From assembly GCF_039596395.1 (NCBI RefSeq), contig NZ_JBCNJT010000002.1, positions 62,001 to 126,000 on the forward strand: 64,000 nt of DNA. Reading direction: 5' to 3'. This DNA is from Fluviicola sp. (GTDB lineage Bacteria > Bacteroidota > Bacteroidia > Flavobacteriales_D > Crocinitomicaceae). Of the stretch, positions 1-64,000 are shown in pieces. Within the stretch, counting starts at the first letter, position 1. Every line of letters begins with the position of its first letter. Below the pieces are notes generated by a model, which saw only the letters and a list, made by a program, of their open reading frames with translations, did no database searches and was not told the origin of the DNA. The position numbers and the translations under genes were made by a program.

Positions 1-398
1 TCAAAATTGGTGATCAGTGAAAAAACTTCCATTCTCCGTGCATCGATCATCGGGCACAGGTTGGAATCCGGGTACACAATCCGCGCCACTTCAGCCATTG
101 ATTCAAGCGTGTCTATTGCTATCAGCGGAATGTTCAATGCATAGCACAAACCTTTTGCGGTAGAAACACCGATCCGCAAGCCGGTGTAAGAACCCGGACC
201 GGCAGAAACAGAAACCGCCGACAAATCTTCCGCTGTTATTCCCTGGAGTTGCAACACTTCCTGGATCAACAGCGTTAATTGTTCTCCGTGAGAATATCCT
301 TCGTCTTTGAATTCCCGGATACGGGCCAACTCTCCGTTCAGGGATAAAGCAACCGAGCAAACTTTTGTTGCCGTTTCAATATGTAAAATGTAAGTCAT
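1..398 (-). CDS. tsaB: TsaB, tRNA t6A-modification protein (partial)
   Basis: TsaB is an ASKHA-fold partner of TsaD, TsaC and TsaE in making N6-threonylcarbamoyladenosine at position 37 of ANN-decoding tRNAs, in the cytoplasm. The N-terminal 132 residues are visible; the C-terminus runs off the left edge. The start region reads MTYILHIETATKVCSVAL, the usual TsaB beginning, and GPGSYTGLRIGVSTAKGL is the hallmark glycine-rich motif of the family. The ATG at 396-398 is 5 nt after the stop of the upstream response regulator (404-1096), so the two are probably cotranscribed. Nothing in the visible part is damaged. Confidence 0.95.
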   Translation of the reverse strand, partial: MTYILHIETATKVCSVALSLNGELARIREFKDEGYSHGEQLTLLIQEVLQLQGITAEDLSAVSVSAGPGSYTGLRIGVSTAKGLCYALNIPLIAIDTLESMAEVARIVYPDSNLCPMIDARRMEVFSLITNF

Positions 399-403
399 TG
401 TGT

Positions 404-1096
404 TTAAGCCAAAACTTCCAGTTTAAAACCGATGCCATGAATATTGGAAATGGCGATTTTAGGATCCATCGAAAAGTATTTTCTGAGTTTGGTAATAAAA
501 ACGTCCATACTTCTTCCGGCAAAATAATCGTCTTGTCCCCAAACGGCAGTTAAAATATTCTCACGCGGTACTACGGCATTTTTGAATTTGCACAGGATTT
601 TCAGGACCATCGCTTCCTTTTTAGTCAGTGTTTTTTCAAACTCCGGGTGCTTTAAGGTGAAATTCTCCGTATCAAAAGTATAGGTACCGATCTGAACCAC
701 TTTTTGTTCGGGTTCGTCCTGGATATTTACACGTTTCAACAGTGCTTTCACACGAACCGAGAGCTCATCAAAGGAAAAAGGTTTTGTCAGGTAATCGTCT
801 CCGCCTGCATTGAAACCGGCAATCTTATCTTCCGTCATTGCCTTGGCAGTCAAAAAAAGAATCGGAATCTCCTGGTTCATTGTCCGGATTTCCCGGGCAA
901 GTGTAAACCCGTCTTTTTTCGGCATCATCACATCAAAAATGCATAAGTGGAATTCGTCTTCGGAAAAGCGCATGTGACCATCCATTCCATTGGTGCAAAG
1001 TGATACATGATATCCTTCCGACTTCAATTGGTCCGAAATAACAAATCCAAGATTGGTGTCATCTTCAACCAATAATATTTTAGCCTTTGATTTCAT
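404..1096 (-). CDS. OmpR-family response regulator (RprY-like)
   Basis: A DNA-binding two-component regulator of 230 residues. The receiver domain (about 5-120) has the acidic pair D12/D13, phospho-acceptor D55 in FDVMMP, and the late lysine in DDYLTKPF. The winged-helix effector (about 130-228) ends in the usual IHGIGFKLEV strand. It resembles Bacteroidetes RprY-type regulators, but the symbol is not certain. No sensor kinase is adjacent; upstream lies a 583-nt non-coding stretch with a promoter and hairpin leader (1177-1258), so the gene may be under attenuation. tsaB follows after 5 nt, which ties a tRNA-modification gene to this regulator transcript. Confidence 0.9.
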   Translation of the reverse strand: MKSKAKILLVEDDTNLGFVISDQLKSEGYHVSLCTNGMDGHMRFSEDEFHLCIFDVMMPKKDGFTLAREIRTMNQEIPILFLTAKAMTEDKIAGFNAGGDDYLTKPFSFDELSVRVKALLKRVNIQDEPEQKVVQIGTYTFDTENFTLKHPEFEKTLTKKEAMVLKILCKFKNAVVPRENILTAVWGQDDYFAGRSMDVFITKLRKYFSMDPKIAISNIHGIGFKLEVLA

Positions 1097-1176
1097 TCTA
1101 AAATGATTGTTTTTGTGAAGATACTAAGAAAACGTTTCGGATAAATGATCTCCGGAAAATAGAATCCGGATTACCT

Positions 1177-1245
1177 GAAAAAGATAAGAGCTCAGGACGG
1201 GCGTCCCAAGCTCTTATCACACTAATCAACCTAACCTACTACTAC
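1177..1245 (-). ncRNA. candidate small RNA or attenuator leader
   Basis: Read on the minus strand: a -7 element TATCTTTG (1251-1258), a linker rich in GTAGTAG/GGTTAGG, then a hairpin with a perfect 10-bp outer stem (GATAAGAGCT, 1209-1218 against 1183-1192) and an inner GGAC/GTCC stem, followed by TTTTT (1178-1182). This promoter-linker-terminator order would give a transcript of about 70 nt. Readthrough would enter the response regulator 404-1096, so it could be an attenuator rather than a free small RNA. It matches no RNA family I can name. The role is inference. Confidence 0.45.
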
Positions 1246-1250
1246 TGCAA

Positions 1251-1258
1251 CAAAGATA
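1251..1258 (-). promoter_or_regulatory. -7 element upstream of the regulator leader
   Basis: TATCTTTG on the minus strand matches the Bacteroidetes TAnnTTTG consensus exactly. It lies inside the dyad 1247-1275, so a dimeric repressor could cover it. No TTG at the normal -33 distance is seen. Confidence 0.5.
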
Positions 1259-1648
1259 AGCCATTATCTCGTTGCTTTTTCACTTTTTTGAGAGACTTAC
1301 AAAAAAGAACAAATAAAGGATTTAAAGAATGTTCCAAACGGATGTAACTATCATCCGTTAAATAATTCACTGATCAGTCAATTAAATCTAAAATTGAACA
1401 GATTAATCAACAAATACCATCGACGAACCAATTATTACCCGGGTATGTTATCATTTTAAGATTCCAAGAAAGTCGTTTTTTTTGACGAAAAAAAGATTTG
1501 TTTTTAGGGTTGAATGGATGAAATGATTGATGAACGGATTTTTAGCAATTTCTTCATCCAAAAACTTCTACAAGCCTCATTTCAACTATCCCGTTTTAGT
1601 TTTCCAGAATATAATCGACGAATAACCAGCCTACTTAAAATACTTTCT

Positions 1649-1656
1649 TACCTTTG
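1649..1656 (+). promoter_or_regulatory. -7 element of the regulator at 1680
   Basis: TACCTTTG, an exact TAnnTTTG match, 23 nt before the ATG. No good -33 TTG is visible. Confidence 0.6.
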
Positions 1657-1679
1657 AATGGATCCGGAACTCATTAAGA

Positions 1680-2351
1680 ATGGACAAAATTTTAATAGTT
1701 GATGACGAAGAAGATATCCGCGAAATTCTCGGATACAATCTGAAGAAAGAAGGCTTCAAAGTTTTCCTGGCAGAAAACGGGCAAACGGGAATCAGTTTAT
1801 GTAAGGAAGAAAAACCCGACCTGGTAATCCTGGATGTGATGATGCCTGGAATGGATGGTATTGAAGTGTGCGAACAAATCCGGAATACACCCGGATTGGA
1901 AAACGTACTGATCTGCTTTCTGACGGCCCGTAATGAAGATTACAGCCAGATTGCAGGATTGGATGCCGGTGCGGATGATTATATTTCCAAACCGATCAAA
2001 CCGCGCGTACTTATCAGCAGGGTTCATGCCTTATTAAGAAGAAAAGAAACGGTTCAGGCAAAACCCGCTGGAACTCCCGATCTGGTGATTAACCGTGAAA
2101 AATACCTCGTAATTAAGAACGGCGAAACCCTTCATTTACCAAAAAAAGAATTCGAATTGCTGGCACTTCTGGCCTCACGTCCCGAGGTCGTTTTCGAACG
2201 TGATGTAATCCTGGAGCGCGTTTGGGGAACGGATATCGTTGTCGGTGACCGCACGATTGACGTTCATGTACGAAAACTACGGGAGAAAATAGGCGACGAC
2301 TATATCCAGACTGTTAAAGGAATCGGGTATAAATTCAAAGCACTCGGTTAA
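1680..2351 (+). CDS. PhoB-like OmpR-family response regulator
   Basis: A 223-residue regulator: receiver domain (about 3-118) with D8/D9 and phospho-acceptor D52 in LDVMMPGMDG, then a winged helix (about 130-222) with VGDRTIDVHVRKLREKIG. It is clearly paralogous to the regulator at 20424: both share an EDYSQ(I/V)AG segment and a GADDYI(S/T)KPI(K/R)PR segment. That paralogue has a PhoR-like kinase, while this one has none nearby. Its neighbours are a DUF2490 protein and a phosphate-uptake pair with repeated boxes upstream, so control of phosphate genes is plausible but inferred. It overlaps the convergent DUF2490 gene by 4 nt at the stop codons. Confidence 0.9.
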   Translation: MDKILIVDDEEDIREILGYNLKKEGFKVFLAENGQTGISLCKEEKPDLVILDVMMPGMDGIEVCEQIRNTPGLENVLICFLTARNEDYSQIAGLDAGADDYISKPIKPRVLISRVHALLRRKETVQAKPAGTPDLVINREKYLVIKNGETLHLPKKEFELLALLASRPEVVFERDVILERVWGTDIVVGDRTIDVHVRKLREKIGDDYIQTVKGIGYKFKALG

Positions 2352-3112
2352 ATCTTTTCCTTTTTGGGATGCGGTGTTCTTTTGAACACATGTGCATAGG
2401 TAATTTGCAGGTAATCTTTTCTGCGCTCTGTTCCTGTAAGCTTCAAAAACTGATGCATCAATCCGATTTGAATGGAACTATGCTGCATTTTGTAGCCTAA
2501 GCCAACAAAGAAACGGTTCTGATTGAAATACGGGAGTTTATGTGTAAACATGATTTCATTGGAAACATTCGCGTAGAAGGTTTTGGCCTGCATCGTTTTA
2601 TGGTTGATCGGAACGAATGCCTGAAGCCTGTAACGGAAACGGTAACGGTCTTCATCCGTAGTTCCATCGTAATTGGAAGTAAATCCATCCAGGGCACTGT
2701 TCCATTTTTGAATAAAGCGGTACTCGAACCGGTAACGGTGATCAAACTGAATCCTCTTTCCGTTTGTTTTCAATAAAAACTCTGCCCAGACACGGTTCTC
2801 CGTTTGTTTCTGTGGAGTTCTGAAATTCTCATAATCCACGTATTGGTGATAAGTCCCCACTCCCAATCCTCCGGAAAGCTGTTCGGTAAATAAGTAATGA
2901 AAGAAGGTCTTCAACTCCCAATAATTTAAATCGTCGTAAAATTTTTGACTACGCATTTGCCCTTCCGCAATAAAATGCAATTTCGGGAATGCTTCATAAC
3001 GTACATTCACCACATTCCAGGATCCGGTCGTAAAACGGGTATCATTTGCCCAACCCTGAGCTTTCAGTGTAAATGGAAGTACCAATAATACCAGTGCAGC
3101 AATTTGTTTCAT
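2348..3112 (-). CDS. DUF2490-family outer-membrane beta-barrel
   Basis: A 254-residue protein with a signal peptide (MKQIAALVLLVLPFTLKAQG). The mature part alternates aromatic and polar residues, as in outer-membrane strands, and has the W-x-N-x-x-x-Y/RYRFRY signatures typical of DUF2490. The molecular function of this family is not established. The gene is divergent from the DUF47-PiT phosphate operon, and the shared 357-nt region holds TAACATT repeats, so it may belong to the same regulon, for instance as an outer-membrane uptake protein made under phosphate stress (inference). It overlaps the convergent regulator by 4 nt. Confidence 0.8.
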   Translation of the reverse strand: MKQIAALVLLVLPFTLKAQGWANDTRFTTGSWNVVNVRYEAFPKLHFIAEGQMRSQKFYDDLNYWELKTFFHYLFTEQLSGGLGVGTYHQYVDYENFRTPQKQTENRVWAEFLLKTNGKRIQFDHRYRFEYRFIQKWNSALDGFTSNYDGTTDEDRYRFRYRLQAFVPINHKTMQAKTFYANVSNEIMFTHKLPYFNQNRFFVGLGYKMQHSSIQIGLMHQFLKLTGTERRKDYLQITYAHVFKRTPHPKKEKI

Positions 3113-3128
3113 TTCGATTTTTTTTTGG

Positions 3129-3136
3129 CAAAACTA
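3129..3136 (-). promoter_or_regulatory. -7 element of the DUF2490 gene
   Basis: TAGTTTTG on the minus strand, an exact TAnnTTTG match 16 nt before the ATG at 3112. Confidence 0.5.
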
Positions 3137-3186
3137 ATGGCTTCACATTGAATTAATCCACACCAAATGTTAGTTTAATTTTTTGA

Positions 3187-3408
3187 TAACATTTTTAATA
3201 TTCGGGTAACATTAAACCTCATTTCGGAGATTTTTAAGCTCTGAATTCGGTGTTTATTTACTATTTCCTTCCGGATAAAAACGCATCTCTTAACATTGAG
3301 TTAACATTGCAATTCTGTTAAATACCTCAAACACTGGCACTTTACCTGAATTGACCTCTTTCAGGCTCTAAAACTCCGCAACTTTACCATTTCGTTAACA
3401 TTTACATT
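3187..3408. promoter_or_regulatory. TAACATT repeats, possible Pho boxes
   Basis: TAACATT occurs at 3187-3193, 3207-3213, 3291-3297, 3302-3308 and 3396-3402. The pair at 3291 and 3302 is spaced exactly 11 nt, the repeat period of PhoB-type half sites (7-nt box plus 4-nt spacer). The box at 3396 lies just upstream of the -33 region of the DUF47-PiT promoter. The other intergenic sequence here (3113-3469) is AT-rich without genes. Binding by the regulators at 1680 or 20424 is inference. Confidence 0.5.
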
Positions 3409-3436
3409 CCGCGAAACATCCTCCGTAAACTCGAAC

Positions 3437-3444
3437 TACATTTG
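3437..3444 (+). promoter_or_regulatory. -7 element of the DUF47-PiT operon
   Basis: TACATTTG, an exact TAnnTTTG match, 25 nt before the ATG at 3470. Confidence 0.6.
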
Positions 3445-3469
3445 CGCCATCAATATTAAGTTTAAACAA

Positions 3470-4114
3470 ATGGCATCAGGAATTTTAAAGTTTTTCTTAC
3501 CAAAAGACAAAGTGTTTTACTCTCTATTTGAAGAGGCTTCTCAGAACCTGGAAGCAATCGCAGGTAAATTGGTATTATGTGTCAACGAATCCGATTACAA
3601 TAAGAGAGCGGCCATTATCAAAGAAATGGAAGATCTTGAGCACCAAAACGACGATTTAACCCATAAAATCTTTGTTGAATTGGGAAGAAATTTCATCACT
3701 CCTTTTGACCGTGAAGATATTCACTCATTGGCTACATCTCTGGATGATATTGCAGACTACATTTATGCTTCTGCGAAAAAGATCAACTTCTATAAAGTCG
3801 ATCCGAATGATTCGGGGATTTTGAAAATGGCTGATGCGATTCACGACGCAGTTTTAGCTGTAAATGCAGCCGTAAAAGAGCTTCGTAACCTGAAAAACAC
3901 CCAAAAGATCGTGGAGTGTGTGATCAAAATCAATTACGTTGAAAACCAGGCAGATGATATTTTTGACCTGAGCATTGAAAAGTTATTTGATTCGGATATC
4001 GACGCAAAGAGCCTGATCAAAAAACGTGAGATCTACCAGATTATGGAGGTTGCAACAGACAAGTGTGAAGACGCAGGAAATGTGATCGAATCCATCGTTG
4101 TAAAATATGCTTAA
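3470..4114 (+). CDS. DUF47 PhoU-like phosphate transport regulator
   Basis: A 214-residue, all-helical soluble protein of the DUF47/PhoU_div family, which forms PhoU-like helical bundles with acidic metal-binding clusters. The repeated acidic motifs are visible: EMEDLEHQNDDLTHKI near the N-terminus, SLDDIADYIY in the middle and EVATDKCEDAGNVIES at the end. It lies 24 nt upstream of a PiT phosphate permease. This pairing is standard and suggests a cytoplasmic partner that gates or regulates the permease. The start is the ATG after the -7 box at 3437. Confidence 0.9.
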   Translation: MASGILKFFLPKDKVFYSLFEEASQNLEAIAGKLVLCVNESDYNKRAAIIKEMEDLEHQNDDLTHKIFVELGRNFITPFDREDIHSLATSLDDIADYIYASAKKINFYKVDPNDSGILKMADAIHDAVLAVNAAVKELRNLKNTQKIVECVIKINYVENQADDIFDLSIEKLFDSDIDAKSLIKKREIYQIMEVATDKCEDAGNVIESIVVKYA

Positions 4115-4138
4115 TATTCATTGGTAAACCAATAAGAT

Positions 4139-5614
4139 ATGTTTTCACTATTAATTGCCATCATCATCCTTGCCTTATTATTTGATTTGGTAAACGGTTT
4201 CCATGATGCTGCAAACTCGATTGCTACAGTTGTTTCCACCAAAGTACTGACACCTTTCCAGGCAGTTGTATGGGCGGCGGTTTTCAACGTTGTTGCCTTC
4301 TGGGTATTCGATATGAGCGTTGGAAATACCGTTGCAAAAACAGTAGACAACAGCGCCATCGACTTATATGTTATCCTTTCTGGATTGATCGCTGCGATGA
4401 TCTGGAACTTGTTAACCTGGTGGTTGGGAATTCCATCTTCCTCTTCTCATACGCTGATCGGAGGATTCGCAGGAGCAGCAGTTGCTCACGCCGGATTCGA
4501 TGTAATTGCCTCCGCAGAGATTATCAAAGTTACCTTATTCATTTTCCTGGCACCATTCATCGGGGGGATTATCGCCTTCGTGATTGCTTTGATCACCGTA
4601 AGCCGAAGCTTTGCCAAGAAAATGATTGCCATTTTAGTACTGTCCACAGCAACTTATTTTATTATGGATTACATGGTGGAATACCTGGACGTGAAGCCGG
4701 TGATGATGTGGATTGTGATGGGAATGATCGTTTTGTTCATCCTTACTTACACTTGGTACCAGCTGGTACATGGAAAACGTCAGACTGCACTGAAGGAATC
4801 CAATATGTACAAAAAACTGCAGTTGCTTTCTTCCGCGGCGTTCTCTTTGGGACACGGTGGTGCGGATTCTCAGAAAGTAATGGGTATCATTTGTGCGGCG
4901 TTGATGGTATTTGCCAATTCACAACGGAATGACCAGGGACAAATCGTAGGAGATATTCCAAAAATGTTCCAGATCTCGGAAGTTTTCCAAATTGAATTTG
5001 AAGACGCTGACGGAAGAAAGGCCAAATTCAAACCTGAATACACCCAAAATATCGATTCTTTAAAAATTGAAAAAGAAGACCACATTTTGATCTATACGAA
5101 AGGTGAAGATATCTACGATGCAAAAACACACGATGTCATTTTCAAAGGAAAGCACCTGAACCAGGATTACATGGAAGCAGCTATTTTCAATGATTATGTA
5201 GACAAAGACGGAGAAATCCTGAGCGGTCACAAAATCAAAGCGAAAGTAAATTCCGAAACTATGCCGGGCTGGATCGCATTTTCCTGTTACCTGATGATTG
5301 GTTTGGGAACCATGATGGGAGGTTGGAAAATCGTGAAAACCATGGGAACGAAGATCACAAAGGTAACTCCGCTGGAAGGTGTTTGTGCTGAAACTGCAGG
5401 AGCCCTGACTTTGTTTACCGTTTCCAACTTGGGAATCCCGGTTTCTACCACGCACACCATTACCGGATCAATTATCGGTGTCGGTGCAACGAAACGCTTA
5501 AGTGCTGTTCGCTGGGGTGTAACCATCAACTTACTATGGGCATGGATTTTAACGATCCCGGTTTCAGGGTTGTTGGCAGCCGGAATTTATTACATCACGA
5601 AGTTGTTTCATTAA
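4139..5614 (+). CDS. PiT-family inorganic phosphate transporter
   Basis: A 491-residue inner-membrane permease, driven by protons or sodium in characterised members. Both PiT repeats are present: NGFHDAANSIATVVSTK near residue 20 and a C-terminal repeat with PVSTTHTITGSIIGVG. Between the halves sits a hydrophilic block of roughly 100 residues (about 275-375) that short bacterial Pit proteins lack. It probably forms a soluble domain. The gene follows the PhoU-like DUF47 gene by 24 nt and ends at a strong terminator (5636-5668). Low-affinity phosphate uptake is the likely role. Confidence 0.92.
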   Translation: MFSLLIAIIILALLFDLVNGFHDAANSIATVVSTKVLTPFQAVVWAAVFNVVAFWVFDMSVGNTVAKTVDNSAIDLYVILSGLIAAMIWNLLTWWLGIPSSSSHTLIGGFAGAAVAHAGFDVIASAEIIKVTLFIFLAPFIGGIIAFVIALITVSRSFAKKMIAILVLSTATYFIMDYMVEYLDVKPVMMWIVMGMIVLFILTYTWYQLVHGKRQTALKESNMYKKLQLLSSAAFSLGHGGADSQKVMGIICAALMVFANSQRNDQGQIVGDIPKMFQISEVFQIEFEDADGRKAKFKPEYTQNIDSLKIEKEDHILIYTKGEDIYDAKTHDVIFKGKHLNQDYMEAAIFNDYVDKDGEILSGHKIKAKVNSETMPGWIAFSCYLMIGLGTMMGGWKIVKTMGTKITKVTPLEGVCAETAGALTLFTVSNLGIPVSTTHTITGSIIGVGATKRLSAVRWGVTINLLWAWILTIPVSGLLAAGIYYITKLFH

Positions 5615-5635
5615 ACTTCAGATAATTTACGATAG

Positions 5636-5668
5636 AAAACTCTCATCCTCCGGGTGGGAGTTTTTTTT
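5636..5668 (+). terminator. Rho-independent terminator after PiT
   Basis: A 10-bp stem containing two G-U pairs (ACTCTCATCC against the complementary arm ending GGGAGT) with a very short loop, followed by eight T residues (5661-5668). It closes the DUF47-PiT operon. Confidence 0.85.
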
Positions 5669-5714
5669 GTAACCAACTTTCCGTTCTATCGTTTACGGAA
5701 GCAAATCTACATGT

Positions 5715-6635
5715 ATGAAAACAACACTTCTATCCATCTCATTCATTGCCTTTGTACTCCTTTTTTCTTTTTCGAAACCCAAAAAACCGATTACAGATCT
5801 GGAAGGGATGAAAAAAGCTCTAAAGCTTGGATATTCCTACATTCCATCCGGAAAAACACTTGTAGACGGAGATACCGTAAGTTGCCAGGGATTCTTTATG
5901 ATGAAGGAAGAAGTGAGCAATTTTTCCTACCTGGAATATGTGTCTGACCTGAAGAAAAACAATCGCCCGGAAGAATACCTGCAAGCACTTCCCGACACCT
6001 TAAAATGGCACAATCCGGGCAATTTTCACCTGGAAAAGTATATCAATTATTATTTCAGGCATCCGGCTTATCGCAATTACCCCGTTGTGAATGTTTCGAA
6101 ACAGCAAGCTCAAAAATATTGCGAGTGGCTAACACAGGTTTGGCGCAAAAACACCGGAAATCAGTTTATCGTTTTCCGCCTGCCAACCAGAGCAGAATTC
6201 CTTCGCGCAGCAAACGGAAGTAAAATGGACCGTCCCTACGCCTGGAATTCGCCTTATCTGCGAAGAAACGACGGAAAATTCCAATGCAATTTCATGACAA
6301 TCGGTGCCGGAGCTATTTCAAGAGATTCAACCGGGAAACTGGTCGTAAAAAACTTCCCGATGGATTACCTGGCTCAAGGCGCAGAATATGCAGATTTAAC
6401 AGCACCCGTTCGTTCCTTCTGGCCAAATGAATACGATCTCTATAACTTAAACGGGAATGTTTCAGAAATGGTGGCAGAAACGAATATTGCTGTCGGAGGA
6501 GACTGGAATTCTCCCGGTTACGATATCCGCAATCAAAGCACGAAAAAATTCACAGAAGCAACTCCTACAGTTGGTTTCAGGCCGGTGATGACCTTCGTGG
6601 AATTGAAAATGGATAATGGAACAATTGAAAAGTAA
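5715..6635 (+). CDS. secreted SUMF1/FGE-fold protein, GldK-like
   Basis: A 306-residue protein with an N-terminal hydrophobic export signal (about 1-20) but no lipobox cysteine. The rest is a formylglycine-generating-enzyme-like domain: HPAYRNYPVVNVS, FRLPTRAEFLRAA, YNLNGNVSEMV and GGDWNSPGYDIR correspond to blocks in GldK of this window (HPAYDNYPVIGIT, FRLPTEAEWERAA, MAGNVSEWCE, RGGSWKDVGYY). The active-site cysteines of true FGE enzymes are absent, so a structural or binding role is likelier. It is monocistronic between terminator 5636-5668 and the promoter at 6721. Any part in type IX secretion is inference. Confidence 0.8.
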   Translation: MKTTLLSISFIAFVLLFSFSKPKKPITDLEGMKKALKLGYSYIPSGKTLVDGDTVSCQGFFMMKEEVSNFSYLEYVSDLKKNNRPEEYLQALPDTLKWHNPGNFHLEKYINYYFRHPAYRNYPVVNVSKQQAQKYCEWLTQVWRKNTGNQFIVFRLPTRAEFLRAANGSKMDRPYAWNSPYLRRNDGKFQCNFMTIGAGAISRDSTGKLVVKNFPMDYLAQGAEYADLTAPVRSFWPNEYDLYNLNGNVSEMVAETNIAVGGDWNSPGYDIRNQSTKKFTEATPTVGFRPVMTFVELKMDNGTIEK

Positions 6636-6720
6636 GGATTACCTTGAAATTTTCTCTATCACCTTTTAGATCCCGTGGCGGAAACTTTCACTTTTACAAT
6701 TCTCCATTTTCAATTTGAAG

Positions 6721-6728
6721 TATATTTG
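6721..6728 (+). promoter_or_regulatory. -7 element of the nucleotide-hydrolase pair
   Basis: TATATTTG, an exact TAnnTTTG match, 14 nt before the ATG at 6743. Confidence 0.6.
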
Positions 6729-6742
6729 TCAAAACACAAAAA

Positions 6743-7135
6743 ATGACACTCAAAGAAACCCTTTCAGCAGTTGAAGCTTTTCACGATGCATTCAACATTC
6801 CGAACAATTACCAGCCCACCGCACAATTGTCCGAAGCAGATATTACGCTTCGTTATAATTTGATGAAGGAGGAAAACGAAGAGTACCTGGAAGCTGCAAA
6901 GAATGGTGATATCGTAGAAATTGCGGACGCATTGGGTGACCAGTTGTATATTTTGTGCGGAACCATTCTAAAACACGGTTTGCAGGATAAAATCGCGGAG
7001 GTTTTCGCTGAAATCCAGCGTTCCAATATGAGTAAACTGGATGCCGACGGAAACCCTATTTACCGGGAAGATGGAAAAGTCCTGAAATCCGACCTGTATT
7101 TCAAACCGGACATTCTTGCTGTTTTAGAAAAATAA
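6743..7135 (+). CDS. PRA-PH/MazG-like NTP pyrophosphohydrolase
   Basis: A 130-residue all-alpha pyrophosphohydrolase. The Mg-binding signature is present as EENEEYLEA followed by EIADALGDQLY, the ExxE...ExxD arrangement of the MazG/PRA-PH superfamily. Members hydrolyse (d)NTPs or phosphoribosyl-ATP to monophosphates. No his genes are nearby, so nucleotide clean-up is likelier than histidine synthesis. The stop codon is immediately followed by the ATG of a Nudix hydrolase (0-nt gap), so the two are cotranscribed and probably translationally coupled. Confidence 0.82.
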   Translation: MTLKETLSAVEAFHDAFNIPNNYQPTAQLSEADITLRYNLMKEENEEYLEAAKNGDIVEIADALGDQLYILCGTILKHGLQDKIAEVFAEIQRSNMSKLDADGNPIYREDGKVLKSDLYFKPDILAVLEK

Positions 7136-7561
7136 ATGAAGCGTTTCAACATCCGTATTTACGGAGTTTGCATCAACGAGCGCAACGAGGTATTGCTTTC
7201 GGATGAAACATACCGTGACTTGAATTTCACCAAATTTCCCGGCGGCGGACTGGAATTCGGAGAAGGAACGATCGATTGCCTGAAACGCGAATTCATGGAA
7301 GAGTTCAATCTGGAAATCGAAGTTGGTCCTTTGTTCTACCTTACGGATTTCTTCCAGGTTTCTGCATTCTCCGAAGACGACCAGGTTATTTCCATTTATT
7401 ACCGGATCAAAGCCGATACGGATCAGCTCGATTATTTAATCGCAAACCATTTGGGTGCAGAAAAATTGCATTGGGTCAATCTTTCGAAACTCACAGAAGC
7501 TTCCGTGTCTTTGCCAATAGATCAGATCGTAGCGAAAAAACTCGCGCGTCAAGGGGATTAA
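7136..7561 (+). CDS. Nudix hydrolase
   Basis: A 141-residue Nudix protein with an intact box at residues 37-59 in the pattern Gx5Ex7REUxEExxU (G37, E43, R51, E52, E55, E56). It would hydrolyse a nucleoside-diphosphate-linked substrate with a divalent metal; the substrate cannot be read from sequence. It starts directly after the stop of the PRA-PH-like gene and ends inside a 20-bp perfect palindrome (7550-7569) that separates it from the convergent mazG-dtd pair. Confidence 0.88.
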   Translation: MKRFNIRIYGVCINERNEVLLSDETYRDLNFTKFPGGGLEFGEGTIDCLKREFMEEFNLEIEVGPLFYLTDFFQVSAFSEDDQVISIYYRIKADTDQLDYLIANHLGAEKLHWVNLSKLTEASVSLPIDQIVAKKLARQGD

Positions 7562-7569
7562 TCCCCTTG
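7550..7569. repeat. 20-bp perfect palindrome at a convergent junction
   Basis: CAAGGGGATTAATCCCCTTG is its own reverse complement and covers the Nudix stop codon (7559-7561). Its position between convergent genes suggests a bidirectional transcription stop. It has the same shape (GC-rich arms around an AT centre) as the palindromes at 13482, 26018, 31077, 51807 and 60300. Confidence 0.7.
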
Positions 7570-7570
7570 G

Positions 7571-7596
7571 ACGTGCGCACGCGCACGCACGCGTAT
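7571..7596. repeat. 26-nt strictly alternating purine-pyrimidine tract
   Basis: From 7571 to 7596 every step alternates purine and pyrimidine, mostly CG, GC and CA steps, the composition most prone to Z-DNA. It fills the space between the palindrome 7550-7569 and the mazG stop codon (7596-7598). Confidence 0.6.
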
Positions 7597-7922
7597 CATT
7601 TCAATTTCTCATTATTCTTATGCCGGTCGGCATCTCGTCCCGTTTTCTTCGCCAGGTTTTTCTCCAAAGCCTCCTCCAAATCCACACCGGTTTGGTTAGC
7701 CAGGCAAATCAATACAAAAAGTACATCCGCCAATTCATCTCCCAAATCCTTGTCTTTATCACTTTCTTTTTCGCTTTGTTCACCATACCTGCGGGCAATA
7801 ATACGGGCAACTTCACCTACTTCCTCGGTAAGCATCGCCATATTGGTTAATTCATTGAAGTAACGAACCCCGACTTCTTTAATCCATTGATCTACTCTTT
7901 GCTGTGCTTCTGAAATTTCCAT
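7596..7922 (-). CDS. MazG-type nucleotide pyrophosphohydrolase
   Basis: A 108-residue single-domain MazG-like protein. The metal-binding residues appear as TEEVGEVARII and DLGDELADVLFVL. It would convert (d)NTPs to monophosphates; single-domain members differ in substrate, so specificity is open. The start ATG shares one base with the stop of dtd (TAATG at 7920-7924), a translational-coupling arrangement. Together with the facing PRA-PH-like and Nudix genes it forms a cluster of three nucleotide-sanitising enzymes. Confidence 0.88.
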   Translation of the reverse strand: MEISEAQQRVDQWIKEVGVRYFNELTNMAMLTEEVGEVARIIARRYGEQSEKESDKDKDLGDELADVLFVLICLANQTGVDLEEALEKNLAKKTGRDADRHKNNEKLK

Positions 7923-8374
7923 TATTCCCTGTTTTTTGAATCGATGAGTATGGTGACCGGTCCGTCGTTGAGCAATTCCACTTTCATATCCGCACCGAAA
8001 GATCCTGCCTGCACATGTTTCCCTAAAGCCATTTCCGCTTTCCGGATGAATGATTCATACAATGGAATGGCATGTTCGGGCCTCGCTGCTGCAATAAAAC
8101 TCGGCCTGTTCCCTTTTTTGGTCGATGCATGCAATGTAAATTGACTTACAACCAATAAATCGCCTCCTATATCTTGTAAGGAACAATTCATTTTCCCCTC
8201 TTCATCCGGAAAAATGCGCATTTGTATGGTTTTCTGGATGAGCCAATCCACATCTTCTTCCGAATCTGCTTGTTCAATGCCTAAAAGGATTAACAAACCT
8301 TTTTCGATTTGACCGATAATTTGATTGTCTACCCTTACACTTGCTCCGGAAACCCGTTGAATGACTAGTCGCAT
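7922..8374 (-). CDS. dtd: D-aminoacyl-tRNA deacylase
   Basis: Dtd removes D-amino acids (and glycine from tRNA-Ala) from mischarged tRNA. The 150-residue protein has SQFTLHAS and the C-terminal GPVTILIDS motif that form the active site of this dimer. I start it at the ATG 8372-8374 (MRLVIQRVSGASVRV), the family start; an upstream in-frame ATG would add 20 unrelated residues and lies upstream of the promoter. The -7 element ends only 3 nt before this ATG, so the message looks leaderless. The stop overlaps the mazG start. Confidence 0.93.
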   Translation of the reverse strand: MRLVIQRVSGASVRVDNQIIGQIEKGLLILLGIEQADSEEDVDWLIQKTIQMRIFPDEEGKMNCSLQDIGGDLLVVSQFTLHASTKKGNRPSFIAAARPEHAIPLYESFIRKAEMALGKHVQAGSFGADMKVELLNDGPVTILIDSKNRE

Positions 8375-8377
8375 AGT

Positions 8378-8385
8378 CAAATATA
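8378..8385 (-). promoter_or_regulatory. -7 element 3 nt before dtd ATG
   Basis: TATATTTG then ACT then ATG on the minus strand. With transcription normally starting a few nt after the element, the dtd mRNA would have no 5' leader. This also decides the dtd start. Confidence 0.6.
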
Positions 8386-8411
8386 GGGATTGTTGGAAAA
8401 TTTGGAATTTA

Positions 8412-8475
8412 GCAATGTAGAAAATTGGCAACATTGCAATATAGCCATGTTGAAATATTCCGATGTTGAAACTTC
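8412..8475. repeat. degenerate 16-bp tandem repeat
   Basis: Four imperfect 16-nt units starting GCAATG/GCAACA/GCCATG/CCGATG, with ATGTTGAAA conserved in the last two (exact period 16). It lies between rsgA and dtd. No coding potential is evident. Confidence 0.45.
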
Positions 8476-8479
8476 TTAT

Positions 8480-9442
8480 TTATTCGATTCCCCGTTTATT
8501 CCTGCGGTGTACGTCTTCATCATCGCCGGTCATCAGCTGCAGGTATGTGAAATAACGGCTTTCATAGATCTCACCGGCTTTCACCGCTTCCTTCACTGCA
8601 CAGGCCGGTTCATTCAGGTGCTGACAATTATGAAACTTGCACTGCCCGATCAACTCGCGCATTTCCGGGAAATAATGCGAAATAACTTCTTTATCCAGGT
8701 CTACGATCCCGAATGCCCGGATTCCCGGTGTATCAATGATAAATCCTCCGGATTGCAAAGGATGCATCTCAGCGAAAGTCGTAGTATGCTGTCCCTGATG
8801 GTGAGCAGATGAGATTTCTCCGACCCGCAGATCCAGACTGGGGTCCAGCGCATTTACCAAGGTACTCTTCCCTGTTCCGGAATGCCCGGCAATCATTACC
8901 TGTTTGTCTTTAATTTCTTCCCGGAGGAACTCAATGTCTTTTTCGTTCGTTGCCGAGATCGCATGACAGGGATAACCTACCGATTCGTACATGAACATGA
9001 TTGCTTTCAGGTCAAGCAAACCTTCGTCGTCAAGCAAATCGACCTTATTGAAAATCAACGTTGTCGGGATGCGGAAAGATTCCGCGGAAACCAGAAAACG
9101 ATCAATAAACACGAAATGTGTCACGGGATATTTCAGTGTGACCATCAAATAAGCCCGGTCGATATTTGCCGCCAGAATATGCATCTGCTTGCTCAAATTC
9201 GTGCTCTTTCTGACGATGTAATTTTCGCGCAATTCGTAATCCACAATTACCCGCTTTCCTTCCTCGTCGCTTTTGGGATCGAGGATCACCACATCTCCTA
9301 CAGCAATTGGATTGGTGGTTTTCAGTCCTTCCAGTTTCAATCTTCCGCGTACCCGGCATTCCACAACATCTCCATTCGGCATCAATACCTGGTACCACTT
9401 TCCTGTCGATTTTAAAACCCTTCCGCGAAGATCTTCACTCAT
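8480..9442 (-). CDS. rsgA: RsgA, ribosome small-subunit GTPase
   Basis: RsgA is a circularly permuted GTPase that checks late 30S maturation. The 320 residues show an N-terminal OB-fold (about 1-75), then G4 (FNKVDLL) ahead of G1 (GHSGTGKSTLVN) and G3 (DTPGIRAFG), the diagnostic permuted order. The C-terminal zinc-binding region has CKFHNCQHLNEPACAV. The start ATG at 9440-9442 is only 4 nt after a TAATTTTG element, another apparently leaderless gene. It does not overlap the dtd promoter region. Confidence 0.95.
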   Translation of the reverse strand: MSEDLRGRVLKSTGKWYQVLMPNGDVVECRVRGRLKLEGLKTTNPIAVGDVVILDPKSDEEGKRVIVDYELRENYIVRKSTNLSKQMHILAANIDRAYLMVTLKYPVTHFVFIDRFLVSAESFRIPTTLIFNKVDLLDDEGLLDLKAIMFMYESVGYPCHAISATNEKDIEFLREEIKDKQVMIAGHSGTGKSTLVNALDPSLDLRVGEISSAHHQGQHTTTFAEMHPLQSGGFIIDTPGIRAFGIVDLDKEVISHYFPEMRELIGQCKFHNCQHLNEPACAVKEAVKAGEIYESRYFTYLQLMTGDDEDVHRRNKRGIE

Positions 9443-9446
9443 GATA

Positions 9447-9454
9447 CAAAATTA
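9447..9454 (-). promoter_or_regulatory. -7 element 4 nt before rsgA ATG
   Basis: TAATTTTG then TATC then ATG on the minus strand. Confidence 0.55.
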
Positions 9455-9500
9455 CCGAAAGAGATTGTAAATGGAAGAACGCAAAGTTTAAAAATTCCAT

Positions 9501-9527
9501 CTTTGCGCTCTTCTTCTCTTTGCGGTG
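9501..9527. repeat. dispersed CTTTGCG phrase, copy 1
   Basis: A pyrimidine-rich phrase starting CTTTGCGC and ending CTCTTTGCGGT, in the rsgA-gldA divergent spacer. A near-identical copy is at 63330-63355 upstream of coaE's end. It is probably a dispersed intergenic repeat. Confidence 0.5.
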
Positions 9528-9591
9528 AACTATCAAACCTTCTTTTCATTTCGTTTTTTAACCAAACCAACGTTATTCCATTCCCAATCGT

Positions 9592-9599
9592 TATCTTCG
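9592..9599 (+). promoter_or_regulatory. -7-like element of gldA
   Basis: TATCTTCG, one mismatch to TAnnTTTG, 16 nt before the gldA ATG. The same variant precedes the gene at 12005. Confidence 0.4.
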
Positions 9600-9615
9600 C
9601 AACAAAGTTTTTAGT

Positions 9616-10518
9616 ATGTCGATTGAAGTAAAAAACCTTTCCAAATATTACGGGGAACAAGCAGCAGTAAATGACATTACTTTTTCCGTGGGAAAAGGTG
9701 AGATCATTGGTTTCTTAGGACCAAACGGAGCGGGTAAATCAACGACCATGAAAATGATTACCGGTTTCATTCCTGCGTCACAGGGAGAAATCAGCGTTTG
9801 CGGAATCCCGGTTTCGGTAGACTCTATTGAAACCAGAAAACGTATCGGATATCTTCCGGAGAACAATCCTTTGTATCTGGACATGTACGTGAAGGAATAC
9901 CTGGAATTTGTAGGAAAGATTTACAAGATCAGGAACCTGAAGGAACGCGTGAAAGAAATGATCAAACTGGTTGGTCTCGAAGTAGAGCAAAACAAAAAGA
10001 TCGGGATGCTTTCCAAAGGTTACCGCCAGCGTGTGGGACTTGCTCAGGCAATTATCCACAACCCGGATGTATTGATCCTGGATGAGCCGACTTCCGGTCT
10101 GGACCCGAACCAATTGGTAGAAATCCGTGAACTGATCCGGAGAATCGGGAAGGAAAAAACCGTGATGCTTTCCACGCATATCTTACAGGAAGTAGAAGCC
10201 ATTTGTGACCGCGTTGTCATTATTCGCCAGGGGAAACTGGTTGCGGATAACCTGGCTTCCAACCTGCAGGTCGAAACAGATACACAGGTAGTTTACGCCG
10301 AATTCGACGGAGCTGTGGCAAAAAGCTTGCTTCAAAAAATCCCGGGCGTTTCCAAGATCGAACGCGTTTCTGATTCCAAATACCTGATCGAAAGCCAGTC
10401 TTTGGAGGATTTACGTAAGACCGTCGCTCAATTTGCCCAGAAAAACAACCTGCTTGTTCTGACGCTGAGAACGGAAGAAAAATCGCTGGAAGAAGTCTTC
10501 AAGTCTTTAACGAAGTAA
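9616..10518 (+). CDS. gldA: GldA, gliding ABC transporter ATPase
   Basis: A 300-residue ABC ATPase: Walker A GPNGAGKST (35-43), Q-loop region near YLPENNPLY, signature LSKGYRQRVGLAQA, Walker B VLILDEPTSGLDPNQ and the H-loop STHILQEVE. The size and the C-terminal extension (about 220-300) match GldA, which with GldF and GldG forms an ABC transporter linked to gliding in Flavobacteriia. gldF and gldG are not in this window. A secreted unknown begins 19 nt downstream and is probably cotranscribed. Confidence 0.88.
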   Translation: MSIEVKNLSKYYGEQAAVNDITFSVGKGEIIGFLGPNGAGKSTTMKMITGFIPASQGEISVCGIPVSVDSIETRKRIGYLPENNPLYLDMYVKEYLEFVGKIYKIRNLKERVKEMIKLVGLEVEQNKKIGMLSKGYRQRVGLAQAIIHNPDVLILDEPTSGLDPNQLVEIRELIRRIGKEKTVMLSTHILQEVEAICDRVVIIRQGKLVADNLASNLQVETDTQVVYAEFDGAVAKSLLQKIPGVSKIERVSDSKYLIESQSLEDLRKTVAQFAQKNNLLVLTLRTEEKSLEEVFKSLTK

Positions 10519-10537
10519 TTCGTTATTGCTTTATACT

Positions 10538-11347
10538 ATGCGATTTTTACAACTACTTCTTTTATTCCTGGTTGTTACAGGCTATTCAACAGCACAGGAA
10601 ACACCTTTACTTTTGGGTACGAAATGGTATTTGAACTCTGCACAAATCAGTTCTTTTGCATGGAACGACAGCAGTAGTATCCATTCCCACATTCCGTCTT
10701 TAAATTACATTCGCTTTACAAGCAGTCAACTGGAGATCGGTATGGATTCCTCTGAAAACCAGCGAGCGAAAAGTACTTTTTTGGAATACCGGATGATTCA
10801 AGGTGCTGACCATACGGGTCAAATTTCCCTGTATCGCACTGCGAAAGAAAAGAAAAAGAAAATGCCTTTTGCCTGGTACGAATACAAACTGACGCCTTCC
10901 GAACTCATGCTGTTTACCTACCCGGAGAGTGAATTTTTCCCGGATATCGCACATACGGAAACCCTCATTTTCTCTCTCCAAAAAGATACGCTCCAATTGA
11001 CCACCCAACTATTCGGTACGTGGAAATCGGAATCAGCTGCAAGTATTTTTTATGACGAACTGCCTTCTGATACCATCGTATTAAAAAAATCCGCCATACA
11101 GAAAGAAACCTACGATCTTTACTTTTATACATTCGAACGAAGATTCGATCAGCTCATTTGCACCGGACGTTATTTTGTTTCACCGGAAGTAAAAGGGAGA
11201 ATGTTCTACGATGTTTCGCACAATTATAATTACCGGATTGACATTGCAAAAAAGCAACTGATCTTTATAGATAAACCGGCAAACAGGGTCTACGACATTC
11301 TAGAAATCAATGCCCGTCAGCTGGTTCTAAAGCTTCACCGGGAATAA
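10538..11347 (+). CDS. secreted protein of unknown function
   Basis: A 269-residue protein with a clear signal peptide (MRFLQLLLLFLVVTGYSTAQ). The mature part is rich in beta-prone segments, with repeated K/Y/F-rich strands, and has no motif I recognise. I use the ATG at 10538 because an in-frame TTG at 10526 would only add four residues before the signal peptide. It follows gldA by 19 nt, so it may be expressed with it. The 3' end overlaps the convergent transporter gene by 41 nt. Confidence 0.7.
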   Translation: MRFLQLLLLFLVVTGYSTAQETPLLLGTKWYLNSAQISSFAWNDSSSIHSHIPSLNYIRFTSSQLEIGMDSSENQRAKSTFLEYRMIQGADHTGQISLYRTAKEKKKKMPFAWYEYKLTPSELMLFTYPESEFFPDIAHTETLIFSLQKDTLQLTTQLFGTWKSESAASIFYDELPSDTIVLKKSAIQKETYDLYFYTFERRFDQLICTGRYFVSPEVKGRMFYDVSHNYNYRIDIAKKQLIFIDKPANRVYDILEINARQLVLKLHRE

Positions 11348-12005
11348 CATGCTCATGCTTCTCTCCCAGAATACGTTTTGCCAGGTAATGCATCACATAA
11401 ATCAACGGCGTCAGGCAAACGGCGATCAGTAATTTCGTCAGATAGCCGGTAATAGCTAAAACAAGGACCATTTTCAACGGATAAGCACCGGAAAGGTACA
11501 ACCCGATGATTGCGACAATAAACGAATCCACCAATTGCGAAACAACCGTTGACCCCGTACTTCTCAACCAGATCATCTTTCCTTTAGTGAGCTTATGGAA
11601 GAAATGAAAAAGCTGCACATCCAGTAACTGCGAAACAATAAAGGCCGTGATACTTCCGACCATGATCCACAAAGAGCCACCGAATGCTTTGGCAAATTCC
11701 TCGTCAGAAAGCCAGGACCCTTTTGCCGTGGGAAGCTGTACCGCACAATAAACAACGATGAAGCAAAAAGCGATCAACCCGGTAGTGATCCAGCTTAAAC
11801 GACGAACAGCCTGCTTTCCGAAGTATTCATTCATGACATCCGTGAGCAGGAAAACAACCGGCCAGGGAACAATTCCGGCAATCATCGGCGCCAGGTAAGG
11901 GCCCATGTAAACCAATTTGGCTGAAATCAATTCCGCAACAATCGCACTGGTGATGAAAATTCCCGCCATCACCATAAACGCTATTTCTTTTCGTGTCTGA
12001 AGCAT
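11307..12005 (-). CDS. yhhQ: queuosine-precursor transporter, YhhQ family
   Basis: A 232-residue integral membrane protein with about six hydrophobic segments. FLLTDVMNEYFGK and RSTGSTVVSQLVDS are the conserved motifs of the YhhQ (VUT_1) family, which imports queuine precursors such as preQ0/preQ1. I start at the ATG 12003-12005 (MLQTRKEIAF): a TATCTTCG -7 variant ends 3 nt upstream, and the extra 18 residues of the longer reading frame are not family-like. No queuosine-synthesis genes are nearby. The 3' end overlaps the convergent gene at 10538. Confidence 0.88.
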   Translation of the reverse strand: MLQTRKEIAFMVMAGIFITSAIVAELISAKLVYMGPYLAPMIAGIVPWPVVFLLTDVMNEYFGKQAVRRLSWITTGLIAFCFIVVYCAVQLPTAKGSWLSDEEFAKAFGGSLWIMVGSITAFIVSQLLDVQLFHFFHKLTKGKMIWLRSTGSTVVSQLVDSFIVAIIGLYLSGAYPLKMVLVLAITGYLTKLLIAVCLTPLIYVMHYLAKRILGEKHEHVIPGEALEPADGH

Positions 12006-12008
12006 GTT

Positions 12009-12016
12009 CGAAGATA
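12009..12016 (-). promoter_or_regulatory. -7-like element 3 nt before the yhhQ ATG
   Basis: TATCTTCG then AAC then ATG on the minus strand; one mismatch to consensus. It supports the shorter start. Confidence 0.45.
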
Positions 12017-12061
12017 CTATATTTTGATACTTCCTGATTCCCAATCTCTGAAACTTCACTC

Positions 12062-12151
12062 CAAAAGCTACGTTTTTTTTAAAATTAATCCTCTTCGCTG
12101 AACTGCACTAATCCGCCGGGGCGGATTCAGTTATCAAAAGCTGCGTTTTTT
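12062..12151. repeat. 17-bp direct repeat pair around a palindrome
   Basis: CAAAAGCTACGTTTTTT (12062-12078) recurs as CAAAAGCTGCGTTTTTT (12135-12151), one mismatch. Between them is AATCCGCC-GG-GGCGGATT (12110-12127), an 8-bp stem with a 2-nt loop. This fills the divergent yhhQ/tyrS spacer. Confidence 0.5.
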
Positions 12152-12155
12152 CTTC

Positions 12156-12163
12156 TATTTTTG
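12156..12163 (+). promoter_or_regulatory. -7 element of tyrS
   Basis: TATTTTTG, exact consensus, 21 nt before the tyrS ATG. Confidence 0.6.
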
Positions 12164-12184
12164 CGCAATAAATAAAAAAGACAC

Positions 12185-13465
12185 ATGGAAAAGAATGTCA
12201 TTGAAGAATTAAGATGGAGAGGAATGGTGCAAGATATCATGCCTGGTTTGGAAGAACAATTGCTTAAGGAAATGACATCCGGTTATGTGGGCTTTGACCC
12301 GACATCCGACTCCCTGCATGTAGGAAATTTACTTCCGATCATGTTATTGAAACATTTCCAGCTGGCAGGACACAAACCATATGCATTGGTCGGTGGTGCA
12401 ACAGGAATGGTCGGGGATCCTTCCGGGAAATCTGCAGAACGCAATTTGCTGGATGAAGAAACGCTGAACCACAATGTGGCTTCGGTGCAAAATCAGCTGC
12501 GCAAGTTCCTGGAGTTTGAAGAAGGTGAAAACAAAGCGGAATTGGTGAACAATTTCGACTGGATGAGACATTTTTCGTTCCTGGAGTTCATTCGCGACGT
12601 GGGGAAACACATCACAGTGAATTACATGAGCGCCAAAGATTCGGTGAAAAAACGCATCGAAACAGGAATTTCATTTACTGAATTCTCTTACCAGTTGATT
12701 CAGGGATACGACTTCCTGCATTTATACCGCACCAATAATGTGAAAGTACAATTCGGCGGATCCGATCAGTGGGGAAATATCACCACCGGAACGGAATTGG
12801 TACGCAGAATAGCCGGAGGAGAAGCATATGCATTTACTTGTCCTTTGCTAACAAAAGCAGACGGAGGAAAATTCGGAAAAACAGAATCCGGAACCGTTTG
12901 GTTGGACCCGGAAAAAACAAGTCCTTATGCTTTCTACCAATTCTGGCTGAATGCTTCGGATGCAGATGCGGTTAAACTGATCCGTTTCTACACCCTGAAA
13001 ACCAAAGAAGAAATTGAAGCCATTGAAAAAGAACACAATGAAGCACCTCATCTGCGCGCACTTCAAAAAGCTATCGCGGAAGAAGTAACCATCCGTGTCC
13101 ATGGAAAAGAAGCGTTGGAAATGGCCATCGCGGCTTCCAATATCCTGTTCGGTAAATCCACTTCGGAAGATTTGAAAAAATTGTCGAACGATACGTTCCT
13201 GAGCATTTTTGACGGAGTTCCGATGGCGACTATCAAGCGCTCGGAATTGAACGAAGGAGTTAGTATTGTTGACCTATTATCAGCTAAGACAGGCTTTTTA
13301 CCATCAAACGGTGAGGCAAAACGCGAATTAAAAGCGAATGCAATTTCTTTGAACAAAGACAAAGTAAGTGAAGGAACATTGGTTGGCCCGAGCGACCTGA
13401 TCAATGAAAAATTCATCCTTTTAGGAAAAGGAAAGAAGAATAATTACATAGTCATTGTAGAATAA
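12185..13465 (+). CDS. tyrS: tyrosyl-tRNA synthetase
   Basis: TyrS charges tRNA-Tyr with tyrosine. The 426-residue class I synthetase has the HVGN form of the HIGH motif at 45-48 and the TyrRS-type signature KFGKT at 229-233. The tyrosine-binding region includes [13 protein letters not shown] and [14 protein letters not shown]. An S4-like RNA-binding domain forms the C-terminus (about 355-426). The full bacterial length is present and no disruption is visible. It is monocistronic, followed by a 22-bp palindrome (13482-13503). Confidence 0.97.
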
Positions 13466-13481
13466 ACTTTTAAATAAGGTG

Positions 13482-13503
13482 GGCACGCGATTAATCGCGT
13501 GCC
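13482..13503. repeat. 22-bp perfect palindrome after tyrS
   Basis: GGCACGCGATT and its exact reverse complement. The same 22-bp core is the centre of the 42-bp palindrome at 26018-26059. It lies between convergent tyrS and a kinase gene, so it is a likely bidirectional terminator or REP-like element. Confidence 0.75.
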
Positions 13504-13599
13504 TGATTACCAGCTACACATAGTGAATATTCAATTTGAAACCTGGATTGTCTTCTAACTCTGAACAGATACAATTAACAGTGTGCCTGCCTGTTTGTA

Positions 13600-16533
13600 T
13601 TAGTCTTTATTAAAAATCGGGATGGAAATAACCACTTTCGTTCCTTTCGGATTTCCATGCTCATCCTTTAGTCCTTCAATGGTGAAATCAAATTCCGACT
13701 GGTACCTTTCCTGGAATAATTTCAATCGTTCGGAAGTAATTTGGGTGGCATAGGATTTATGCTCCGGATTCTGGGTATTCGGTTTATGCTTGTTATAGCC
13801 TACTCCATTATCGATAATCTCAACGATCAACCGGTTATTTTCTACGTTTTTAAAATTCAGGTTAATCAAACCACCCTGTTCCAATCCTTTGAACCCATGG
13901 ATAATTGCATTTTCCGCAAACGGCTGGATCAGCATCGGGGGAACAAACTTATTCAGTTCCTCTTTCGACAAGGAAATTTCCACCCGGAACTCAAACCTGT
14001 TCTTGAAACGCATTTGCTCCAGTTCCAGGTACATTTGCAGGGAATCGATCTCCTTTTGGATGGAAATCTCGGTTTCCCGCGAATTCGTTAACGTTAACCG
14101 GATCAGTTTCGAGAGCTTCAATAAATAGCGTTCGGCCAATTCGTTTTCATTGTACAGCAGGAAACTTTGGATAGAATTCAATGCGTTGAAAATAAAATGC
14201 GGATTCATTTGCGCCAGCAATGCTTTTTGTTCCAGGATTTCCATATTGCGTTGGATCTCATTCCTGCGCTGGATGACTTTCAAACGATACCTGAAGACAA
14301 GAAAACTAATTATCAAAACGGCCAAAACGATTAATGCAGTGAACCACCAGGTGGAATAAAAAGGAGGAAGTACAGAGAATCTTGTCAAACTATATGAGTT
14401 ACTCCAGCTTCCGTATTCATTCTGGTATTTTATTTCCAAATCATACGTTTCAAAAGCCGGATTAATCATAATCAATTCGCCGTTATATCCGACCGACCAA
14501 GGATCTGTTTTCCGGAACCGGTATTTATAGGGCTGTCTGTGCTGTGATTTGAAATTCGTTGTTTTCAGCAGGAGGCGAATTACTTTGTGGGATGAGTTAA
14601 ATTCCATCCCTTTTTTGAAATCCGTTACTTTCTTTCCATTTGCAAATACCGCCTGAACGCTGATTTGTTTTTCGCGGGAAGACTTCATCCAGTTGTAGGA
14701 AGAGGGAATTAATGCTATTCCTTTTCTCGTACCTAAATAGACGCCCTCTTTATTGGCATAGACCGTACTTATTTCAGAAGAAACCAATCCGTTGAGTTGC
14801 GTGAGATTAAAAACCCGGACGTGATGATTTTTAAGTAAAACGATTTTAGAAATCCCTTCATTAGAGGCCGCGTAAATGATCCCTGATTTATCGACAAACA
14901 ATGCATTTAATTGATTGGAAAGCAACCCGTCTTTCTCACCGATACTCGCCACGAATTTACCGTTTTTGAGAAGAAGGATTCCTTTTCCCCTGGTTGCTGC
15001 TATCAGGCCGCATTTCGGATGATATTTCAGATCGGTTATCCGGATATGGTCCAGGTCTCCCGGAAGTTTACATTTCTTAACCTCTCCTTTTCTGATCCGG
15101 AATAATCCGATCAAAGATCCGGCATATACTTCTCCCTCTTCCGCATCATAAGCTAAAGATTTAAAATGGTGAGCTACATACTTTTTGGCATTGTATACCT
15201 GTGCCCGTGTCAATAATTCTTCCGGTAATTCCGTTTTTTCATGAATCTTTACGGGCATTACATATGCTGCATAGAAATTTCCTTCCCGGTCATTTGTCCA
15301 GGCCTGGAACTGACTCATTTCATAACCCCATTTTCTTTTTACGACCGTGTTGGATAAAAAATAGGGAATGTTATTCGACAAGACTAACTGATTCTTCCAA
15401 ATCCCGATTACGTTCCAGGCTCCTTTTACAGCAAAAAGCTCCTCCCCCGTTTTCAGGTTATAATAACCAAAAGCAGATGAATAATAAACCTGATTCCCGA
15501 TACCATTAATGTTATGAATATGCCCCTTGCTTTCTTTATCCTCCGGAATCCAATTGACAATTTCTAAACAAGGTGTGTAATAAATTCCTTTGTCAAGGGT
15601 AGAAAACCAGTACCCACCTTCCAAATCTTTCGCAACCCCTGTTACTTTCTGATCTTTGAGATAAATTCCATCCGGTTTGTTGAGAGTTGCTTTTTCCGGA
15701 TTTTTGAACTGATAAGCACCTGTTAAAGTCGTAATCCAAAACTCTCCTTTTATCAGATGAAATCCGGTAAATCCGCTGAAAACACCTTTATTGGACGGAT
15801 TCGAAATGTCATATACATTTCCGTCTATACACATAAACCGTTTATTGTTGATCCGGATCATGTCAAATTGCGTTAATCCTGAATGGTACTTAAAACGGAT
15901 GGGTTTTCCCTTCTGGGGAACTATATCAATTTCTTTTAATAAGTAGCCGGCGGAATCCTGAAGTGCAGTTAGGAGCCAGTCATTCCCAACTTCGTGCAAT
16001 TCCCTTACTAATTTTGCTTTGTAAGGAAATAACTTACCTGTCTTATCAATGCGTGCGGTTGCATAAATACCGGAATAGTAGACATTATCATCTTTGTCAA
16101 TACTAAATGACTTCCGGTGATTAAAATCCCCGTGGTTCAATTTAACCAGCAAATGATTGTATTTATACGGGAAGACTCTCTTTTTTTGCGGATCGTAGTA
16201 CGCCAGTCTGCCATTATACAGGTAAAACCATACACGTCCCCGATCATCTTCCTGGATTTTAAAAACTACTTCATCCGGCAGACCGTTTGATTTATTGTAT
16301 ACATGAAGCTTGAAGCCATTGTATCTCACCACGCCATGATCCGTGCAAAACCAAACATTCCCACTCCTGTCCTGGTACACATAATAGGTTTCAGAACTCG
16401 GTAATCCGTCAGTTATGGAAATATTCATGTAAGAAGGTTCCCACACTTTGTTTTGCGCAAACGAACACTGCATCCCGGCAAACAGGAACATTATCAGGAT
16501 ACTTATCTTTCTTATCGAAGAAGGCTCGTTCAT
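13600..16533 (-). CDS. propeller-sensor histidine kinase, LytS type (copy 1)
   Basis: A 977-residue membrane sensor. Signal peptide (about 1-26, ending SFAQ); a periplasmic two-component-regulator propeller (about 35-620) with repeats such as VWFCTDHGVVRYNG and GGYWFSTLDKGIYY; a Y_Y_Y-like Ig domain (about 660-745); one membrane span (about 745-770). The His_kinase domain has phospho-acceptor H779 in QMNPHFIFNALNS. The ATPase domain has PFAENAIIHGFKG and DNGVGYN. LytS-type kinases usually act with LytTR regulators, but none is adjacent. It follows a close paralogue by 10 nt, downstream of truA. Ligand unknown. Confidence 0.9.
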   Translation of the reverse strand: MNEPSSIRKISILIMFLFAGMQCSFAQNKVWEPSYMNISITDGLPSSETYYVYQDRSGNVWFCTDHGVVRYNGFKLHVYNKSNGLPDEVVFKIQEDDRGRVWFYLYNGRLAYYDPQKKRVFPYKYNHLLVKLNHGDFNHRKSFSIDKDDNVYYSGIYATARIDKTGKLFPYKAKLVRELHEVGNDWLLTALQDSAGYLLKEIDIVPQKGKPIRFKYHSGLTQFDMIRINNKRFMCIDGNVYDISNPSNKGVFSGFTGFHLIKGEFWITTLTGAYQFKNPEKATLNKPDGIYLKDQKVTGVAKDLEGGYWFSTLDKGIYYTPCLEIVNWIPEDKESKGHIHNINGIGNQVYYSSAFGYYNLKTGEELFAVKGAWNVIGIWKNQLVLSNNIPYFLSNTVVKRKWGYEMSQFQAWTNDREGNFYAAYVMPVKIHEKTELPEELLTRAQVYNAKKYVAHHFKSLAYDAEEGEVYAGSLIGLFRIRKGEVKKCKLPGDLDHIRITDLKYHPKCGLIAATRGKGILLLKNGKFVASIGEKDGLLSNQLNALFVDKSGIIYAASNEGISKIVLLKNHHVRVFNLTQLNGLVSSEISTVYANKEGVYLGTRKGIALIPSSYNWMKSSREKQISVQAVFANGKKVTDFKKGMEFNSSHKVIRLLLKTTNFKSQHRQPYKYRFRKTDPWSVGYNGELIMINPAFETYDLEIKYQNEYGSWSNSYSLTRFSVLPPFYSTWWFTALIVLAVLIISFLVFRYRLKVIQRRNEIQRNMEILEQKALLAQMNPHFIFNALNSIQSFLLYNENELAERYLLKLSKLIRLTLTNSRETEISIQKEIDSLQMYLELEQMRFKNRFEFRVEISLSKEELNKFVPPMLIQPFAENAIIHGFKGLEQGGLINLNFKNVENNRLIVEIIDNGVGYNKHKPNTQNPEHKSYATQITSERLKLFQERYQSEFDFTIEGLKDEHGNPKGTKVVISIPIFNKD

Positions 16534-16543
16534 CGCAATTCTT

Positions 16544-19489
16544 TTAATCTTTATTAAAAACCGGGATCAAAATAATGATTTTTGTACCACACGGCTTACC
16601 GCTTTCATCCGTCAGGTTTTCTATCTCAAAATCAAATTCTGTATTGTATTTCTCCTTGAACAAGCTTAGCCTTTCGGAAGTAATCTGCATGCCATAAGAC
16701 TTATGCTCCGAATTCAATGCGTTCTTATTCTTGGAATCATACCCGATTCCATTATCCGTCACCACTACCACCAGCCTGTTCTCAACCAGTTCTTTAAAAT
16801 TGATCTCCAGTTTACCGGCAACCTCCAATCCTTTGAAACCATGAATGATGGCATTTTCTACGAAAGGTTGTATCAACATCGGAGGAATGTGTTTTTGCAG
16901 TTCCGTATGAGTGAGTGAAACCGTAAACTCAAAATCAAAGCGGTCTTTAAAACGCATTTTTTCCAGCTGAATGTATTTGGACAAAACGTCGATTTCCTGC
17001 TGGATCGTTACCTCGCTTTCACGCGAATTATTCAAGGTCATACGTATCAACTGCGAAAGCATTTGGAGGTATTTTTCAGCCAGGTCGTTTTCATTATAAA
17101 CCAGGAAACTTTGAATAGAATTCAGGGAATTGAATATAAAATGTGGATTCATTTGAGCCAGGAGCGCTTTCTGTTCCAGTTTTTCAATTTGCCGCTTATA
17201 CTTTCGCTGGCGATTGATCTGAACTACCCTTATCCGGAACAGGACAAACGCCACCAGGAAACTGCTCAAAACCAGGAACAGGTAAAACCATACGGTCTCC
17301 ACAAATTTGGGTTGTTTATGGAGCGTTAATATCCCATAGGGTTTTTGCCAGATTCCGTTATCGCTCAAATAAGACAATTCCAAATGGTAATCCCCGGAAG
17401 TCAAATCGTAGAAATCAATACTTCCGGTATTTCCGTACGTCCATTTATCGCCGGAAGAAAGGCGGTATTTGTATTTCTGGCTTCCCAAGCTCTTGTAATT
17501 CGTTGACCGCAATTCGATGTGAATCATTTTAGCACTGCTGGAAACTTCCAGGTAAGTCGATTTCGGATAAATCACTTTCCCGTCGATATTCAATTCTTTT
17601 ACGGAAACTTGTCTTTTCAAGGGATTAATCAAAAAACTCAGGTCTTCCGGAAATTTCGAAATTCCTTTCTTGGTAGCCAGATACACGGTTTCTCCATCCA
17701 GGTAAACATAATTCACCTCATTGGTTGCCAAACCGTTTACATTCAGAATATTGTGGATACGGACATACCTGTTTCCTGCAAAAAACAATTTGGACACACC
17801 GCTGTTAGTGGCAACCCAGCAGGTATTCCCATTTTTATCGATCTCTATCTTGTTGATCTGATCGCTCACCAATCCATTTTCATTCGTGATGTGATACGCA
17901 ATCTTTCCATCCTTGAAAATATAAATCCCTTCTCCCCTGGTACCGATTACCAGCCCCAGTTGTTTCGAATACCTGACACAGGAAACGCGGTTATTCCTGA
18001 TTACTTGCGGAAACATGGAATTGTCCAGCAAACCGTTTTTCAGGCAGAACAAGCCTTTGGCATTTCCTAGAAAAATAGCCCCTTTATCGGAAGAACAAAC
18101 CGTTTCAAAAAAATGGTGCATGTTCTTGTTGTATTTCCTCGAAGCAAAGTAATCATAAAGCGTATCAAGTTCACCCGAACGTTTGATCCGTACAACCAAC
18201 GAGGAGCAAATCAGCATACTCGTATCGTTCTCATTGAAACTATCGTAATAATTCGGAACCTGCCAGTATTTTTTATTGCTTACATCAACCGGTAGTTCTC
18301 TGTTCGGCCTGGGTAAAACCAGGAGGTTGTCGAAACGTGAAATGATATTTCGTGAAATGTGGTTGGAAGTTATCAGCGGCTTATGATCTTTCAGGCGGAA
18401 TATCCCCCAATGATTCGAATAAAAAATATCTTTATTTACGTCCACCGCTATGTGAGTGACATCAACCTCTTTCTGATTCTCAAAAACCGACAGGTTCTTC
18501 ACAATCGAATTCGGCATATAGACAATCCCTTTGTCGAGGGTTGAAAACCACCATCCTTTTTCCCGGTCTTTAAAAACTGCAGATACCTGGAACCCTTGCA
18601 TCAAATGCTTCCGGGGAGCTTTTGCCAATCCGTATTTCCTCACATTTTTCAGTCTGTGAGCTCCGTTTACCGTAGCAATCCACAGATCATTCCCTATAGG
18701 AAAAAAGCCGGTTGTACCCGGGAAATAAAGTGTTTTATCCGGATGATCCACGTCGTAAAAACTATCCTGGATGCGAATGATTCGTACACCATTTACCACC
18801 TTCAATTCACACAGGTAGCTTTGCATCATGTTCTTATAGGCATCCAGGTTATAAGTTTTCCGTTCCAGCTTCCCGTTTTTGCGGATGTTAGCTGTGAACA
18901 CATTATTCTGGAATCTCGATAACAACACATCGAAAGTTACGAGGTAAGTACCGTTAATCAGGTTGAAGGTCAAAGGATCCTGCTTAAATGTCGATAAGTA
19001 TGTTTTTCCTTTCGAATCGATCTTCAGAATACCATTATTGCCGGAACAGAAATAGACATTGTCTTTGTCATCGATCGTGAAGGATTTGTATGGATACAGG
19101 TTATTTCCAATATAATCGGATATTAACCGGTTGTATTTGTATTTAACTACTTTGTGGCGTTCAACGTCGTAATAACTTAAAAGCCCGTTGTAGCTGACAA
19201 ACCAAATCCGGCCTTTATAATCCTCGTAGATCCAAAAAATCACATTGTCCGGAAGTCCGCTTTTCGTGGTCAATACTTCCATGTGGAAACCATCGTATTT
19301 TACCACTCCGCGATCCGTACAAAACCACATATATCCTTGTCGGCCCTGGTAAACAAAGTAAGTTTCGGAACTCGGCAATCCTTCCTTGATCGAAAACGTC
19401 CTGTATGCCGGTTCCCAATTGATTTGAGCGCCTGAGAAACTAACAAAAAGGAAAGTCATCAATCCTGCGATATGTCTCCTAAAACTCAT
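16544..19489 (-). CDS. propeller-sensor histidine kinase, LytS type (copy 2)
   Basis: A 981-residue tandem paralogue of the kinase at 13600-16533, collinear in all domains: signal peptide, propeller (WFSTLDKGIVYMPN, MWFCTDRGVVKYDG), Ig-like domain, one membrane span, His_kinase with H783 in MNPHFIFNSLNSIQSF, and ATPase with PFVENAIIHGFKG and DNGIGYD. Both proteins end I-P-(I/V)-F-N-K-D. The sensory halves differ much more than the kinase halves, suggesting different ligands with a shared output. It begins 1 nt after truA, so truA and both kinases look like one operon driven from 20260. Confidence 0.9.
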   Translation of the reverse strand: MSFRRHIAGLMTFLFVSFSGAQINWEPAYRTFSIKEGLPSSETYFVYQGRQGYMWFCTDRGVVKYDGFHMEVLTTKSGLPDNVIFWIYEDYKGRIWFVSYNGLLSYYDVERHKVVKYKYNRLISDYIGNNLYPYKSFTIDDKDNVYFCSGNNGILKIDSKGKTYLSTFKQDPLTFNLINGTYLVTFDVLLSRFQNNVFTANIRKNGKLERKTYNLDAYKNMMQSYLCELKVVNGVRIIRIQDSFYDVDHPDKTLYFPGTTGFFPIGNDLWIATVNGAHRLKNVRKYGLAKAPRKHLMQGFQVSAVFKDREKGWWFSTLDKGIVYMPNSIVKNLSVFENQKEVDVTHIAVDVNKDIFYSNHWGIFRLKDHKPLITSNHISRNIISRFDNLLVLPRPNRELPVDVSNKKYWQVPNYYDSFNENDTSMLICSSLVVRIKRSGELDTLYDYFASRKYNKNMHHFFETVCSSDKGAIFLGNAKGLFCLKNGLLDNSMFPQVIRNNRVSCVRYSKQLGLVIGTRGEGIYIFKDGKIAYHITNENGLVSDQINKIEIDKNGNTCWVATNSGVSKLFFAGNRYVRIHNILNVNGLATNEVNYVYLDGETVYLATKKGISKFPEDLSFLINPLKRQVSVKELNIDGKVIYPKSTYLEVSSSAKMIHIELRSTNYKSLGSQKYKYRLSSGDKWTYGNTGSIDFYDLTSGDYHLELSYLSDNGIWQKPYGILTLHKQPKFVETVWFYLFLVLSSFLVAFVLFRIRVVQINRQRKYKRQIEKLEQKALLAQMNPHFIFNSLNSIQSFLVYNENDLAEKYLQMLSQLIRMTLNNSRESEVTIQQEIDVLSKYIQLEKMRFKDRFDFEFTVSLTHTELQKHIPPMLIQPFVENAIIHGFKGLEVAGKLEINFKELVENRLVVVVTDNGIGYDSKNKNALNSEHKSYGMQITSERLSLFKEKYNTEFDFEIENLTDESGKPCGTKIIILIPVFNKD

Positions 19490-19490
19490 T

Positions 19491-20255
19491 TCACTCAGCT
19501 GTTTTCGCGAACAATTCTTTTGGGTATTGAATATCGACCAAAAATAGTCCTTTTGCCGGAACAGACAATTTTGCTTCCCCCCGGTCTTTCAACGCGATAA
19601 TGTGTGTCAGATCTTCTTCTTCCAGGTTGCCGTATCCAACTTCCAGTAAGGTTCCCACCACTGCGCGCACCATGTTTCTCAGAAAGCGGTCTGCGCTTAT
19701 TTCAAAGTACCAGGAATCTTCCGTCAACTGATGCCATTTTGCAGCGGTGACGGTACACCTATTGGTTTTCACATCCGTGTGCAATTTAGAGAAGGAAGTA
19801 AAATCCTGGTTTCCCAGTAAACGGGTTGCTGCCCTGTTCATGGCTTCGAAGTCAATTGCGCTTACCAGGTGATAGCTATCCAGCAGGAATGCATTTTTTT
19901 TCCGGTGAATGAAATAACGATAAGTGCGGGATGTCGCTGAAAATCGCGCATGAAACGCTTCGGATACTTTTTGAGCGGAAAAAATCGCAATATCATCCGG
20001 GAGCATTTTGTTTAACTTATAGACCAATTGAGCCGTATCCACTTCTTTATGCAGATCAGCATGCAACACGTAATAAGATGCATGCACGCCAGTATCCGTG
20101 CGGCCGCAACCAACCACCGAGACCGGATTATTTCCCATCAGCTGAGACAAACGCTTTTCCAGTTCTTCCTGCACAGAAGAAGCATTCGGCTGGATTTGCC
20201 AACCGTGATAGTTCGTTCCGCGGTAAGCGAGTTCCAAAGCATATCGAAATGTCAT
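19491..20255 (-). CDS. truA: tRNA pseudouridine synthase A
   Basis: TruA converts U38-U40 of the tRNA anticodon arm to pseudouridine. The 254-residue protein has the catalytic aspartate D54 in GCGRTDTGVHA, the early RGTNYHGWQ motif, and the C-terminal RFLRNMVRAVVGTLLEVG. The ATG at 20255 is 4 nt after a perfect TAACTTTG -7 element, so the message appears leaderless. The first of two sensor-kinase genes starts 1 nt after its stop. Confidence 0.95.
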   Translation of the reverse strand: MTFRYALELAYRGTNYHGWQIQPNASSVQEELEKRLSQLMGNNPVSVVGCGRTDTGVHASYYVLHADLHKEVDTAQLVYKLNKMLPDDIAIFSAQKVSEAFHARFSATSRTYRYFIHRKKNAFLLDSYHLVSAIDFEAMNRAATRLLGNQDFTSFSKLHTDVKTNRCTVTAAKWHQLTEDSWYFEISADRFLRNMVRAVVGTLLEVGYGNLEEEDLTHIIALKDRGEAKLSVPAKGLFLVDIQYPKELFAKTAE

Positions 20256-20259
20256 TCCG

Positions 20260-20267
20260 CAAAGTTA
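20260..20267 (-). promoter_or_regulatory. -7 element 4 nt before truA ATG
   Basis: TAACTTTG then CGGA then ATG on the minus strand; it probably drives truA and both downstream kinases. Confidence 0.6.
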
Positions 20268-20391
20268 ATCAATTCGTTTGCTTCACAGATATCCCGCGTC
20301 AGGCTTAGCATCCTTAACATTAAAATAATCCGGCCGGTATTAATTAATTATTTCGTAACACAGCAGTAATTATTAAGGAAAGTTACAAGGA

Positions 20392-20399
20392 TACTTTTG
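20392..20399 (+). promoter_or_regulatory. -7 element of the PhoB/PhoR-like pair
   Basis: TACTTTTG, exact consensus. It overlaps an in-frame TTG (20397-20399), which therefore cannot be the start codon. A TTAACATT box lies about 80 nt upstream, resembling the boxes at 3187-3408. Confidence 0.6.
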
Positions 20400-20423
20400 C
20401 CTCGAACATTAACAAGGAGCACA

Positions 20424-21113
20424 ATGCAAGTGAGTAAGGGACAAACCATACTTTTAGTGGATGACGAAAAGGATATTCTGGAGTTTTTGCAGTATAACCT
20501 GGAGCGGGAAGGATATAAAGTATTTGTTGCCAACGACGGGCTCGAAGGAGTCGAAATGGCTCAAAAAGTTTCACCGGATCTGATCCTGATGGATGTGATG
20601 ATGCCGAGAATGGATGGAATTGAAGCATGCCAGACCATTCGACAGGATCTTCAGCTGAATTCACCTTTGATTGCTTTCCTGACTTCCAGGGCAGAAGATT
20701 ACTCGCAAGTTGCAGGTTTCGAGGCCGGTGCTGACGATTATATTACCAAACCGATCAGGCCGCGTTTACTGGTTTCAAAAGTAGAAGCATTGCTTCGAAG
20801 AGCCGGGCGCATCAACGGTACTGAGGCAGAGATCAAAACATCTTCCATTACGGTGAACCGCGAGAAGTTCCTGGTATTTATGAATGACGAAGAAATCCAG
20901 CTTCCGAAAAAAGAGTTCGAACTGATCGAATTATTGGCTTCCAGACCGGGAAAGGTTTTTACACGCGAACAAATCCTGACAACTGTCTGGGGTGACGAAA
21001 CAATCGTAGGTGAGCGTACCATTGATGTTCACATCAGAAAATTGAGAGAGAAACTAGGAGAATCGTATATTCGTACCATTAAAGGTGTTGGTTATACATT
21101 TTCTGAAAAGTGA
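20424..21113 (+). CDS. PhoB-like OmpR-family response regulator
   Basis: A 229-residue regulator. Receiver: D13/D14, phospho-acceptor D57 in MDVMMPRMDG, and lysine in DYITKPIRPR. Winged helix: VGERTIDVHIRKLREKLG. I start at the ATG 20424, which has AAGGAG 5 nt upstream; the longer TTG reading overlaps the -7 box. The stop overlaps the GTG of the downstream kinase by 4 nt (GTGA), so the pair is coupled. Strong similarity to the orphan regulator at 1680 and the TTAACATT box upstream suggest a phosphate-type (PhoB) system, by inference. Confidence 0.92.
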   Translation: MQVSKGQTILLVDDEKDILEFLQYNLEREGYKVFVANDGLEGVEMAQKVSPDLILMDVMMPRMDGIEACQTIRQDLQLNSPLIAFLTSRAEDYSQVAGFEAGADDYITKPIRPRLLVSKVEALLRRAGRINGTEAEIKTSSITVNREKFLVFMNDEEIQLPKKEFELIELLASRPGKVFTREQILTTVWGDETIVGERTIDVHIRKLREKLGESYIRTIKGVGYTFSEK

Positions 21114-22195
21114 AAAAATTAAATCCGTTTACCATTGTTCTGATAGGAAGCAGTATTGTTGCATCAGCTTTAGTACTTATCCTGCTGACCGTTCATTTCT
21201 TCTACCCGATTCCGGCAGTGGCCTTTATTTCCATCGTTCTGTTTGGTTCCCTGGCTACCTTCACAGCTTTTTATTACCTCTTCAGAGGATTTATCTACAA
21301 TCGCCTGCGTATTCTTTACCGGTCCATCCGCAAAGGAAAACTGGTACCGGAAGAAAAGCTGTACATCAACATGTCGAAAGACATTATCGGGAAAGCAGAA
21401 ACGGATTCACAACAATGGAGTGACCAGCGAAAATCAGAGATTACCCAACTCCAGGAGCAGGACAAATTCCGGCGGGAATTTATCGGCAATCTTGCCCACG
21501 AATTGAAAACACCTGTTTTCTCCATCCAGGGATATGTTTTAACGCTGTTGGAAGGCGGACTGGAAGACGAAAAAGTGAACCGTATGTTCCTGGAACGTGC
21601 TTCCAAAGCAATCGACCGGATGACCAACATCCTGAATGATCTCGACGAACTAACCAAACTGGAAGTCAACGACCTGAAGATGGACCAGCGTCCATTTGAC
21701 CTGAAAGAACTGGCCAAAGAAGTCATGGACAGTTTGGAGCTTCGTGCCCAGGAAAAGCATATTAAACTGCGATTTGCGAAAGATTATCACAAGGAAATCA
21801 TGGTGCGTGCCGACCGCGGAAAAATTGCACAGGTCTTAACAAACCTGATCAGTAATTCCATTTCCTATGGAAATGAGAACGGGGAAACACAGATCCGCTT
21901 TTACGAAGTGGATGAGTTGGTTTCCGTAGAAATCTCCGACAACGGACCGGGAATAGAACCACATGAACTGCCGCGCTTATTTGAGCGTTTTTACCGCGTG
22001 GAAAAAAGCCGTAACAGGAATGAAGGCGGTTCGGGACTTGGCCTTTCCATTGTGAAACACATCCTGGATTCTCACAATCAAACAATTTCCGTTCGCAGTA
22101 CGATCGGGGTGGGAAGTACGTTTACATTCTCACTGGATAAATTTGAAGGAACATCTTCGACTTTGGTTACTTCGAGAGGGATTACAATTAAATAA
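21110..22195 (+). CDS. PhoR-like sensor histidine kinase
   Basis: A 361-residue membrane kinase starting with GTG inside the stop of its cognate regulator. Two hydrophobic segments (about 7-28 and 32-55) leave almost no periplasmic loop, so the signal is probably sensed in the membrane or through a partner, as in PhoR. HisKA has H130 in NLAHELKTP. The ATPase has N-box LTNLISNSISYG, G1 DNGPGIEP, F-box LFERFYRVEK and G2 GGSGLGLSIVKH. No PAS domain is evident. Together with 20424 it forms a two-component system. Confidence 0.92.
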   Translation: MKKLNPFTIVLIGSSIVASALVLILLTVHFFYPIPAVAFISIVLFGSLATFTAFYYLFRGFIYNRLRILYRSIRKGKLVPEEKLYINMSKDIIGKAETDSQQWSDQRKSEITQLQEQDKFRREFIGNLAHELKTPVFSIQGYVLTLLEGGLEDEKVNRMFLERASKAIDRMTNILNDLDELTKLEVNDLKMDQRPFDLKELAKEVMDSLELRAQEKHIKLRFAKDYHKEIMVRADRGKIAQVLTNLISNSISYGNENGETQIRFYEVDELVSVEISDNGPGIEPHELPRLFERFYRVEKSRNRNEGGSGLGLSIVKHILDSHNQTISVRSTIGVGSTFTFSLDKFEGTSSTLVTSRGITIK

Positions 22196-22207
22196 TTGCG
22201 AGTTTCG

Positions 22208-22232
22208 AATGCCTGATTACGAATTAGAATTC
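22208..22232. repeat. dispersed GAATGCC...ACGAATTA phrase, copy 1
   Basis: GAATGCCTGATTACGAATTA followed by GAATT, in the spacer after the kinase. A close copy occurs at 53957-53981. Nearby 22286-22301 is ATAGACA-TG-TGTCTAT, a 7-bp stem with 2-nt loop at the end of the convergent gene. Confidence 0.45.
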
Positions 22233-22297
22233 GCGAAGAAAGTGAAGCTTCAAAAACATTTTTCACTCCTGACTAAAAAATATGGATAGACATGTGT

Positions 22298-23203
22298 CTA
22301 TTTGACCAGTTGTGATAAGGAATTGAGGTATTCCTGCTCCAATTGACCGGGTGTAGGAACCAGCACTGATTTCTTCTTCAGAAACTCCATATCCATCAGG
22401 GTCGAATAGCCGTTCCGGGAAATAATCATCTCTGCTGAAGCAATTTCCGCATCGGCCAGTTTCCAGTCGGTAATCACCCGTATATTTCCAGGGACTTGCG
22501 AATAGATTTTCGGAGAAATCAATGTAAGGTCTTCCGTTCCATAATGCTCAACGATCCACTCAAAAAACTGCTCCGAATATGGTTCCGGACCACTTACAAT
22601 TCCTACGATCTTATGGGGAATGACAGAAATTTCCTGTTCCTGAAAACGCGAATAAAACCCGATGTAATTCGATTTCGGAACGGGATTGCTTAATGTTCCG
22701 GCAAGCCGTTTTTGTTCGTCATCCATGATCCAGATCCCCGAAAACCGGTTCATCCATTTCCGGTGAATGCGTTGAGCAATCCAGCCTGCTTTCGGAGGGA
22801 GAGAAACCTGGTGCGTTATAAAAACCGACCGGACTTCAGAAGACCGGAATCCATAGCAATGATCCGAAAGAACAAGGGAAATGTGGTGCTTGGCAACCAA
22901 TTGCTCCGTTTGTTTTTGTTCCTGTTTGATCCAGCGGGAAAAACTCCAGGCATTCCGCCGCATTTCAGAGGTAAAATTTCCATCTCCCTTAAAACGGAAT
23001 TGAAAACCGGAAACAGGTAAATAAATTGCGGGAATTGCATAAACTTCGAAAATGCTTCGCTGCTTTTCAGAACAACAAATTACCAGTTCATTTCCCTGAT
23101 CAGCCAATTGTTTCAATAATGAAACGGATCTGGCCACATGTCCGCTTCCCCAGTCGAGGCAGGCAAATAAAATGCGCTCTTGCGACAATTCGGCCGGGAT
23201 CAT
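22298..23203 (-). CDS. glycosyltransferase-like protein, GT-B fold
   Basis: A 301-residue protein with an N-terminal LDWGSGHVARSVSL motif like the GxGH loop of GT28/MurG/MGDG-synthase-type enzymes, and a C-terminal MIISRNGYSTLMDM segment in the place where such enzymes bind the nucleotide-sugar. Substrate and acceptor are not predictable. It begins 3 nt after the stop of kup, so the two are cotranscribed, which gives no clear functional link. It ends in a small palindrome facing the PhoR-like kinase gene. Confidence 0.7.
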   Translation of the reverse strand: MIPAELSQERILFACLDWGSGHVARSVSLLKQLADQGNELVICCSEKQRSIFEVYAIPAIYLPVSGFQFRFKGDGNFTSEMRRNAWSFSRWIKQEQKQTEQLVAKHHISLVLSDHCYGFRSSEVRSVFITHQVSLPPKAGWIAQRIHRKWMNRFSGIWIMDDEQKRLAGTLSNPVPKSNYIGFYSRFQEQEISVIPHKIVGIVSGPEPYSEQFFEWIVEHYGTEDLTLISPKIYSQVPGNIRVITDWKLADAEIASAEMIISRNGYSTLMDMEFLKKKSVLVPTPGQLEQEYLNSLSQLVK

Positions 23204-23206
23204 TTG

Positions 23207-25213
23207 CTATTGGCTTCGTTTCAGGTTGATCGGAGCAGATTTGGAAAGTACATACGGGAAATTCTCTTCAACATAAGAACTCGGGTCCAAACCAAACTCG
23301 TTCTTTTCAGACAAAGCCCTTCCTTTGATGAAGAAATACATGTTCATGATTAACTTGTGGAACCACGGAAGCTCATTGTCATTCGACAGGAACTTACGGA
23401 TCACAATGAACCGGAAATCACCGATGTGATCGCTGTGATGGTACTCACAAGCATAACGCGACTTGATCTCAATTTCTCCGTTTTGGACCAGTTCTTCCAC
23501 TACCTGTTTGAACATCACATCCAGCTTCGGCTGAATACGGAATCCTAATTTGAAATCGATGCGGATTAGGTCGTTTTCATCGTGTTTGGTCACTTTATAC
23601 TCTTTCGTATACGGTTCATCCGATGTAATCACGTGAACAAACCAGTAGCGCTCCGCACGTTTTGGCTGTTGTTCCAAAATCGAATAAAACACTTTCGATT
23701 CCACTTCATCGATGCGTTCCGCGCTGGTCAGGTAAACCAAATGCGTGGCGTATGTCGGTATTTGGTCGTCCACAGATAATTTTCTCAGTATCGGCAGATA
23801 ACTCTTGATTTTCACAAAGTCAATGATGCTGTTTCGAATGATCTTACTTTTGAAAATGACGTACATTACCGCAATCAGTAACGAAGCAATCATCAACGTA
23901 ATGTAACCTCCTTCCGGGAATTTTTCCACTTGTGCAACCGCAAACCCACCTTCAATGAACAGGAAAATAGCGATCATGGCATACCTGAAAATCGGATTCC
24001 AATGTTTCCGGGCCATGTAAAAGATCAACAATATTGAAGTGCTGATCATTGCCAATACGATGGATAAACCGTAAGCAGCTTCCATGTTTTCCGATTTACG
24101 GAAAATCCAGACTACGCCCAAACAACCGAACATCAGGAACCAGTTGATCGAAGGAATATACAATTGTCCTTTGATATCGGATGGGAAATTGACTTTTACC
24201 CGTGGCCAAAGGTTCAATCGGATTGCCTCGTTGATCAAGGTAAAAGAACCGGAAATTAATGCTTGTGAAGCCACAATTGCTGCTGCTGTTGCGATAATAA
24301 TTGCAGGAAGCTTAAACCCTTCCGGAACGATCATATAGAACGGATTCTCTTCAAAAATAAAATACTTTTCACCCGGAGCCATTTTAGCACGTTCGATCAA
24401 CAAATAAGCTCCCTGGCCAAAATAATTCAGGATCAACATACTTTTTACAAAAACCCAGCTTACGCGAATATTCTGCTTTCCACAATGTCCCAAATCGGAA
24501 TACAAAGCCTCTGCTCCCGTGGTACAAAGGAAAACGGCTCCCAACAACCAGAATCCTTTCGGATAATGAACCAACAAATCATAAGCATAATAGGGATTTA
24601 CTGCTTTGATGATAGATGGATCTTTCATGAAAAACATAAAACCGATCACACCAAGCATCAGGAACCAGATCATCATTACCGGTCCGAAGAAACGACCGAT
24701 AAACTTAGTACCGAATTGCTGGATAACAAAGATCAGGATGATAATTCCAACCACTATAGGAGTTATCGGAATGTGTTTCATGGATGGAATATACGATAGT
24801 CCCTCTATTGCGGAAGAAACGGAAATCGGAGGTGTGATGATACCATCAGCCAATAATGCAGCGCCACCGATCATTGCCGGGATCACCAACCATTTGCGTT
24901 GTCTGCGCACCAATGTATACAAGGAGAAGATCCCTCCCTCCCCTTTATTATCAGCCCGAAGCGTAATGATAACATACTTGATGGTGGTTTGTAATGTCAA
25001 AGTCCAGAAAATACAGGACAAAGCCCCAAGAATTAACTGATCGGTGATTTCTTTTCCTCTTTCAATCAAATGTCCATGTGCATCACGGATTGGTTCAGCG
25101 TTTGTAATTGCTTTCAATACATAAAGCGGTGAGGTTCCGATATCCCCGAAAATAATTCCCACTGTGATGATCAATCCCGCGAACGAAAGCGCGTGATGAT
25201 GACTTTTTGACAT
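23207..25213 (-). CDS. kup: Kup potassium uptake permease
   Basis: Kup/HAK/KUP transporters take up K+ with protons. The 668-residue protein begins LSFAGLIITVGIIFGDIGTSPLYVLKA, the family signature, followed by about 12 membrane spans (to about residue 440) and a long cytoplasmic C-terminal domain (about 450-668). GTEALYSDLGHCG-like and ADGIITPPISVSSAIEGL blocks are typical. It is divergent from trmB and cotranscribed with the downstream glycosyltransferase-like gene. A weak TACCTTTA -7-like box lies about 20 nt upstream. Confidence 0.95.
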   Translation of the reverse strand: MSKSHHHALSFAGLIITVGIIFGDIGTSPLYVLKAITNAEPIRDAHGHLIERGKEITDQLILGALSCIFWTLTLQTTIKYVIITLRADNKGEGGIFSLYTLVRRQRKWLVIPAMIGGAALLADGIITPPISVSSAIEGLSYIPSMKHIPITPIVVGIIILIFVIQQFGTKFIGRFFGPVMMIWFLMLGVIGFMFFMKDPSIIKAVNPYYAYDLLVHYPKGFWLLGAVFLCTTGAEALYSDLGHCGKQNIRVSWVFVKSMLILNYFGQGAYLLIERAKMAPGEKYFIFEENPFYMIVPEGFKLPAIIIATAAAIVASQALISGSFTLINEAIRLNLWPRVKVNFPSDIKGQLYIPSINWFLMFGCLGVVWIFRKSENMEAAYGLSIVLAMISTSILLIFYMARKHWNPIFRYAMIAIFLFIEGGFAVAQVEKFPEGGYITLMIASLLIAVMYVIFKSKIIRNSIIDFVKIKSYLPILRKLSVDDQIPTYATHLVYLTSAERIDEVESKVFYSILEQQPKRAERYWFVHVITSDEPYTKEYKVTKHDENDLIRIDFKLGFRIQPKLDVMFKQVVEELVQNGEIEIKSRYACEYHHSDHIGDFRFIVIRKFLSNDNELPWFHKLIMNMYFFIKGRALSEKNEFGLDPSSYVEENFPYVLSKSAPINLKRSQ

Positions 25214-25305
25214 AAGGCTTATAAATTAAAACGTAAAGGTACATATTGGGAAAATCACTTGCTACGATTTGGTGAAAAATCCGCAAAAAACTTTTAGAGA
25301 TTGTG

Positions 25306-25313
25306 TACTTTTG
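25306..25313 (+). promoter_or_regulatory. -7 element of trmB
   Basis: TACTTTTG, exact consensus, 9 nt before the ATG at 25323; it lies downstream of an in-frame TTG at 25269, excluding that start. Confidence 0.6.
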
Positions 25314-25322
25314 CACCGATTT

Positions 25323-26003
25323 ATGGGAAAGAATAAACTGAGACGCTTTGCGGAAATGAAATCGTGGAACAATGTCTTCGAACCGACATTGGAACCAAAC
25401 CCGCAAGACGCCTTTCCGTTGAAAGGAAAATGGCATCAAGATTACTTTAAGAACTCCAATCCGATCGTGCTTGAATTGGGCTGCGGAAAGGGAGAATATT
25501 CTGTGGGGCTGGCCAAACACTATCCGAACAAGAACTTTATCGGTGTGGATATCAAAGGTTCGCGCATGTTCGTGGGTGCCAAAGAGGCGCTGGATGAAAA
25601 CCTGGAAAATGTAGCTTTCCTTCGTACCAAAATTGATTTCATCGATTCGTACTTTGAACCGAATGAAGTGGATGAAATCTGGCTGACTTTCTCAGACCCT
25701 CAGCCCCTGAAACCAAGAAAAAGATTGACTTCCGAGCAATTTATAGCGCGTTACAGACGTATTTTGAAACCGGGAGGAATTGTGCATTTGAAAACAGATT
25801 CCACGCTCTTGTTTGAATCAACGGAGGAACAAATCAAAGAACACAATTATGATCTGATCGAATTGACCTGGGACCTATACCAATCCATGCCGGAAGACCT
25901 CGATCCGACTATCCGTGAAATTCTGCATATCAAAACGCATTACGAACAGCTGTTCACTGCGAAAGGTTCAGTGATTAAGTATTGTTCGTTTAAAATTCAT
26001 TGA
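25323..26003 (+). CDS. trmB: tRNA (guanine-N7)-methyltransferase
   Basis: TrmB methylates G46 of the tRNA variable loop with SAM. The 226-residue protein has SAM motif I (VLELGCGKGEYS), motif II region FIGVDIKGSRMF, and the TrmB-specific WLTFSDPQPLKPRKRLT and LKPGGIVHLKTDS segments. I start at MGKNKLRRFAEMKSW because the promoter lies between this ATG and the longer reading frame. A 42-bp palindrome with a T-run follows and would terminate both trmB and the convergent clpX. Confidence 0.95.
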   Translation: MGKNKLRRFAEMKSWNNVFEPTLEPNPQDAFPLKGKWHQDYFKNSNPIVLELGCGKGEYSVGLAKHYPNKNFIGVDIKGSRMFVGAKEALDENLENVAFLRTKIDFIDSYFEPNEVDEIWLTFSDPQPLKPRKRLTSEQFIARYRRILKPGGIVHLKTDSTLLFESTEEQIKEHNYDLIELTWDLYQSMPEDLDPTIREILHIKTHYEQLFTAKGSVIKYCSFKIH

Positions 26004-26017
26004 AATAATACGACCAT

Positions 26018-26061
26018 AAAACACGTAGGCACGCGATTAATCGCGTGCCTACGTGTTTTTT
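26018..26061. terminator. 42-bp perfect palindrome, bidirectional terminator
   Basis: A 21-bp perfect stem: AAAACACGTAGGCACGCGATT against its exact complement (26018-26059), T-run to 26061 on the plus strand and A-run at its left for the minus strand. It lies between convergent trmB and clpX. Its core equals the palindrome at 13482-13503. Confidence 0.85.
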
Positions 26062-26081
26062 ATCTATAATTGATAATTTCG

Positions 26082-27302
26082 CTATGCTACTTTCAATCGG
26101 GCAACCTTGCTTTTTGAGAATTGTGCTTTGGCATATTCCAGATCAACTCTGAATTCTTTTTCATCTTTCGATGGCAATTCATACATCGCATCTGTCAGAA
26201 TCGCTTCACAAATAGATCTCAGTCCGCGTGCCCCCAATTTAAATTCGATGGCTTTCTCCACGATGAAATCCAGTACGTTCGCATCGAACGTCAGGCGGAT
26301 TCCGTCAATTTCAAATAATCGAATATATTGCTTGATAATTGCGTTTTTCGGCTCTGTAATAATACGTTTCAGGCTTTTTGCATCCAATGGCTCCAGGTAA
26401 GTCAATACCGGGAAACGCCCGATCAATTCCGGGATCAAACCGTAGGATTTCACGTCTGTCGGTGTAATGTATTTCAGAAAATTATCCTCATCTACTTTTT
26501 CCGACACCTGTGATCCGAACCCGATTGTTTGCCTGTTTACACGGCTTGCAATAATGCGTTCGATTCCGTCAAAAGCTCCTCCACAAATGAACAAAATGTT
26601 CTTCGTATCGATAGAGATCATCTTTTGCTCCGGGTGTTTTCTTCCTCCCTGCGGCGGAACATTCACCGTAGAACCTTCCAATAATTTCAACAAAGCCTGC
26701 TGAACTCCTTCCCCGGAAACGTCACGTGTAATGGACGGATTATCGCTCTTACGTGCAATTTTATCAATCTCATCAATGAAAACGATTCCATGCTGTGCGG
26801 CCTGTACATTGTAATCGGCAGCCTGCAGCAAACGGGACAGAATGCTTTCTACGTCTTCTCCCACATAACCTGCTTCCGTTAGTACGGTTGCATCTGCTAT
26901 ACAGAATGGAACGTTCAGCATTTTGGCAATGGTTTTTGCAAGCAACGTTTTTCCTGTTCCGGTGCGTCCCACTAAGATCACGTTCGATTTTTCAATCTCC
27001 ACTTCTTCGATCTTCGTTTGGTGCAAACGTTTGTAATGATTGTAAACGGCAACGGAAAGCGTTTTCTTCGCATCCTCCTGCCCGATTACATATTCGTCCA
27101 AACGCTCTTTGATATCCTGTGGTTTCAACACATTTACCGGAGCTCCTTGCGTAGATGTTTTGGTCGACTGATCTTCATCTACAATCATTCTTGCCTGCGC
27201 AATACAATGATCACAAATATGACCTGACAACCCCGCTATAAGTAACCCTACCTGACTTCGTGGTCTTCCACAAAACGAGCAGGAAGTTTCCTTTTTTGAC
27301 AT
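26082..27302 (-). CDS. clpX: ClpX, ATPase subunit of ClpXP
   Basis: ClpX unfolds tagged proteins and feeds them to ClpP. The 406-residue protein has the N-terminal zinc-binding domain (C8, C11, C30, C33), Walker A GRTGTGKT, Walker B FIDEIDK, and the ClpP-docking IGF-type loop as TIGFGS. I use the ATG at 27300-27302 rather than an in-frame TTG two codons upstream. clpP lies directly upstream, but a terminator hairpin (27321-27352) sits between them, so clpX may also have its own transcript. Confidence 0.97.
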
Positions 27303-27320
27303 ATTCAAATTTTAATCGAC

Positions 27321-27352
27321 AAAAAAGTCATCCCGGCTAACCGGAATGACTT
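27321..27352 (-). terminator. terminator between clpP and clpX
   Basis: Stem AAGTCAT plus CCGG with one mismatch and a CTAA loop; the A-run 27321-27326 is a T-run on the minus strand. It should end part of the clpP transcripts before clpX. Confidence 0.75.
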
Positions 27353-27375
27353 AGATAATACTGTGCAAAGTTAGA

Positions 27376-28044
27376 CTATTTCGGATTGCGAAGCAAGATT
27401 TCGTCTACCATTCCGTATTCTTTTGCTTCTTCAGCCGTCATCCAGTAATCACGGTCCGAATCAGCCCATACTTTTTCGTACGATTGTTTGGAGTGTGTGG
27501 CGATGATATCGTACAATTCTTTTTTCAATTTTTGAATCTCACGAGCCGTGATTTCGATATCAGAAGCTTGTCCCTGAGCACCTCCAAGTGGTTGGTGAAT
27601 CATTACACGAGCGTGTTTCAAAGCAGAACGTTTTCCTTCAGCTCCTGCACACATTAAAACTGCTCCCATGGAAGCTGCCATTCCTGTACAGATCGTTGCA
27701 ACGTCCGGCTTGATGTATTGCATCGTGTCGTAAATTCCCAAACCTGCGTAAACAGATCCTCCCGGTGAATTCAAATAGATTTGGATATCTTTCTTTGCGT
27801 CAACTGATTCCAGGAATAACAATTGAGCATTGATGATGTTTGCAACCTGGTCATTGATCCCCGTTCCCAGGAAAATGATACGGTCCATCATTAAACGTGA
27901 GAACACGTCCATTTGTGTCATATTCAAATGACGTTCTTCGATAATATACGGTGTTAAAGAAGATTCGATGTAGCTTTCTAAGTGCATGCTTGAAATTCCG
28001 ACATGCTTTGTTGCGTACTTATTAAATTCGTTTTTGTCGAACAT
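27376..28044 (-). CDS. clpP: ClpP serine protease
   Basis: The proteolytic chamber of ClpXP. The 222-residue protein has catalytic S125 in GMAASMGAVLM, the histidine in MIHQPLGGAQGQASDIEI, and DRDYWMTAEEAKEYGMVDEI near the end. YLNSPGGSVYAGLGIYD forms the substrate-binding strand region. It lies upstream of clpX, the normal partner order, with an intervening terminator. The trigger-factor gene often found upstream is absent; a DUF2797 gene lies there instead. Confidence 0.97.
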   Translation of the reverse strand: MFDKNEFNKYATKHVGISSMHLESYIESSLTPYIIEERHLNMTQMDVFSRLMMDRIIFLGTGINDQVANIINAQLLFLESVDAKKDIQIYLNSPGGSVYAGLGIYDTMQYIKPDVATICTGMAASMGAVLMCAGAEGKRSALKHARVMIHQPLGGAQGQASDIEITAREIQKLKKELYDIIATHSKQSYEKVWADSDRDYWMTAEEAKEYGMVDEILLRNPK

Positions 28045-28150
28045 GTTGATAGATTTTTTAAGAGTATTAAAATTAATACGAATCAGGTGAATTGATTCTT
28101 TTTTTGGCAGAAATTAACGAGAATAATTACAACAATCTCGCGTTCAAAAC

Positions 28151-28948
28151 TTATTCGTGCGAAAATTCGATTTCGTAGCTCGTATGCTTGCGGATATTCA
28201 GCACGCGTTCATCGTCAAAAATCAAGTACTGGCCTTTGATTCCGGCCAATTTTCCACGAATAACAGGTGATTTATCAAAGCTTACACTTTTTACCTTTAC
28301 CGGGTATTTTTCAACCGGGTAATTCAGTGAAATAATCGTGTCATTCACGCTTACAAAGTCACGCATGTCGAAAGGCAATAAATCTTCCACCCTTCCCTTT
28401 TCTTCCAGCAGGTCCAATTCGTGGGCGATCTCGTTCTTAAGCATCCGCTGCCAGTTGGTTTTATCGGCCATATAGGATTTCAAAGCAACTTCAATGATCC
28501 CGGCTTCATAACGGTTATTGGTTTCTGCCAGAATGATTGCATGAGAAGCTCCCTGATCGATCCAGCGTGTAAATGTTTGTTCGGCACGTGTTACGCCTAC
28601 TTTGATGCTGTTGGAAACCGCCAGGTAAACCACATGCGGCTGATTGTGATGCTTGTGTTCCCAATCGATGTCTCTTCCTTCGCCCAAATGCGCTTTGCAC
28701 AGTTCTGGGTTAATGATGCAAGGCGATGCCTGCGGTGCCGACTGAAAGCAGTTGAAACAAAAACCTTGACCGAAGGAGTTTTTCGTCTGTTTTCCGCAAT
28801 TGGAACAAATAATCTTCCCGGTCCAGTTCAATTCGATCTCTTTCCCGATCAATGCATTCATGCCGATCAGAGGCTCATTGTTCAAAACAAGCTGGTATTG
28901 AATAGGCTCCTCAAAAGAAACCCGCATTTTATCTAGTAATCCTTTCAT
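28151..28948 (-). CDS. DUF2797 family zinc-binding protein
   Basis: A 265-residue soluble protein. Four cysteines in CSNCGKQTKNSF and GFCFNCF form a likely zinc site (about residues 48-70), and another pair follows in CIINPELCKAHLGEG. A GIY-YIG-like arrangement may be hinted at by VYLAVSNSIKVGVTR, which precedes a Q-rich helix; I do not claim nuclease activity. DUF2797 proteins have no established role known to me. The gene starts just downstream of an 8-bp tandem repeat array. Upstream neighbour is an ABC-F ATPase, downstream clpP. Confidence 0.75.
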   Translation of the reverse strand: MKGLLDKMRVSFEEPIQYQLVLNNEPLIGMNALIGKEIELNWTGKIICSNCGKQTKNSFGQGFCFNCFQSAPQASPCIINPELCKAHLGEGRDIDWEHKHHNQPHVVYLAVSNSIKVGVTRAEQTFTRWIDQGASHAIILAETNNRYEAGIIEVALKSYMADKTNWQRMLKNEIAHELDLLEEKGRVEDLLPFDMRDFVSVNDTIISLNYPVEKYPVKVKSVSFDKSPVIRGKLAGIKGQYLIFDDERVLNIRKHTSYEIEFSHE

Positions 28949-28995
28949 CTTTTTGGATTTTAGGACATCAGGATTTTAAGATTTCAGGACTTAGG

Positions 28996-29127
28996 TAATG
29001 TCTTAATGTCTTAATGTCTTAATGTCTTAATGTCTTAATGTCTTAATGTCTTAATGTCTTAATGTCTTAATGTCTTAATGTCTTAATGTCTTAATGTCTT
29101 AATGTCTTAATGTCTTAATGTCTTAAT
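28996..29127. repeat. 8-bp tandem repeat, about 16.5 copies
   Basis: The unit TAATGTCT is repeated without visible error from 28996 to 29127. The last units include the ABC-F stop codon (29123-29125). The array sits 48 nt before the DUF2797 start and is preceded by a degenerate GGATTTTAGGA-like phrase (28954-28995). Copy number is likely to vary between strains by slipped-strand mispairing. Confidence 0.95.
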
Positions 29128-31063
29128 CTTGTATGCTTTCCAATTCTTCTGCTGCTTCCATCCATAAATCGGAATAGTAATCCAGTTTGGATTTTACTTC
29201 CTCAAATGCTTTCAGAACAGGTGTTGTTTTTGCAGAATCTGAAAAATCCATAGTCGCCAGCTGGTCTTCCAGGGCTTTCACTTCTTTTTCCAGTTCCTGA
29301 ACGCGTTCTTCGTGCTGTTTTACTTTATTCTGAAGCTGGTTCTTTTTGCGTTTTAATTCTTTGCGTTCCTCGTTCGACTGCGCTTTTCCATTCGGTTCTT
29401 CTACCGCTTTCTGCGCCGGTTTGTTTTCTGCTTTAACAGAAGCCGGAGCCGCTTCCATGGATAATTTGCGCTGCAGGTATTCGTATACGCCGAAATGATG
29501 GATTTTCAGGGTTTGGTGCTCAATGTCCCAAATCCGGTTTGTCAATCCGTCGAGGAATTCCCGGTCGTGAGAAACGATCAGGAAAGTTCCTTCGTATTGC
29601 AGCAATGCTTTTTTCAAAACCTGCTTGCTTTGAATGTCCAAATGGTTTGTCGGCTCATCGAGGATCAACACGTTGGAAGGACTCAGCAGCAATTGGCACA
29701 AGGCCAAACGTGTACGTTCTCCTCCGGATAAAACCCCCACTTTTTTGTCGATATCTTCTCCGGAAAATAAAAATGCCCCCAAAATGGAACGCAGGTCTTT
29801 CCGGACTTCACCGGACGCTACCAAGTCTACTGTTTCGTAAACGCTTAAGTTCTTATTCAAGCGTTCTGCCTGGTCCTGCGCAAAGTATGTGATCTTTACA
29901 TTGTGACCGTACTCAACTTTTCCTTCGAAGTCAATTTCTTTGGTCAGGCATTTAAACAGCGTGGATTTACCCACTCCGTTCGGTCCGAGCAAAGCAATCT
30001 TCTCTCCTCTTCCAACTGTAATGGAAATGTCTTTAAACAAAGTTTTGGATCCGTAGCTTTTCCCCAAATGTTCCATTTCAAGGACCCATTTTCCGGGCTG
30101 TACATTCAGCGGAAAGAAAATATTCATTTTCGCTACCAGGTCACTTTCCACCTCAATGCGTTCCGTACGATCCAGCTTCTTGATCAACGACTGCGCAAAT
30201 GCCGCTTTATTTTTCTTCGCGCGGAATTTATCGATCAGTTCCTGCGTGTGCTTAATTTCTTTATCCTGCTGTTTTTTTGCTTCCGCCAGGCGTTCCAGTT
30301 CCTCAGAGCGCAATTCTTTATACTTTGAGTAGGCATAAGGAAAATCCAGTATCTTCCCGAAAGAAATTTCCCAGGTACGGTTTGTGACATTATCCAGGAA
30401 CAAGCGGTCGTGAGAAATTACGATCACAGCACCTTCAAATTTCGTCAGGTAATTTTCCAGCCACTGGATCGAAACGATATCCAGGTGGTTTGTCGGCTCA
30501 TCCAGCAATAGCAAATTGGGCCTGTTCACCAAAATTTTCGCCAGTTCGGCTCTCATTTTCCATCCGCCTGAAAAGGAATTCAGCGATTTATCAAAATCTT
30601 CCTTTTGAAATCCCAATCCATCCAGTACGGAAGCGATTTTTTCTTCCCATTGAAATCCATCGTGAATATTGAACAGATCATTGGTTGCATTCAGGTCGTT
30701 CAATAATTCCAGGTAAGATTCGGATTCGTAATCTTCACGCGTTGTAAGCTGTTTGTTGATCTCCTCGATGTGTTTTCGGAGGTAATTCAACTGTTCATTG
30801 GAAAAAAACAGGTAATCGAAGACGCTTTGTGTGGTATCAATGACAATATCCTGTGTCAGGAAACCTACTTCCAGCCCTTTCTGACGGTGGATCTGGCCAT
30901 CGGTCGGTTTTTCTGTCTGAGCGATAAGGCGTAACAGCGTGGACTTTCCGGCCCCGTTTTTCCCCACCAAACCAATCCGGTCACCCTGAGTAACCTGGGC
31001 TGAACAATCTTCAAATAAATAACCTTGCGGGAAATGCACTCCCAATTTTTCCAAAACAAGCAT
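29123..31063 (-). CDS. ABC-F family ATPase (Uup/EttA type)
   Basis: A 646-residue soluble protein with two ABC domains and no membrane segment. First domain: GKNGAGKSTLLRL, SGGWKMRAELAKIL, LLLLDEPTNHLD. Second domain: GPNGVGKSTLFKC, LSGGERTRLALCQLL, LILDEPTNHLD. A linker (about 240-310) and a C-terminal lysine/glutamate coiled coil (about 560-646) are typical of Uup/YdiF-like members that act on ribosomes. I start at the ATG 31061-31063, 3 nt after a TACCTTTG box; the longer frame adds 23 residues encoded by the palindrome 31077-31112. The stop lies in the tandem repeat. Confidence 0.9.
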   Translation of the reverse strand: MLVLEKLGVHFPQGYLFEDCSAQVTQGDRIGLVGKNGAGKSTLLRLIAQTEKPTDGQIHRQKGLEVGFLTQDIVIDTTQSVFDYLFFSNEQLNYLRKHIEEINKQLTTREDYESESYLELLNDLNATNDLFNIHDGFQWEEKIASVLDGLGFQKEDFDKSLNSFSGGWKMRAELAKILVNRPNLLLLDEPTNHLDIVSIQWLENYLTKFEGAVIVISHDRLFLDNVTNRTWEISFGKILDFPYAYSKYKELRSEELERLAEAKKQQDKEIKHTQELIDKFRAKKNKAAFAQSLIKKLDRTERIEVESDLVAKMNIFFPLNVQPGKWVLEMEHLGKSYGSKTLFKDISITVGRGEKIALLGPNGVGKSTLFKCLTKEIDFEGKVEYGHNVKITYFAQDQAERLNKNLSVYETVDLVASGEVRKDLRSILGAFLFSGEDIDKKVGVLSGGERTRLALCQLLLSPSNVLILDEPTNHLDIQSKQVLKKALLQYEGTFLIVSHDREFLDGLTNRIWDIEHQTLKIHHFGVYEYLQRKLSMEAAPASVKAENKPAQKAVEEPNGKAQSNEERKELKRKKNQLQNKVKQHEERVQELEKEVKALEDQLATMDFSDSAKTTPVLKAFEEVKSKLDYYSDLWMEAAEELESIQD

Positions 31064-31066
31064 GTG

Positions 31067-31074
31067 CAAAGGTA
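31067..31074 (-). promoter_or_regulatory. -7 element 3 nt before the ABC-F ATG
   Basis: TACCTTTG then CAC then ATG on the minus strand, exact consensus; it fixes the ABC-F start and implies a leaderless mRNA. Confidence 0.6.
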
Positions 31075-31076
31075 TG

Positions 31077-31116
31077 AAATGTAGGGGCGAAAAATTTTTC
31101 GCCCCTACATTTTTTT
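31077..31116. terminator. 36-bp perfect palindrome between gldM2 and ABC-F
   Basis: AAATGTAGGGGCGAAAAA and its exact complement (31077-31112), with T/A runs at both ends. It would end the gldM2 transcript just before the ABC-F promoter. It belongs to the same family of GTAGG-armed palindromes as 51807 and 60300. Confidence 0.8.
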
Positions 31117-31121
31117 GAATT

Positions 31122-32858
31122 TTAAAGCACAAAAGATGCTATTTTTTTTCGCACCACCTGATCCGGTCCTACGTAATCCATTTTAACATTTACGATCGTC
31201 CCGGGTCTTCCCTGTCGTAACAACTTCGTTGCTTCATCGGAAATGTGGTTTCCTTTTCCTTTTTCAGGTCTTGGCGCCGTGTTCAGGCTCAATTCCCAGT
31301 TCAGGATTGTGAATTTGGCATCCAGTGGACTGTTTTTATACCGTGTAAATAAATTCTTTTCTGCCGGAGAAATTTTCCCGCCTTCTTCCACTGCTCCGAA
31401 GAAGAACTCCGGATTCGGAAGTGTCATGATCCGGAACGGGAAAGATCCCAGTTTTACCCGTTTTTTTGAAACCGAGTTTACTCCATAGATATCAATCGTT
31501 GCAGTTCTTCCGCTGGTAGTTACTTTCGCAATGTGCTGACTCCCGGATTTGGACAAAGAAACGCCGTTTCCAACCAGGATTGTTTGATCATAACCGGAAG
31601 CTACACCTTCCACGATATTGCCGTATCCTTTGTAAAGCACATTCAATTGTGGAAGTGAAACCGTTCCCTGCGGCCTCATAATTTTAATGGTGTGCGACCA
31701 GTTCTCCGTTTTTGTTTGCCCGGATTTATTCTTAATGGAAACGGTTCCATTCAGGGTCATTTCGGTTCCCGAGCCTACTTTTGTTTTGATCAGGCCTTTT
31801 CCTTCCGTTCCGCGGAAAGAGGTTCCGTTATAAGTTACCGTTGGTTGATTATCCGAATCAAAAGCTGCCATCATGACGTTCAATGCAACTTCATCGCCCG
31901 CATTTGCAATTTCCGGCCCGTAAACCAATCCTACGATCCTGTTGAAGGAATATTCCCCGACCGCAACCTTGGTTTTCAAGTGAGACAGAGCCAGCGAGCG
32001 CGAAGAAAGAATATCCTGCTGCAGTGAAGACAAAGATGCCAAAGCAGCAACCAGCGGCGCATGATCAAATGTTTGCCCGATCCAATGAACACCTTCCACA
32101 TCATTTTGGGTAACGCGTTCCGGTTTTGTCAGGTTCATGTAAATAGTCGAAAGGATTTCCTCGTCGTCTCTCAGATTGGCTTTGGAAGATTTAATCATCT
32201 GATCCACCTGCTTTTTCAGATCCTGGTTGTTTTTATACGTATTGATAGCCTTCGGATGGATCGAATAGGATTTTTTGCCTTCGTTGTATGTTCCCATGGT
32301 CCGAATTAATTTTGAACGGAAACCGTTATAGTCTTCCCAGATTTTCTTTCCTTTTCCCGTCGGATTCTTAATATCGTCTCCAATTAAAATGTACATGGGA
32401 ACATCGTATTCGTCCTGGGCCTGAACAGCCTTCAGGTTCATCCGTATCGGCCGGCATCCTTCTCCTTTTTGCCAAATAATGGTTTCGTTGTCTTGTGGCT
32501 TGACCGTAGAAACCTCTTCTCCCGATTCTTTCAATATTTCTATCTTTACCTGGTCTATTTCCCGGATCATACTTGCTGAAAGCCGGTCCACTTCCTGCAT
32601 CTGCTTCATCACTTTTTTCAGCTTACGCAATTTCTCAGCATTCTCCTTTGCATCGGTCGAACTGATCTCACTGGATACATCGGAAATAAATTCAGATCCG
32701 CGATCTACCTGCATCCCATTCGATTTCTGGGTGTTTTCTTCAATTGCAACGAAAGCATCCAAAATGGTTTTCGATACATTCAATGCCAAAAGCGCGGTCA
32801 GTACTAAATACATCATCCCGATCATCTTTTGTCTGGGGGTTTCTTTTCCTCCTGCCAT
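31122..32858 (-). CDS. GldM paralogue (second copy)
   Basis: A 578-residue paralogue of GldM, exactly the length of the first copy (35186-36922). The N-terminus MAGGKETPRQKMIGMMYLVL is identical, including R9 in front of the single membrane helix that pairs with GldL in the proton-driven motor. Periplasmic domains follow, with TVSLPQLNVLYKGYGNIVEG conserved. Synonymous sites differ widely, so the duplication is old. It is transcribed after the second gldN (reverse of the normal M-N order), with terminator-like hairpin 32918-32955 between them. It may form an alternative motor or hybrid dimer; inferred. Confidence 0.92.
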   Translation of the reverse strand: MAGGKETPRQKMIGMMYLVLTALLALNVSKTILDAFVAIEENTQKSNGMQVDRGSEFISDVSSEISSTDAKENAEKLRKLKKVMKQMQEVDRLSASMIREIDQVKIEILKESGEEVSTVKPQDNETIIWQKGEGCRPIRMNLKAVQAQDEYDVPMYILIGDDIKNPTGKGKKIWEDYNGFRSKLIRTMGTYNEGKKSYSIHPKAINTYKNNQDLKKQVDQMIKSSKANLRDDEEILSTIYMNLTKPERVTQNDVEGVHWIGQTFDHAPLVAALASLSSLQQDILSSRSLALSHLKTKVAVGEYSFNRIVGLVYGPEIANAGDEVALNVMMAAFDSDNQPTVTYNGTSFRGTEGKGLIKTKVGSGTEMTLNGTVSIKNKSGQTKTENWSHTIKIMRPQGTVSLPQLNVLYKGYGNIVEGVASGYDQTILVGNGVSLSKSGSQHIAKVTTSGRTATIDIYGVNSVSKKRVKLGSFPFRIMTLPNPEFFFGAVEEGGKISPAEKNLFTRYKNSPLDAKFTILNWELSLNTAPRPEKGKGNHISDEATKLLRQGRPGTIVNVKMDYVGPDQVVRKKIASFVL

Positions 32859-32917
32859 GACTTAAATTTTAAGGTTATACTCATCGAATGTCATTTCTTC
32901 GATTAGTAACAGGCAGC

Positions 32918-32955
32918 ATAAAAAAATCCCGGCGATCGCTTACGATGCCGGGATT
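32918..32955 (-). terminator. terminator after the second gldN
   Basis: Stem AATCCCGGC/GCCGGGATT with an inner ATCG/CGAT pairing; the A-run 32918-32926 is a T-run on the minus strand. Confidence 0.8.
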
Positions 32956-32965
32956 CTGTTTTCAG

Positions 32966-34021
32966 TTAAAAATTCCAGACGTCCTGTTCAAAAGTCCGGA
33001 TACTTTCTATTATGTCTGCGGATTCCTGCAGCGCGTCGACCCCGGTTCGATAACTATCTATTGACCTGTCAAAAACATTGTTTTCCTTGTAGACCGTGCT
33101 TGAAAACCTGCGCTTCCAGAACAAATCGTCAAAACTCATCCATTGCGCATCATTTTTCTCATTATACACGTAATAGTTAGTCAACAGATACCTTAAATGC
33201 GGGAAATACACCCAGAATTTGGTTTCCAAACCGGCAATCATTGTTTGTCCGTTCGGTGCAGTTTCTTCTTTCAGAACTACGGGTGCAATTCCCAGGATAC
33301 GGACATCCATCACAGAACGTTCCTTATCGAAAAACCAGTCCTCCTTGATCCGGTATTTGACAATGTCTTTGGAATCGATCCAAAATGTGTCTCTTTCTGC
33401 GTAAACAAACTCCTCCACGCCATTTACCCACCGGGTAGAATCTCTTCCGTCCCAGGTTGATAAAATGACATCCGAACCTGGCCCCAACTTGCCTAAATAG
33501 TAGAACACTTCGTTTCTGAACACCGAATCGTTGCAATAATTCCCACCGGGTTTCGGAGCAATCGGGTACTTAAACTGGTCTCCGTCCAACATATCAAATT
33601 GATAAGGATTGTAAGACGAAAAGATTTTCAGGTCACCCTGGATAATGTGATGCCTCATAATGGTCCACAAAGACCAGCAATTGGTATTTCTCACATATTG
33701 TCCGGATGGTGTATGGTGATCGAACGGATAATACAGCGGATGATTGATTTTCTCTCTCAGATCAATTTCCCTCCAAACGCGTTTGCTCCATACCACATCT
33801 GCTTCACGAACGTATTCGTAGGGAATCGTTCGCTTGGTTAGAATGTGTTCTTTCACATAGGGATAATCCAGGGTAGGTGTCATGGAAACAAAATCCGTGG
33901 ATTCACATTGGGCATTTACTTCGTAAATCGCCGCAAAAAACAAGATAAGAGTCAGCTGTAGCTGACGAAGACTGAGGCCCCGTCTTGAGACGGGATGACT
34001 AAAGAATGTAACTCTTTTCAT
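32966..34021 (-). CDS. GldN paralogue (GldO-like, second copy)
   Basis: A 351-residue secreted T9SS ring component, paralogous to GldN at 34146. Conserved blocks: HTPSGQYVRNT, YNPYQFDMLDGDQFKYP, KEDWFFDKERSV, RILGIAPV, and the shared end VWNF. In Flavobacterium a GldN paralogue (GldO) also follows gldN. The signal peptide is odd: between MKRVTFF and the hydrophobic core TLILFFAA lie residues 8-23, SHPVSRRGLSLRQLQL, encoded by two hairpins (33951-33994). Cleavage after A37 (EVNA-Q) looks possible. Extra cysteines (QCES, NTNCWS, NYCNDS) are absent from the first copy. Confidence 0.92.
   Translation of the reverse strand: MKRVTFFSHPVSRRGLSLRQLQLTLILFFAAIYEVNAQCESTDFVSMTPTLDYPYVKEHILTKRTIPYEYVREADVVWSKRVWREIDLREKINHPLYYPFDHHTPSGQYVRNTNCWSLWTIMRHHIIQGDLKIFSSYNPYQFDMLDGDQFKYPIAPKPGGNYCNDSVFRNEVFYYLGKLGPGSDVILSTWDGRDSTRWVNGVEEFVYAERDTFWIDSKDIVKYRIKEDWFFDKERSVMDVRILGIAPVVLKEETAPNGQTMIAGLETKFWVYFPHLRYLLTNYYVYNEKNDAQWMSFDDLFWKRRFSSTVYKENNVFDRSIDSYRTGVDALQESADIIESIRTFEQDVWNF
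33951..33994. repeat. double palindrome inside the GldN2 signal-peptide codons
   Basis: GTCAGCT-GT-AGCTGAC (33951-33966) and CCCGTCT-TG-AGACGGG (33979-33994), each a 7-bp stem with a 2-nt loop, separated by 12 nt. They encode residues P10-T24 of the second GldN in frame. The first GldN has nothing comparable. It looks like an inserted palindromic element. Confidence 0.7.
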
Positions 34022-34093
34022 GGCTTGGGTTTTTCTGATAGCGTAAAAACCGGCCCTTGGTTACAGTTGTTAGTCAATTAGTTATAAACAAAA

Positions 34094-34123
34094 ACCCCGA
34101 TCCCGTATATACGGGACCGGGGT
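34094..34123 (-). terminator. terminator after gldN
   Basis: A 15-bp arm pair with one mismatch (ACCCCGATCCCGTAT against its near complement); the A-run to the left is a T-run on the minus strand. It would end the gldKLMN transcript before the second gldN. Confidence 0.85.
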
Positions 34124-34145
34124 CTTTCTTATTTCTCTGATTCAA

Positions 34146-35156
34146 TCAGAAGTTCCAAACGTCGTGTTCGAAATTTCTGATCTCTTCAGTAATCTTCTCA
34201 GATTCCATCAGTGCATCTACACCTGTTTTGTAACTGTCAATCTCACGATCGAACACGTTAGTTTCACGATAGATTGTACTTGTAAAGCGACGTTGCCAGA
34301 ACAAATCATCGAAACTTTGCCACTGTGCGTCGTTCTTGTCATTGTACACGAAGTAGTTTGCAAGAATATAACGGCAGTGCGGGAAATATAACCAGAATTT
34401 CTCATCCATTCCGGTAATTGTTTTACCGCCTGTAGGAGATTCTTCTTCTCTGTAAGTTACAGGAGCAATTCCCAAAATACGCACATCCAATACTGATCTT
34501 TCTTTATCAAAGAACCAATCTTCTTTAATGCGGTATTGTACAATGTTCTCAGAATCGATCCACATCGTGTCAGCCGGAGGGTATTTGAAAGTAATCGTTC
34601 CGTCAGGAAGTGTAATTTCAATCGGATCTCCGAACTCATTTGTCAATGGAACATCACTTTGAGCACCTAATTTTCCTAAATAATAGAAGACCTTGTCGCG
34701 GAATAAAGAATCCGTATAGTAATTCTTCCCTGCTTCAGGTACTACCGGATACTTGAACTGATCTCCATCCAACATATCAAACTGATATGGGTTGTAAGGT
34801 GAAAACACTTTCAAATCTCCGTTGACAATATGGTGACGCAAGATTGTCCACAAAGACCAACGGCTCGTATTTCTTACATACTGACCAGATGGAGTGTGTT
34901 TATCAAACGGTAAATAAATCGGGTGATTCATTTTCTCACGCATATCGATCATACGCCAAACACGATGACTCCAGACTACATCAGCTTCACGAACAAACTC
35001 ATAAGGAATCATTTTTTTGGTCGGTATATGTTCTGTCATATACACCCCATCAATTACATCCGCCTGAGGAACATTCACTGGTCCACCATTGATTTCCTGC
35101 GCGTTCGTTAATAACGAACCAGCAAACAAGGTACTTAATAGAACTAAACGTTTCAT
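34146..35156 (-). CDS. gldN: GldN, T9SS periplasmic ring protein
   Basis: GldN (PorN) binds GldK to form the periplasmic ring under the outer membrane of the type IX secretion system. From the ATG at 35156 the protein has 336 residues with a canonical signal peptide (MKRLVLLSTLFAGSLLTNAQ) and the family blocks HTPSGQYVRNT, NPYQFDMLDGDQFKYP and VWNF at the C-terminus. An upstream ATG (35184-35186) overlaps the gldM stop as TAATG and would add ten residues; either start gives an exported protein. It is the fourth gene of gldKLMN and ends at terminator 34094-34123. Confidence 0.93.
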   Translation of the reverse strand: MKRLVLLSTLFAGSLLTNAQEINGGPVNVPQADVIDGVYMTEHIPTKKMIPYEFVREADVVWSHRVWRMIDMREKMNHPIYLPFDKHTPSGQYVRNTSRWSLWTILRHHIVNGDLKVFSPYNPYQFDMLDGDQFKYPVVPEAGKNYYTDSLFRDKVFYYLGKLGAQSDVPLTNEFGDPIEITLPDGTITFKYPPADTMWIDSENIVQYRIKEDWFFDKERSVLDVRILGIAPVTYREEESPTGGKTITGMDEKFWLYFPHCRYILANYFVYNDKNDAQWQSFDDLFWQRRFTSTIYRETNVFDREIDSYKTGVDALMESEKITEEIRNFEHDVWNF

Positions 35157-35185
35157 GATTGACACTCTATTATTTATTTTATTCA

Positions 35186-36922
35186 TTAAATGGTAAATAC
35201 ACCACTTTTCTTACGTAGGATTCCATCCGGCCCTTTCACTTGCGTCATGAAGCTGATAGTTGATCCTGGTTTTGCTTGTTTCATCAAACTGATACCGTCT
35301 GCGTTCAAAGTGTTTCCTGATCCTTTTGCAGGACGTGGAGCACCGGCAACGTTCAATTCCCATGTTTGTACAGAGAATTCTGCTTTCAACGGGCTATCAG
35401 CATAGCGTGCAAACAAACGTGTTTCTGCTTTAGAAGCTTTACCACCATCTTCAACTGCTCCGAAGAACAATGTTGGAGGAGGCAAGTTCATTACGCGGAA
35501 TGTAAATGTTCCCAAAGAAACTGTTTTGTTTGTTACTGAGTTCTTACCGGAGATAGAGATGGTAGCAGTTCTTCCCGCACCGCTCACACGTCCGATGTAT
35601 TGGTTCCCAGATTTGGATAAAGTAACTCCGTTACCGTTCAAAATTGTCTGATCGTAACCTGAAGCAACTCCTTCAACGATGTTGTTGTATCCTTTGTACA
35701 ATACATTCAATTCAGGAAGAGAAACCGTTCCCTGTGGCTTCATAATCTTGATTGTATGTGTCCAGTTCTCTGTTTTCTTAACTCCTGATTTGTTTTTGAT
35801 AGATACAGTACCATTCAATACCATTTCTGCACCTCCTGAAACTTTTGTTTTCAAAGTACCCTGACCACCACCAACAGTGATTGCTCCAGGACCAGTTACT
35901 TCAGGTTGGTTATCAGAGTCAAACGCAGCCATCATTACTTTCAATTCAACTTCATCTCCTGTGTTAGCGATCACCGGACCGTAAGCCAAAGGCATGATTT
36001 TGTTGAATGAGTACTCACCAGTAGAAACTTTAGATTTCAAGTGAGCAAGTGCATAAGCGCGTGCAGCCAATACATCCTGTTGCATAGAAGTTAAAGATGC
36101 AACTGCAGCTACCAATGGAGAGTGGTCAAATGTAGCACCGATCCAGTGGATACCTTCCATGTCGTGCACTTTTACTCTCTCAGGTTTTGTCAAGTTGATA
36201 TACAAGTCACTCAAAGCCTGGTCATCCTCCATGTGATTCACATTGCTTTTCTTAACCATATCAGTTACCTGCTTCACCAAATCAGCATTGCTTTTGTATG
36301 TATTGATTGCTTTTGGTTTGAAAGAGTAAGTTTTTCCTCCTTCCTTGTAAGAACCAACTGTACTAACGATATCCTCACGGAACTTGATGAAATCAGCCCA
36401 CAACTGTTTTCCTTTACCAGTTGGAGTTTTGATATCTTCACCTACGATCTCATGCATTGGAATATCGTATTGGTCTTTCGCCTGGACAGCCATCAAGTTC
36501 ATACGGATAGGCTTACATTCTGCTGCCTTTTCCCAAAGGATCGTATTTTCATCATCCTTTTTGTATTCTTTTACTGCTTCACCAGACTTTTCTAAGATTT
36601 CCAATTTAATTGCATCGATACTCTTAAGTAATTTGTCAGACATTTTGTTTACCTGATCCATTTGACCTAAGATTTTCTGCAATTTTTCTCTCTTAGCAGC
36701 ATTTTCGGCATTTTTAGGAGTTGTACTCAACTCTTCATCAACATCCGATTTAAATTTATCACCTCGTTCGATCTGAGCGATGTTTGCTTTTTGTATGTTT
36801 TCTTCAATTGCGACAAAAGCGTCGAGAATCTGCTTTGATACGTTCAACGCCAATAGCGCCGTCAATACCAAATACATCATACCGATCATCTTCTGTCTTG
36901 GGGTTTCTTTTCCACCTGCCAT
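35186..36922 (-). CDS. gldM: GldM, T9SS/gliding motor rod
   Basis: GldM spans the inner membrane once and projects through the periplasm; with GldL it forms the proton-powered rotary motor of type IX secretion. The 578 residues start MAGGKETPRQKMIGMMYLVL, with R9 before the single helix (about 12-31), then a coiled-coil region and the C-terminal periplasmic beta domains, as in the known four-domain rod. A lysine-rich amphipathic stretch (30-150) matches domain D1. Stop overlaps a possible gldN start (TAATG). A diverged second copy of equal length lies at 31122-32858. Confidence 0.95.
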   Translation of the reverse strand: MAGGKETPRQKMIGMMYLVLTALLALNVSKQILDAFVAIEENIQKANIAQIERGDKFKSDVDEELSTTPKNAENAAKREKLQKILGQMDQVNKMSDKLLKSIDAIKLEILEKSGEAVKEYKKDDENTILWEKAAECKPIRMNLMAVQAKDQYDIPMHEIVGEDIKTPTGKGKQLWADFIKFREDIVSTVGSYKEGGKTYSFKPKAINTYKSNADLVKQVTDMVKKSNVNHMEDDQALSDLYINLTKPERVKVHDMEGIHWIGATFDHSPLVAAVASLTSMQQDVLAARAYALAHLKSKVSTGEYSFNKIMPLAYGPVIANTGDEVELKVMMAAFDSDNQPEVTGPGAITVGGGQGTLKTKVSGGAEMVLNGTVSIKNKSGVKKTENWTHTIKIMKPQGTVSLPELNVLYKGYNNIVEGVASGYDQTILNGNGVTLSKSGNQYIGRVSGAGRTATISISGKNSVTNKTVSLGTFTFRVMNLPPPTLFFGAVEDGGKASKAETRLFARYADSPLKAEFSVQTWELNVAGAPRPAKGSGNTLNADGISLMKQAKPGSTISFMTQVKGPDGILRKKSGVFTI

Positions 36923-36988
36923 GACTTCTAAATTTTATTGGTTTACTTGTTAGTAATATTCAATGTTAATAAAGCTCCAAGGACTAAA

Positions 36989-37813
36989 TTAGTCTCTGGA
37001 AATTGTCATAGCTTTCAACATGTTGCCGTAAACTGCGTTCAAATCAGTCAAGTTTTTAGACAACATTGCCATATTCTCTTTGTAACGTTTTGTATCCTCA
37101 GCTGAATCAGACAAGTTCTTCATCATTTCAGTTACCTGACCCTGGAATTTCTCAGTAGCTTCCAAATGAGCAGAAGAACCTTTCAATTGTAATTCATAAA
37201 CGTTGTTCAACGCTGCAAGGTTTTTAGATACTTTCTGCATTTGCTCACCGAATGATTCACCCTCTTGTGTGTTTGAAGTCATTCCTGAAATAGAAACAGA
37301 AGCTCTTTCGTATGCCTCAGACAAAGAAGATACTTTATCAGATGCTGCTTGTAATGAAGAAACATAAGAGTCAGTTGCCGCTGCTGCAGATGTTACACCT
37401 TTCAATTGAGAAGCATTTTCACCCAATTGGCGCATCCCATCACCTAAACGCTCCAATAATTGACCGTCGATTTTAGCTTCTTCCAACATTTTATCCAAGT
37501 GCTCAGTAATTCCAGTACCTCCGGAATTTCTTCCTCCTCTTCCTCCTGCTGCCGGTAATGCATCGTGATCTAAATCATCGCTGTGTGCGAATGCCAGTTC
37601 AGGATAAACAAGCTCCCAGTTTGGATCCTCATGAATCGGTTCAAATGCCGAGAAGATGAAGATAATAGCCTCCGTAGACAGACCGATTACAAGCATCGGA
37701 CCAGCTCCAGGCCAGTGCATAATTTTAAATAAGGCTCCAACGATTACGACTGCCGCACCGAAACCGTATAATTTCGCCATAAACTTTTTCCATCCTTTAC
37801 TTCCTGGTTTCAT
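36989..37813 (-). CDS. gldL: GldL, T9SS motor membrane subunit
   Basis: GldL forms the inner-membrane pentamer around the GldM helices. The 274-residue protein has two close membrane helices (about 14-32 and 39-57). The second carries E48 in LSTEAIIFIF, the place of the acidic residue needed for proton coupling in Flavobacterium GldL. A long, alanine/serine-rich helical C-terminal domain (about 110-274) faces the cytoplasm. It is longer than the roughly 215-residue Flavobacterium protein. It follows gldK by 58 nt and precedes gldM by 66 nt. There is only one gldL for two gldM genes. Confidence 0.95.
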   Translation of the reverse strand: MKPGSKGWKKFMAKLYGFGAAVVIVGALFKIMHWPGAGPMLVIGLSTEAIIFIFSAFEPIHEDPNWELVYPELAFAHSDDLDHDALPAAGGRGGRNSGGTGITEHLDKMLEEAKIDGQLLERLGDGMRQLGENASQLKGVTSAAAATDSYVSSLQAASDKVSSLSEAYERASVSISGMTSNTQEGESFGEQMQKVSKNLAALNNVYELQLKGSSAHLEATEKFQGQVTEMMKNLSDSAEDTKRYKENMAMLSKNLTDLNAVYGNMLKAMTISRD

Positions 37814-37871
37814 AGTTTTCTTTGTTTTTTAGGTTTAACCAAATTTATTGTTTTGTAATTGTTTGTTATTC

Positions 37872-39416
37872 TTAGCGAAGTTGGATATCGCTACGAATTT
37901 CCTCGCCACCCTCTTTAGAGAATTCTCGTCCACCGCGACCTAAGTGTGTTGCCACATTTCGGAATCCGACGTACGATTTGGCAGTATCCTGATACTCGTA
38001 TGTACGAGTTGAAGTTTGCAAATAGTAACCTACATCTTTCCAGGAACCACCGCGAATTACTTTACGCTTCATTGCCGGCGGATCCCAGTCCATTGCATCA
38101 TATCTGTATTCAGTATTCAAGTCATGAGAGAACTCATACATAGACTCGTCGTAAGCTGTCTCACACCATTCCGAAACGTTTCCTGCCATACAGTACAGAC
38201 CCCACCCGTTCGGGTTATAAGAGTAAGCTTTTACCGTGTGGAAACCACCGTCTTCAAAATAACGGCCTCTCATCGGCTTGAAGTTTCCAAGGAAACATCC
38301 GCTTTGGTTACGGATATAAGGACCTCCCCAAGGATAAGGAGAGTTATTCAAATCTCCGCGGGCAGCTCTTTCCCATTCAGCCTCAGTTGGCAAACGGAAA
38401 TCATTCACAAACAAATCACCCATTGAAAGCAACCAGCTGTTCAATAATTGAGTTCTCCAGATTGAGAATGCCTTAGCCTGTACCCAGGTAATACCGATAA
38501 CGGGATAGTTATCATAAGCCGGGTGCCAGAAGTACATGTTTGTCATCGGATCGTGGAAGGAATAAGTAAAGTCACGAACCCAAACCAATGTATCCGGATA
38601 TACGTTAATTTCTTCATCAATGATGAATCGCTGACGGTTCTCGTGACCACGAAGACCTGTACTTTGTCCTTTTTTGTTGAAGTAACTTAAATCTTTGTCC
38701 AAACCTTGAGGCTCTTCCGTAAACGGATGCGGAGGTGTATTCAAGTCACGGTGTTCCGGAGCAATCTCGTTACCATCCTTATCAACACCATTGTGAACGA
38801 TTTCAATGCGACCTCTAACAGCTGCCTCTCTTAAGTCGATCCAATAGTACTTGAAATTCAATTTACGTGTATCAAACTCTCTGCGCTTGTAGAAACGCTC
38901 AGGCTGCGGATAGTACATATCTGCAAGCAACGGCATCAGATCCGGATCATCGTAGGAAAACTTACGATCCCAGTTCAGGTTAAATTGTGCACGATTGACA
39001 TCACGATCGGAAGGCTCGAATTCAACCATCTCCAACGCACCTTCATCAAAGTACATGTCGTTGTAGTTGATGTAACGAGAAGCCTCATCATCTTCTTCCA
39101 ATCCGGAATAAATCCGTTCACGAGCCATGGAATCTCTCACCCAATCCACGAACTGACGGTACTCGTTATTCGTGATCTCAGTCTGATCAATGTAAAATGC
39201 CTGAACAGACACCGTCTTTGCACGTGTTTGGTGCAGGAAAGGTACGTCCTGGTCATTTTCTCCCATGATGTAGGAACCTGACGGAATATAAACCATCCCA
39301 AGAGGAATCTCAGGCTGATAAACTCTACGACCTAATGTCCCCGTCAAGTGGCCACTACGTGAGCTACAAGAGGCAATGAAGGCCCCAATTAAACCGATAA
39401 ACAACAGTTTTTTCAT
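37872..39416 (-). CDS. gldK: GldK, T9SS outer-membrane lipoprotein
   Basis: GldK (PorK) is an outer-membrane lipoprotein that binds GldN in the periplasmic ring. The 514-residue protein has a lipobox at C17 (FIASC) and an FGE/SUMF1-type domain with MVYIPSGSYIMGEND, YIDQTEITNNEYRQFVDWV, FRLPTEAEWERAA, MAGNVSEWCE and VIRGGSWKD. The fold has no sulfatase-modifying role here. First gene of gldKLMN; porP lies 114 nt upstream in the same direction. A TTAACATT sequence and AT-rich DNA fill that gap, but no clear -7 box. Confidence 0.95.
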   Translation of the reverse strand: MKKLLFIGLIGAFIASCSSRSGHLTGTLGRRVYQPEIPLGMVYIPSGSYIMGENDQDVPFLHQTRAKTVSVQAFYIDQTEITNNEYRQFVDWVRDSMARERIYSGLEEDDEASRYINYNDMYFDEGALEMVEFEPSDRDVNRAQFNLNWDRKFSYDDPDLMPLLADMYYPQPERFYKRREFDTRKLNFKYYWIDLREAAVRGRIEIVHNGVDKDGNEIAPEHRDLNTPPHPFTEEPQGLDKDLSYFNKKGQSTGLRGHENRQRFIIDEEINVYPDTLVWVRDFTYSFHDPMTNMYFWHPAYDNYPVIGITWVQAKAFSIWRTQLLNSWLLSMGDLFVNDFRLPTEAEWERAARGDLNNSPYPWGGPYIRNQSGCFLGNFKPMRGRYFEDGGFHTVKAYSYNPNGWGLYCMAGNVSEWCETAYDESMYEFSHDLNTEYRYDAMDWDPPAMKRKVIRGGSWKDVGYYLQTSTRTYEYQDTAKSYVGFRNVATHLGRGGREFSKEGGEEIRSDIQLR

Positions 39417-39530
39417 TCTAGTTCAATTTTACAGTTCCGGATTTATCGTTAACATTCTACAGGATCAATTTTGCGATATAACGGAATCGAATAAAAAATG
39501 GTTACAAAGATTCGTAATTTTTTTTTGATT

Positions 39531-40505
39531 TTACAACCATTTAGGGTGATGTGCTTTCGTAATTGGTATCACAGGGATATAACAAAACTTAAGCGCGATC
39601 TCATGTGTACCGTTGGAAATCTTTGATAATCTACCGATTGTGATATCATAAGAGTATCCTACCCACATAAACATTCTGCTTTTTGGTTTCTTGATATCGA
39701 ACGGTCTGTACCCTAATAAAACAGAAACCGCATCACTATTTCTAAACCCTAAACCTCCGTAAAGGAATCCATTGTAAATATATCGGGCATTCAGGTTTCC
39801 TGAATACTTCACTAAATCTGTTTGCAAAGTTCCCTGCACATCAATTTCTCCTTTTGCACCGATACCTCTGAAAGTATAACCTCCCATTGCGTAGTAGTGA
39901 CGAGCTAAATCGTAAGGAACCGTACCTGTACCGCTTGAAGACGGAAGCTGGGTTGTCAGATTCAAAGCAGAAGCCTGCAAGTGACTGGATGACAATCCTG
40001 CGAACCAATTCTCAGCACGGTAATACAATCCAAAATTCAAGTCAAACGTGATTGCTGAACTTGAACCGGGAAAAGTAGGGTCAATCTGAGTCTGAGGACC
40101 GATCCATGTCGGGTTCATACCGAAATTCACCATTCCTACACCCAAACCGATACCTAATCGACCGTTACCCAACTGGATATGATGCGAATAATTCAACATC
40201 ACGTTATTTTGTCTCTGAAAACCAATGGCATCATGCGTGAAGTTCAAACCAAACCCTCCGGTCCATTTACCGAAACTCTCCATGTTTGCCTCAGCGTTGA
40301 AAACTACGGAATTCGGTGCTCCGTTTACTTTATCCCACTGATTGCGATAAATTAAATTTCCACACAACCCTTCCTCAATACCAGTAGCGCCCGGGTTGAT
40401 GGCGAACTTATTGTAAATAAAATGTGTCAATGCGATATCTTGCTGAGCAGAAGCTCCAAAAGAACACAACACAAACGCTGATAAAATACGTAACGTTTTA
40501 TTCAT
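39531..40505 (-). CDS. porP: PorP/SprF-family T9SS outer-membrane protein
   Basis: A 324-residue outer-membrane beta-barrel with a signal peptide (MNKTLRILSAFVLCSFGASAQ) and the PorP/SprF family start QDIALTHFIYNKFAINPGATG. SprF/PorP proteins help type IX systems deliver and anchor substrates; PorP can link the GldK-GldN ring to the membrane. porP-gldKLMN is the ancestral gene order also known from Porphyromonas (porPKLMN), which supports the call. Its upstream region (40506-40694) is AT-rich with an inverted repeat near 40558 and no clear -7 box. Confidence 0.92.
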   Translation of the reverse strand: MNKTLRILSAFVLCSFGASAQQDIALTHFIYNKFAINPGATGIEEGLCGNLIYRNQWDKVNGAPNSVVFNAEANMESFGKWTGGFGLNFTHDAIGFQRQNNVMLNYSHHIQLGNGRLGIGLGVGMVNFGMNPTWIGPQTQIDPTFPGSSSAITFDLNFGLYYRAENWFAGLSSSHLQASALNLTTQLPSSSGTGTVPYDLARHYYAMGGYTFRGIGAKGEIDVQGTLQTDLVKYSGNLNARYIYNGFLYGGLGFRNSDAVSVLLGYRPFDIKKPKSRMFMWVGYSYDITIGRLSKISNGTHEIALKFCYIPVIPITKAHHPKWL

Positions 40506-40694
40506 ATTATAAGGGTCCTAATTATGGTTTTAACGTGCTTGACTTTAACAAATTTTAGCCAATTGGCGACTAAAATAAGTATTTTTTAGAACAAACAAAA
40601 TTTTTTAGTGCAATCAATTCATCTTTTCCACAATGAAATGTTGAAGAGATAAATATTTAACACAAACTCTTATTACGGAACAAAGGAGAAAAGG

Positions 40695-41852
40695 TTACCC
40701 TAGTTTTTGATATGTTTTCCACCACAGGTTAGGGATATCGCCATTCAACGCATTGTTATACTGCGCTTTATCGCACGGAACCATGTGATGCCTTTCGTAC
40801 TTAATTCCTTCTTTCGGAGGGTAAGGAACCTCCATCCACCAGCGTTCGGAGCGGTTGCTGCGGTAGAAAATAATGTCGTGATTTATTTCATCCAGGAAAA
40901 CGGTAAATTTAGTGTAATCCTTTTTGGAACCGATCGGAAAGTCGCCTACACGCTGTGAATAACCGTCGATAAAATACCAGATAATCTGCGCAATTTCTGC
41001 ATGGGCGCTGTCGGCAATATCTCCAGGCAACAGATTGAATAATCCAACCGACGTCAATTTATCCGAAATCCCTGCGTATTTGGCAATCTGGCAGATATCC
41101 ATATTATCAAGACCATTCGGTTGGGAAAAATACTTCCCTTTGAAATCCGAAGCTTTGATCGACTGCAAATCGATGCTTAACAGGTCTGTATTGCGAAGCA
41201 GCGGTTCTGCTGTCCGGAAATCAGCTTTGAACTCTCCCAAACGGATCGCATCGAAGAACAGTTTTTCAAAAAGATCAATTTCCGAAGCTTTTACCAGCGG
41301 AGTCTGGTAGCCGATTACCGACAAATTGAACAGGTAACACGGCCGGTGCATGAGCAATTTACTGACATACGCATCTTTGCCTATCGGGAGTTCAGGATCT
41401 CCCAAATCCAGCCTGGAATCTACATTTAACACGTTGATCAGCTGTTCCAGTTCTTCATATCCCTGGTACATGGCATAGGTCAAATCCTGGGAACCTCCGA
41501 TCACCACCGGAATAACGGATTTCTTCACCAATTCGGCCACTACCTGTCTCAATGCAAAGTAGGTATCTTCTACCCGTTCGCCCGGCATGAGATTTCCCAG
41601 GTCATAGATTTTAAATTTCCAGTTGCTTCCGGGAAAATATGTGTTCAAGTGACTTCTAAAACGATCATCTGTTTGTCCGTGTAAGGACGGTTCACCATTT
41701 CTGAATTCAGGAACATAAATTAAAGCAAGACCTGCACGATCTATTTCAGGGAAACCAGATTCGTCATTGCGCACGATGAACTCGCCCAACGATTCGGAAA
41801 CAGGGTTCTCAGGTGTTTCAACGGAACTGAAATAAATAGATATGTCCTTCAT
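40695..41852 (-). CDS. degenerate ureohydrolase (arginase-fold) protein
   Basis: A 385-residue protein of the arginase/agmatinase/formimidoylglutamase fold, often annotated formimidoylglutamase in Bacteroidetes. The metal-site motifs are eroded: GGxH is GGSQD, DAHxD is VDSRLD, and SxDxD is LSIDLQS, so three of six usual Mn ligands (two His, one Asp) are replaced. It is probably not a ureohydrolase. It sits between topA and porP-gldKLMN, on the same strand, so a scaffold or regulatory role near the T9SS is possible but unproven. Its -7 element is at 41869. Confidence 0.8.
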   Translation of the reverse strand: MKDISIYFSSVETPENPVSESLGEFIVRNDESGFPEIDRAGLALIYVPEFRNGEPSLHGQTDDRFRSHLNTYFPGSNWKFKIYDLGNLMPGERVEDTYFALRQVVAELVKKSVIPVVIGGSQDLTYAMYQGYEELEQLINVLNVDSRLDLGDPELPIGKDAYVSKLLMHRPCYLFNLSVIGYQTPLVKASEIDLFEKLFFDAIRLGEFKADFRTAEPLLRNTDLLSIDLQSIKASDFKGKYFSQPNGLDNMDICQIAKYAGISDKLTSVGLFNLLPGDIADSAHAEIAQIIWYFIDGYSQRVGDFPIGSKKDYTKFTVFLDEINHDIIFYRSNRSERWWMEVPYPPKEGIKYERHHMVPCDKAQYNNALNGDIPNLWWKTYQKLG

Positions 41853-41868
41853 TCGAGATGTCTTTTGG

Positions 41869-41876
41869 CAAAAATA
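41869..41876 (-). promoter_or_regulatory. -7 element of the ureohydrolase-like gene
   Basis: TATTTTTG on the minus strand, exact consensus, 16 nt before the ATG; possibly the start of the porP-gld transcript as well. Confidence 0.5.
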
Positions 41877-42045
41877 ACCGAATGAAACTTTGAAGAATTG
41901 CGTTTCTCAATTAAGAATAAAGAGTCGAAAGTTAATAACTCAGAGAAAGTGAAAAGGAAAAATGTATAAAGGTCAAAAGTGGAAAGAGTTATCAAGGCAA
42001 GAAATCAAAACTTCTACCTTTTAACTTTTTACTTTTTACATCCAA

Positions 42046-44550
42046 TCACTTCTTTTTCGGGGCCGCTTTCTTTTTCGCAGGTGCTTTTTTAGCCGGTGCC
42101 TTCTTCTCGATCATTTCCTTTACCTTATCCAGCGTTAAAGCCGCAGCATCCACACTACTCGGAAGTTCGATCTTTAATTTGCCTTTCAGGATAACAGATT
42201 TTCCCCAACGCGCTTTCTCAACACGGATTCCTTCTTCTTTCCAATCGTGAACCACTTTGTCGATATCCTTCTGGATCTTTTCAGCAACCAGGGTATTGAT
42301 GTCGTTTTGAGTGAGGTTGTCGAAATCGTATTTTTTGCTGACATTGATAAAGATCCCGTTCCATTTGATAAACGGACCGAAACGGCCAACTCCTTTCTGT
42401 ACCGGTAAACCTTCGTAAGTTCCGATCGGTGCATCCGCCTGCAATTTGGAGTCGATCAACACGATTGCCTGATCCATGGTAAAATCCATCGGATCATCTC
42501 CTTTTGCCAGCGAAATGAATTGGTCTCCGAACTTCACGTAAGGCCCGAAACGGCCCACATTTACTTCTACAGCCTGACCTTTGTATTCTCCCAGGCTTTT
42601 CGGCAACTGGAACAGATCCAATGCTTCGTTCAGGGTGATGGTATGGATACTTTGTGTGCTCAGCAAAGAGGCAAAACGCGGTTTGTCTCCGTCTTCTTTT
42701 TCGTCACCGATCTGGATCATTGGTCCGAAACGGCCGATGCGTGCAATAACCTTTTTCCCGGATTCCGGGTCGATTCCCAGTTCGCGCTCACCGGTAGCAC
42801 GATCCGAATGTTCCAGTGTATCTTCTACGTTGTCGTGGAACGGTTTGTAGAATGAATCCAGCATTTTGGTCCATTCCATTTTACCGCGTGCAATCTCATC
42901 GAATTGCTCTTCTACTTCCGCAGTAAAGTGATAATCCATGATTCCGCCGAAATGATCAATCAGGAAGTCTGTTACAACCATTCCGATATCTGTCGGGAAT
43001 AATTTATTCTTTTCCTTACCGGTAATTTCTTTTTTCGTCTGCTTATTGATCGTGGTGCCTTTCAATTCCAACACCTGGTATGCGCGCTCCTCTCCTTCTC
43101 TCTCCTGCTTCTCCACGTATCCTCGTTTCTGGATCGTTGAAATGGTAGGCGCATAAGTAGAAGGACGGCCAATTCCCAGTTCTTCCAGTTTTTTCACCAA
43201 AGAAGCTTCTACGTAACGTGCAGCTGGTCTGGTAAATCGCTGAGTAGCCCGGATGAAATCGCGATTCAAAAGCTCTCCGACCTGAACAGCCGGCAATAAT
43301 CCTTCCGTTTCGCTGTCGTTTTCTTCTTCATCCAGGTTTGTTTCCAGATATACTTTCAGGAACCCGTCAAATTTGATAACTTCTCCTTTTGCCTGGAAAA
43401 CTTCCGGAAGTTTCTGATCTCCGATGGAAATGGTTGTTCGTTCCAGTTCCGCATGGCTCATTTGAGAAGCGATGGCACGTTTCCAGATCAGGTCGTACAA
43501 ACGCACTTCGTCTCTTTCTCCGTAGCTCAAAGCATGCATGGCAAAGTTCGTCGGGCGGATAGCTTCGTGAGCTTCCTGTGCATTGGAACTTTTGTTGGTG
43601 TATTTGGTCGGATGCGAATACTGTGCTCCGTAAGCCGAAAGAATTTCGTTCTTCGCTCCTTGCATAGCCGTTTCCGATAAATTCACGGAGTCGGTACGCA
43701 TGTAAGTAATGTGTCCTGCTTCGTATAGTTTCTGTGCAACCTGCATGGTCCTTGAAACAGAGAATCCCAATTTCAGGGATGCTTCCTGCTGAAGGGTAGA
43801 AGTTGTAAACGGGGAAGCCGGAGTTTTCTTAGCCGGTTTCTGCTGAACGTCCAATACTTTGAAATCAATGTCCGCACACTTCTCCAGGAAAGAGTTCACT
43901 TCTGTATCCGTTCCGAAATGCTTTGAAACTTCTGCCTTGATGCGCTCTTTTCCTTTCAGAAACTCGCCCGTAACGCGGAAATAGCTCTCTGCATGGAAGT
44001 TCTGGATTTCTTTTTCACGCTCCACGATCAAACGCACTGCAACCGATTGCACACGTCCGGCAGACAAGCTTGGCCGAACTTTTTTCCACAAAACGGGAGA
44101 AAGCTCAAAACCTACCAAACGGTCCAGTACACGTCTGGCCTGTTGTGCATCCACTAAAGGTTTGTTGATTTGGCGCGGATTCTCAATGGCTTTTAAGATC
44201 GCACCTTTTGTAATCTCGTTGAATGTGATTCGCTTCGTGTCTTTTTTAGCCAATCCGAGCGTCTCATACAAGTGCCAGGAAATCGCTTCTCCTTCGCGGT
44301 CCTCATCGGTAGCGAGCCATACCACATCGGATTCTTTCGCTAATTTCTTCAGTTCTGCAACAAGTGCTTTCTTGTCTGAACTAACCTCGTATTCAGGGGC
44401 GAAATTATTCTCTACATCGATTGCCAATCCTTTCGAAGCCAAATCACGCACGTGTCCGAAACTTGATTTTACAGTAAAGTCTTTTCCTAAATATCCTTCA
44501 ATGGTTTTTGCCTTTGCAGGTGACTCAACTATTACTAAATTCTTACTCAT
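42046..44550 (-). CDS. topA: DNA topoisomerase I
   Basis: TopA relaxes negative supercoils through a 5'-phosphotyrosine. The 834-residue protein starts with the Toprim domain (IVESPAKAKTIEGYLG, ATDEDREGEAISWHL), has catalytic Y283 in HITYMRTDS, and ends with several C-terminal repeats of the GRFGPYVKFGD type in place of zinc fingers. A lysine/alanine/proline-rich tail (KKAPAKKAPAKKKAAPKKK) would bind DNA non-specifically. It has its own full promoter (44590-44621) and is divergent from miaB. Confidence 0.97.
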   Translation of the reverse strand: MSKNLVIVESPAKAKTIEGYLGKDFTVKSSFGHVRDLASKGLAIDVENNFAPEYEVSSDKKALVAELKKLAKESDVVWLATDEDREGEAISWHLYETLGLAKKDTKRITFNEITKGAILKAIENPRQINKPLVDAQQARRVLDRLVGFELSPVLWKKVRPSLSAGRVQSVAVRLIVEREKEIQNFHAESYFRVTGEFLKGKERIKAEVSKHFGTDTEVNSFLEKCADIDFKVLDVQQKPAKKTPASPFTTSTLQQEASLKLGFSVSRTMQVAQKLYEAGHITYMRTDSVNLSETAMQGAKNEILSAYGAQYSHPTKYTNKSSNAQEAHEAIRPTNFAMHALSYGERDEVRLYDLIWKRAIASQMSHAELERTTISIGDQKLPEVFQAKGEVIKFDGFLKVYLETNLDEEENDSETEGLLPAVQVGELLNRDFIRATQRFTRPAARYVEASLVKKLEELGIGRPSTYAPTISTIQKRGYVEKQEREGEERAYQVLELKGTTINKQTKKEITGKEKNKLFPTDIGMVVTDFLIDHFGGIMDYHFTAEVEEQFDEIARGKMEWTKMLDSFYKPFHDNVEDTLEHSDRATGERELGIDPESGKKVIARIGRFGPMIQIGDEKEDGDKPRFASLLSTQSIHTITLNEALDLFQLPKSLGEYKGQAVEVNVGRFGPYVKFGDQFISLAKGDDPMDFTMDQAIVLIDSKLQADAPIGTYEGLPVQKGVGRFGPFIKWNGIFINVSKKYDFDNLTQNDINTLVAEKIQKDIDKVVHDWKEEGIRVEKARWGKSVILKGKLKIELPSSVDAAALTLDKVKEMIEKKAPAKKAPAKKKAAPKKK

Positions 44551-44589
44551 GCTAACTAATTTTTGGCCCGAAACGACTCGAAGCGGTCA

Positions 44590-44621
44590 CAAATATAAAT
44601 GGAATTCAAATCAAAAAACAA
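44590..44621 (-). promoter_or_regulatory. topA promoter with -33 and -7 elements
   Basis: On the minus strand: TTG (44619-44621), 21-nt spacer, TATATTTG (44590-44597). Both Bacteroidetes promoter elements are at the right distance. Confidence 0.65.
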
Positions 44622-44741
44622 GCGATTGCGGTTCGAAAAAAATGTACGCCCTTATTTAAACGATAGTTTACATTTTTTTGAAAACCAAAATTTCAACTTA
44701 AAATCACAGGGCTTTTCTAAAAAATTAACATCCATGACATT

Positions 44742-44771
44742 TTGACATGTCTGTCTTAAAACCTATTTTTG
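44742..44771 (+). promoter_or_regulatory. miaB promoter with -33 and -7 elements
   Basis: TTG (44742-44744), 19-nt spacer, TATTTTTG (44764-44771), 18 nt before the miaB ATG. It probably starts the miaB-to-secG operon. Confidence 0.7.
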
Positions 44772-44789
44772 CACTCTTAAAATTCAAGC

Positions 44790-46229
44790 ATGTTAGAGAA
44801 TCACGGTTTAAATAAAGTTATTGACGAGAGCAGACAAGGAGAAGCTATCATTTTAGAAGGTGGAACCGGCTCCAAAAAACTTTATGTGGAAAGTTACGGT
44901 TGTCAAATGAATTTCAGCGACAGTGAAGTTGTTGCTTCGATCATGACAAAAGAAGGATACACAACCACTCGAAACATTGATGAGGCAGATGTAGTCCTTA
45001 TTAATACATGCTCCATCCGGGAGAATGCTGAAACACGCGTTCGCAACCGTTTGACCGAATTTAAAAAGCGCAAAGCAGACCAGCCGAACCTGGTGGTCGG
45101 GATCTTAGGATGTATGGCCGAGCGTTTGAAACAATCTTTGCTGGAAGAAGAACAATTAGTGGACCTGGTTGCAGGACCGGATGCTTACCGTGACTTACCG
45201 AACCTGATCGATGAAGTAGGAACCGGACAGCGCGCGGTGAACGTTTTGCTTTCCCGTGAAGAAACTTACGCGGATATTTCTCCTGTGAGAATGGACCAGG
45301 GAGGTGTTAGTGCGTTCGTAACCATTACACGCGGTTGCGACAACATGTGCTCTTTCTGTGTGGTACCGTTTACACGCGGACGGGAGCGTTCGAGAGATCC
45401 GCAAACAATCGTACAGGAATGCAAGGATTTATTCGCCAACGGTTACCGGGAAGTAACTTTATTAGGTCAGAACGTAGACAGTTACCGCTGGAATATGAGC
45501 AGCAAAGGAGTGATCAAGGATGAATCCATCCCGACGACCAACTTTGCGCAATTGATGGAAATGGTGGCATTGATCCACCCGGACCTACGCATCCGTTTCT
45601 CTACTTCCCATCCGAAAGACATGACGGATGATGTGTTGGAGATCATGGCGAAATACGAGAATATTTGTCCGTACATCCATTTACCGGTTCAATCCGGGAA
45701 CTCTAATGTACTGGAGCGTATGAACCGCGGATATTCCCGTGAGTGGTACCTGGACCGTATCGCTGCTATCAAACGCATTATTCCGGATTGTGCCATTTCA
45801 ACAGATATTATTACCGGTTTCTGCGGAGAAACTGACGAAGAACACAACGAAACGGTTTCTTTGATGAAAGAAGTTGCTTACGACTTTGCTTACATGTTCA
45901 AGTACTCCGAAAGACCAAAAACATTGGCTGAACGTAAATTCGCAGACGATGTTCCGGATGAAGTAAAAGGAAAACGCCTGGAAGAGATCATCGCTTTGCA
46001 GTTGGAAAGTTCAGCTGCTTCCCATAAAAAACAGGTTGGTAAAATCGCCAAAGTATTGGTAGAAGGACCTTCCAAGCGTTCGGAAGAACATTTCTGCGGA
46101 AGAGACGGAAGAAACTCCATGGTAGTGTTCCCGAAAGGAAATGCCAAAAAAGGCGAATACGTACTGGTTAAAATTACCGACTGCACTTCTGCAACATTGA
46201 TCGGGGAATTGGTGAACCACGCTAACTAA
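44790..46229 (+). CDS. miaB: MiaB, tRNA methylthiotransferase
   Basis: MiaB adds the 2-methylthio group to i6A37 of tRNA by radical-SAM chemistry with a second FeS cluster. The 479-residue protein has the N-terminal cluster cysteines ([25 protein letters not shown]), the radical-SAM cysteines in [21 protein letters not shown], and a C-terminal TRAM domain (about 405-477). It is the first gene of a seven-gene run toward groEL; the next gene starts 7 nt downstream. Confidence 0.96.
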
Positions 46230-46236
46230 GAAACAG

Positions 46237-47490
46237 ATGAGCAGCTTATCACTTCAACAAATCAAGCAGCGATTCGGGATCATCGGAAATGCTCCGCAAC
46301 TGAATCGCGCCTTAGAAGTTGCTATGCAAGTGGCTCCTACAGATATTTCGGTTTTGGTGACCGGAGAAAGCGGAACAGGTAAAGAGATCATTCCGCAGGT
46401 TATTCATCAGCTGAGCGCCCGTAAACATAACGAATACATTGCTGTAAACTGCGGTGCGATCCCGGAAGGAACGATCGATTCCGAATTATTCGGGCACGAA
46501 AAGGGATCTTTTACCGGCGCAACCGGAAGCCGCCAGGGTTATTTTGAAGTAGCAGACGGCGGAACAATTTTCCTGGATGAAGTAGCCGAATTACCGATGC
46601 AGACACAGGTTCGCTTGCTTCGCGTACTGGAAACCGGCGAGTTCATTCGCGTAGGTTCTTCAAAAGTGATTAAAACGAATGTGCGCGTAGTTGCGGCTAC
46701 GAATGAAAACATGCAGCGCGCAATCCAATCCGGGAAGTTCCGGGAAGATTTACTTTACAGGCTAAGCACCGTTCCGATCCCACTTCCGCCATTGCGCCAG
46801 CGACAAGAAGATATTTATTTGCTTTTCCGCAAATTTGCCAGTGATTTTGCTGAAAAGTATCGCATGCCGGCTGTGAAACTCACTGCGGACGCCGTTGAAA
46901 TACTGAATGCTTACCATTGGCCGGGAAATATCCGCCAGTTGAAAAACCTGGTGGAACAAATTTCGGTGATCGAGCAGGAACGCGATATTGACGGTCCGCG
47001 TTTACAATCCTATTTACCGCAGGCAGAAGAGTTTTTCCCTGCTGTAGTCGGTGCACAGGAAACTAAAATCGACGAACGCGAACTGATGTACAAGTTCCTC
47101 TTCGATATGAAGAACGACCTGAACGAATTGAAAAAACTGGTAGTCGAATTGTTGAATAACCAGGGTGATTTCAGTTTGTCGAACGACCAGGCAGCAGTTG
47201 TCAATCGTTTGTACCACGATTTGAACCATCACGGGGAACAGCGCATTTTACCGCCTGCTCCTATCAAAACAGAAACTGTAAAACCGGTTGTTTTCGACGA
47301 TCCGGATACGGAAGACTACGAAATCCACGAAGAAGTACAGGAATCCCTGTCACTGGAGGACCGTGAAAAGGAACTGATCCAAAAAGCGCTGGACAAACAC
47401 CGCGGAAGAAGAAAGTATGCGGCGGAAGAATTGGGAATTTCGGAACGAACTTTGTATCGCAAGATCAAAGAATACGATATCCAGGGATGA
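46237..47490 (+). CDS. sigma54-interacting transcription activator
   Basis: A 417-residue AAA+ enhancer-binding protein without a receiver domain. The AAA+ core (about 15-250) has Walker A GESGTGKE, the sigma54 contact loop as GSFTGA (GAFTGA variant), Walker [10 protein letters not shown] and the arginine finger region ending REDLLYRL. A Fis-type HTH is at the C-terminus ([19 protein letters not shown]). The middle (about 265-360) has no recognised domain. Lack of a receiver suggests control by abundance or a partner. It lies within a tRNA-modification and envelope operon and overlaps lptE by 4 nt (ATGA). Confidence 0.92.
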
Positions 47491-47999
47491 AACAACTAAG
47501 CCTTATACTCCTTTTAATGATCGGTCTGACCAGCTGCTGGCCGAAAGCCTTTATGAATCCGATTGATAATTCAATGCCCGAAGAGTGGAAAAAATTCTAC
47601 ATTACTCCTTTGGAATTGAATGCGGCAACCGCTCCGTCCAATTACCCGGCAAATTTGTCGGAAGCCATGCGAAGCGGAATTCAAAACAATACCCGTTTGA
47701 AATTAGCTTCCACCCTGGAAGATGCCCAAATTAAAATCAGCGGTATTATTTCCGGGTACAACACCTCGCCTATTGCGATCCAGCAGGGAGACCTGGCAGC
47801 TAAAAACCGTTTAACGGTTTCAGTTAATTTCACTATACTTACACCAACCAAAGGGTTGGAAAAAATGGAGTTTACAAGTTCCCGTTTCGCCGATTACGAA
47901 TCCAGTGAGCAATTGGTCGACGTTGAAACACGTTTATTGGAATCCATCAACCAGCAGGTCGTACAAGATGTTGTGAACAAACTGTTATCCAATTGGTAA
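47487..47999 (+). CDS. lptE: LptE-like LPS-assembly lipoprotein
   Basis: LptE plugs LptD in the outer membrane and helps insert LPS. The 170-residue protein has a lipoprotein signal with C17 in the lipobox (GLTSC), and a small alpha/beta domain of the LptE family ([24 protein letters not shown]...). Length and position (between the sigma54 activator and a TPR protein, upstream of secG) match the Bacteroidetes LptE locus. Start overlaps the upstream stop by 4 nt; the stop shares one base with the next ATG (TAATG). Confidence 0.85.
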
Positions 48000-49237
48000 T
48001 GCTGAATACAGAACAAATAGCCGAATTCATCCTGCGCCCGGAGCTCATGCGATCCGAAGACGTAGACGTGTTGCGTGAACTATCTGAAAAACATCCGTAT
48101 TCGTCTGTTTATTCTTTATTGTACCTGCAGGGAGTTTCGCGTTTCCAGTCCGTTCATTTGGATGAGATCCTTCCGAAACAAGCCTATAAATTATCCGATC
48201 GCGCCCGGTTGTTCCATTTACTGCATGCGGCCTTTGAAGGAGAAGCTTTGATACAGAATGAGAATCAGAGCGAGAACGAGGATACTTCCCTCCACACTCA
48301 CACTCAAACTCACACTGTTGAGAATGAGAAACAGAATGAGAATGAGGATACTTCTCTCCACACTCACACTCAAACTCACACTGTTGAAAATGATGAAGTA
48401 ATCGGGGAACCTGTCGAGGAAACAACTCCTGTTTCAGAGCTTGCGCCGGAAACTGAGACTACTGAATTCGAAGAGCAAATTCCGGAACCGATCAACGAAC
48501 CGGAAGAAAATCCGGAGTCAGATTTAGAGTCACCAAGGGTCGAAAAAGACATCTTTGATTTTGAAACCGTTGCAGCTACCTTGTCACAGGATTATCTGGG
48601 TCAGAATGAAAGCGAGAACGAGAATAAGGAGAACTCCCTTCACACTCACACTCAAACTCACACTACGGAGAATGGGAAACAGAATGAGAACGAAAATGAA
48701 TCCGCAATAAGTTTACAAGAGGAAGTTATAGAAGAACCTTATATAGAACCGCATATACAGAGCGAGAATCAGAATGAGAATGAGGAGCATTCCCTTCACA
48801 CTCACGCTCAAACTCACACGGAAGAAAAGCGTTCGTTTACAAGCTGGTTAAAGGCGGGCGATCATTCGGAAGCAGAGAAAATACCGCTCTCGAAGATTGA
48901 ACTTTCACCTGGCAAAGAAGAAAAACTTCCGGAAAAAACAGAACAACCAAAAACAGAGGCAAAAAGCTCTCAGCAGGAAATCATCGATAAGTTCATAGAA
49001 ACCAATCCGACCATGCCCAAACCGAAAGCTGAATTTTATTCTCCTTCGAAAAAAGCAAAAGAAAGTCTGGACGATGAGCGCATCCCGGTTTCCGAGACTT
49101 TAGCCAAAATATATGCCGCACAAGGGAATTTTCCAAAAGCAATTCATGTTTATCATCAATTAAGTTTGGCATTTCCAGAAAAAAAGAGTTTATTTGCACT
49201 CCAAATTGAAGAATTAAAGAAAAAAATTACCTCATAA
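47999..49237 (+). CDS. repeat-rich TPR protein of unknown function
   Basis: A 412-residue cytoplasmic protein starting at the ATG that overlaps the lptE stop. The N-terminus (1-80) is helical. The middle (about 85-280) is acidic and low-complexity, holding four copies of a block with N-E-N-E runs followed by [10 protein letters not shown] (one copy [10 protein letters not shown]). The DNA of these blocks is nearly identical between copies 1 and 2. A final helical segment ([29 protein letters not shown]) looks like one TPR. A C-terminal TPR partner of envelope genes is common at this locus in Bacteroidetes, but the HTHTQTHT blocks are not part of any family I know. Confidence 0.75.
48254..48825 (+). 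repeat. four in-frame repeats encoding [12 protein letters not shown]
   Basis: Copies at about 48254-48320, 48331-48386, 48603-48664 and 48757-48816. Each has an AGAATGAGAA-rich part followed by a CACACTCACACTCAAACTCA part, so a purine-rich stretch precedes a pyrimidine-rich one. Copies 1 and 2 are direct tandems. Confidence 0.8.
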
Positions 49238-49238
49238 A

Positions 49239-49565
49239 ATGATAGCATTAATTTCAATTTTACTAGTATTAGCAAGTGTTTTATTAATCGTAGTGGTGTT
49301 TGTTCAGAACCCTAAAGGAGGAGGTTTATCTTCTGATTTCGGTGCTGCTCAGCAATTGGGTGGTGTACAACGCACAAATGATTTTATCGAAAAAGCAACT
49401 TGGACACTTGCAGCTGTAATCTTAGTAGCAAGTATTGGTTTGACAAGTTTGATGAAACCTGCGAAAGTAAAACAACCGGAGAAAAAAGAGCAAACCGGAG
49501 GACAACAAGGTGGTCCGGCTGGAGGTCAGCAAGGTGGAGCTCAAGGCGGTCAGCAGCAGCAATAA
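49239..49565 (+). CDS. secG: SecG, preprotein translocase subunit
   Basis: SecG is the small membrane partner of SecYE that aids SecA-driven export. The 108-residue protein has two membrane helices (about 2-22 and 52-70) around the conserved [15 protein letters not shown] loop, then a glycine/glutamine-rich tail (GGQQGG repeats) common in Bacteroidetes. It starts 1 nt after the previous stop and ends at a strong terminator (49589-49624). Confidence 0.95.
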
Positions 49566-49588
49566 TCAATCGATTATAAACGATATTG

Positions 49589-49624
49589 AAATGTCAGTAT
49601 GTCACACATACTGACATTTTTTAT
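49589..49624 (+). terminator. strong terminator after secG
   Basis: A 14-bp perfect stem (AAATGTCAGTATGT / ACATACTGACATTT) with a 3-nt CAC loop and a T-run. It closes the miaB-secG operon, separating it from groES. Confidence 0.9.
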
Positions 49625-49725
49625 TTTATGTACCTTCATAAAATGAAAAATTGACACCATTCGAAGGAATGGCACAATCTTCGTCAAAAAAAATCCGTCA
49701 AATTTTATCTAAAACGAATAACAAT

Positions 49726-50004
49726 ATGTCAACAACATTCAAACCTTTAGCAGACAGAGTGCTAATTGAGCCTGCAGCGGCAGAGCAAGTAACAGCAAGT
49801 GGTATTATTATTCCCGACACAGCAAAAGAGAAACCATTAAAAGGAACAGTTATCGCAGTTGGACCTGGTAAAAAAGACGAACCGATGGAAGTGAAAGTAG
49901 ACAACATCGTTATTTACGGTCAGTACTCGGGTACAGAGATCAAAATTGACGGGAAAGATTACCTGATCATGAAACAGGGCGATATCTACGGGATCATTGG
50001 ATAG
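49726..50004 (+). CDS. groES: GroES co-chaperonin
   Basis: The 92-residue lid of the GroEL chamber, starting MSTTFKPLADRVLIEP, with the mobile loop region EQVTASGIIIPDTAKEKP and the ending DYLIMKQGDIYGIIG. I use the ATG at 49726; a longer TTG-started frame would add 25 non-family residues. The upstream region (49625-49725) holds a weak TACCTTCA box (49631-49638) and a hairpin CCATTC-GAAG-GAATGG (49657-49672) that may be regulatory. A 130-nt spacer, unusually long, separates it from groEL. Confidence 0.97.
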   Translation: MSTTFKPLADRVLIEPAAAEQVTASGIIIPDTAKEKPLKGTVIAVGPGKKDEPMEVKVDNIVIYGQYSGTEIKIDGKDYLIMKQGDIYGIIG

Positions 50005-51766
<1,762 letters not shown>

Positions 51767-51806
51767 CCTCGACTTCGCTCGGTTACCTTTTAAAATAAAA
51801 TAATAT

Positions 51807-51834
51807 GTAGGGACGCGATGCATCGCGTCCCTAC
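51807..51834. repeat. 28-bp perfect palindrome after groEL
   Basis: GTAGGGACGCGATG and its exact complement. Almost the same sequence (GTAGGGACGCAATG arms) is at 60300-60327. Both lie between convergent genes. Confidence 0.8.
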
Positions 51835-51875
51835 TTGTTTCATACAAAACCATTACATTTGTTGCAATTACAGTT

Positions 51876-51895
51876 CTCTCCGCCACGGCGGAGAG
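51876..51895. repeat. palindrome with 9-bp stem, 2-nt loop
   Basis: CTCTCCGCC-AC-GGCGGAGAG. Shares a TCCGCC-NN-GGCGGA core with the palindrome 12110-12127. Confidence 0.6.
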
Positions 51896-51958
51896 GGCTT
51901 TCCGATCCTCCTTCCCCCGACATTACAGCCGGGGATAGACAGGAACGACTATATATAA

Positions 51959-51991
51959 GGTACGTAGTAGATCTTGCGATCACTACGTACC
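51959..51991 (-). terminator. hairpin after the secreted unknown gene
   Basis: GGTACGTAGT/ACTACGTACC outer stem with an inner GATC-TTGC-GATC, one bulged A. It begins 2 nt after the stop codon on the minus strand, followed by AT-rich DNA; no clean T-run, so termination is likely but not certain. Confidence 0.55.
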
Positions 51992-51993
51992 GC

Positions 51994-53427
51994 TTATAAA
52001 TTGATTTTCCCGGTTTTCAGGAATAATTGCCTGATTCTCGCAACTCCGGTTTCCGTTGTATGATCCAGGCTTTCCAAATGTAGCACCAGAACGGAATTTC
52101 CCGCTTTTCTCAGCTTCAGAATGCGTGTATGCGGCGTACCCGGAGAAATTGCTTCCGGTAAATCGCTTAAAAGGTGGATATCTTCTGCCGAAAGTTCTTT
52201 CAGGCAGGGAAGGCAAAGCATTTCAGCATTCGACAACACAAAATGCTTGTTCAGGTCCCATTTCAGCAACTCGTTCCCGAACACTTTCAGCTGCGAATTT
52301 TGATCCAGCATATAAATTGCCGGAGAACCCGGAATTGCCGAACAAAACCATTCTTTTCCGTTTAAATCTTTATAAACACGCAAATTGGGTGTTTGGAACT
52401 TTTCCAGTCTGAATTCTTTGGAGGGAAAATGGATCACCGTTTCCTGGACATCATAATCGGTGTCGATTTGAAAGCTACGCGTGTGAAAGGTGTAATAATC
52501 CTCCCGGTGTTCAGTCCAGCTTAGCAGCCAGCCGTCATTTCCGAAATTCAAACTCACGGACGCCGCATTTTTATTCGACTCAATGATCGTTGAATAGACC
52601 TTCTTCTGGGAATAATCATTCAGGTTAACTGTCCAGATATCTATTCCGGATTTACAATAATCAACTCCTTTGTAATCACTCAACGAAAGCGGCGGAGCAT
52701 CCCTGTCTTTAAACGAAGTCTTGCTGATACTGAAAAGCAATTCCTGTTTTGCGTTCGTCCCGATACATTTAAAATCGAAGAAATCCAGGACCTCCTTTTT
52801 TTTCCCGTAAGCCGGATTAAACACATCGATCAGCAGGTACTCGTAAGAAACCGAATAATCTTCCAGGTTTACAATACTTAATCTCATATAGGTGTTAATT
52901 CCTTTCGGCTTGAATTTCCCCGGATGTGTATTGACGGAAATCGCAAAATAGGTTTGGTACAGGATTATTTTCCCTTTAACTGAAGTAATAATTCCAGCAT
53001 CCACGTGGTTCGAATTATTGGAATACTGATCCCAAACGCTTTTCACTACGTGTTCTTGTTTTTCCAGCGGAATGGCTCTGTATTCGTTTTTCCGGTCCGG
53101 GAACATGCGCTCCACGTGAATGATATTGTCTGCAAGTGTATACCGCACATTGTTTACCAGGTCGAATGCGCTGCAGCCACTTGACCGCTGTTCCAAGGGA
53201 ACTTCCTGCTCAATGATTTCCTGTGTCAGCAAGTTTTGTACTACTCCCTGCTTATCGAACTTAAAACGATAATTCCCTTTGGTCAGCTGGAAAGATCCGT
53301 CCTCAAAAATATACCCGCCCGTTTCGTAAGGATTGATGTCGCGGAAAAGCTGGGTCTGCTCTACCCAATTATCGGATTGTGCGTGCAGCATCGAACAAAA
53401 AACCAGGAAGAAAAAGGAGAGTCGCAT
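51994..53427 (-). CDS. secreted protein of unknown function
   Basis: A 477-residue exported protein with a signal peptide (MRLSFFFLVFCSMLHAQ). The mature protein is rich in beta-prone strands with repeated Y/F/K patterns, which could be a propeller or barrel. There is no lipobox and no C-terminal T9SS sorting domain visible. Its last 60 residues have two cysteines (MLCLPCLKEL). I recognise no family. It is transcribed alone from the -7 box at 53447. Confidence 0.75.
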   Translation of the reverse strand: MRLSFFFLVFCSMLHAQSDNWVEQTQLFRDINPYETGGYIFEDGSFQLTKGNYRFKFDKQGVVQNLLTQEIIEQEVPLEQRSSGCSAFDLVNNVRYTLADNIIHVERMFPDRKNEYRAIPLEKQEHVVKSVWDQYSNNSNHVDAGIITSVKGKIILYQTYFAISVNTHPGKFKPKGINTYMRLSIVNLEDYSVSYEYLLIDVFNPAYGKKKEVLDFFDFKCIGTNAKQELLFSISKTSFKDRDAPPLSLSDYKGVDYCKSGIDIWTVNLNDYSQKKVYSTIIESNKNAASVSLNFGNDGWLLSWTEHREDYYTFHTRSFQIDTDYDVQETVIHFPSKEFRLEKFQTPNLRVYKDLNGKEWFCSAIPGSPAIYMLDQNSQLKVFGNELLKWDLNKHFVLSNAEMLCLPCLKELSAEDIHLLSDLPEAISPGTPHTRILKLRKAGNSVLVLHLESLDHTTETGVARIRQLFLKTGKINL

Positions 53428-53446
53428 GAATGGGAATTTAGTTTAT

Positions 53447-53454
53447 CAAATATA
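53447..53454 (-). promoter_or_regulatory. -7 element of the unknown secreted gene
   Basis: TATATTTG on the minus strand, exact consensus, 19 nt before the ATG at 53427. Confidence 0.6.
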
Positions 53455-53590
53455 CTGTTTCGAAATCATCATTAAAAGAGTTAACGAGCGTCTTGCAGCA
53501 GAAGTTTGTTTGCTTCCGCAATTTCTTCCTGGAAATCTTCATCCGATCATTTTGAGAATTCCGAATGCTTTCCATCGTGAAATTAGTTAG

Positions 53591-53598
53591 TACCTTTG
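53591..53598 (+). promoter_or_regulatory. -7 element of the ferredoxin gene
   Basis: TACCTTTG, exact consensus, 13 nt before the ATG at 53612. Confidence 0.6.
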
Positions 53599-53611
53599 CA
53601 AAAAAATTGCC

Positions 53612-53935
53612 ATGGCAGATATCAAAGTAACGATTATTGACCGCGAGGGAGTTGAACATGTGTTGGAAGCTCCTACAGACATGAACATGAACATCATGGA
53701 ACTTTGTAAAGCTTACGAACTTCCCGTGAAAGGCGAATGCGGTGGAATGGCGATGTGTGCGACTTGTCAATGTTACCTGGAATCCGATACTGCACTGGAA
53801 GAACAAAGCGATGCCGAACTGGACATGCTGGACCAGGCGTTTTACGTGAAACCGAACAGCCGTTTGGGATGCCAGATTCCTATTTCGGAAGAAATCGACG
53901 GGATTGTATTGCGGTTAGCGCCGGAGACAGAATAA
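53612..53935 (+). CDS. 2Fe-2S ferredoxin, adrenodoxin type
   Basis: A 107-residue ferredoxin with cluster ligands C43, C49, C52 and C87 in the C-x5-C-x2-C...C pattern of vertebrate/bacterial adrenodoxin-like ferredoxins (GECGGMAMCATC, LGCQI). A further cysteine, C54, follows closely. It would shuttle electrons to an unnamed oxidoreductase or Fe-S assembly step; no partner enzyme or isc genes are adjacent. It is monocistronic. Confidence 0.93.
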   Translation: MADIKVTIIDREGVEHVLEAPTDMNMNIMELCKAYELPVKGECGGMAMCATCQCYLESDTALEEQSDAELDMLDQAFYVKPNSRLGCQIPISEEIDGIVLRLAPETE

Positions 53936-53949
53936 TCTTTGATAATTCC

Positions 53950-54010
53950 TAATTATGAATGCCGAATTACGAATTAAAATTGGGCATTCGGAATTTGGAA
54001 TTCATAATTA
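53950..54010. repeat. inverted repeat between convergent ferredoxin and barrel genes
   Basis: TAATTATGAAT (53950-53960) and ATTCATAATTA (54000-54010) form an 11-bp outer stem, with inner degenerate GAATTxxG arms. Within it, 53957-53981 is a copy of the dispersed GAATGCC...ACGAATTA phrase seen at 22208-22232. Confidence 0.55.
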
Positions 54011-54829
54011 AATGGTAATTGTCAACCCGGTTCCGAAACTGAAAATTCCCAGCTGTCTTCTAAGATTTACTTTCGACCACACTTCCCTTCCGGAGAACCA
54101 GTATTCCGATTCATCCATGCGGCGGAATTTCTTTTTATTGAATTGAAAAGCATATTGATAGCGGAAACCAATGTGGAACAAAACGCGCTTGCTGATCGGG
54201 TAGTTCATCCGGAAGCCGTACATAAAAACGAGCCCGCGGAATTCTTCCGCCCGGGAATCCAGTAATTTTTCCTTGACCTGATCAGTCTGATCCGGTTGTT
54301 GTGCATTGAGTAATTGAATGTCCGGATTCCTGTCCGGCAATTGGATCAACGAATACCCGATCCCGATTTCACTGGCGAAACCACAGGGAATGCGGCTGTC
54401 ATTCAGCGCCACCAATACTTTCGGCATAAACACCGTTTCGCGGATGGGAAGATAAGCTACTTTCGCCGGCAAATATTCCGTAATCATATTTCCGCTGGAA
54501 TCTTTGTAGTTCCGGGTAATCTCATCGATTGACTGCAGGTTCACCCGGTAAAAACGCTGAGAGAACTCAATCCCGAAACCAACCGGTTCGGTAATGGCCA
54601 CATTCAAACTGGCCCGGTATCCAACGTCAAGCAGGTTGTAAGAACTGTTCAAGGTTCCGTTTTTGGAAACATATCCCTTTCGTTCTCCGAAAATGTTTTG
54701 AAGTAATGGAATTTGTCCCTGGCCATCCAGTTCCAGGAAGATCCGGCGGCCATAATAACCCACTTCCTGTGCTCTCGAAAGGAACGCACACAGCAACAAA
54801 CAACAAAGAAGCGCTTTTTTAATACTCAT
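54008..54829 (-). CDS. outer-membrane beta-barrel protein
   Basis: A 273-residue protein with a signal peptide (MSIKKALLCCLLLCAFLSRAQ) and alternating beta strands (GFGIEFSQRFYRV, VLFHIGFRYQYAFQF). The C-terminus GIFSFGTGLTITI resembles a final barrel strand. Family not recognised. Its ATG overlaps the end of the M48 protease by 11 nt, so it is the third gene of the nadE-M48-barrel operon and is translationally coupled. Confidence 0.72.
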   Translation of the reverse strand: MSIKKALLCCLLLCAFLSRAQEVGYYGRRIFLELDGQGQIPLLQNIFGERKGYVSKNGTLNSSYNLLDVGYRASLNVAITEPVGFGIEFSQRFYRVNLQSIDEITRNYKDSSGNMITEYLPAKVAYLPIRETVFMPKVLVALNDSRIPCGFASEIGIGYSLIQLPDRNPDIQLLNAQQPDQTDQVKEKLLDSRAEEFRGLVFMYGFRMNYPISKRVLFHIGFRYQYAFQFNKKKFRRMDESEYWFSGREVWSKVNLRRQLGIFSFGTGLTITI

Positions 54830-57071
54830 TCTTTGCCTGTTTTAATTGGTGAAACATGCCGTTCAGGCGCGAACCGATACTGTGTTTGGAAGCCGGCTCA
54901 TTGACATAATACGATCTGTCGAGTACCAATTCCCCGGTTTTCAGGTCCAGTACATAGAATTGCCAGTCGGAATAATGCCCGGAAAGAATGGCTATCGGGA
55001 AGTAAACCAGGCCCACCGGAAGCAATACCGTAAACAATGCCACATTACCGAAATTCAGGTCCGGAGCATAGGTGTGCTGGTATTCCATAAACACTAATTT
55101 CCCGGTTTTAAACGTCGAATTGATCCGGTTGAGGTCCGGAACATCCAATACGAAATAATCATTCTCGTGATCATTGATTGCCCGTGTCAAACTGCGCTGA
55201 ATCAGGGAATAATTGTTCCAGTCGTCTGCACTCAGGCTTTCCAGTTGATTCAAGCTCAGACTTTTTACGTGAATATTCAGATCTTCCGCATTGGCAGCGA
55301 TTTCCCGGGAAACCAATTCTCTTGTTCGAAATGTTTTAAAAACATCTATTTCAGACCTCGTTGTTTCAAAAATAGCCGGCTGGAAGATCAGCATGGAATC
55401 CATTTTCAAATGGGCTTCATTGTCGTATTTGAAATATTCCACGTCTTCCTGTTCGGCATCGGTCATGAGGTTGAAATCGTCTTTGTCCTTATCCAGCATG
55501 CCTTTTTTGAGAAGCGTTTGTTTGAACTTTTTCAGGAAACTGCTGTCGCGAATGATATCTGAAATTCCATACATGTAAAATTTCGTGGAATCAATTCCGA
55601 AATCTTCCGTCACCCCTTTCGACTGGTTTTCAATCACTGTATACTTATCCCATTCTACCGTATGCAATTTCGATTTGGACGAAGTATCCTGCTTCAGGTT
55701 CTTCAGGTAAGTCAGGGTTTCCTTAAAATTTCTAGACGAAAACTTTTCAGGTTCAAAATCATCGCTTTTTACCAATAACTGGATCGCTGTTTCGTAGCAC
55801 TTTTTGGCAACTGCATTGGTAGTATCCGAATGATAAACATCGTAAATCACCCGCAATCCCATAGCCAGTTTTCCCGTTTTCGGAAGTACCGTAATGAATT
55901 GGTTCAGGATCGATATTTGCCCTTCATAATAACGCTGCTTTTTACGGTTTAACGTAGAAAATACGGAATAAGAGAAGGTTTCCTTTTTAACGGTCAGTTT
56001 CATGATATCGAGCCAGGCCTGCGACTTATAATTTTTCAGGAAAGTAGATTCCGGGTATTTCTTTTCTAAAATGTAAATGGCATAAAGTGCTTCGACCGGT
56101 TCATCCGCGTACACTTTATTAAGCACATACTCAAACCGGGCCACATCGCGGATATGGAAAAACTGCAGACTGTCTTTGTACAGCATTCCGGTTTCCCATT
56201 CTTTGAACTTCCCGATCTGATCCGTAACCTGTTCTTTCCGTTTTGCCAGGTTCGGGTGCGACATCAGGTAATCGTTGTACTTAAACTTAGCCGAGATCTC
56301 ATTCCGTTTAAAATCGAAATAGATCTCCGGAACATACATTTCAGTTGTATTGAAATACGTTCTATCCAGTTTCAGTTCTTCAAACGGCAAGTAAGAATAC
56401 AGTAAAACGTCAAATGTTTTGTTGATTTCTCCCGGTTTATAACCGGCATCGTGAACCATTTTAACCGCTTTGCGGTCAGCTTCCAGTTCATTTTCCCTGG
56501 AATAATTGCTTAAAAAGCGGGCTCTTTCGTTGTAAGAATAGAATTTCTCTTTGGTCGCGTATTCGAACAGATCGAGTACGTGATGTTCCTGGTAATGGAT
56601 AATCTCATGCGATAAAACGAAAGCCAGTTGGGCCTCCGAAGTCAATTGAGCAATGAGCCCGGTGGTTACAAATACAATTCCCTGGCGGGTCGAAAAAGCG
56701 TTTGCCTCGGTAGAATTGTAGACGTAAAAACGCAGTTTTCCCCGCAGGTCTGTTTCACCCGCAATTAAGCGGTCACCCAATTCCTGGAGGTAGTTGCTGA
56801 TTGTATCGCCGAAAGTCACATTTCCGGAATGCAGAATCTCATCAATGGAATAGTTGATTTGCTCTACAAAAAACTCTCTTTTTTGACCGTTTAATGATTT
56901 GAGGTCTTCCCGGTTATCCTGCCTGATCTTGGTGAGCGTGGAAGTGGAAAAGTCTTTGGGAACGCGTCCTTTGCTGCGAAGCGGTTGGTAATGATCAAAA
57001 TCGGCTTGTCCTGCTGATTGGAAAAACACCATCAATGCACACAAAAGCAGATTTGTTCCCTTCCCCGTCAT
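54819..57071 (-). CDS. M48-family metalloprotease-domain protein
   Basis: A 750-residue exported protein. The zincin motif is H155-E156-I-I-H159 in FVLSHEIIHYQEH, with the third ligand in ENELEADRKAV, giving a complete M48 site. A 580-residue C-terminal region follows, rich in helix and without a recognised domain. Signal peptide about 1-22 (LLLCALMVFFQSAGQ). I start at the ATG 57069-57071, which overlaps the nadE stop (ATGA); a longer reading would add eight residues. It likely degrades or processes envelope proteins (inference). It is in operon with nadE and a barrel gene. Confidence 0.87.
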   Translation of the reverse strand: MTGKGTNLLLCALMVFFQSAGQADFDHYQPLRSKGRVPKDFSTSTLTKIRQDNREDLKSLNGQKREFFVEQINYSIDEILHSGNVTFGDTISNYLQELGDRLIAGETDLRGKLRFYVYNSTEANAFSTRQGIVFVTTGLIAQLTSEAQLAFVLSHEIIHYQEHHVLDLFEYATKEKFYSYNERARFLSNYSRENELEADRKAVKMVHDAGYKPGEINKTFDVLLYSYLPFEELKLDRTYFNTTEMYVPEIYFDFKRNEISAKFKYNDYLMSHPNLAKRKEQVTDQIGKFKEWETGMLYKDSLQFFHIRDVARFEYVLNKVYADEPVEALYAIYILEKKYPESTFLKNYKSQAWLDIMKLTVKKETFSYSVFSTLNRKKQRYYEGQISILNQFITVLPKTGKLAMGLRVIYDVYHSDTTNAVAKKCYETAIQLLVKSDDFEPEKFSSRNFKETLTYLKNLKQDTSSKSKLHTVEWDKYTVIENQSKGVTEDFGIDSTKFYMYGISDIIRDSSFLKKFKQTLLKKGMLDKDKDDFNLMTDAEQEDVEYFKYDNEAHLKMDSMLIFQPAIFETTRSEIDVFKTFRTRELVSREIAANAEDLNIHVKSLSLNQLESLSADDWNNYSLIQRSLTRAINDHENDYFVLDVPDLNRINSTFKTGKLVFMEYQHTYAPDLNFGNVALFTVLLPVGLVYFPIAILSGHYSDWQFYVLDLKTGELVLDRSYYVNEPASKHSIGSRLNGMFHQLKQAKNEY

Positions 57072-57844
57072 TTGATGTTTTTGGGAAGGATGCAAACCGG
57101 AATAGGATCCATTTTGTGCTTATTAGCCTTGTTCAGCCTGCGATAAATTGCCAGGACTTCTTTTTGACGCGGATCCAGGGATTCTTCATTTCCGTGGAAA
57201 TCCATTGCCCATTCCAGTTCGGGGTAAGTAGCTCCCATCTGATCTTCATCCGAGCGGCCGTCTTCCCACAAACCATCGGTTGGTTTTGCCGTCAGGATAG
57301 AGTCAACAATGTTCAAAGCTCCTGCTAATTCAAAAACTTCTGTCTTGGTCAAATCAGCGATCGGGCTCAAATCAACACCACCGTCTCCGTATTTGGTATA
57401 GAAACCTACTCCGAAATCTTCGATTTTATTCCCGGTTCCTGCTACTAGCAACCCATGAGTTTGTCCCAATGCATAAAGCGTGGTCATTCGCAGTCTTGCC
57501 CTGGAATTTGCCATTGCCAGGTGATTTTCTACCGTACTTGCCGGGAAAGTCTTCTCCAATTGATGGAAAGTATCCGTTAAATCGATGGTTTGGGCTTCCA
57601 CATGCGGGAAATTCGTTTGAAGCCAGTCAATGTGCTCTGCCGCTCTTGCGAATTCTGCTTTCGTCTGGCGGATAGGCATGTTTAAAACAAGGACGTTCAT
57701 TCCGGTCTTGGCACAGAGCGTTGAAGTAACCGCACTGTCTACTCCACCTGATATTCCGATAACAAATCCATTCATTCCCGCGTTCAAAGCGTATTGCTTC
57801 AACCAATCGGATATATAATCGATTACTTCTAGTTCTTTTTCCAT
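57068..57844 (-). CDS. nadE: NAD+ synthase, ammonia-type
   Basis: NadE amidates nicotinic acid adenine dinucleotide to NAD+. The 258-residue protein is the short, ammonia-using form without a glutaminase domain. The PP-loop SGGVDS (32-37) and TGNKIEDFGVGFYTKYGDGGVD form the ATP site. It is followed by an M48 protease gene overlapping at ATGA. A neighbouring gldB (58861, divergent side) fits the nadE-gldB-gldC neighbourhood of Flavobacterium. Confidence 0.95.
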   Translation of the reverse strand: MEKELEVIDYISDWLKQYALNAGMNGFVIGISGGVDSAVTSTLCAKTGMNVLVLNMPIRQTKAEFARAAEHIDWLQTNFPHVEAQTIDLTDTFHQLEKTFPASTVENHLAMANSRARLRMTTLYALGQTHGLLVAGTGNKIEDFGVGFYTKYGDGGVDLSPIADLTKTEVFELAGALNIVDSILTAKPTDGLWEDGRSDEDQMGATYPELEWAMDFHGNEESLDPRQKEVLAIYRRLNKANKHKMDPIPVCILPKNIK

Positions 57845-57861
57845 AAATCTTGTTAGTAAAA

Positions 57862-57902
57862 ATAAAAAAAAATCCCGTCTTGGCTGAGCCGTGACGGGAT
57901 TT
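57862..57902 (-). terminator. terminator after the barrel gene at 57926
   Basis: Stem AAATCCCGTC/GACGGGATTT around a 13-nt loop; the A-run 57862-57870 is a T-run on the minus strand. Confidence 0.85.
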
Positions 57903-57925
57903 CTATTAAACTAATTCCGTATTGG

Positions 57926-58792
57926 TTAGAACAAAATACCGATTTTCAAACAAAACTGTGTTTGTGTCGTCTTCAAACCGAAATAATCATTTCCTCCACC
58001 TGCACGGTTAAATAAGGTTCTGTTTTTTCCTCCTCCTTCGATATTGATCGGTGTTAATCCGTAATAGAAACCTAATTCAGCAAACAACATGGTGTTTCCT
58101 GTAAAATTCCACTGCGCTCCACCTGCCAAACCAAGCGAACAACGAATAAAGCTTACGTCATTCCCGTATGGAGTTTTCATTCCTTCCATTTCTGTACTTG
58201 ATTTAGGATAAGAAGACGGATTCGCAATAATATCATCGATGTCTGAACCATTAACAGTACTTTCAAACATATTTCCAACGTCATTTTTAGTAGATTTCAC
58301 CAGGAAACTCGTTCTTGCACCGAACTTTCCATAATAGCGGAAATCCCCCAACGCGTTTGTGCGGAATGTCAGCATCGTAGGAATCGTTGCATAAATATTT
58401 TTGTACTTTCTTCCTGTCAACTCAAATACTTTGTATTTATCAATATTCTCATAGTTATCTCCCAGGTCTTCTTCCTGAATAATCTTACTGTCGCTATACA
58501 AGTAATAATTGGTTCCGTTCAGGGTATTCATTGAAACTTTATAAGATTCGAAATCGAATTCCAATCCGGTAGCAAACCCAATGTTCTCATTGAAGTTTAC
58601 ATTGATATTTAAACCAAAAGCATTCTGAACTCCAACACCGTCTTTATCAATTCGTTTGGTTCCAGGCTTCGTGAAATTTAAACCCAACTGGTAAGCAATT
58701 CCCATGTTCACTTTCTTTCCGGAATCTTCAGCTTGTCCAAAAACGGCAGCGGAAAAAGTTACTGCCAAACATGTTACTATTAGTCTTTTCAT
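57926..58792 (-). CDS. outer-membrane beta-barrel (porin-family) protein
   Basis: A 288-residue protein with signal peptide MKRLIVTCLAVTFSAAVFGQ and repeated short amphipathic strands (MGIAYQLGLNFTKPG, NIGFATGLEFDFESYKV, FAELGFYYGLTPINIEG), ending in FCLKIGILF. It is like the OMP_b-brl_2 / PorT-like barrels of Bacteroidetes. Ligand or role unknown. It is divergent from gldB and ends at terminator 57862-57902. Confidence 0.78.
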   Translation of the reverse strand: MKRLIVTCLAVTFSAAVFGQAEDSGKKVNMGIAYQLGLNFTKPGTKRIDKDGVGVQNAFGLNINVNFNENIGFATGLEFDFESYKVSMNTLNGTNYYLYSDSKIIQEEDLGDNYENIDKYKVFELTGRKYKNIYATIPTMLTFRTNALGDFRYYGKFGARTSFLVKSTKNDVGNMFESTVNGSDIDDIIANPSSYPKSSTEMEGMKTPYGNDVSFIRCSLGLAGGAQWNFTGNTMLFAELGFYYGLTPINIEGGGKNRTLFNRAGGGNDYFGLKTTQTQFCLKIGILF

Positions 58793-58812
58793 AAGTTATC
58801 TTAAAAGTGAAC

Positions 58813-58820
58813 CAAATATA
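58813..58820 (-). promoter_or_regulatory. -7 element of the barrel gene
   Basis: TATATTTG on the minus strand, exact consensus, 20 nt before the ATG at 58792. Confidence 0.6.
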
Positions 58821-58846
58821 GTTTCTTTCGTTGAGACTAGAATGAT

Positions 58847-58854
58847 TATTTTTG
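58847..58854 (+). promoter_or_regulatory. -7 element of gldB
   Basis: TATTTTTG, exact consensus, 6 nt before the gldB ATG; it overlaps an upstream in-frame TTG, which excludes that start. Confidence 0.6.
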
Positions 58855-58860
58855 ATCAAT

Positions 58861-59886
58861 ATGAAATTTACGCGGAAAACCGGAACCCTCTTTTTAGCGG
58901 CTTTTGCCCTGTTTACAATCCAATCCTGTTCGGACAATTTGCTGGATACCGATATCTCGGCCAGCAAGTACCAATTGGAAAGTGTGCACCTTGACAGCAT
59001 TCTTACACATACTCCGGAGCAGCAATTAGGAACTGAAATTTTTGAATTATCTCAGAAATTCCCGGAGCTTATCGATTATCAATTCTACTACTGCTATAAG
59101 ACCGGGCTTCCGAAGGATACTGCTTTCCAGGCAAACTGGTTCGAGTTCACACACAATCCTTATTACAAGCGTTTATCCAAACGGATCAGCGAAAAATTCC
59201 CGAACACAGCCGCTTCCAAAAAAATCATTGAGGACGGGTTCAAACGCATCCAGGTACATTTACCGAAAGCCAAACTTCCTGAAACGATCGTTTTCATGAA
59301 TTCGTTCTTTTCATCGAGTATGTATTGTACGAAGAATGAGATCGGAGTTGGGCTGGAGCGGTATTTAGGTGCTAAAACAGATGTAATTAAGGAACTTCCC
59401 GGTGATGTCTTTTACGAATGGATCAAGGAAGCCATGGAACCGCAATACCTGGAGCGCGATGCCATTTGCGCATGGGTGCTGACACATATTTGTGAGCCCG
59501 GAAAAGATGTGAACAACATCGAAGCGATCATTCAGTGGGGAAAAATTTTGTATGTGACCAAAGCAGCTTTACCGGAACAGGAAGAGCATATTTTGTTGCG
59601 CTACAACACCGCGGATTACGAATGGGCGCTTAAAAACGAACGCAATTTCTGGGAATACCTGGTGAAACAAAACATGCTGTTTGCCAAAAGTGAAACCGAC
59701 CAGGCGGCATTCTTGCAGGAAGCACCCTTCACTTCCGGACTTCCGCAAAAAGGGCCGGATCGCCTGGGACAATTTTTAGGTTATCGCATTGTTGCTAGTT
59801 ATATGGAACAATATGATGTAACTTTGCAGCAATTGTTGGACAAACCATACAATGAAATTTTGTCAGAATACGAAATAAACGATTAA
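58861..59886 (+). CDS. gldB: GldB, gliding lipoprotein
   Basis: GldB is an envelope lipoprotein required for gliding in Flavobacterium. The 341-residue protein has a lipobox at C23 (TIQSC) and a helical body with conserved blocks such as NWFEFTHNPYYKRLSKRI, VFMNSFFSSSMYCTKN and EIGVGLERYLG. I begin at the ATG 58861 because the -7 box covers the TTG alternative. gldC starts 2 nt after its stop, so they form the gldBC operon. Confidence 0.92.
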   Translation: MKFTRKTGTLFLAAFALFTIQSCSDNLLDTDISASKYQLESVHLDSILTHTPEQQLGTEIFELSQKFPELIDYQFYYCYKTGLPKDTAFQANWFEFTHNPYYKRLSKRISEKFPNTAASKKIIEDGFKRIQVHLPKAKLPETIVFMNSFFSSSMYCTKNEIGVGLERYLGAKTDVIKELPGDVFYEWIKEAMEPQYLERDAICAWVLTHICEPGKDVNNIEAIIQWGKILYVTKAALPEQEEHILLRYNTADYEWALKNERNFWEYLVKQNMLFAKSETDQAAFLQEAPFTSGLPQKGPDRLGQFLGYRIVASYMEQYDVTLQQLLDKPYNEILSEYEIND

Positions 59887-59888
59887 AC

Positions 59889-60236
59889 ATGGAAGAAATA
59901 GTAAGCAAACGATCTTCAATAAACGTACAAATTGGGCTTAACGCAAACAACTTACCTTTAGAAATGCATTGGTCTGCCGAAGACGGCGGAATCACAAACG
60001 CTCCGGCAAAAGCCATGATGCTTTCCCTGTGGAATGCGGAAGAAAAAAACACGATGAAAATCGATCTTTGGACAAAAGATTTGTCAGTAGAAGAAATGAA
60101 ACAATTCTTTCACCAGACTTTACTGACGATGGCCGATACTTTTGAGAAGGCAACAGGAGAAATCAATATTTCTGAAGATTTGCGGGATTATTGTTACCAC
60201 TTCGCAGAGAAGATGGAGATCATGCCGGAAAAATAA
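59889..60236 (+). CDS. gldC: GldC, gliding protein
   Basis: GldC is a small cytoplasmic-side protein that increases gliding in Flavobacterium. The 115 residues match the family: EMHWSAEDGGITNAPAKAMML, WNAEEKNTMKIDLWTKDL, MKQFFHQTLLTMADTFEKAT. It follows gldB by 2 nt. A bidirectional terminator (60248-60283) and a 28-bp palindrome (60300-60327) separate it from the convergent S46 peptidase. Confidence 0.93.
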   Translation: MEEIVSKRSSINVQIGLNANNLPLEMHWSAEDGGITNAPAKAMMLSLWNAEEKNTMKIDLWTKDLSVEEMKQFFHQTLLTMADTFEKATGEINISEDLRDYCYHFAEKMEIMPEK

Positions 60237-60247
60237 AAATTTGAAAG

Positions 60248-60283
60248 AAACAAAAAGGCCCGGATATCCGGGCCTTTTTGTTT
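60248..60283. terminator. 36-bp perfect palindrome, bidirectional terminator
   Basis: AAACAAAAAGGCCCGGAT and its exact complement, with T/A runs built into the ends, between convergent gldC and the S46 peptidase gene. Confidence 0.92.
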
Positions 60284-60299
60284 GATCATATTTTATATT

Positions 60300-60327
60300 G
60301 TAGGGACGCAATGCATTGCGTCCCTAC
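60300..60327. repeat. 28-bp perfect palindrome
   Basis: GTAGGGACGCAATG and its exact complement; two compensated differences from 51807-51834 (GCG to GCA with CGC to TGC), which keep the stem intact. It is next to the terminator at 60248. Confidence 0.8.
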
Positions 60328-60338
60328 CTGTTTTTATT

Positions 60339-62459
60339 TTATTTCACCAACACCATTTCATCCACCAAATGCTTCGCGCCGCAGTAAACATCCATGACCC
60401 ACATCACGTAGCGGATATCCACCACAATGTTGCGGCAGCGGTTCGGATCGAAGTAGAAATCGCTCATGGTGCTTTCCCAGCTTCTGTCGAAGTTCAGTCC
60501 CATTAAATTTCCGTTTGCATCCAATACAGGTGATCCGGAATTCCCACCGGTTGTATGATTTGACCCTGTAAAACACACCCAAAGTTCTCCATTTTGGGAA
60601 TAATTCCCATAGTTCTTTTCACGGTACAGATCGATCATGCGCTGATCCAGGTCGAAATCAGGGTTTCCGGTATTGTACTTATCGATCATTCCTTTCAAAG
60701 TGGTGTGCTCGGTGTAAGCCATTCCGTCTACCGGTGCAGAACCTTCGAGCTGTCCGTAAGTCACGCGCAAAGTCGAATTGGCATCCGGCCAGTTTTTTCC
60801 GTCGGGGAACATAAGCAGCTTTCCTTCTACGAAATCTTTCAGCAAAGCATCCATTTCGACATTGTAATCATTCGATCCTGCGGCAATTTCATTACGCATC
60901 AGGGTGAAACTTTCCAGGAATAATTTGTATCCCGGGTCTTTTGCCAGTTTCGCAAAGGATTTCTCGGTTAATTTGCTAAGGAATGCTACGTACTTTTCTT
61001 TATTCACTAAAATCGACTTCGAATAAATGTCTGCCGATAATTTCGGGTTGTTCAAAGAAGGAATCACGAAACGTTTATCCAGGTAATTTTTGAAGGCAGG
61101 AGTCTGCACATCGAAAATTCCTTTGTCCACATTCATATCGTAGTTCTTAAAGAAGCCTTCAGCACCTTTGATCAGGTTCTGAATTTTCGCTTCCAATTCA
61201 TTATTTGTGAGGTATTTGCCGTAATTGCGTTCCAAATCTTCCAGGTTTCTGGCCAAACGGAAAAACTCCGGCCCGACAAACAAATACTCCACAAACAAGG
61301 TGTAATTGTATTCGTATACTCCTTTTTCGTCCACCAGCTTATTCATCCGGTCGATTAGCGGTGCATACTGGTTCCATTCGTCTTTGGAGTTCGCTTTCGC
61401 AATGTATTCCGCTTCAAATTTCTTTTTCAGGGAAACGGCATCCAATTGCTTCAATCCGTCGATCTGACCGATGTATTTCTTCCATGCATTTGCAATACGC
61501 GCCTGTTTAGCCATGTATTGGATGCGTGTCAAATCAGATTTGGTCATGGCTTCGTTGATCACCGCCAAACTTTTTGTACGCATATCGATTTCCATCGGGC
61601 GTTGTTTCTCGATGTAGTATTTCAGGTTCCCGGAGGTCAAATGCTGTTCGGTTTGTCCCGGAAATCCGTAAACCATTGTGAAATCTCCTTTTTTACGGTC
61701 ATTGAAAGCGATTTTCAAATGCTTGATCGGCGTGTAAGGAACATTTTCAGTATTGTAAGCTGCCGGCTTGTTGTCTTTTCCTGCATATACGCGGAAAACC
61801 GAGAAATCTCCCGTATGTCTCGGCCACACCCAGTTGTCCGTATCACCACCGAATTTCCCGATCGAACTTGGAGGAGCTCCAACCAAACGCACATCTGTAA
61901 ACACTTCTTTCACCATCAGGTAGAAACTGTTCCCGTAATCAAAAGCCTGAACATCTCCCTGGTAATGCGTCCCTCTTGTTGCATCTTCGATCAGTTTTTT
62001 CATGTTGCGCTTCAGCACTTCCCCGATCTTATCTCCGTCTTCCAATCCCTGGATCCCGAACATCATTGCTTCGGTTACGTCTTCAATACGAACGATACGT
62101 GTTGCTGTCAAGCCTGCATTCGGAAGTTCATCGCTGAATTGTTTGGCCCAAAAACCATTTTTCAGGTAATCGTGCTCCGTTGACGAATGTTTTTGAACGG
62201 CGTCCAACCCGCAGTGGTGGTTCGTCAGTAACAATCCTTTATCCGAAACCAATTCTGCCGTACAACCACCTCCGAAGTGCATAATCGCATCTTTCAGAGA
62301 AGCATTGTTTACCGAATAAATATCCGCAGCCGAAAGTTTCATTCCCTTTGCTTTCATGTCCGATTCAAAAGCCTGAAGCAACGAAGGAATAAGCATTCCC
62401 TCTTCTGCACGAACTGCAAAACCAAGAAACACGATAAAAGCGATCAAACAATTTTTCAT
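60339..62459 (-). CDS. S46 dipeptidyl-peptidase, DPP11-like
   Basis: A 706-residue exported serine peptidase with signal peptide MKNCLIAFIVFLGFAVRA. S46 enzymes remove N-terminal dipeptides outside the cytoplasm. H82 in LTNHHCG and S641 in TGGNSGSPVLD are catalytic; the Asp lies between. R659, 18 residues after S641, occupies the place of Arg673 in Porphyromonas DPP11 (Ser655), which prefers Asp/Glu at P1, where DPP7 has Gly. I start at the ATG 62457-62459; a longer TTG-started frame adds only nine residues before it. Confidence 0.92.
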   Translation of the reverse strand: MKNCLIAFIVFLGFAVRAEEGMLIPSLLQAFESDMKAKGMKLSAADIYSVNNASLKDAIMHFGGGCTAELVSDKGLLLTNHHCGLDAVQKHSSTEHDYLKNGFWAKQFSDELPNAGLTATRIVRIEDVTEAMMFGIQGLEDGDKIGEVLKRNMKKLIEDATRGTHYQGDVQAFDYGNSFYLMVKEVFTDVRLVGAPPSSIGKFGGDTDNWVWPRHTGDFSVFRVYAGKDNKPAAYNTENVPYTPIKHLKIAFNDRKKGDFTMVYGFPGQTEQHLTSGNLKYYIEKQRPMEIDMRTKSLAVINEAMTKSDLTRIQYMAKQARIANAWKKYIGQIDGLKQLDAVSLKKKFEAEYIAKANSKDEWNQYAPLIDRMNKLVDEKGVYEYNYTLFVEYLFVGPEFFRLARNLEDLERNYGKYLTNNELEAKIQNLIKGAEGFFKNYDMNVDKGIFDVQTPAFKNYLDKRFVIPSLNNPKLSADIYSKSILVNKEKYVAFLSKLTEKSFAKLAKDPGYKLFLESFTLMRNEIAAGSNDYNVEMDALLKDFVEGKLLMFPDGKNWPDANSTLRVTYGQLEGSAPVDGMAYTEHTTLKGMIDKYNTGNPDFDLDQRMIDLYREKNYGNYSQNGELWVCFTGSNHTTGGNSGSPVLDANGNLMGLNFDRSWESTMSDFYFDPNRCRNIVVDIRYVMWVMDVYCGAKHLVDEMVLVK

Positions 62460-62474
62460 ATTCACAATTTTGCC

Positions 62475-62482
62475 CAAATATA
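62475..62482 (-). promoter_or_regulatory. -7 element of the S46 peptidase
   Basis: TATATTTG on the minus strand, exact consensus, 15 nt before the ATG at 62459. Confidence 0.6.
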
Positions 62483-62526
62483 CCAATACCCTGCCAAAAC
62501 CAGTTGTTCAATTCAACCCTTTTTCG

Positions 62527-62534
62527 CATTTTTG
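62527..62534 (+). promoter_or_regulatory. -7-like element 4 nt before a GTG start
   Basis: CATTTTTG, one mismatch to TAnnTTTG, then CTTT then GTG. It fits the leaderless pattern seen at dtd, truA, rsgA and the ABC-F gene. Confidence 0.4.
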
Positions 62535-62538
62535 CTTT

Positions 62539-63198
62539 GTGGAATTTATCAGTTTGATTTTTCGACTGGGAGTCATTTTAGCGATTTTCAGTTTTATTTG
62601 GGGAATTTTAAAATTCGGGGTTGTATTGCTTCGCGGCGGGGTTCCGATGTCGTACCCGCTAAGCCTTGCTTTTAAAACGGTACAATACCTGCTTATTGCA
62701 GATGTGGCGATTATTTTTTGCCAGGCAAACCCGAACGAAACCCTGGCAACATCCATTACCACAGGCCTGATCTTATTGATGTACTTCATCGGGAAAGTCC
62801 AGAAAATGCAGTTCAAAACCATGATGTCCATCCAGATTCAGGGAAGAAATCTAACAGATACCGTTAACCCTAAAATGGGCATTGAATTTGGGATTGTTGC
62901 TTTGGCCATGGCAGTTTTCGGCTTCCTGCTCTGGAAACCTGAATTTGCAGAAAATGCTATTTCCGGCTGGTTTTACAAGAACATTGTAGACATTGAGAAT
63001 ACGCCTATTTTCGGGTTTATTTTCAAGGTAGTCGGATTCTTTTTCACAATTGGAATGCTGTTGCGCATGTTCAATGCGTTGAGTATTATCTTCTCCGGAA
63101 GGGCTTTCGGCAACAGAGACAACGACAACAACCGTACGAACAGGAATAACGGTCGCCAGGACAACAATCATTTTGATGATTACGAGGAAGTGGAATAG
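62539..63198 (+). CDS. small membrane protein with acidic-basic tail
   Basis: A 219-residue protein with four hydrophobic segments (about 1-22, 46-62, 70-86 and 110-130), plus a fifth near 155-175, and a hydrophilic tail rich in N, R and D (GNRDNDNNRTNRNNGRQ then DDYEEVE). I start at the GTG 62539 because a -7-like box ends 4 nt upstream; the longer frame would be encoded over promoter DNA of the S46 gene. I do not recognise a family. Divergent from the peptidase; no operon partner. Confidence 0.6.
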   Translation: MEFISLIFRLGVILAIFSFIWGILKFGVVLLRGGVPMSYPLSLAFKTVQYLLIADVAIIFCQANPNETLATSITTGLILLMYFIGKVQKMQFKTMMSIQIQGRNLTDTVNPKMGIEFGIVALAMAVFGFLLWKPEFAENAISGWFYKNIVDIENTPIFGFIFKVVGFFFTIGMLLRMFNALSIIFSGRAFGNRDNDNNRTNRNNGRQDNNHFDDYEEVE

Positions 63199-63285
63199 CC
63201 ATAAATGACCACGAAGAACACACCAGAAACACGAAGTTAATTGCAGGATTCTATCTGCGCCTGCGGCACAGCCTTTTTTCTATTT

Positions 63286-63356
63286 AACCGCAAAGAAAAC
63301 AAGAAAAAGAGGTAAGAGGAAATATAAAACTTTGCGCCCTCCTTCTCTTTGCGGTT
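63286..63356. repeat. long imperfect inverted repeat and CTTTGCG phrase, copy 2
   Basis: AACCGCAAAGA (63286-63296) and TCTTTGCGGTT (63346-63356) form an 11-bp outer stem between the membrane-protein gene and coaE (convergent). The phrase at 63330-63355 nearly repeats 9501-9527. Probable bidirectional terminator. Confidence 0.6.
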
Positions 63357-63367
63357 TTATTAAAACG

Positions 63368-63943
63368 TTATAATCTTTTCAGGAGATCCAGGATCTGTGG
63401 CACCAGCAGCTGGTTTCCATCGTTGTGAATAACCAGGCCGGTCAGTTTCATTTTTTCTTCTTCGGGCATTTGGGCGTTAAAGCGCGACTGCACCTGTTCA
63501 TCCGTCAGTTGATCGCGTTCTTTCACGCGTTCCATGCGGATTTTTTCCGGGGCACTTACCAAAATAACGGCATCAAAGGATTTATAGTTTCCCGTTTCGA
63601 ACAACAGTGCTGATTCCTGGAAAAGAAGGGGAGATTTCTGACTTTCAACCCATTGCCGGAAGTCTTTTCTTACAGCCGGATGAACCAGATTGTTCATAGC
63701 TGTCCGTTTCGAATCATCTTTGAAAATTTGTGCTGCAATGTACGGGCGGTTCAGGTTCGGCCCAACATAAGCTTCTTCACCGAACAATTCTTTCAGTCCG
63801 GCAATTAATGCCTGATCCTCATGCATGATGTCTTTTGCGCGCTGATCGGATGAATAGACCGGATATCCCATCAACTGCAGGATTTTTGACACCAGTGATT
63901 TTCCGGAACCGATTCCCCCTGTTATTCCTATTGTTTTTGACAT
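63368..63943 (-). CDS. coaE: dephospho-CoA kinase
   Basis: CoaE makes the last step of coenzyme A synthesis, phosphorylating dephospho-CoA at the 3'-OH. The 191-residue P-loop kinase has GGIGSGKS at 9-16, the CoA-binding region (VYSSDQRAKDIM), and HPAVRKDFRQWV. I use the ATG at 63941-63943 rather than a TTG one codon upstream. A terminator hairpin upstream (63951-63977) suggests it has a transcript separate from the next gene, beyond the window. Confidence 0.95.
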   Translation of the reverse strand: MSKTIGITGGIGSGKSLVSKILQLMGYPVYSSDQRAKDIMHEDQALIAGLKELFGEEAYVGPNLNRPYIAAQIFKDDSKRTAMNNLVHPAVRKDFRQWVESQKSPLLFQESALLFETGNYKSFDAVILVSAPEKIRMERVKERDQLTDEQVQSRFNAQMPEEEKMKLTGLVIHNDGNQLLVPQILDLLKRL

Positions 63944-63944
63944 C

Positions 63945-63977
63945 AAACAAAAAATCCCTCGGCTAAGCTGAGGGATT
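63945..63977 (-). terminator. terminator upstream of coaE
   Basis: AATCCCTCGGCT and AGCTGAGGGATT pair almost perfectly around one A (one G-U pair), with an A-run (63945-63953 region) that reads as a T-run on the minus strand directly before coaE's ATG. It would end the next upstream gene's transcript. Confidence 0.75.
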
Positions 63978-63982
63978 CGAAT

Positions 63983-64000
63983 TTAAATTTCTTCTACTTC
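63983..64000 (-). CDS. possible 3' end of an upstream gene (partial)
   Basis: Minus-strand codons E-V-E-E-I then TAA (63983-63985) lie directly before the terminator at 63945-63977, so they are probably the C-terminus of a gene that continues beyond the right edge. Too short to identify. Confidence 0.3.
   Translation of the reverse strand, partial: EVEEI

Follow-up and report, generated by a model that had tools for sequence, protein, structure and literature searches.

A two-hairpin palindromic repeat in frame within the signal-peptide codons of a second gldN gene of Fluviicola

The gldN2 locus and its insert

The window analysed here is the whole 64,000-nucleotide stretch of DNA, part of a Fluviicola genome of 4.64 Mb in 5 contigs (G000; other G numbers denote relatives' genomes and L numbers fetched loci). 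Between 31122 and 36922 on its minus strand, gldM (35186-36922 and 31122-32858) and gldN (34146-35186 and 32966-34021) are both duplicated. Pfam matches were obtained for both GldN proteins and for the second GldM, the GldM C-terminal matches falling slightly below the cut-off; the first GldM starts with a sequence nearly identical to that of the second. The second gldN, gldN2 (32966-34021, minus strand), is an open reading frame of 351 aa (PF19841, E 2.6e-62). Its codons 1-37 (33911-34021, minus strand), MKRVTFFSHPVSRRGLSLRQLQLTLILFFAAIYEVNA, are assigned to a signal peptide ahead of QC, the cleavage site being placed before Q by the Bacteroidetes Q-rule (PMC5837995). Within these codons lie two perfect inverted repeats of 7 nt, each with arms 2 nt apart. 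The first, GTCAGCT/AGCTGAC (33951-33957 and 33960-33966), forms hairpin 1 (33951-33966, plus strand) and the second, CCCGTCT/AGACGGG (33979-33985 and 33988-33994), forms hairpin 2 (33979-33994, plus strand); the linker GAAGACTGAGGC occupies 33967-33978 on the same strand. This pairing and these positions agree with the first-pass annotation, as does its reading that the frame is kept and that the palindromes encode P10-T24 (codons 10-24). The first GldN (34146-35186, minus strand), said to lack the segment, indeed begins MNKINNRVSIMKRLVLLSTLFAGSLLTNAQ without it.

Homology to other copies indicates that both palindromes are parts of one element, located at 33947-34006 on the plus strand, antisense to gldN2, and fully matching positions 1-62 of our covariance model R1 (51.0 bits, E 3.2e-18 within the window). 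The span of 33951-33994 originally given therefore holds for the palindromes and falls short of the element's full extent. This copy is the sole significant covariance-model match in the window; the first palindrome occurs there once exactly and, allowing up to 3 mismatches, at one further place (19183). The minus-strand RNA of the palindromic segment has a calculated energy of -19.6 kcal/mol (z -3.6; none of 200 shuffles was equally stable), and its predicted fold contains 6- and 7-bp stems with 4-nt loops.

A GldN2 protein search of 59 genomes gave seven best non-self matches (G012, G008, G007, G001, G002, G013 and G003; 81-92% identity), all aligning from query residue 21-23 onward only; weaker GldN matches in other genus members were left out of the ortholog count. 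The N-termini of the orthologs follow the pattern MK(K/R/L)x(T/S)(F/L)IL and the insert is absent from all seven, as would be expected of the palindromic element inserted in a coding gene that had been proposed. Alignments were made with six relatives at the protein level and five at the DNA level. The signal peptide has 18 aa in the five relatives measured and 37 aa in the window (for G012, MKKVTFILFFAAIYDVNA followed by QC), a net gain of 19 codons. Aligned against relatives without the insert, the net 57-nt insertion falls at 33947-34003 (plus strand), its edges being uncertain by a few bases. With a caret marking the junction, the plus strand reads AT^AAAGG in G012, G007 and G001, AT^TAAGG in G008 and G002 and AT^AAGAG in the window. 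The evidence for a target-site duplication is ambiguous and none could be fixed. The far edge of the insert is not placeable to the base. The start-codon context AAACCC(A)AAGCCATGAA is conserved in the same five. Values of dS between gldN2 and its relatives (G007 ortholog not included) were 1.6 to 2.8 or not computable; they are too high for the insertion to be dated or for later selection to be tested by dN/dS.

The n-region of the signal peptide comprises 3 residues in the five relatives (4 in G001) and 22 in the window, with K+R rising from 2 to 5. The best 10-residue core, LTLILFFAAI, has a mean KD of 2.89, compared with 2.83 for VTFILFFAAI of G012, and the NA^QC site before Q is retained. 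As both the hydrophobic core and the cleavage site survive, export of GldN2, which the first-pass annotation thought could be altered, is probably kept despite the insert. Redundancy of gldM and gldN may lie behind its tolerance. The RNA structure predicted near the start (-30 to +90) is -29.5 kcal/mol in the window and -15.6, -25.7 and -18.5 kcal/mol in G012, G008 and G007 respectively; the stronger structure could possibly affect gldN2 translation.

The repeat family

BLASTN with 65 bp (E up to 1) returned matches in 15 of 40 genomes, among them 11 of the 14 genus members; four of the positive genomes, outside the genus, gave weak matches (E 0.2 to 0.8) and none of these was counted. The further copies that the first-pass annotation had proposed to look for are therefore present, with 30 matches in G001 for example. 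Over 43 nt the window insert is 93% identical to a copy in G007, and over 42 nt 93% identical to one in G001. Model R1 was built from a MAFFT alignment of 27 copies with the window copy left out; against the whole of G000 it nevertheless recovers the window copy with E 2.3e-16. Scanning the 14 genus genomes with the model (E up to 0.1) gave matches in all of them, from 1 to 82 each and at least 389 in sum among the matches listed, including at least 17 in the window's genome and at least 44 in G012. The scan of 150 genomes of the family Crocinitomicaceae used stricter filters (E up to 0.001) and found matches in 52 genomes, 12 of them among the 14 genus members and 40 among the 136 other genomes, in 13 of 24 genera; G005 and G010 have no match here, yet 2 and 1 respectively among the matches listed in the genus scan. 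A strict exact-pattern scan of a species-genome collection located 16 stretches in Fluviicola bin.34 and one in Flavobacteriales UBA7666, 17 in all. No viral contig matched a strict family pattern of 21 bases from which the window copy, too, deviates. Rfam 15, searched with 10 loci carrying copies (E up to 1), gave three matches, none of them at the element. No description of the family was found in the titles and abstract starts of open-licence papers, and Fluviicola is unnamed in the main text of PMC3733652 and PMC2267715.

The layout common to the 27 model copies is AAGA, hairpin 1, GAAGACTGAG, hairpin 2 and CGA-GGA, about 60 nt in all. Within the linker, GAAGAC is invariant in the 27 model copies and occurs in 122 of the 135 distinct copies. 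In the window copy the right arm of hairpin 2 and the 3′ end depart from the family consensus, the 3′ part reading GGGATGACTAAAGAA rather than GGAAAAGCCGAAGGA. A separate repeat of the GTCATCCC type was considered as the source of the odd right arm and discarded, since inspection of 275 sequences by eye revealed no such dispersed palindrome family. Two-sided changes were observed in 11 of 15 stem pairs and 54 cells of the 27-copy alignment (covariation score 0.421), with at most 6 pairs, 15 cells and 0.096 in slid controls. For 135 distinct matches, whose alignment is fitted to the model and so leans toward structure, the figures are 15 of 15 pairs, 440 cells and 0.567, the slid controls giving 8-11 pairs, at most 123 cells and 0.100. 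As judged from these alignments, compensatory changes preserve the two stems as the sequence drifts.

We note that seven G001 loci (L057, L060, L062, L063, L064, L066 and L068) have a further nested hairpin-like stretch of about 35-40 nt inside hairpin 2. At L220 (G012:C14 203400-211900) there are four equal-scoring copies 0.6-4.5 kb apart with similar flanks, which suggests that these copies spread together with a larger local repeat.

Placement of copies at gene ends and inside proteins

Placement was surveyed at 89 loci chosen non-randomly among the best-scoring places. By position, 25 of the 27 model copies fall within these loci, which hold 148 element matches, 112 of them first in an array. 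The base preceding the element is T in 46 and G in another 46 of the 112, giving a sharp 5′ edge. Array units measure 55-57 nt overall, and the non-coding head-to-tail arrays of L073, L180 and L204 have a step of 55-56 nt. Stop codons were counted for 110 arrays, taking only open reading frames with at least 100 codons upstream; gldN2 and two of the genes described below (E2 and a lipoprotein-like gene) thus lie outside the read-through count. A sense frame of this length enters the 5′ edge in 32 arrays and none enters in 78. Of the 32 frames, 14 have a stop codon ending exactly 2 nt past the element's 5′ edge, 15 stop further inside and three read through; as an antisense control, any such frame enters in 6 of 109. 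The 14 exact cases represent at least 11 distinct genes, one gene being counted in four genomes. This gene, of 190 codons, has the element at its stop in all four; the first stem differs among them, its pairing being good in three genomes and imperfect in the window species. A PorP/SprF gene (PF11751) could be read in 10 of the 14 genus genomes; nine have the C-terminus KTRR(K/R)GFR, six of them terminating with TAA and three with TAG. The element directly follows the stop in G012 only, lies about 40 nt on in G008, and the G002 sequence has Ns. Elements are also seen head to head with tRNA genes, at or within 4 bases of their 5′ ends: L228 1501-1562 (tRNA-Met), L224 1501-1561 (tRNA-Arg) and L155 1501-1557 (tRNA-Met), the last being a weak match of 21 bits in the window's genome.

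Inside open reading frames of at least 70 aa we found 29 matches, of which 8, in 6 genes, were retained; the 21 excluded lie in short or antisense frames without a recognised homolog, 10 of them in one antisense frame over the L073 array. The element is therefore in frame in six protein genes (7 of the 112 first-of-array copies), antisense in gldN2 and sense in the other five. In the E2 dihydrolipoamide acyltransferase of G012 the copy sits between the lipoyl and E3-binding domains, and the total length of 427 aa is within the 416-433 of relatives. Among the topoisomerase III sequences of 14 genomes, that of G007 contains the element and that of G001 a degraded version of it; the linkers of the remaining 12 are shorter and lack it. 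By sequence comparison the element seems, in E2 as in topoisomerase III, to have replaced part of the linker rather than simply adding to it. A further sense copy is in the HU-CCDC81/SPOR protein of G002. The lipoprotein-like protein of G007, a gene without a Pfam match, carries its sense copy directly after what we take to be a lipobox. A 387-aa protein of G003, likewise without a Pfam match, has three element matches in frame; its repeated unit is 19 residues or 57 nt, as opposed to the 55-56 nt step of non-coding arrays, as selection for the reading frame would predict. A common peptide like EEEASLPKTEASSGKDEKPKE is found in four of the five sense-coding proteins. We also counted open frames in 101 copies, each 55-70 nt long and none from the five sense-coding loci; the gldN2 copy was included. 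The three sense frames are open in 39, 26 and 29 copies (shuffles 41, 40 and 40) and the antisense frames in 41, 72 and 70 (shuffles 57, 60 and 61). Selection for an open sense frame of the kind envisaged for Rickettsia palindromic elements (RPEs) was accordingly not seen, the sense frames being without enrichment over shuffles.

Origin of the insert and rival explanations

Proximity to PF01797 (Y1 transposase) genes was assessed at 23 genus and 9 family loci, 32 in all, over about 1.5 kb per side where the contig permits. No mobilising enzyme was found at these loci; a strong element match is near one of them (L077) and a weak one (E 0.049) near the PF01797 gene of L277. The L077 RAYT contains NHIH and YIHQNP, the signature of TnpA_REP subclass 2.6 (PMC6006769). 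A tandem array of the element lies upstream, on one side of the gene only, with the scored copy ending 136 nt before the start codon; GCTGGATCTCCTGATCC repeats bracket the gene on both sides. Other hairpin repeats, for example GCACGAGCGAGACGCTCGCGCC, CGCGCGAATCCTTTCGCGTG and GCTGGATTTGCAATCCTGCG, were seen by eye beside RAYTs at L077, L080, L082, L275-L277 and L280-L282. The hairpins next to RAYTs of the genus and family are apparently different REP families. We also observed a perfect 26-bp palindrome, CGTCAAGGGGATT/AATCCCCTTGACG, in the region of a PF01797 frame at L084 1476-1501 (G000:C2, about 21.5 kb). It recalls the in-frame REP insertions in subclass 2.4 tnpA_REP genes; for this Bacteroidetes subclass, in-frame insertions of REPs into the cognate tnpA are described (PMC6006769).

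We consider it very probable that a small non-autonomous copy of the repeat inserted, antisense, in the 5′ codons of gldN2 after the species had split from the sampled relatives. The orthologs lack the segment, which belongs to the repeat family, has conserved stems and leaves the frame open. In the events we propose, two short hairpins and their conserved linker, about 60 nt, would have landed at T^AA in gldN2, and with a net gain of 57 nt the frame would have survived. The antisense strand of the palindromes would then supply an arginine-rich n-region ending in LQLTL, with similar residues taking the place of those that had preceded the original hydrophobic core. Both targeting to Sec and cleavage by signal peptidase would probably remain intact, so that the insert could be tolerated. 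From the copy number, the empty sites and the sharp 5′ edge we infer that the family spreads as a non-autonomous element. The element would most likely move in the form of single-stranded DNA, with an enzyme supplied in trans recognising the hairpins. The retention of hairpin shape amid sequence drift, together with the conserved unpaired feet, would fit recognition as folded single-stranded DNA, which is known from IS200/IS605 and REP systems (PMC6006769).

Several other explanations have to be weighed. The family could function chiefly as structured RNA at the 3′ ends of genes, in mRNA protection or termination, duplicated and selected, with the gldN2 copy a stray. This is supported by 29 of 110 arrays in which a sense frame terminates at the element's 5′ edge or within the element (in the antisense control any long frame enters in 6 of 109), by the covarying stems and by the 190-codon gene with its differing first stems. 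It has to contend with the 78 arrays that no sense frame enters, and with copies that lie inside proteins, in antisense orientation in gldN2 or next to the 5′ ends of tRNA genes. Moreover, the PorP/SprF stop is directly followed by the element in one genome of the 10 read, and copies at orthologous sites could have been exchanged by gene conversion. We regard this as a possible, if rather unlikely, account of the family as a whole; an RNA role of the gene-end copies may nonetheless be true alongside the mobile-element reading. Somewhat more doubtful is that the element is the REP of a Bacteroidetes RAYT (TnpA_REP) of the subclass 2.6 type, mobilised in trans. Hairpin repeats in extragenic clusters, with in-frame and stop-supplying copies, are characteristic of REPs (PMC3733652), and the L077 RAYT bears the subclass 2.6 signature with an element array upstream (PMC6006769). 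In addition, 17 of the 27 model copies, and the window copy as well, read CGTC at the hairpin 1 foot when taken on the reverse strand; REPs tagged CGTC have been reported in Bacteroidetes. The tag is, however, missing at the 3′ foot of the second hairpin and variable, with GACGAAG present in 44 of the 135 distinct copies, and it lies in a covarying stem. Other subclass-2.6-like genes adjoin different hairpins, as judged by eye, and the L077 gene is itself bracketed by GCTGGATCTCCTGATCC repeats. Nor does copy number track the presence of PF01797: G012, with its at least 44 matches, has no PF01797 hit, whereas G005 and G010, with 2 and 1 among the matches listed, have three each. With one strong and one weak match among 32 loci, a RAYT was not accepted as the driver and is retained as a rival.

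The remaining two alternatives concern gldN2 itself. If the palindromes were a 5′ leader and translation began after the insert, the signal peptide would be unchanged. REPs at N-termini are frequently annotated as coding in error (PMC3733652), and a TTG codon directly follows the insert. However, five insert-free relatives conserve the upstream ATG together with its context, a TTG start would give a signal peptide with no positive n-region, and the frame is maintained over 57 nt; we find this explanation highly unlikely. That the segment is ancestral in GldN2, or a chance palindrome produced by local drift, has its being in frame in its favour and nothing else that we found. Within the sampled genomes it is refuted by the absence of the segment from all seven orthologs read and by the family match (E 2.3e-16), and we hold it to be extremely improbable. 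Returning to the insertion of a mobile repeat copy, a more ambitious version can be formulated, in which the family targets T^AA or G^AA and so prefers sense stop codons. It would act as a portable 3′-end module, driven by an enzyme acting on single strands, and would become protein in soft linkers and signal peptides, a continuing source of new segments across a free-living family. We offer this larger proposal as speculation that is unlikely to hold in full.

Rickettsia and Wolbachia are the best-known hosts of palindromic repeats that code for protein, and small populations are often blamed for such repeats. The present element brings RPE-like protein-coding behaviour to Bacteroidota, in genomes of about 3-5 Mb, and combines two stems conserved by compensatory change despite sequence drift with a fit to stop codons. 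Filled and empty sites in related species offer a test of repeat movement and of protein absorption, the export signal of a secretion-system protein included. Apart from transposase genes (PMC6006769), no protein-coding case in Bacteroidota was found in the titles and abstract starts of open-licence papers. RPEs are small palindromic repeats that lie in frame in unrelated conserved proteins and add peptide to them (PMC10969869, PMC2229807). The likeness to RPEs drawn in the first-pass annotation stands in one respect, as the element too is in frame inside several unrelated proteins (six genes), and fails for the size and build of RPE-1: this type has 105-150 bp and one long stem-loop from terminal inverted repeats, whereas the element has about 60 nt and two short hairpins. 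Nearly half of the RPEs first described lay in open reading frames, compared with 7 of 112 first-of-array copies here; most copies of the element are extragenic, and its sense frames are not enriched for openness. The shorter RPE-4 and RPE-6 are CGTC REPs, and REPs have been described in frame in genes and near gene 3′ ends, with stop codons supplied by GTAG REPs (PMC3733652). Like REPs and BIMEs, the element consists of hairpins, is mostly extragenic, has many copies per genome, occurs near gene 3′ ends and sometimes supplies a stop or lies in frame. Unlike them, it has no fixed GTAG/GTGG or CGTC tag; it has the conserved feet GAAG and CGA-GG (CTTC on the reverse strand), the GAAGAC linker and CGA-GG end, two hairpins per unit and head-to-tail arrays of 55-57 nt, with no cognate RAYT established. 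REPs of TnpA_REP subclasses 2.4 and 2.6 come from the same phylum; only one such gene has the element nearby, the others having unrelated hairpins by eye. PARCELs are likewise repeats with dyad symmetry that encode protein, but they are 25-residue tandem repeats within open reading frames (PMC2996958), while the element forms short units in unrelated genes and is mostly non-coding. The element, apparently a small repeat that inserts itself into protein sequences, is a new family of a known kind, distinct in its two-hairpin build and its stop-codon fit.
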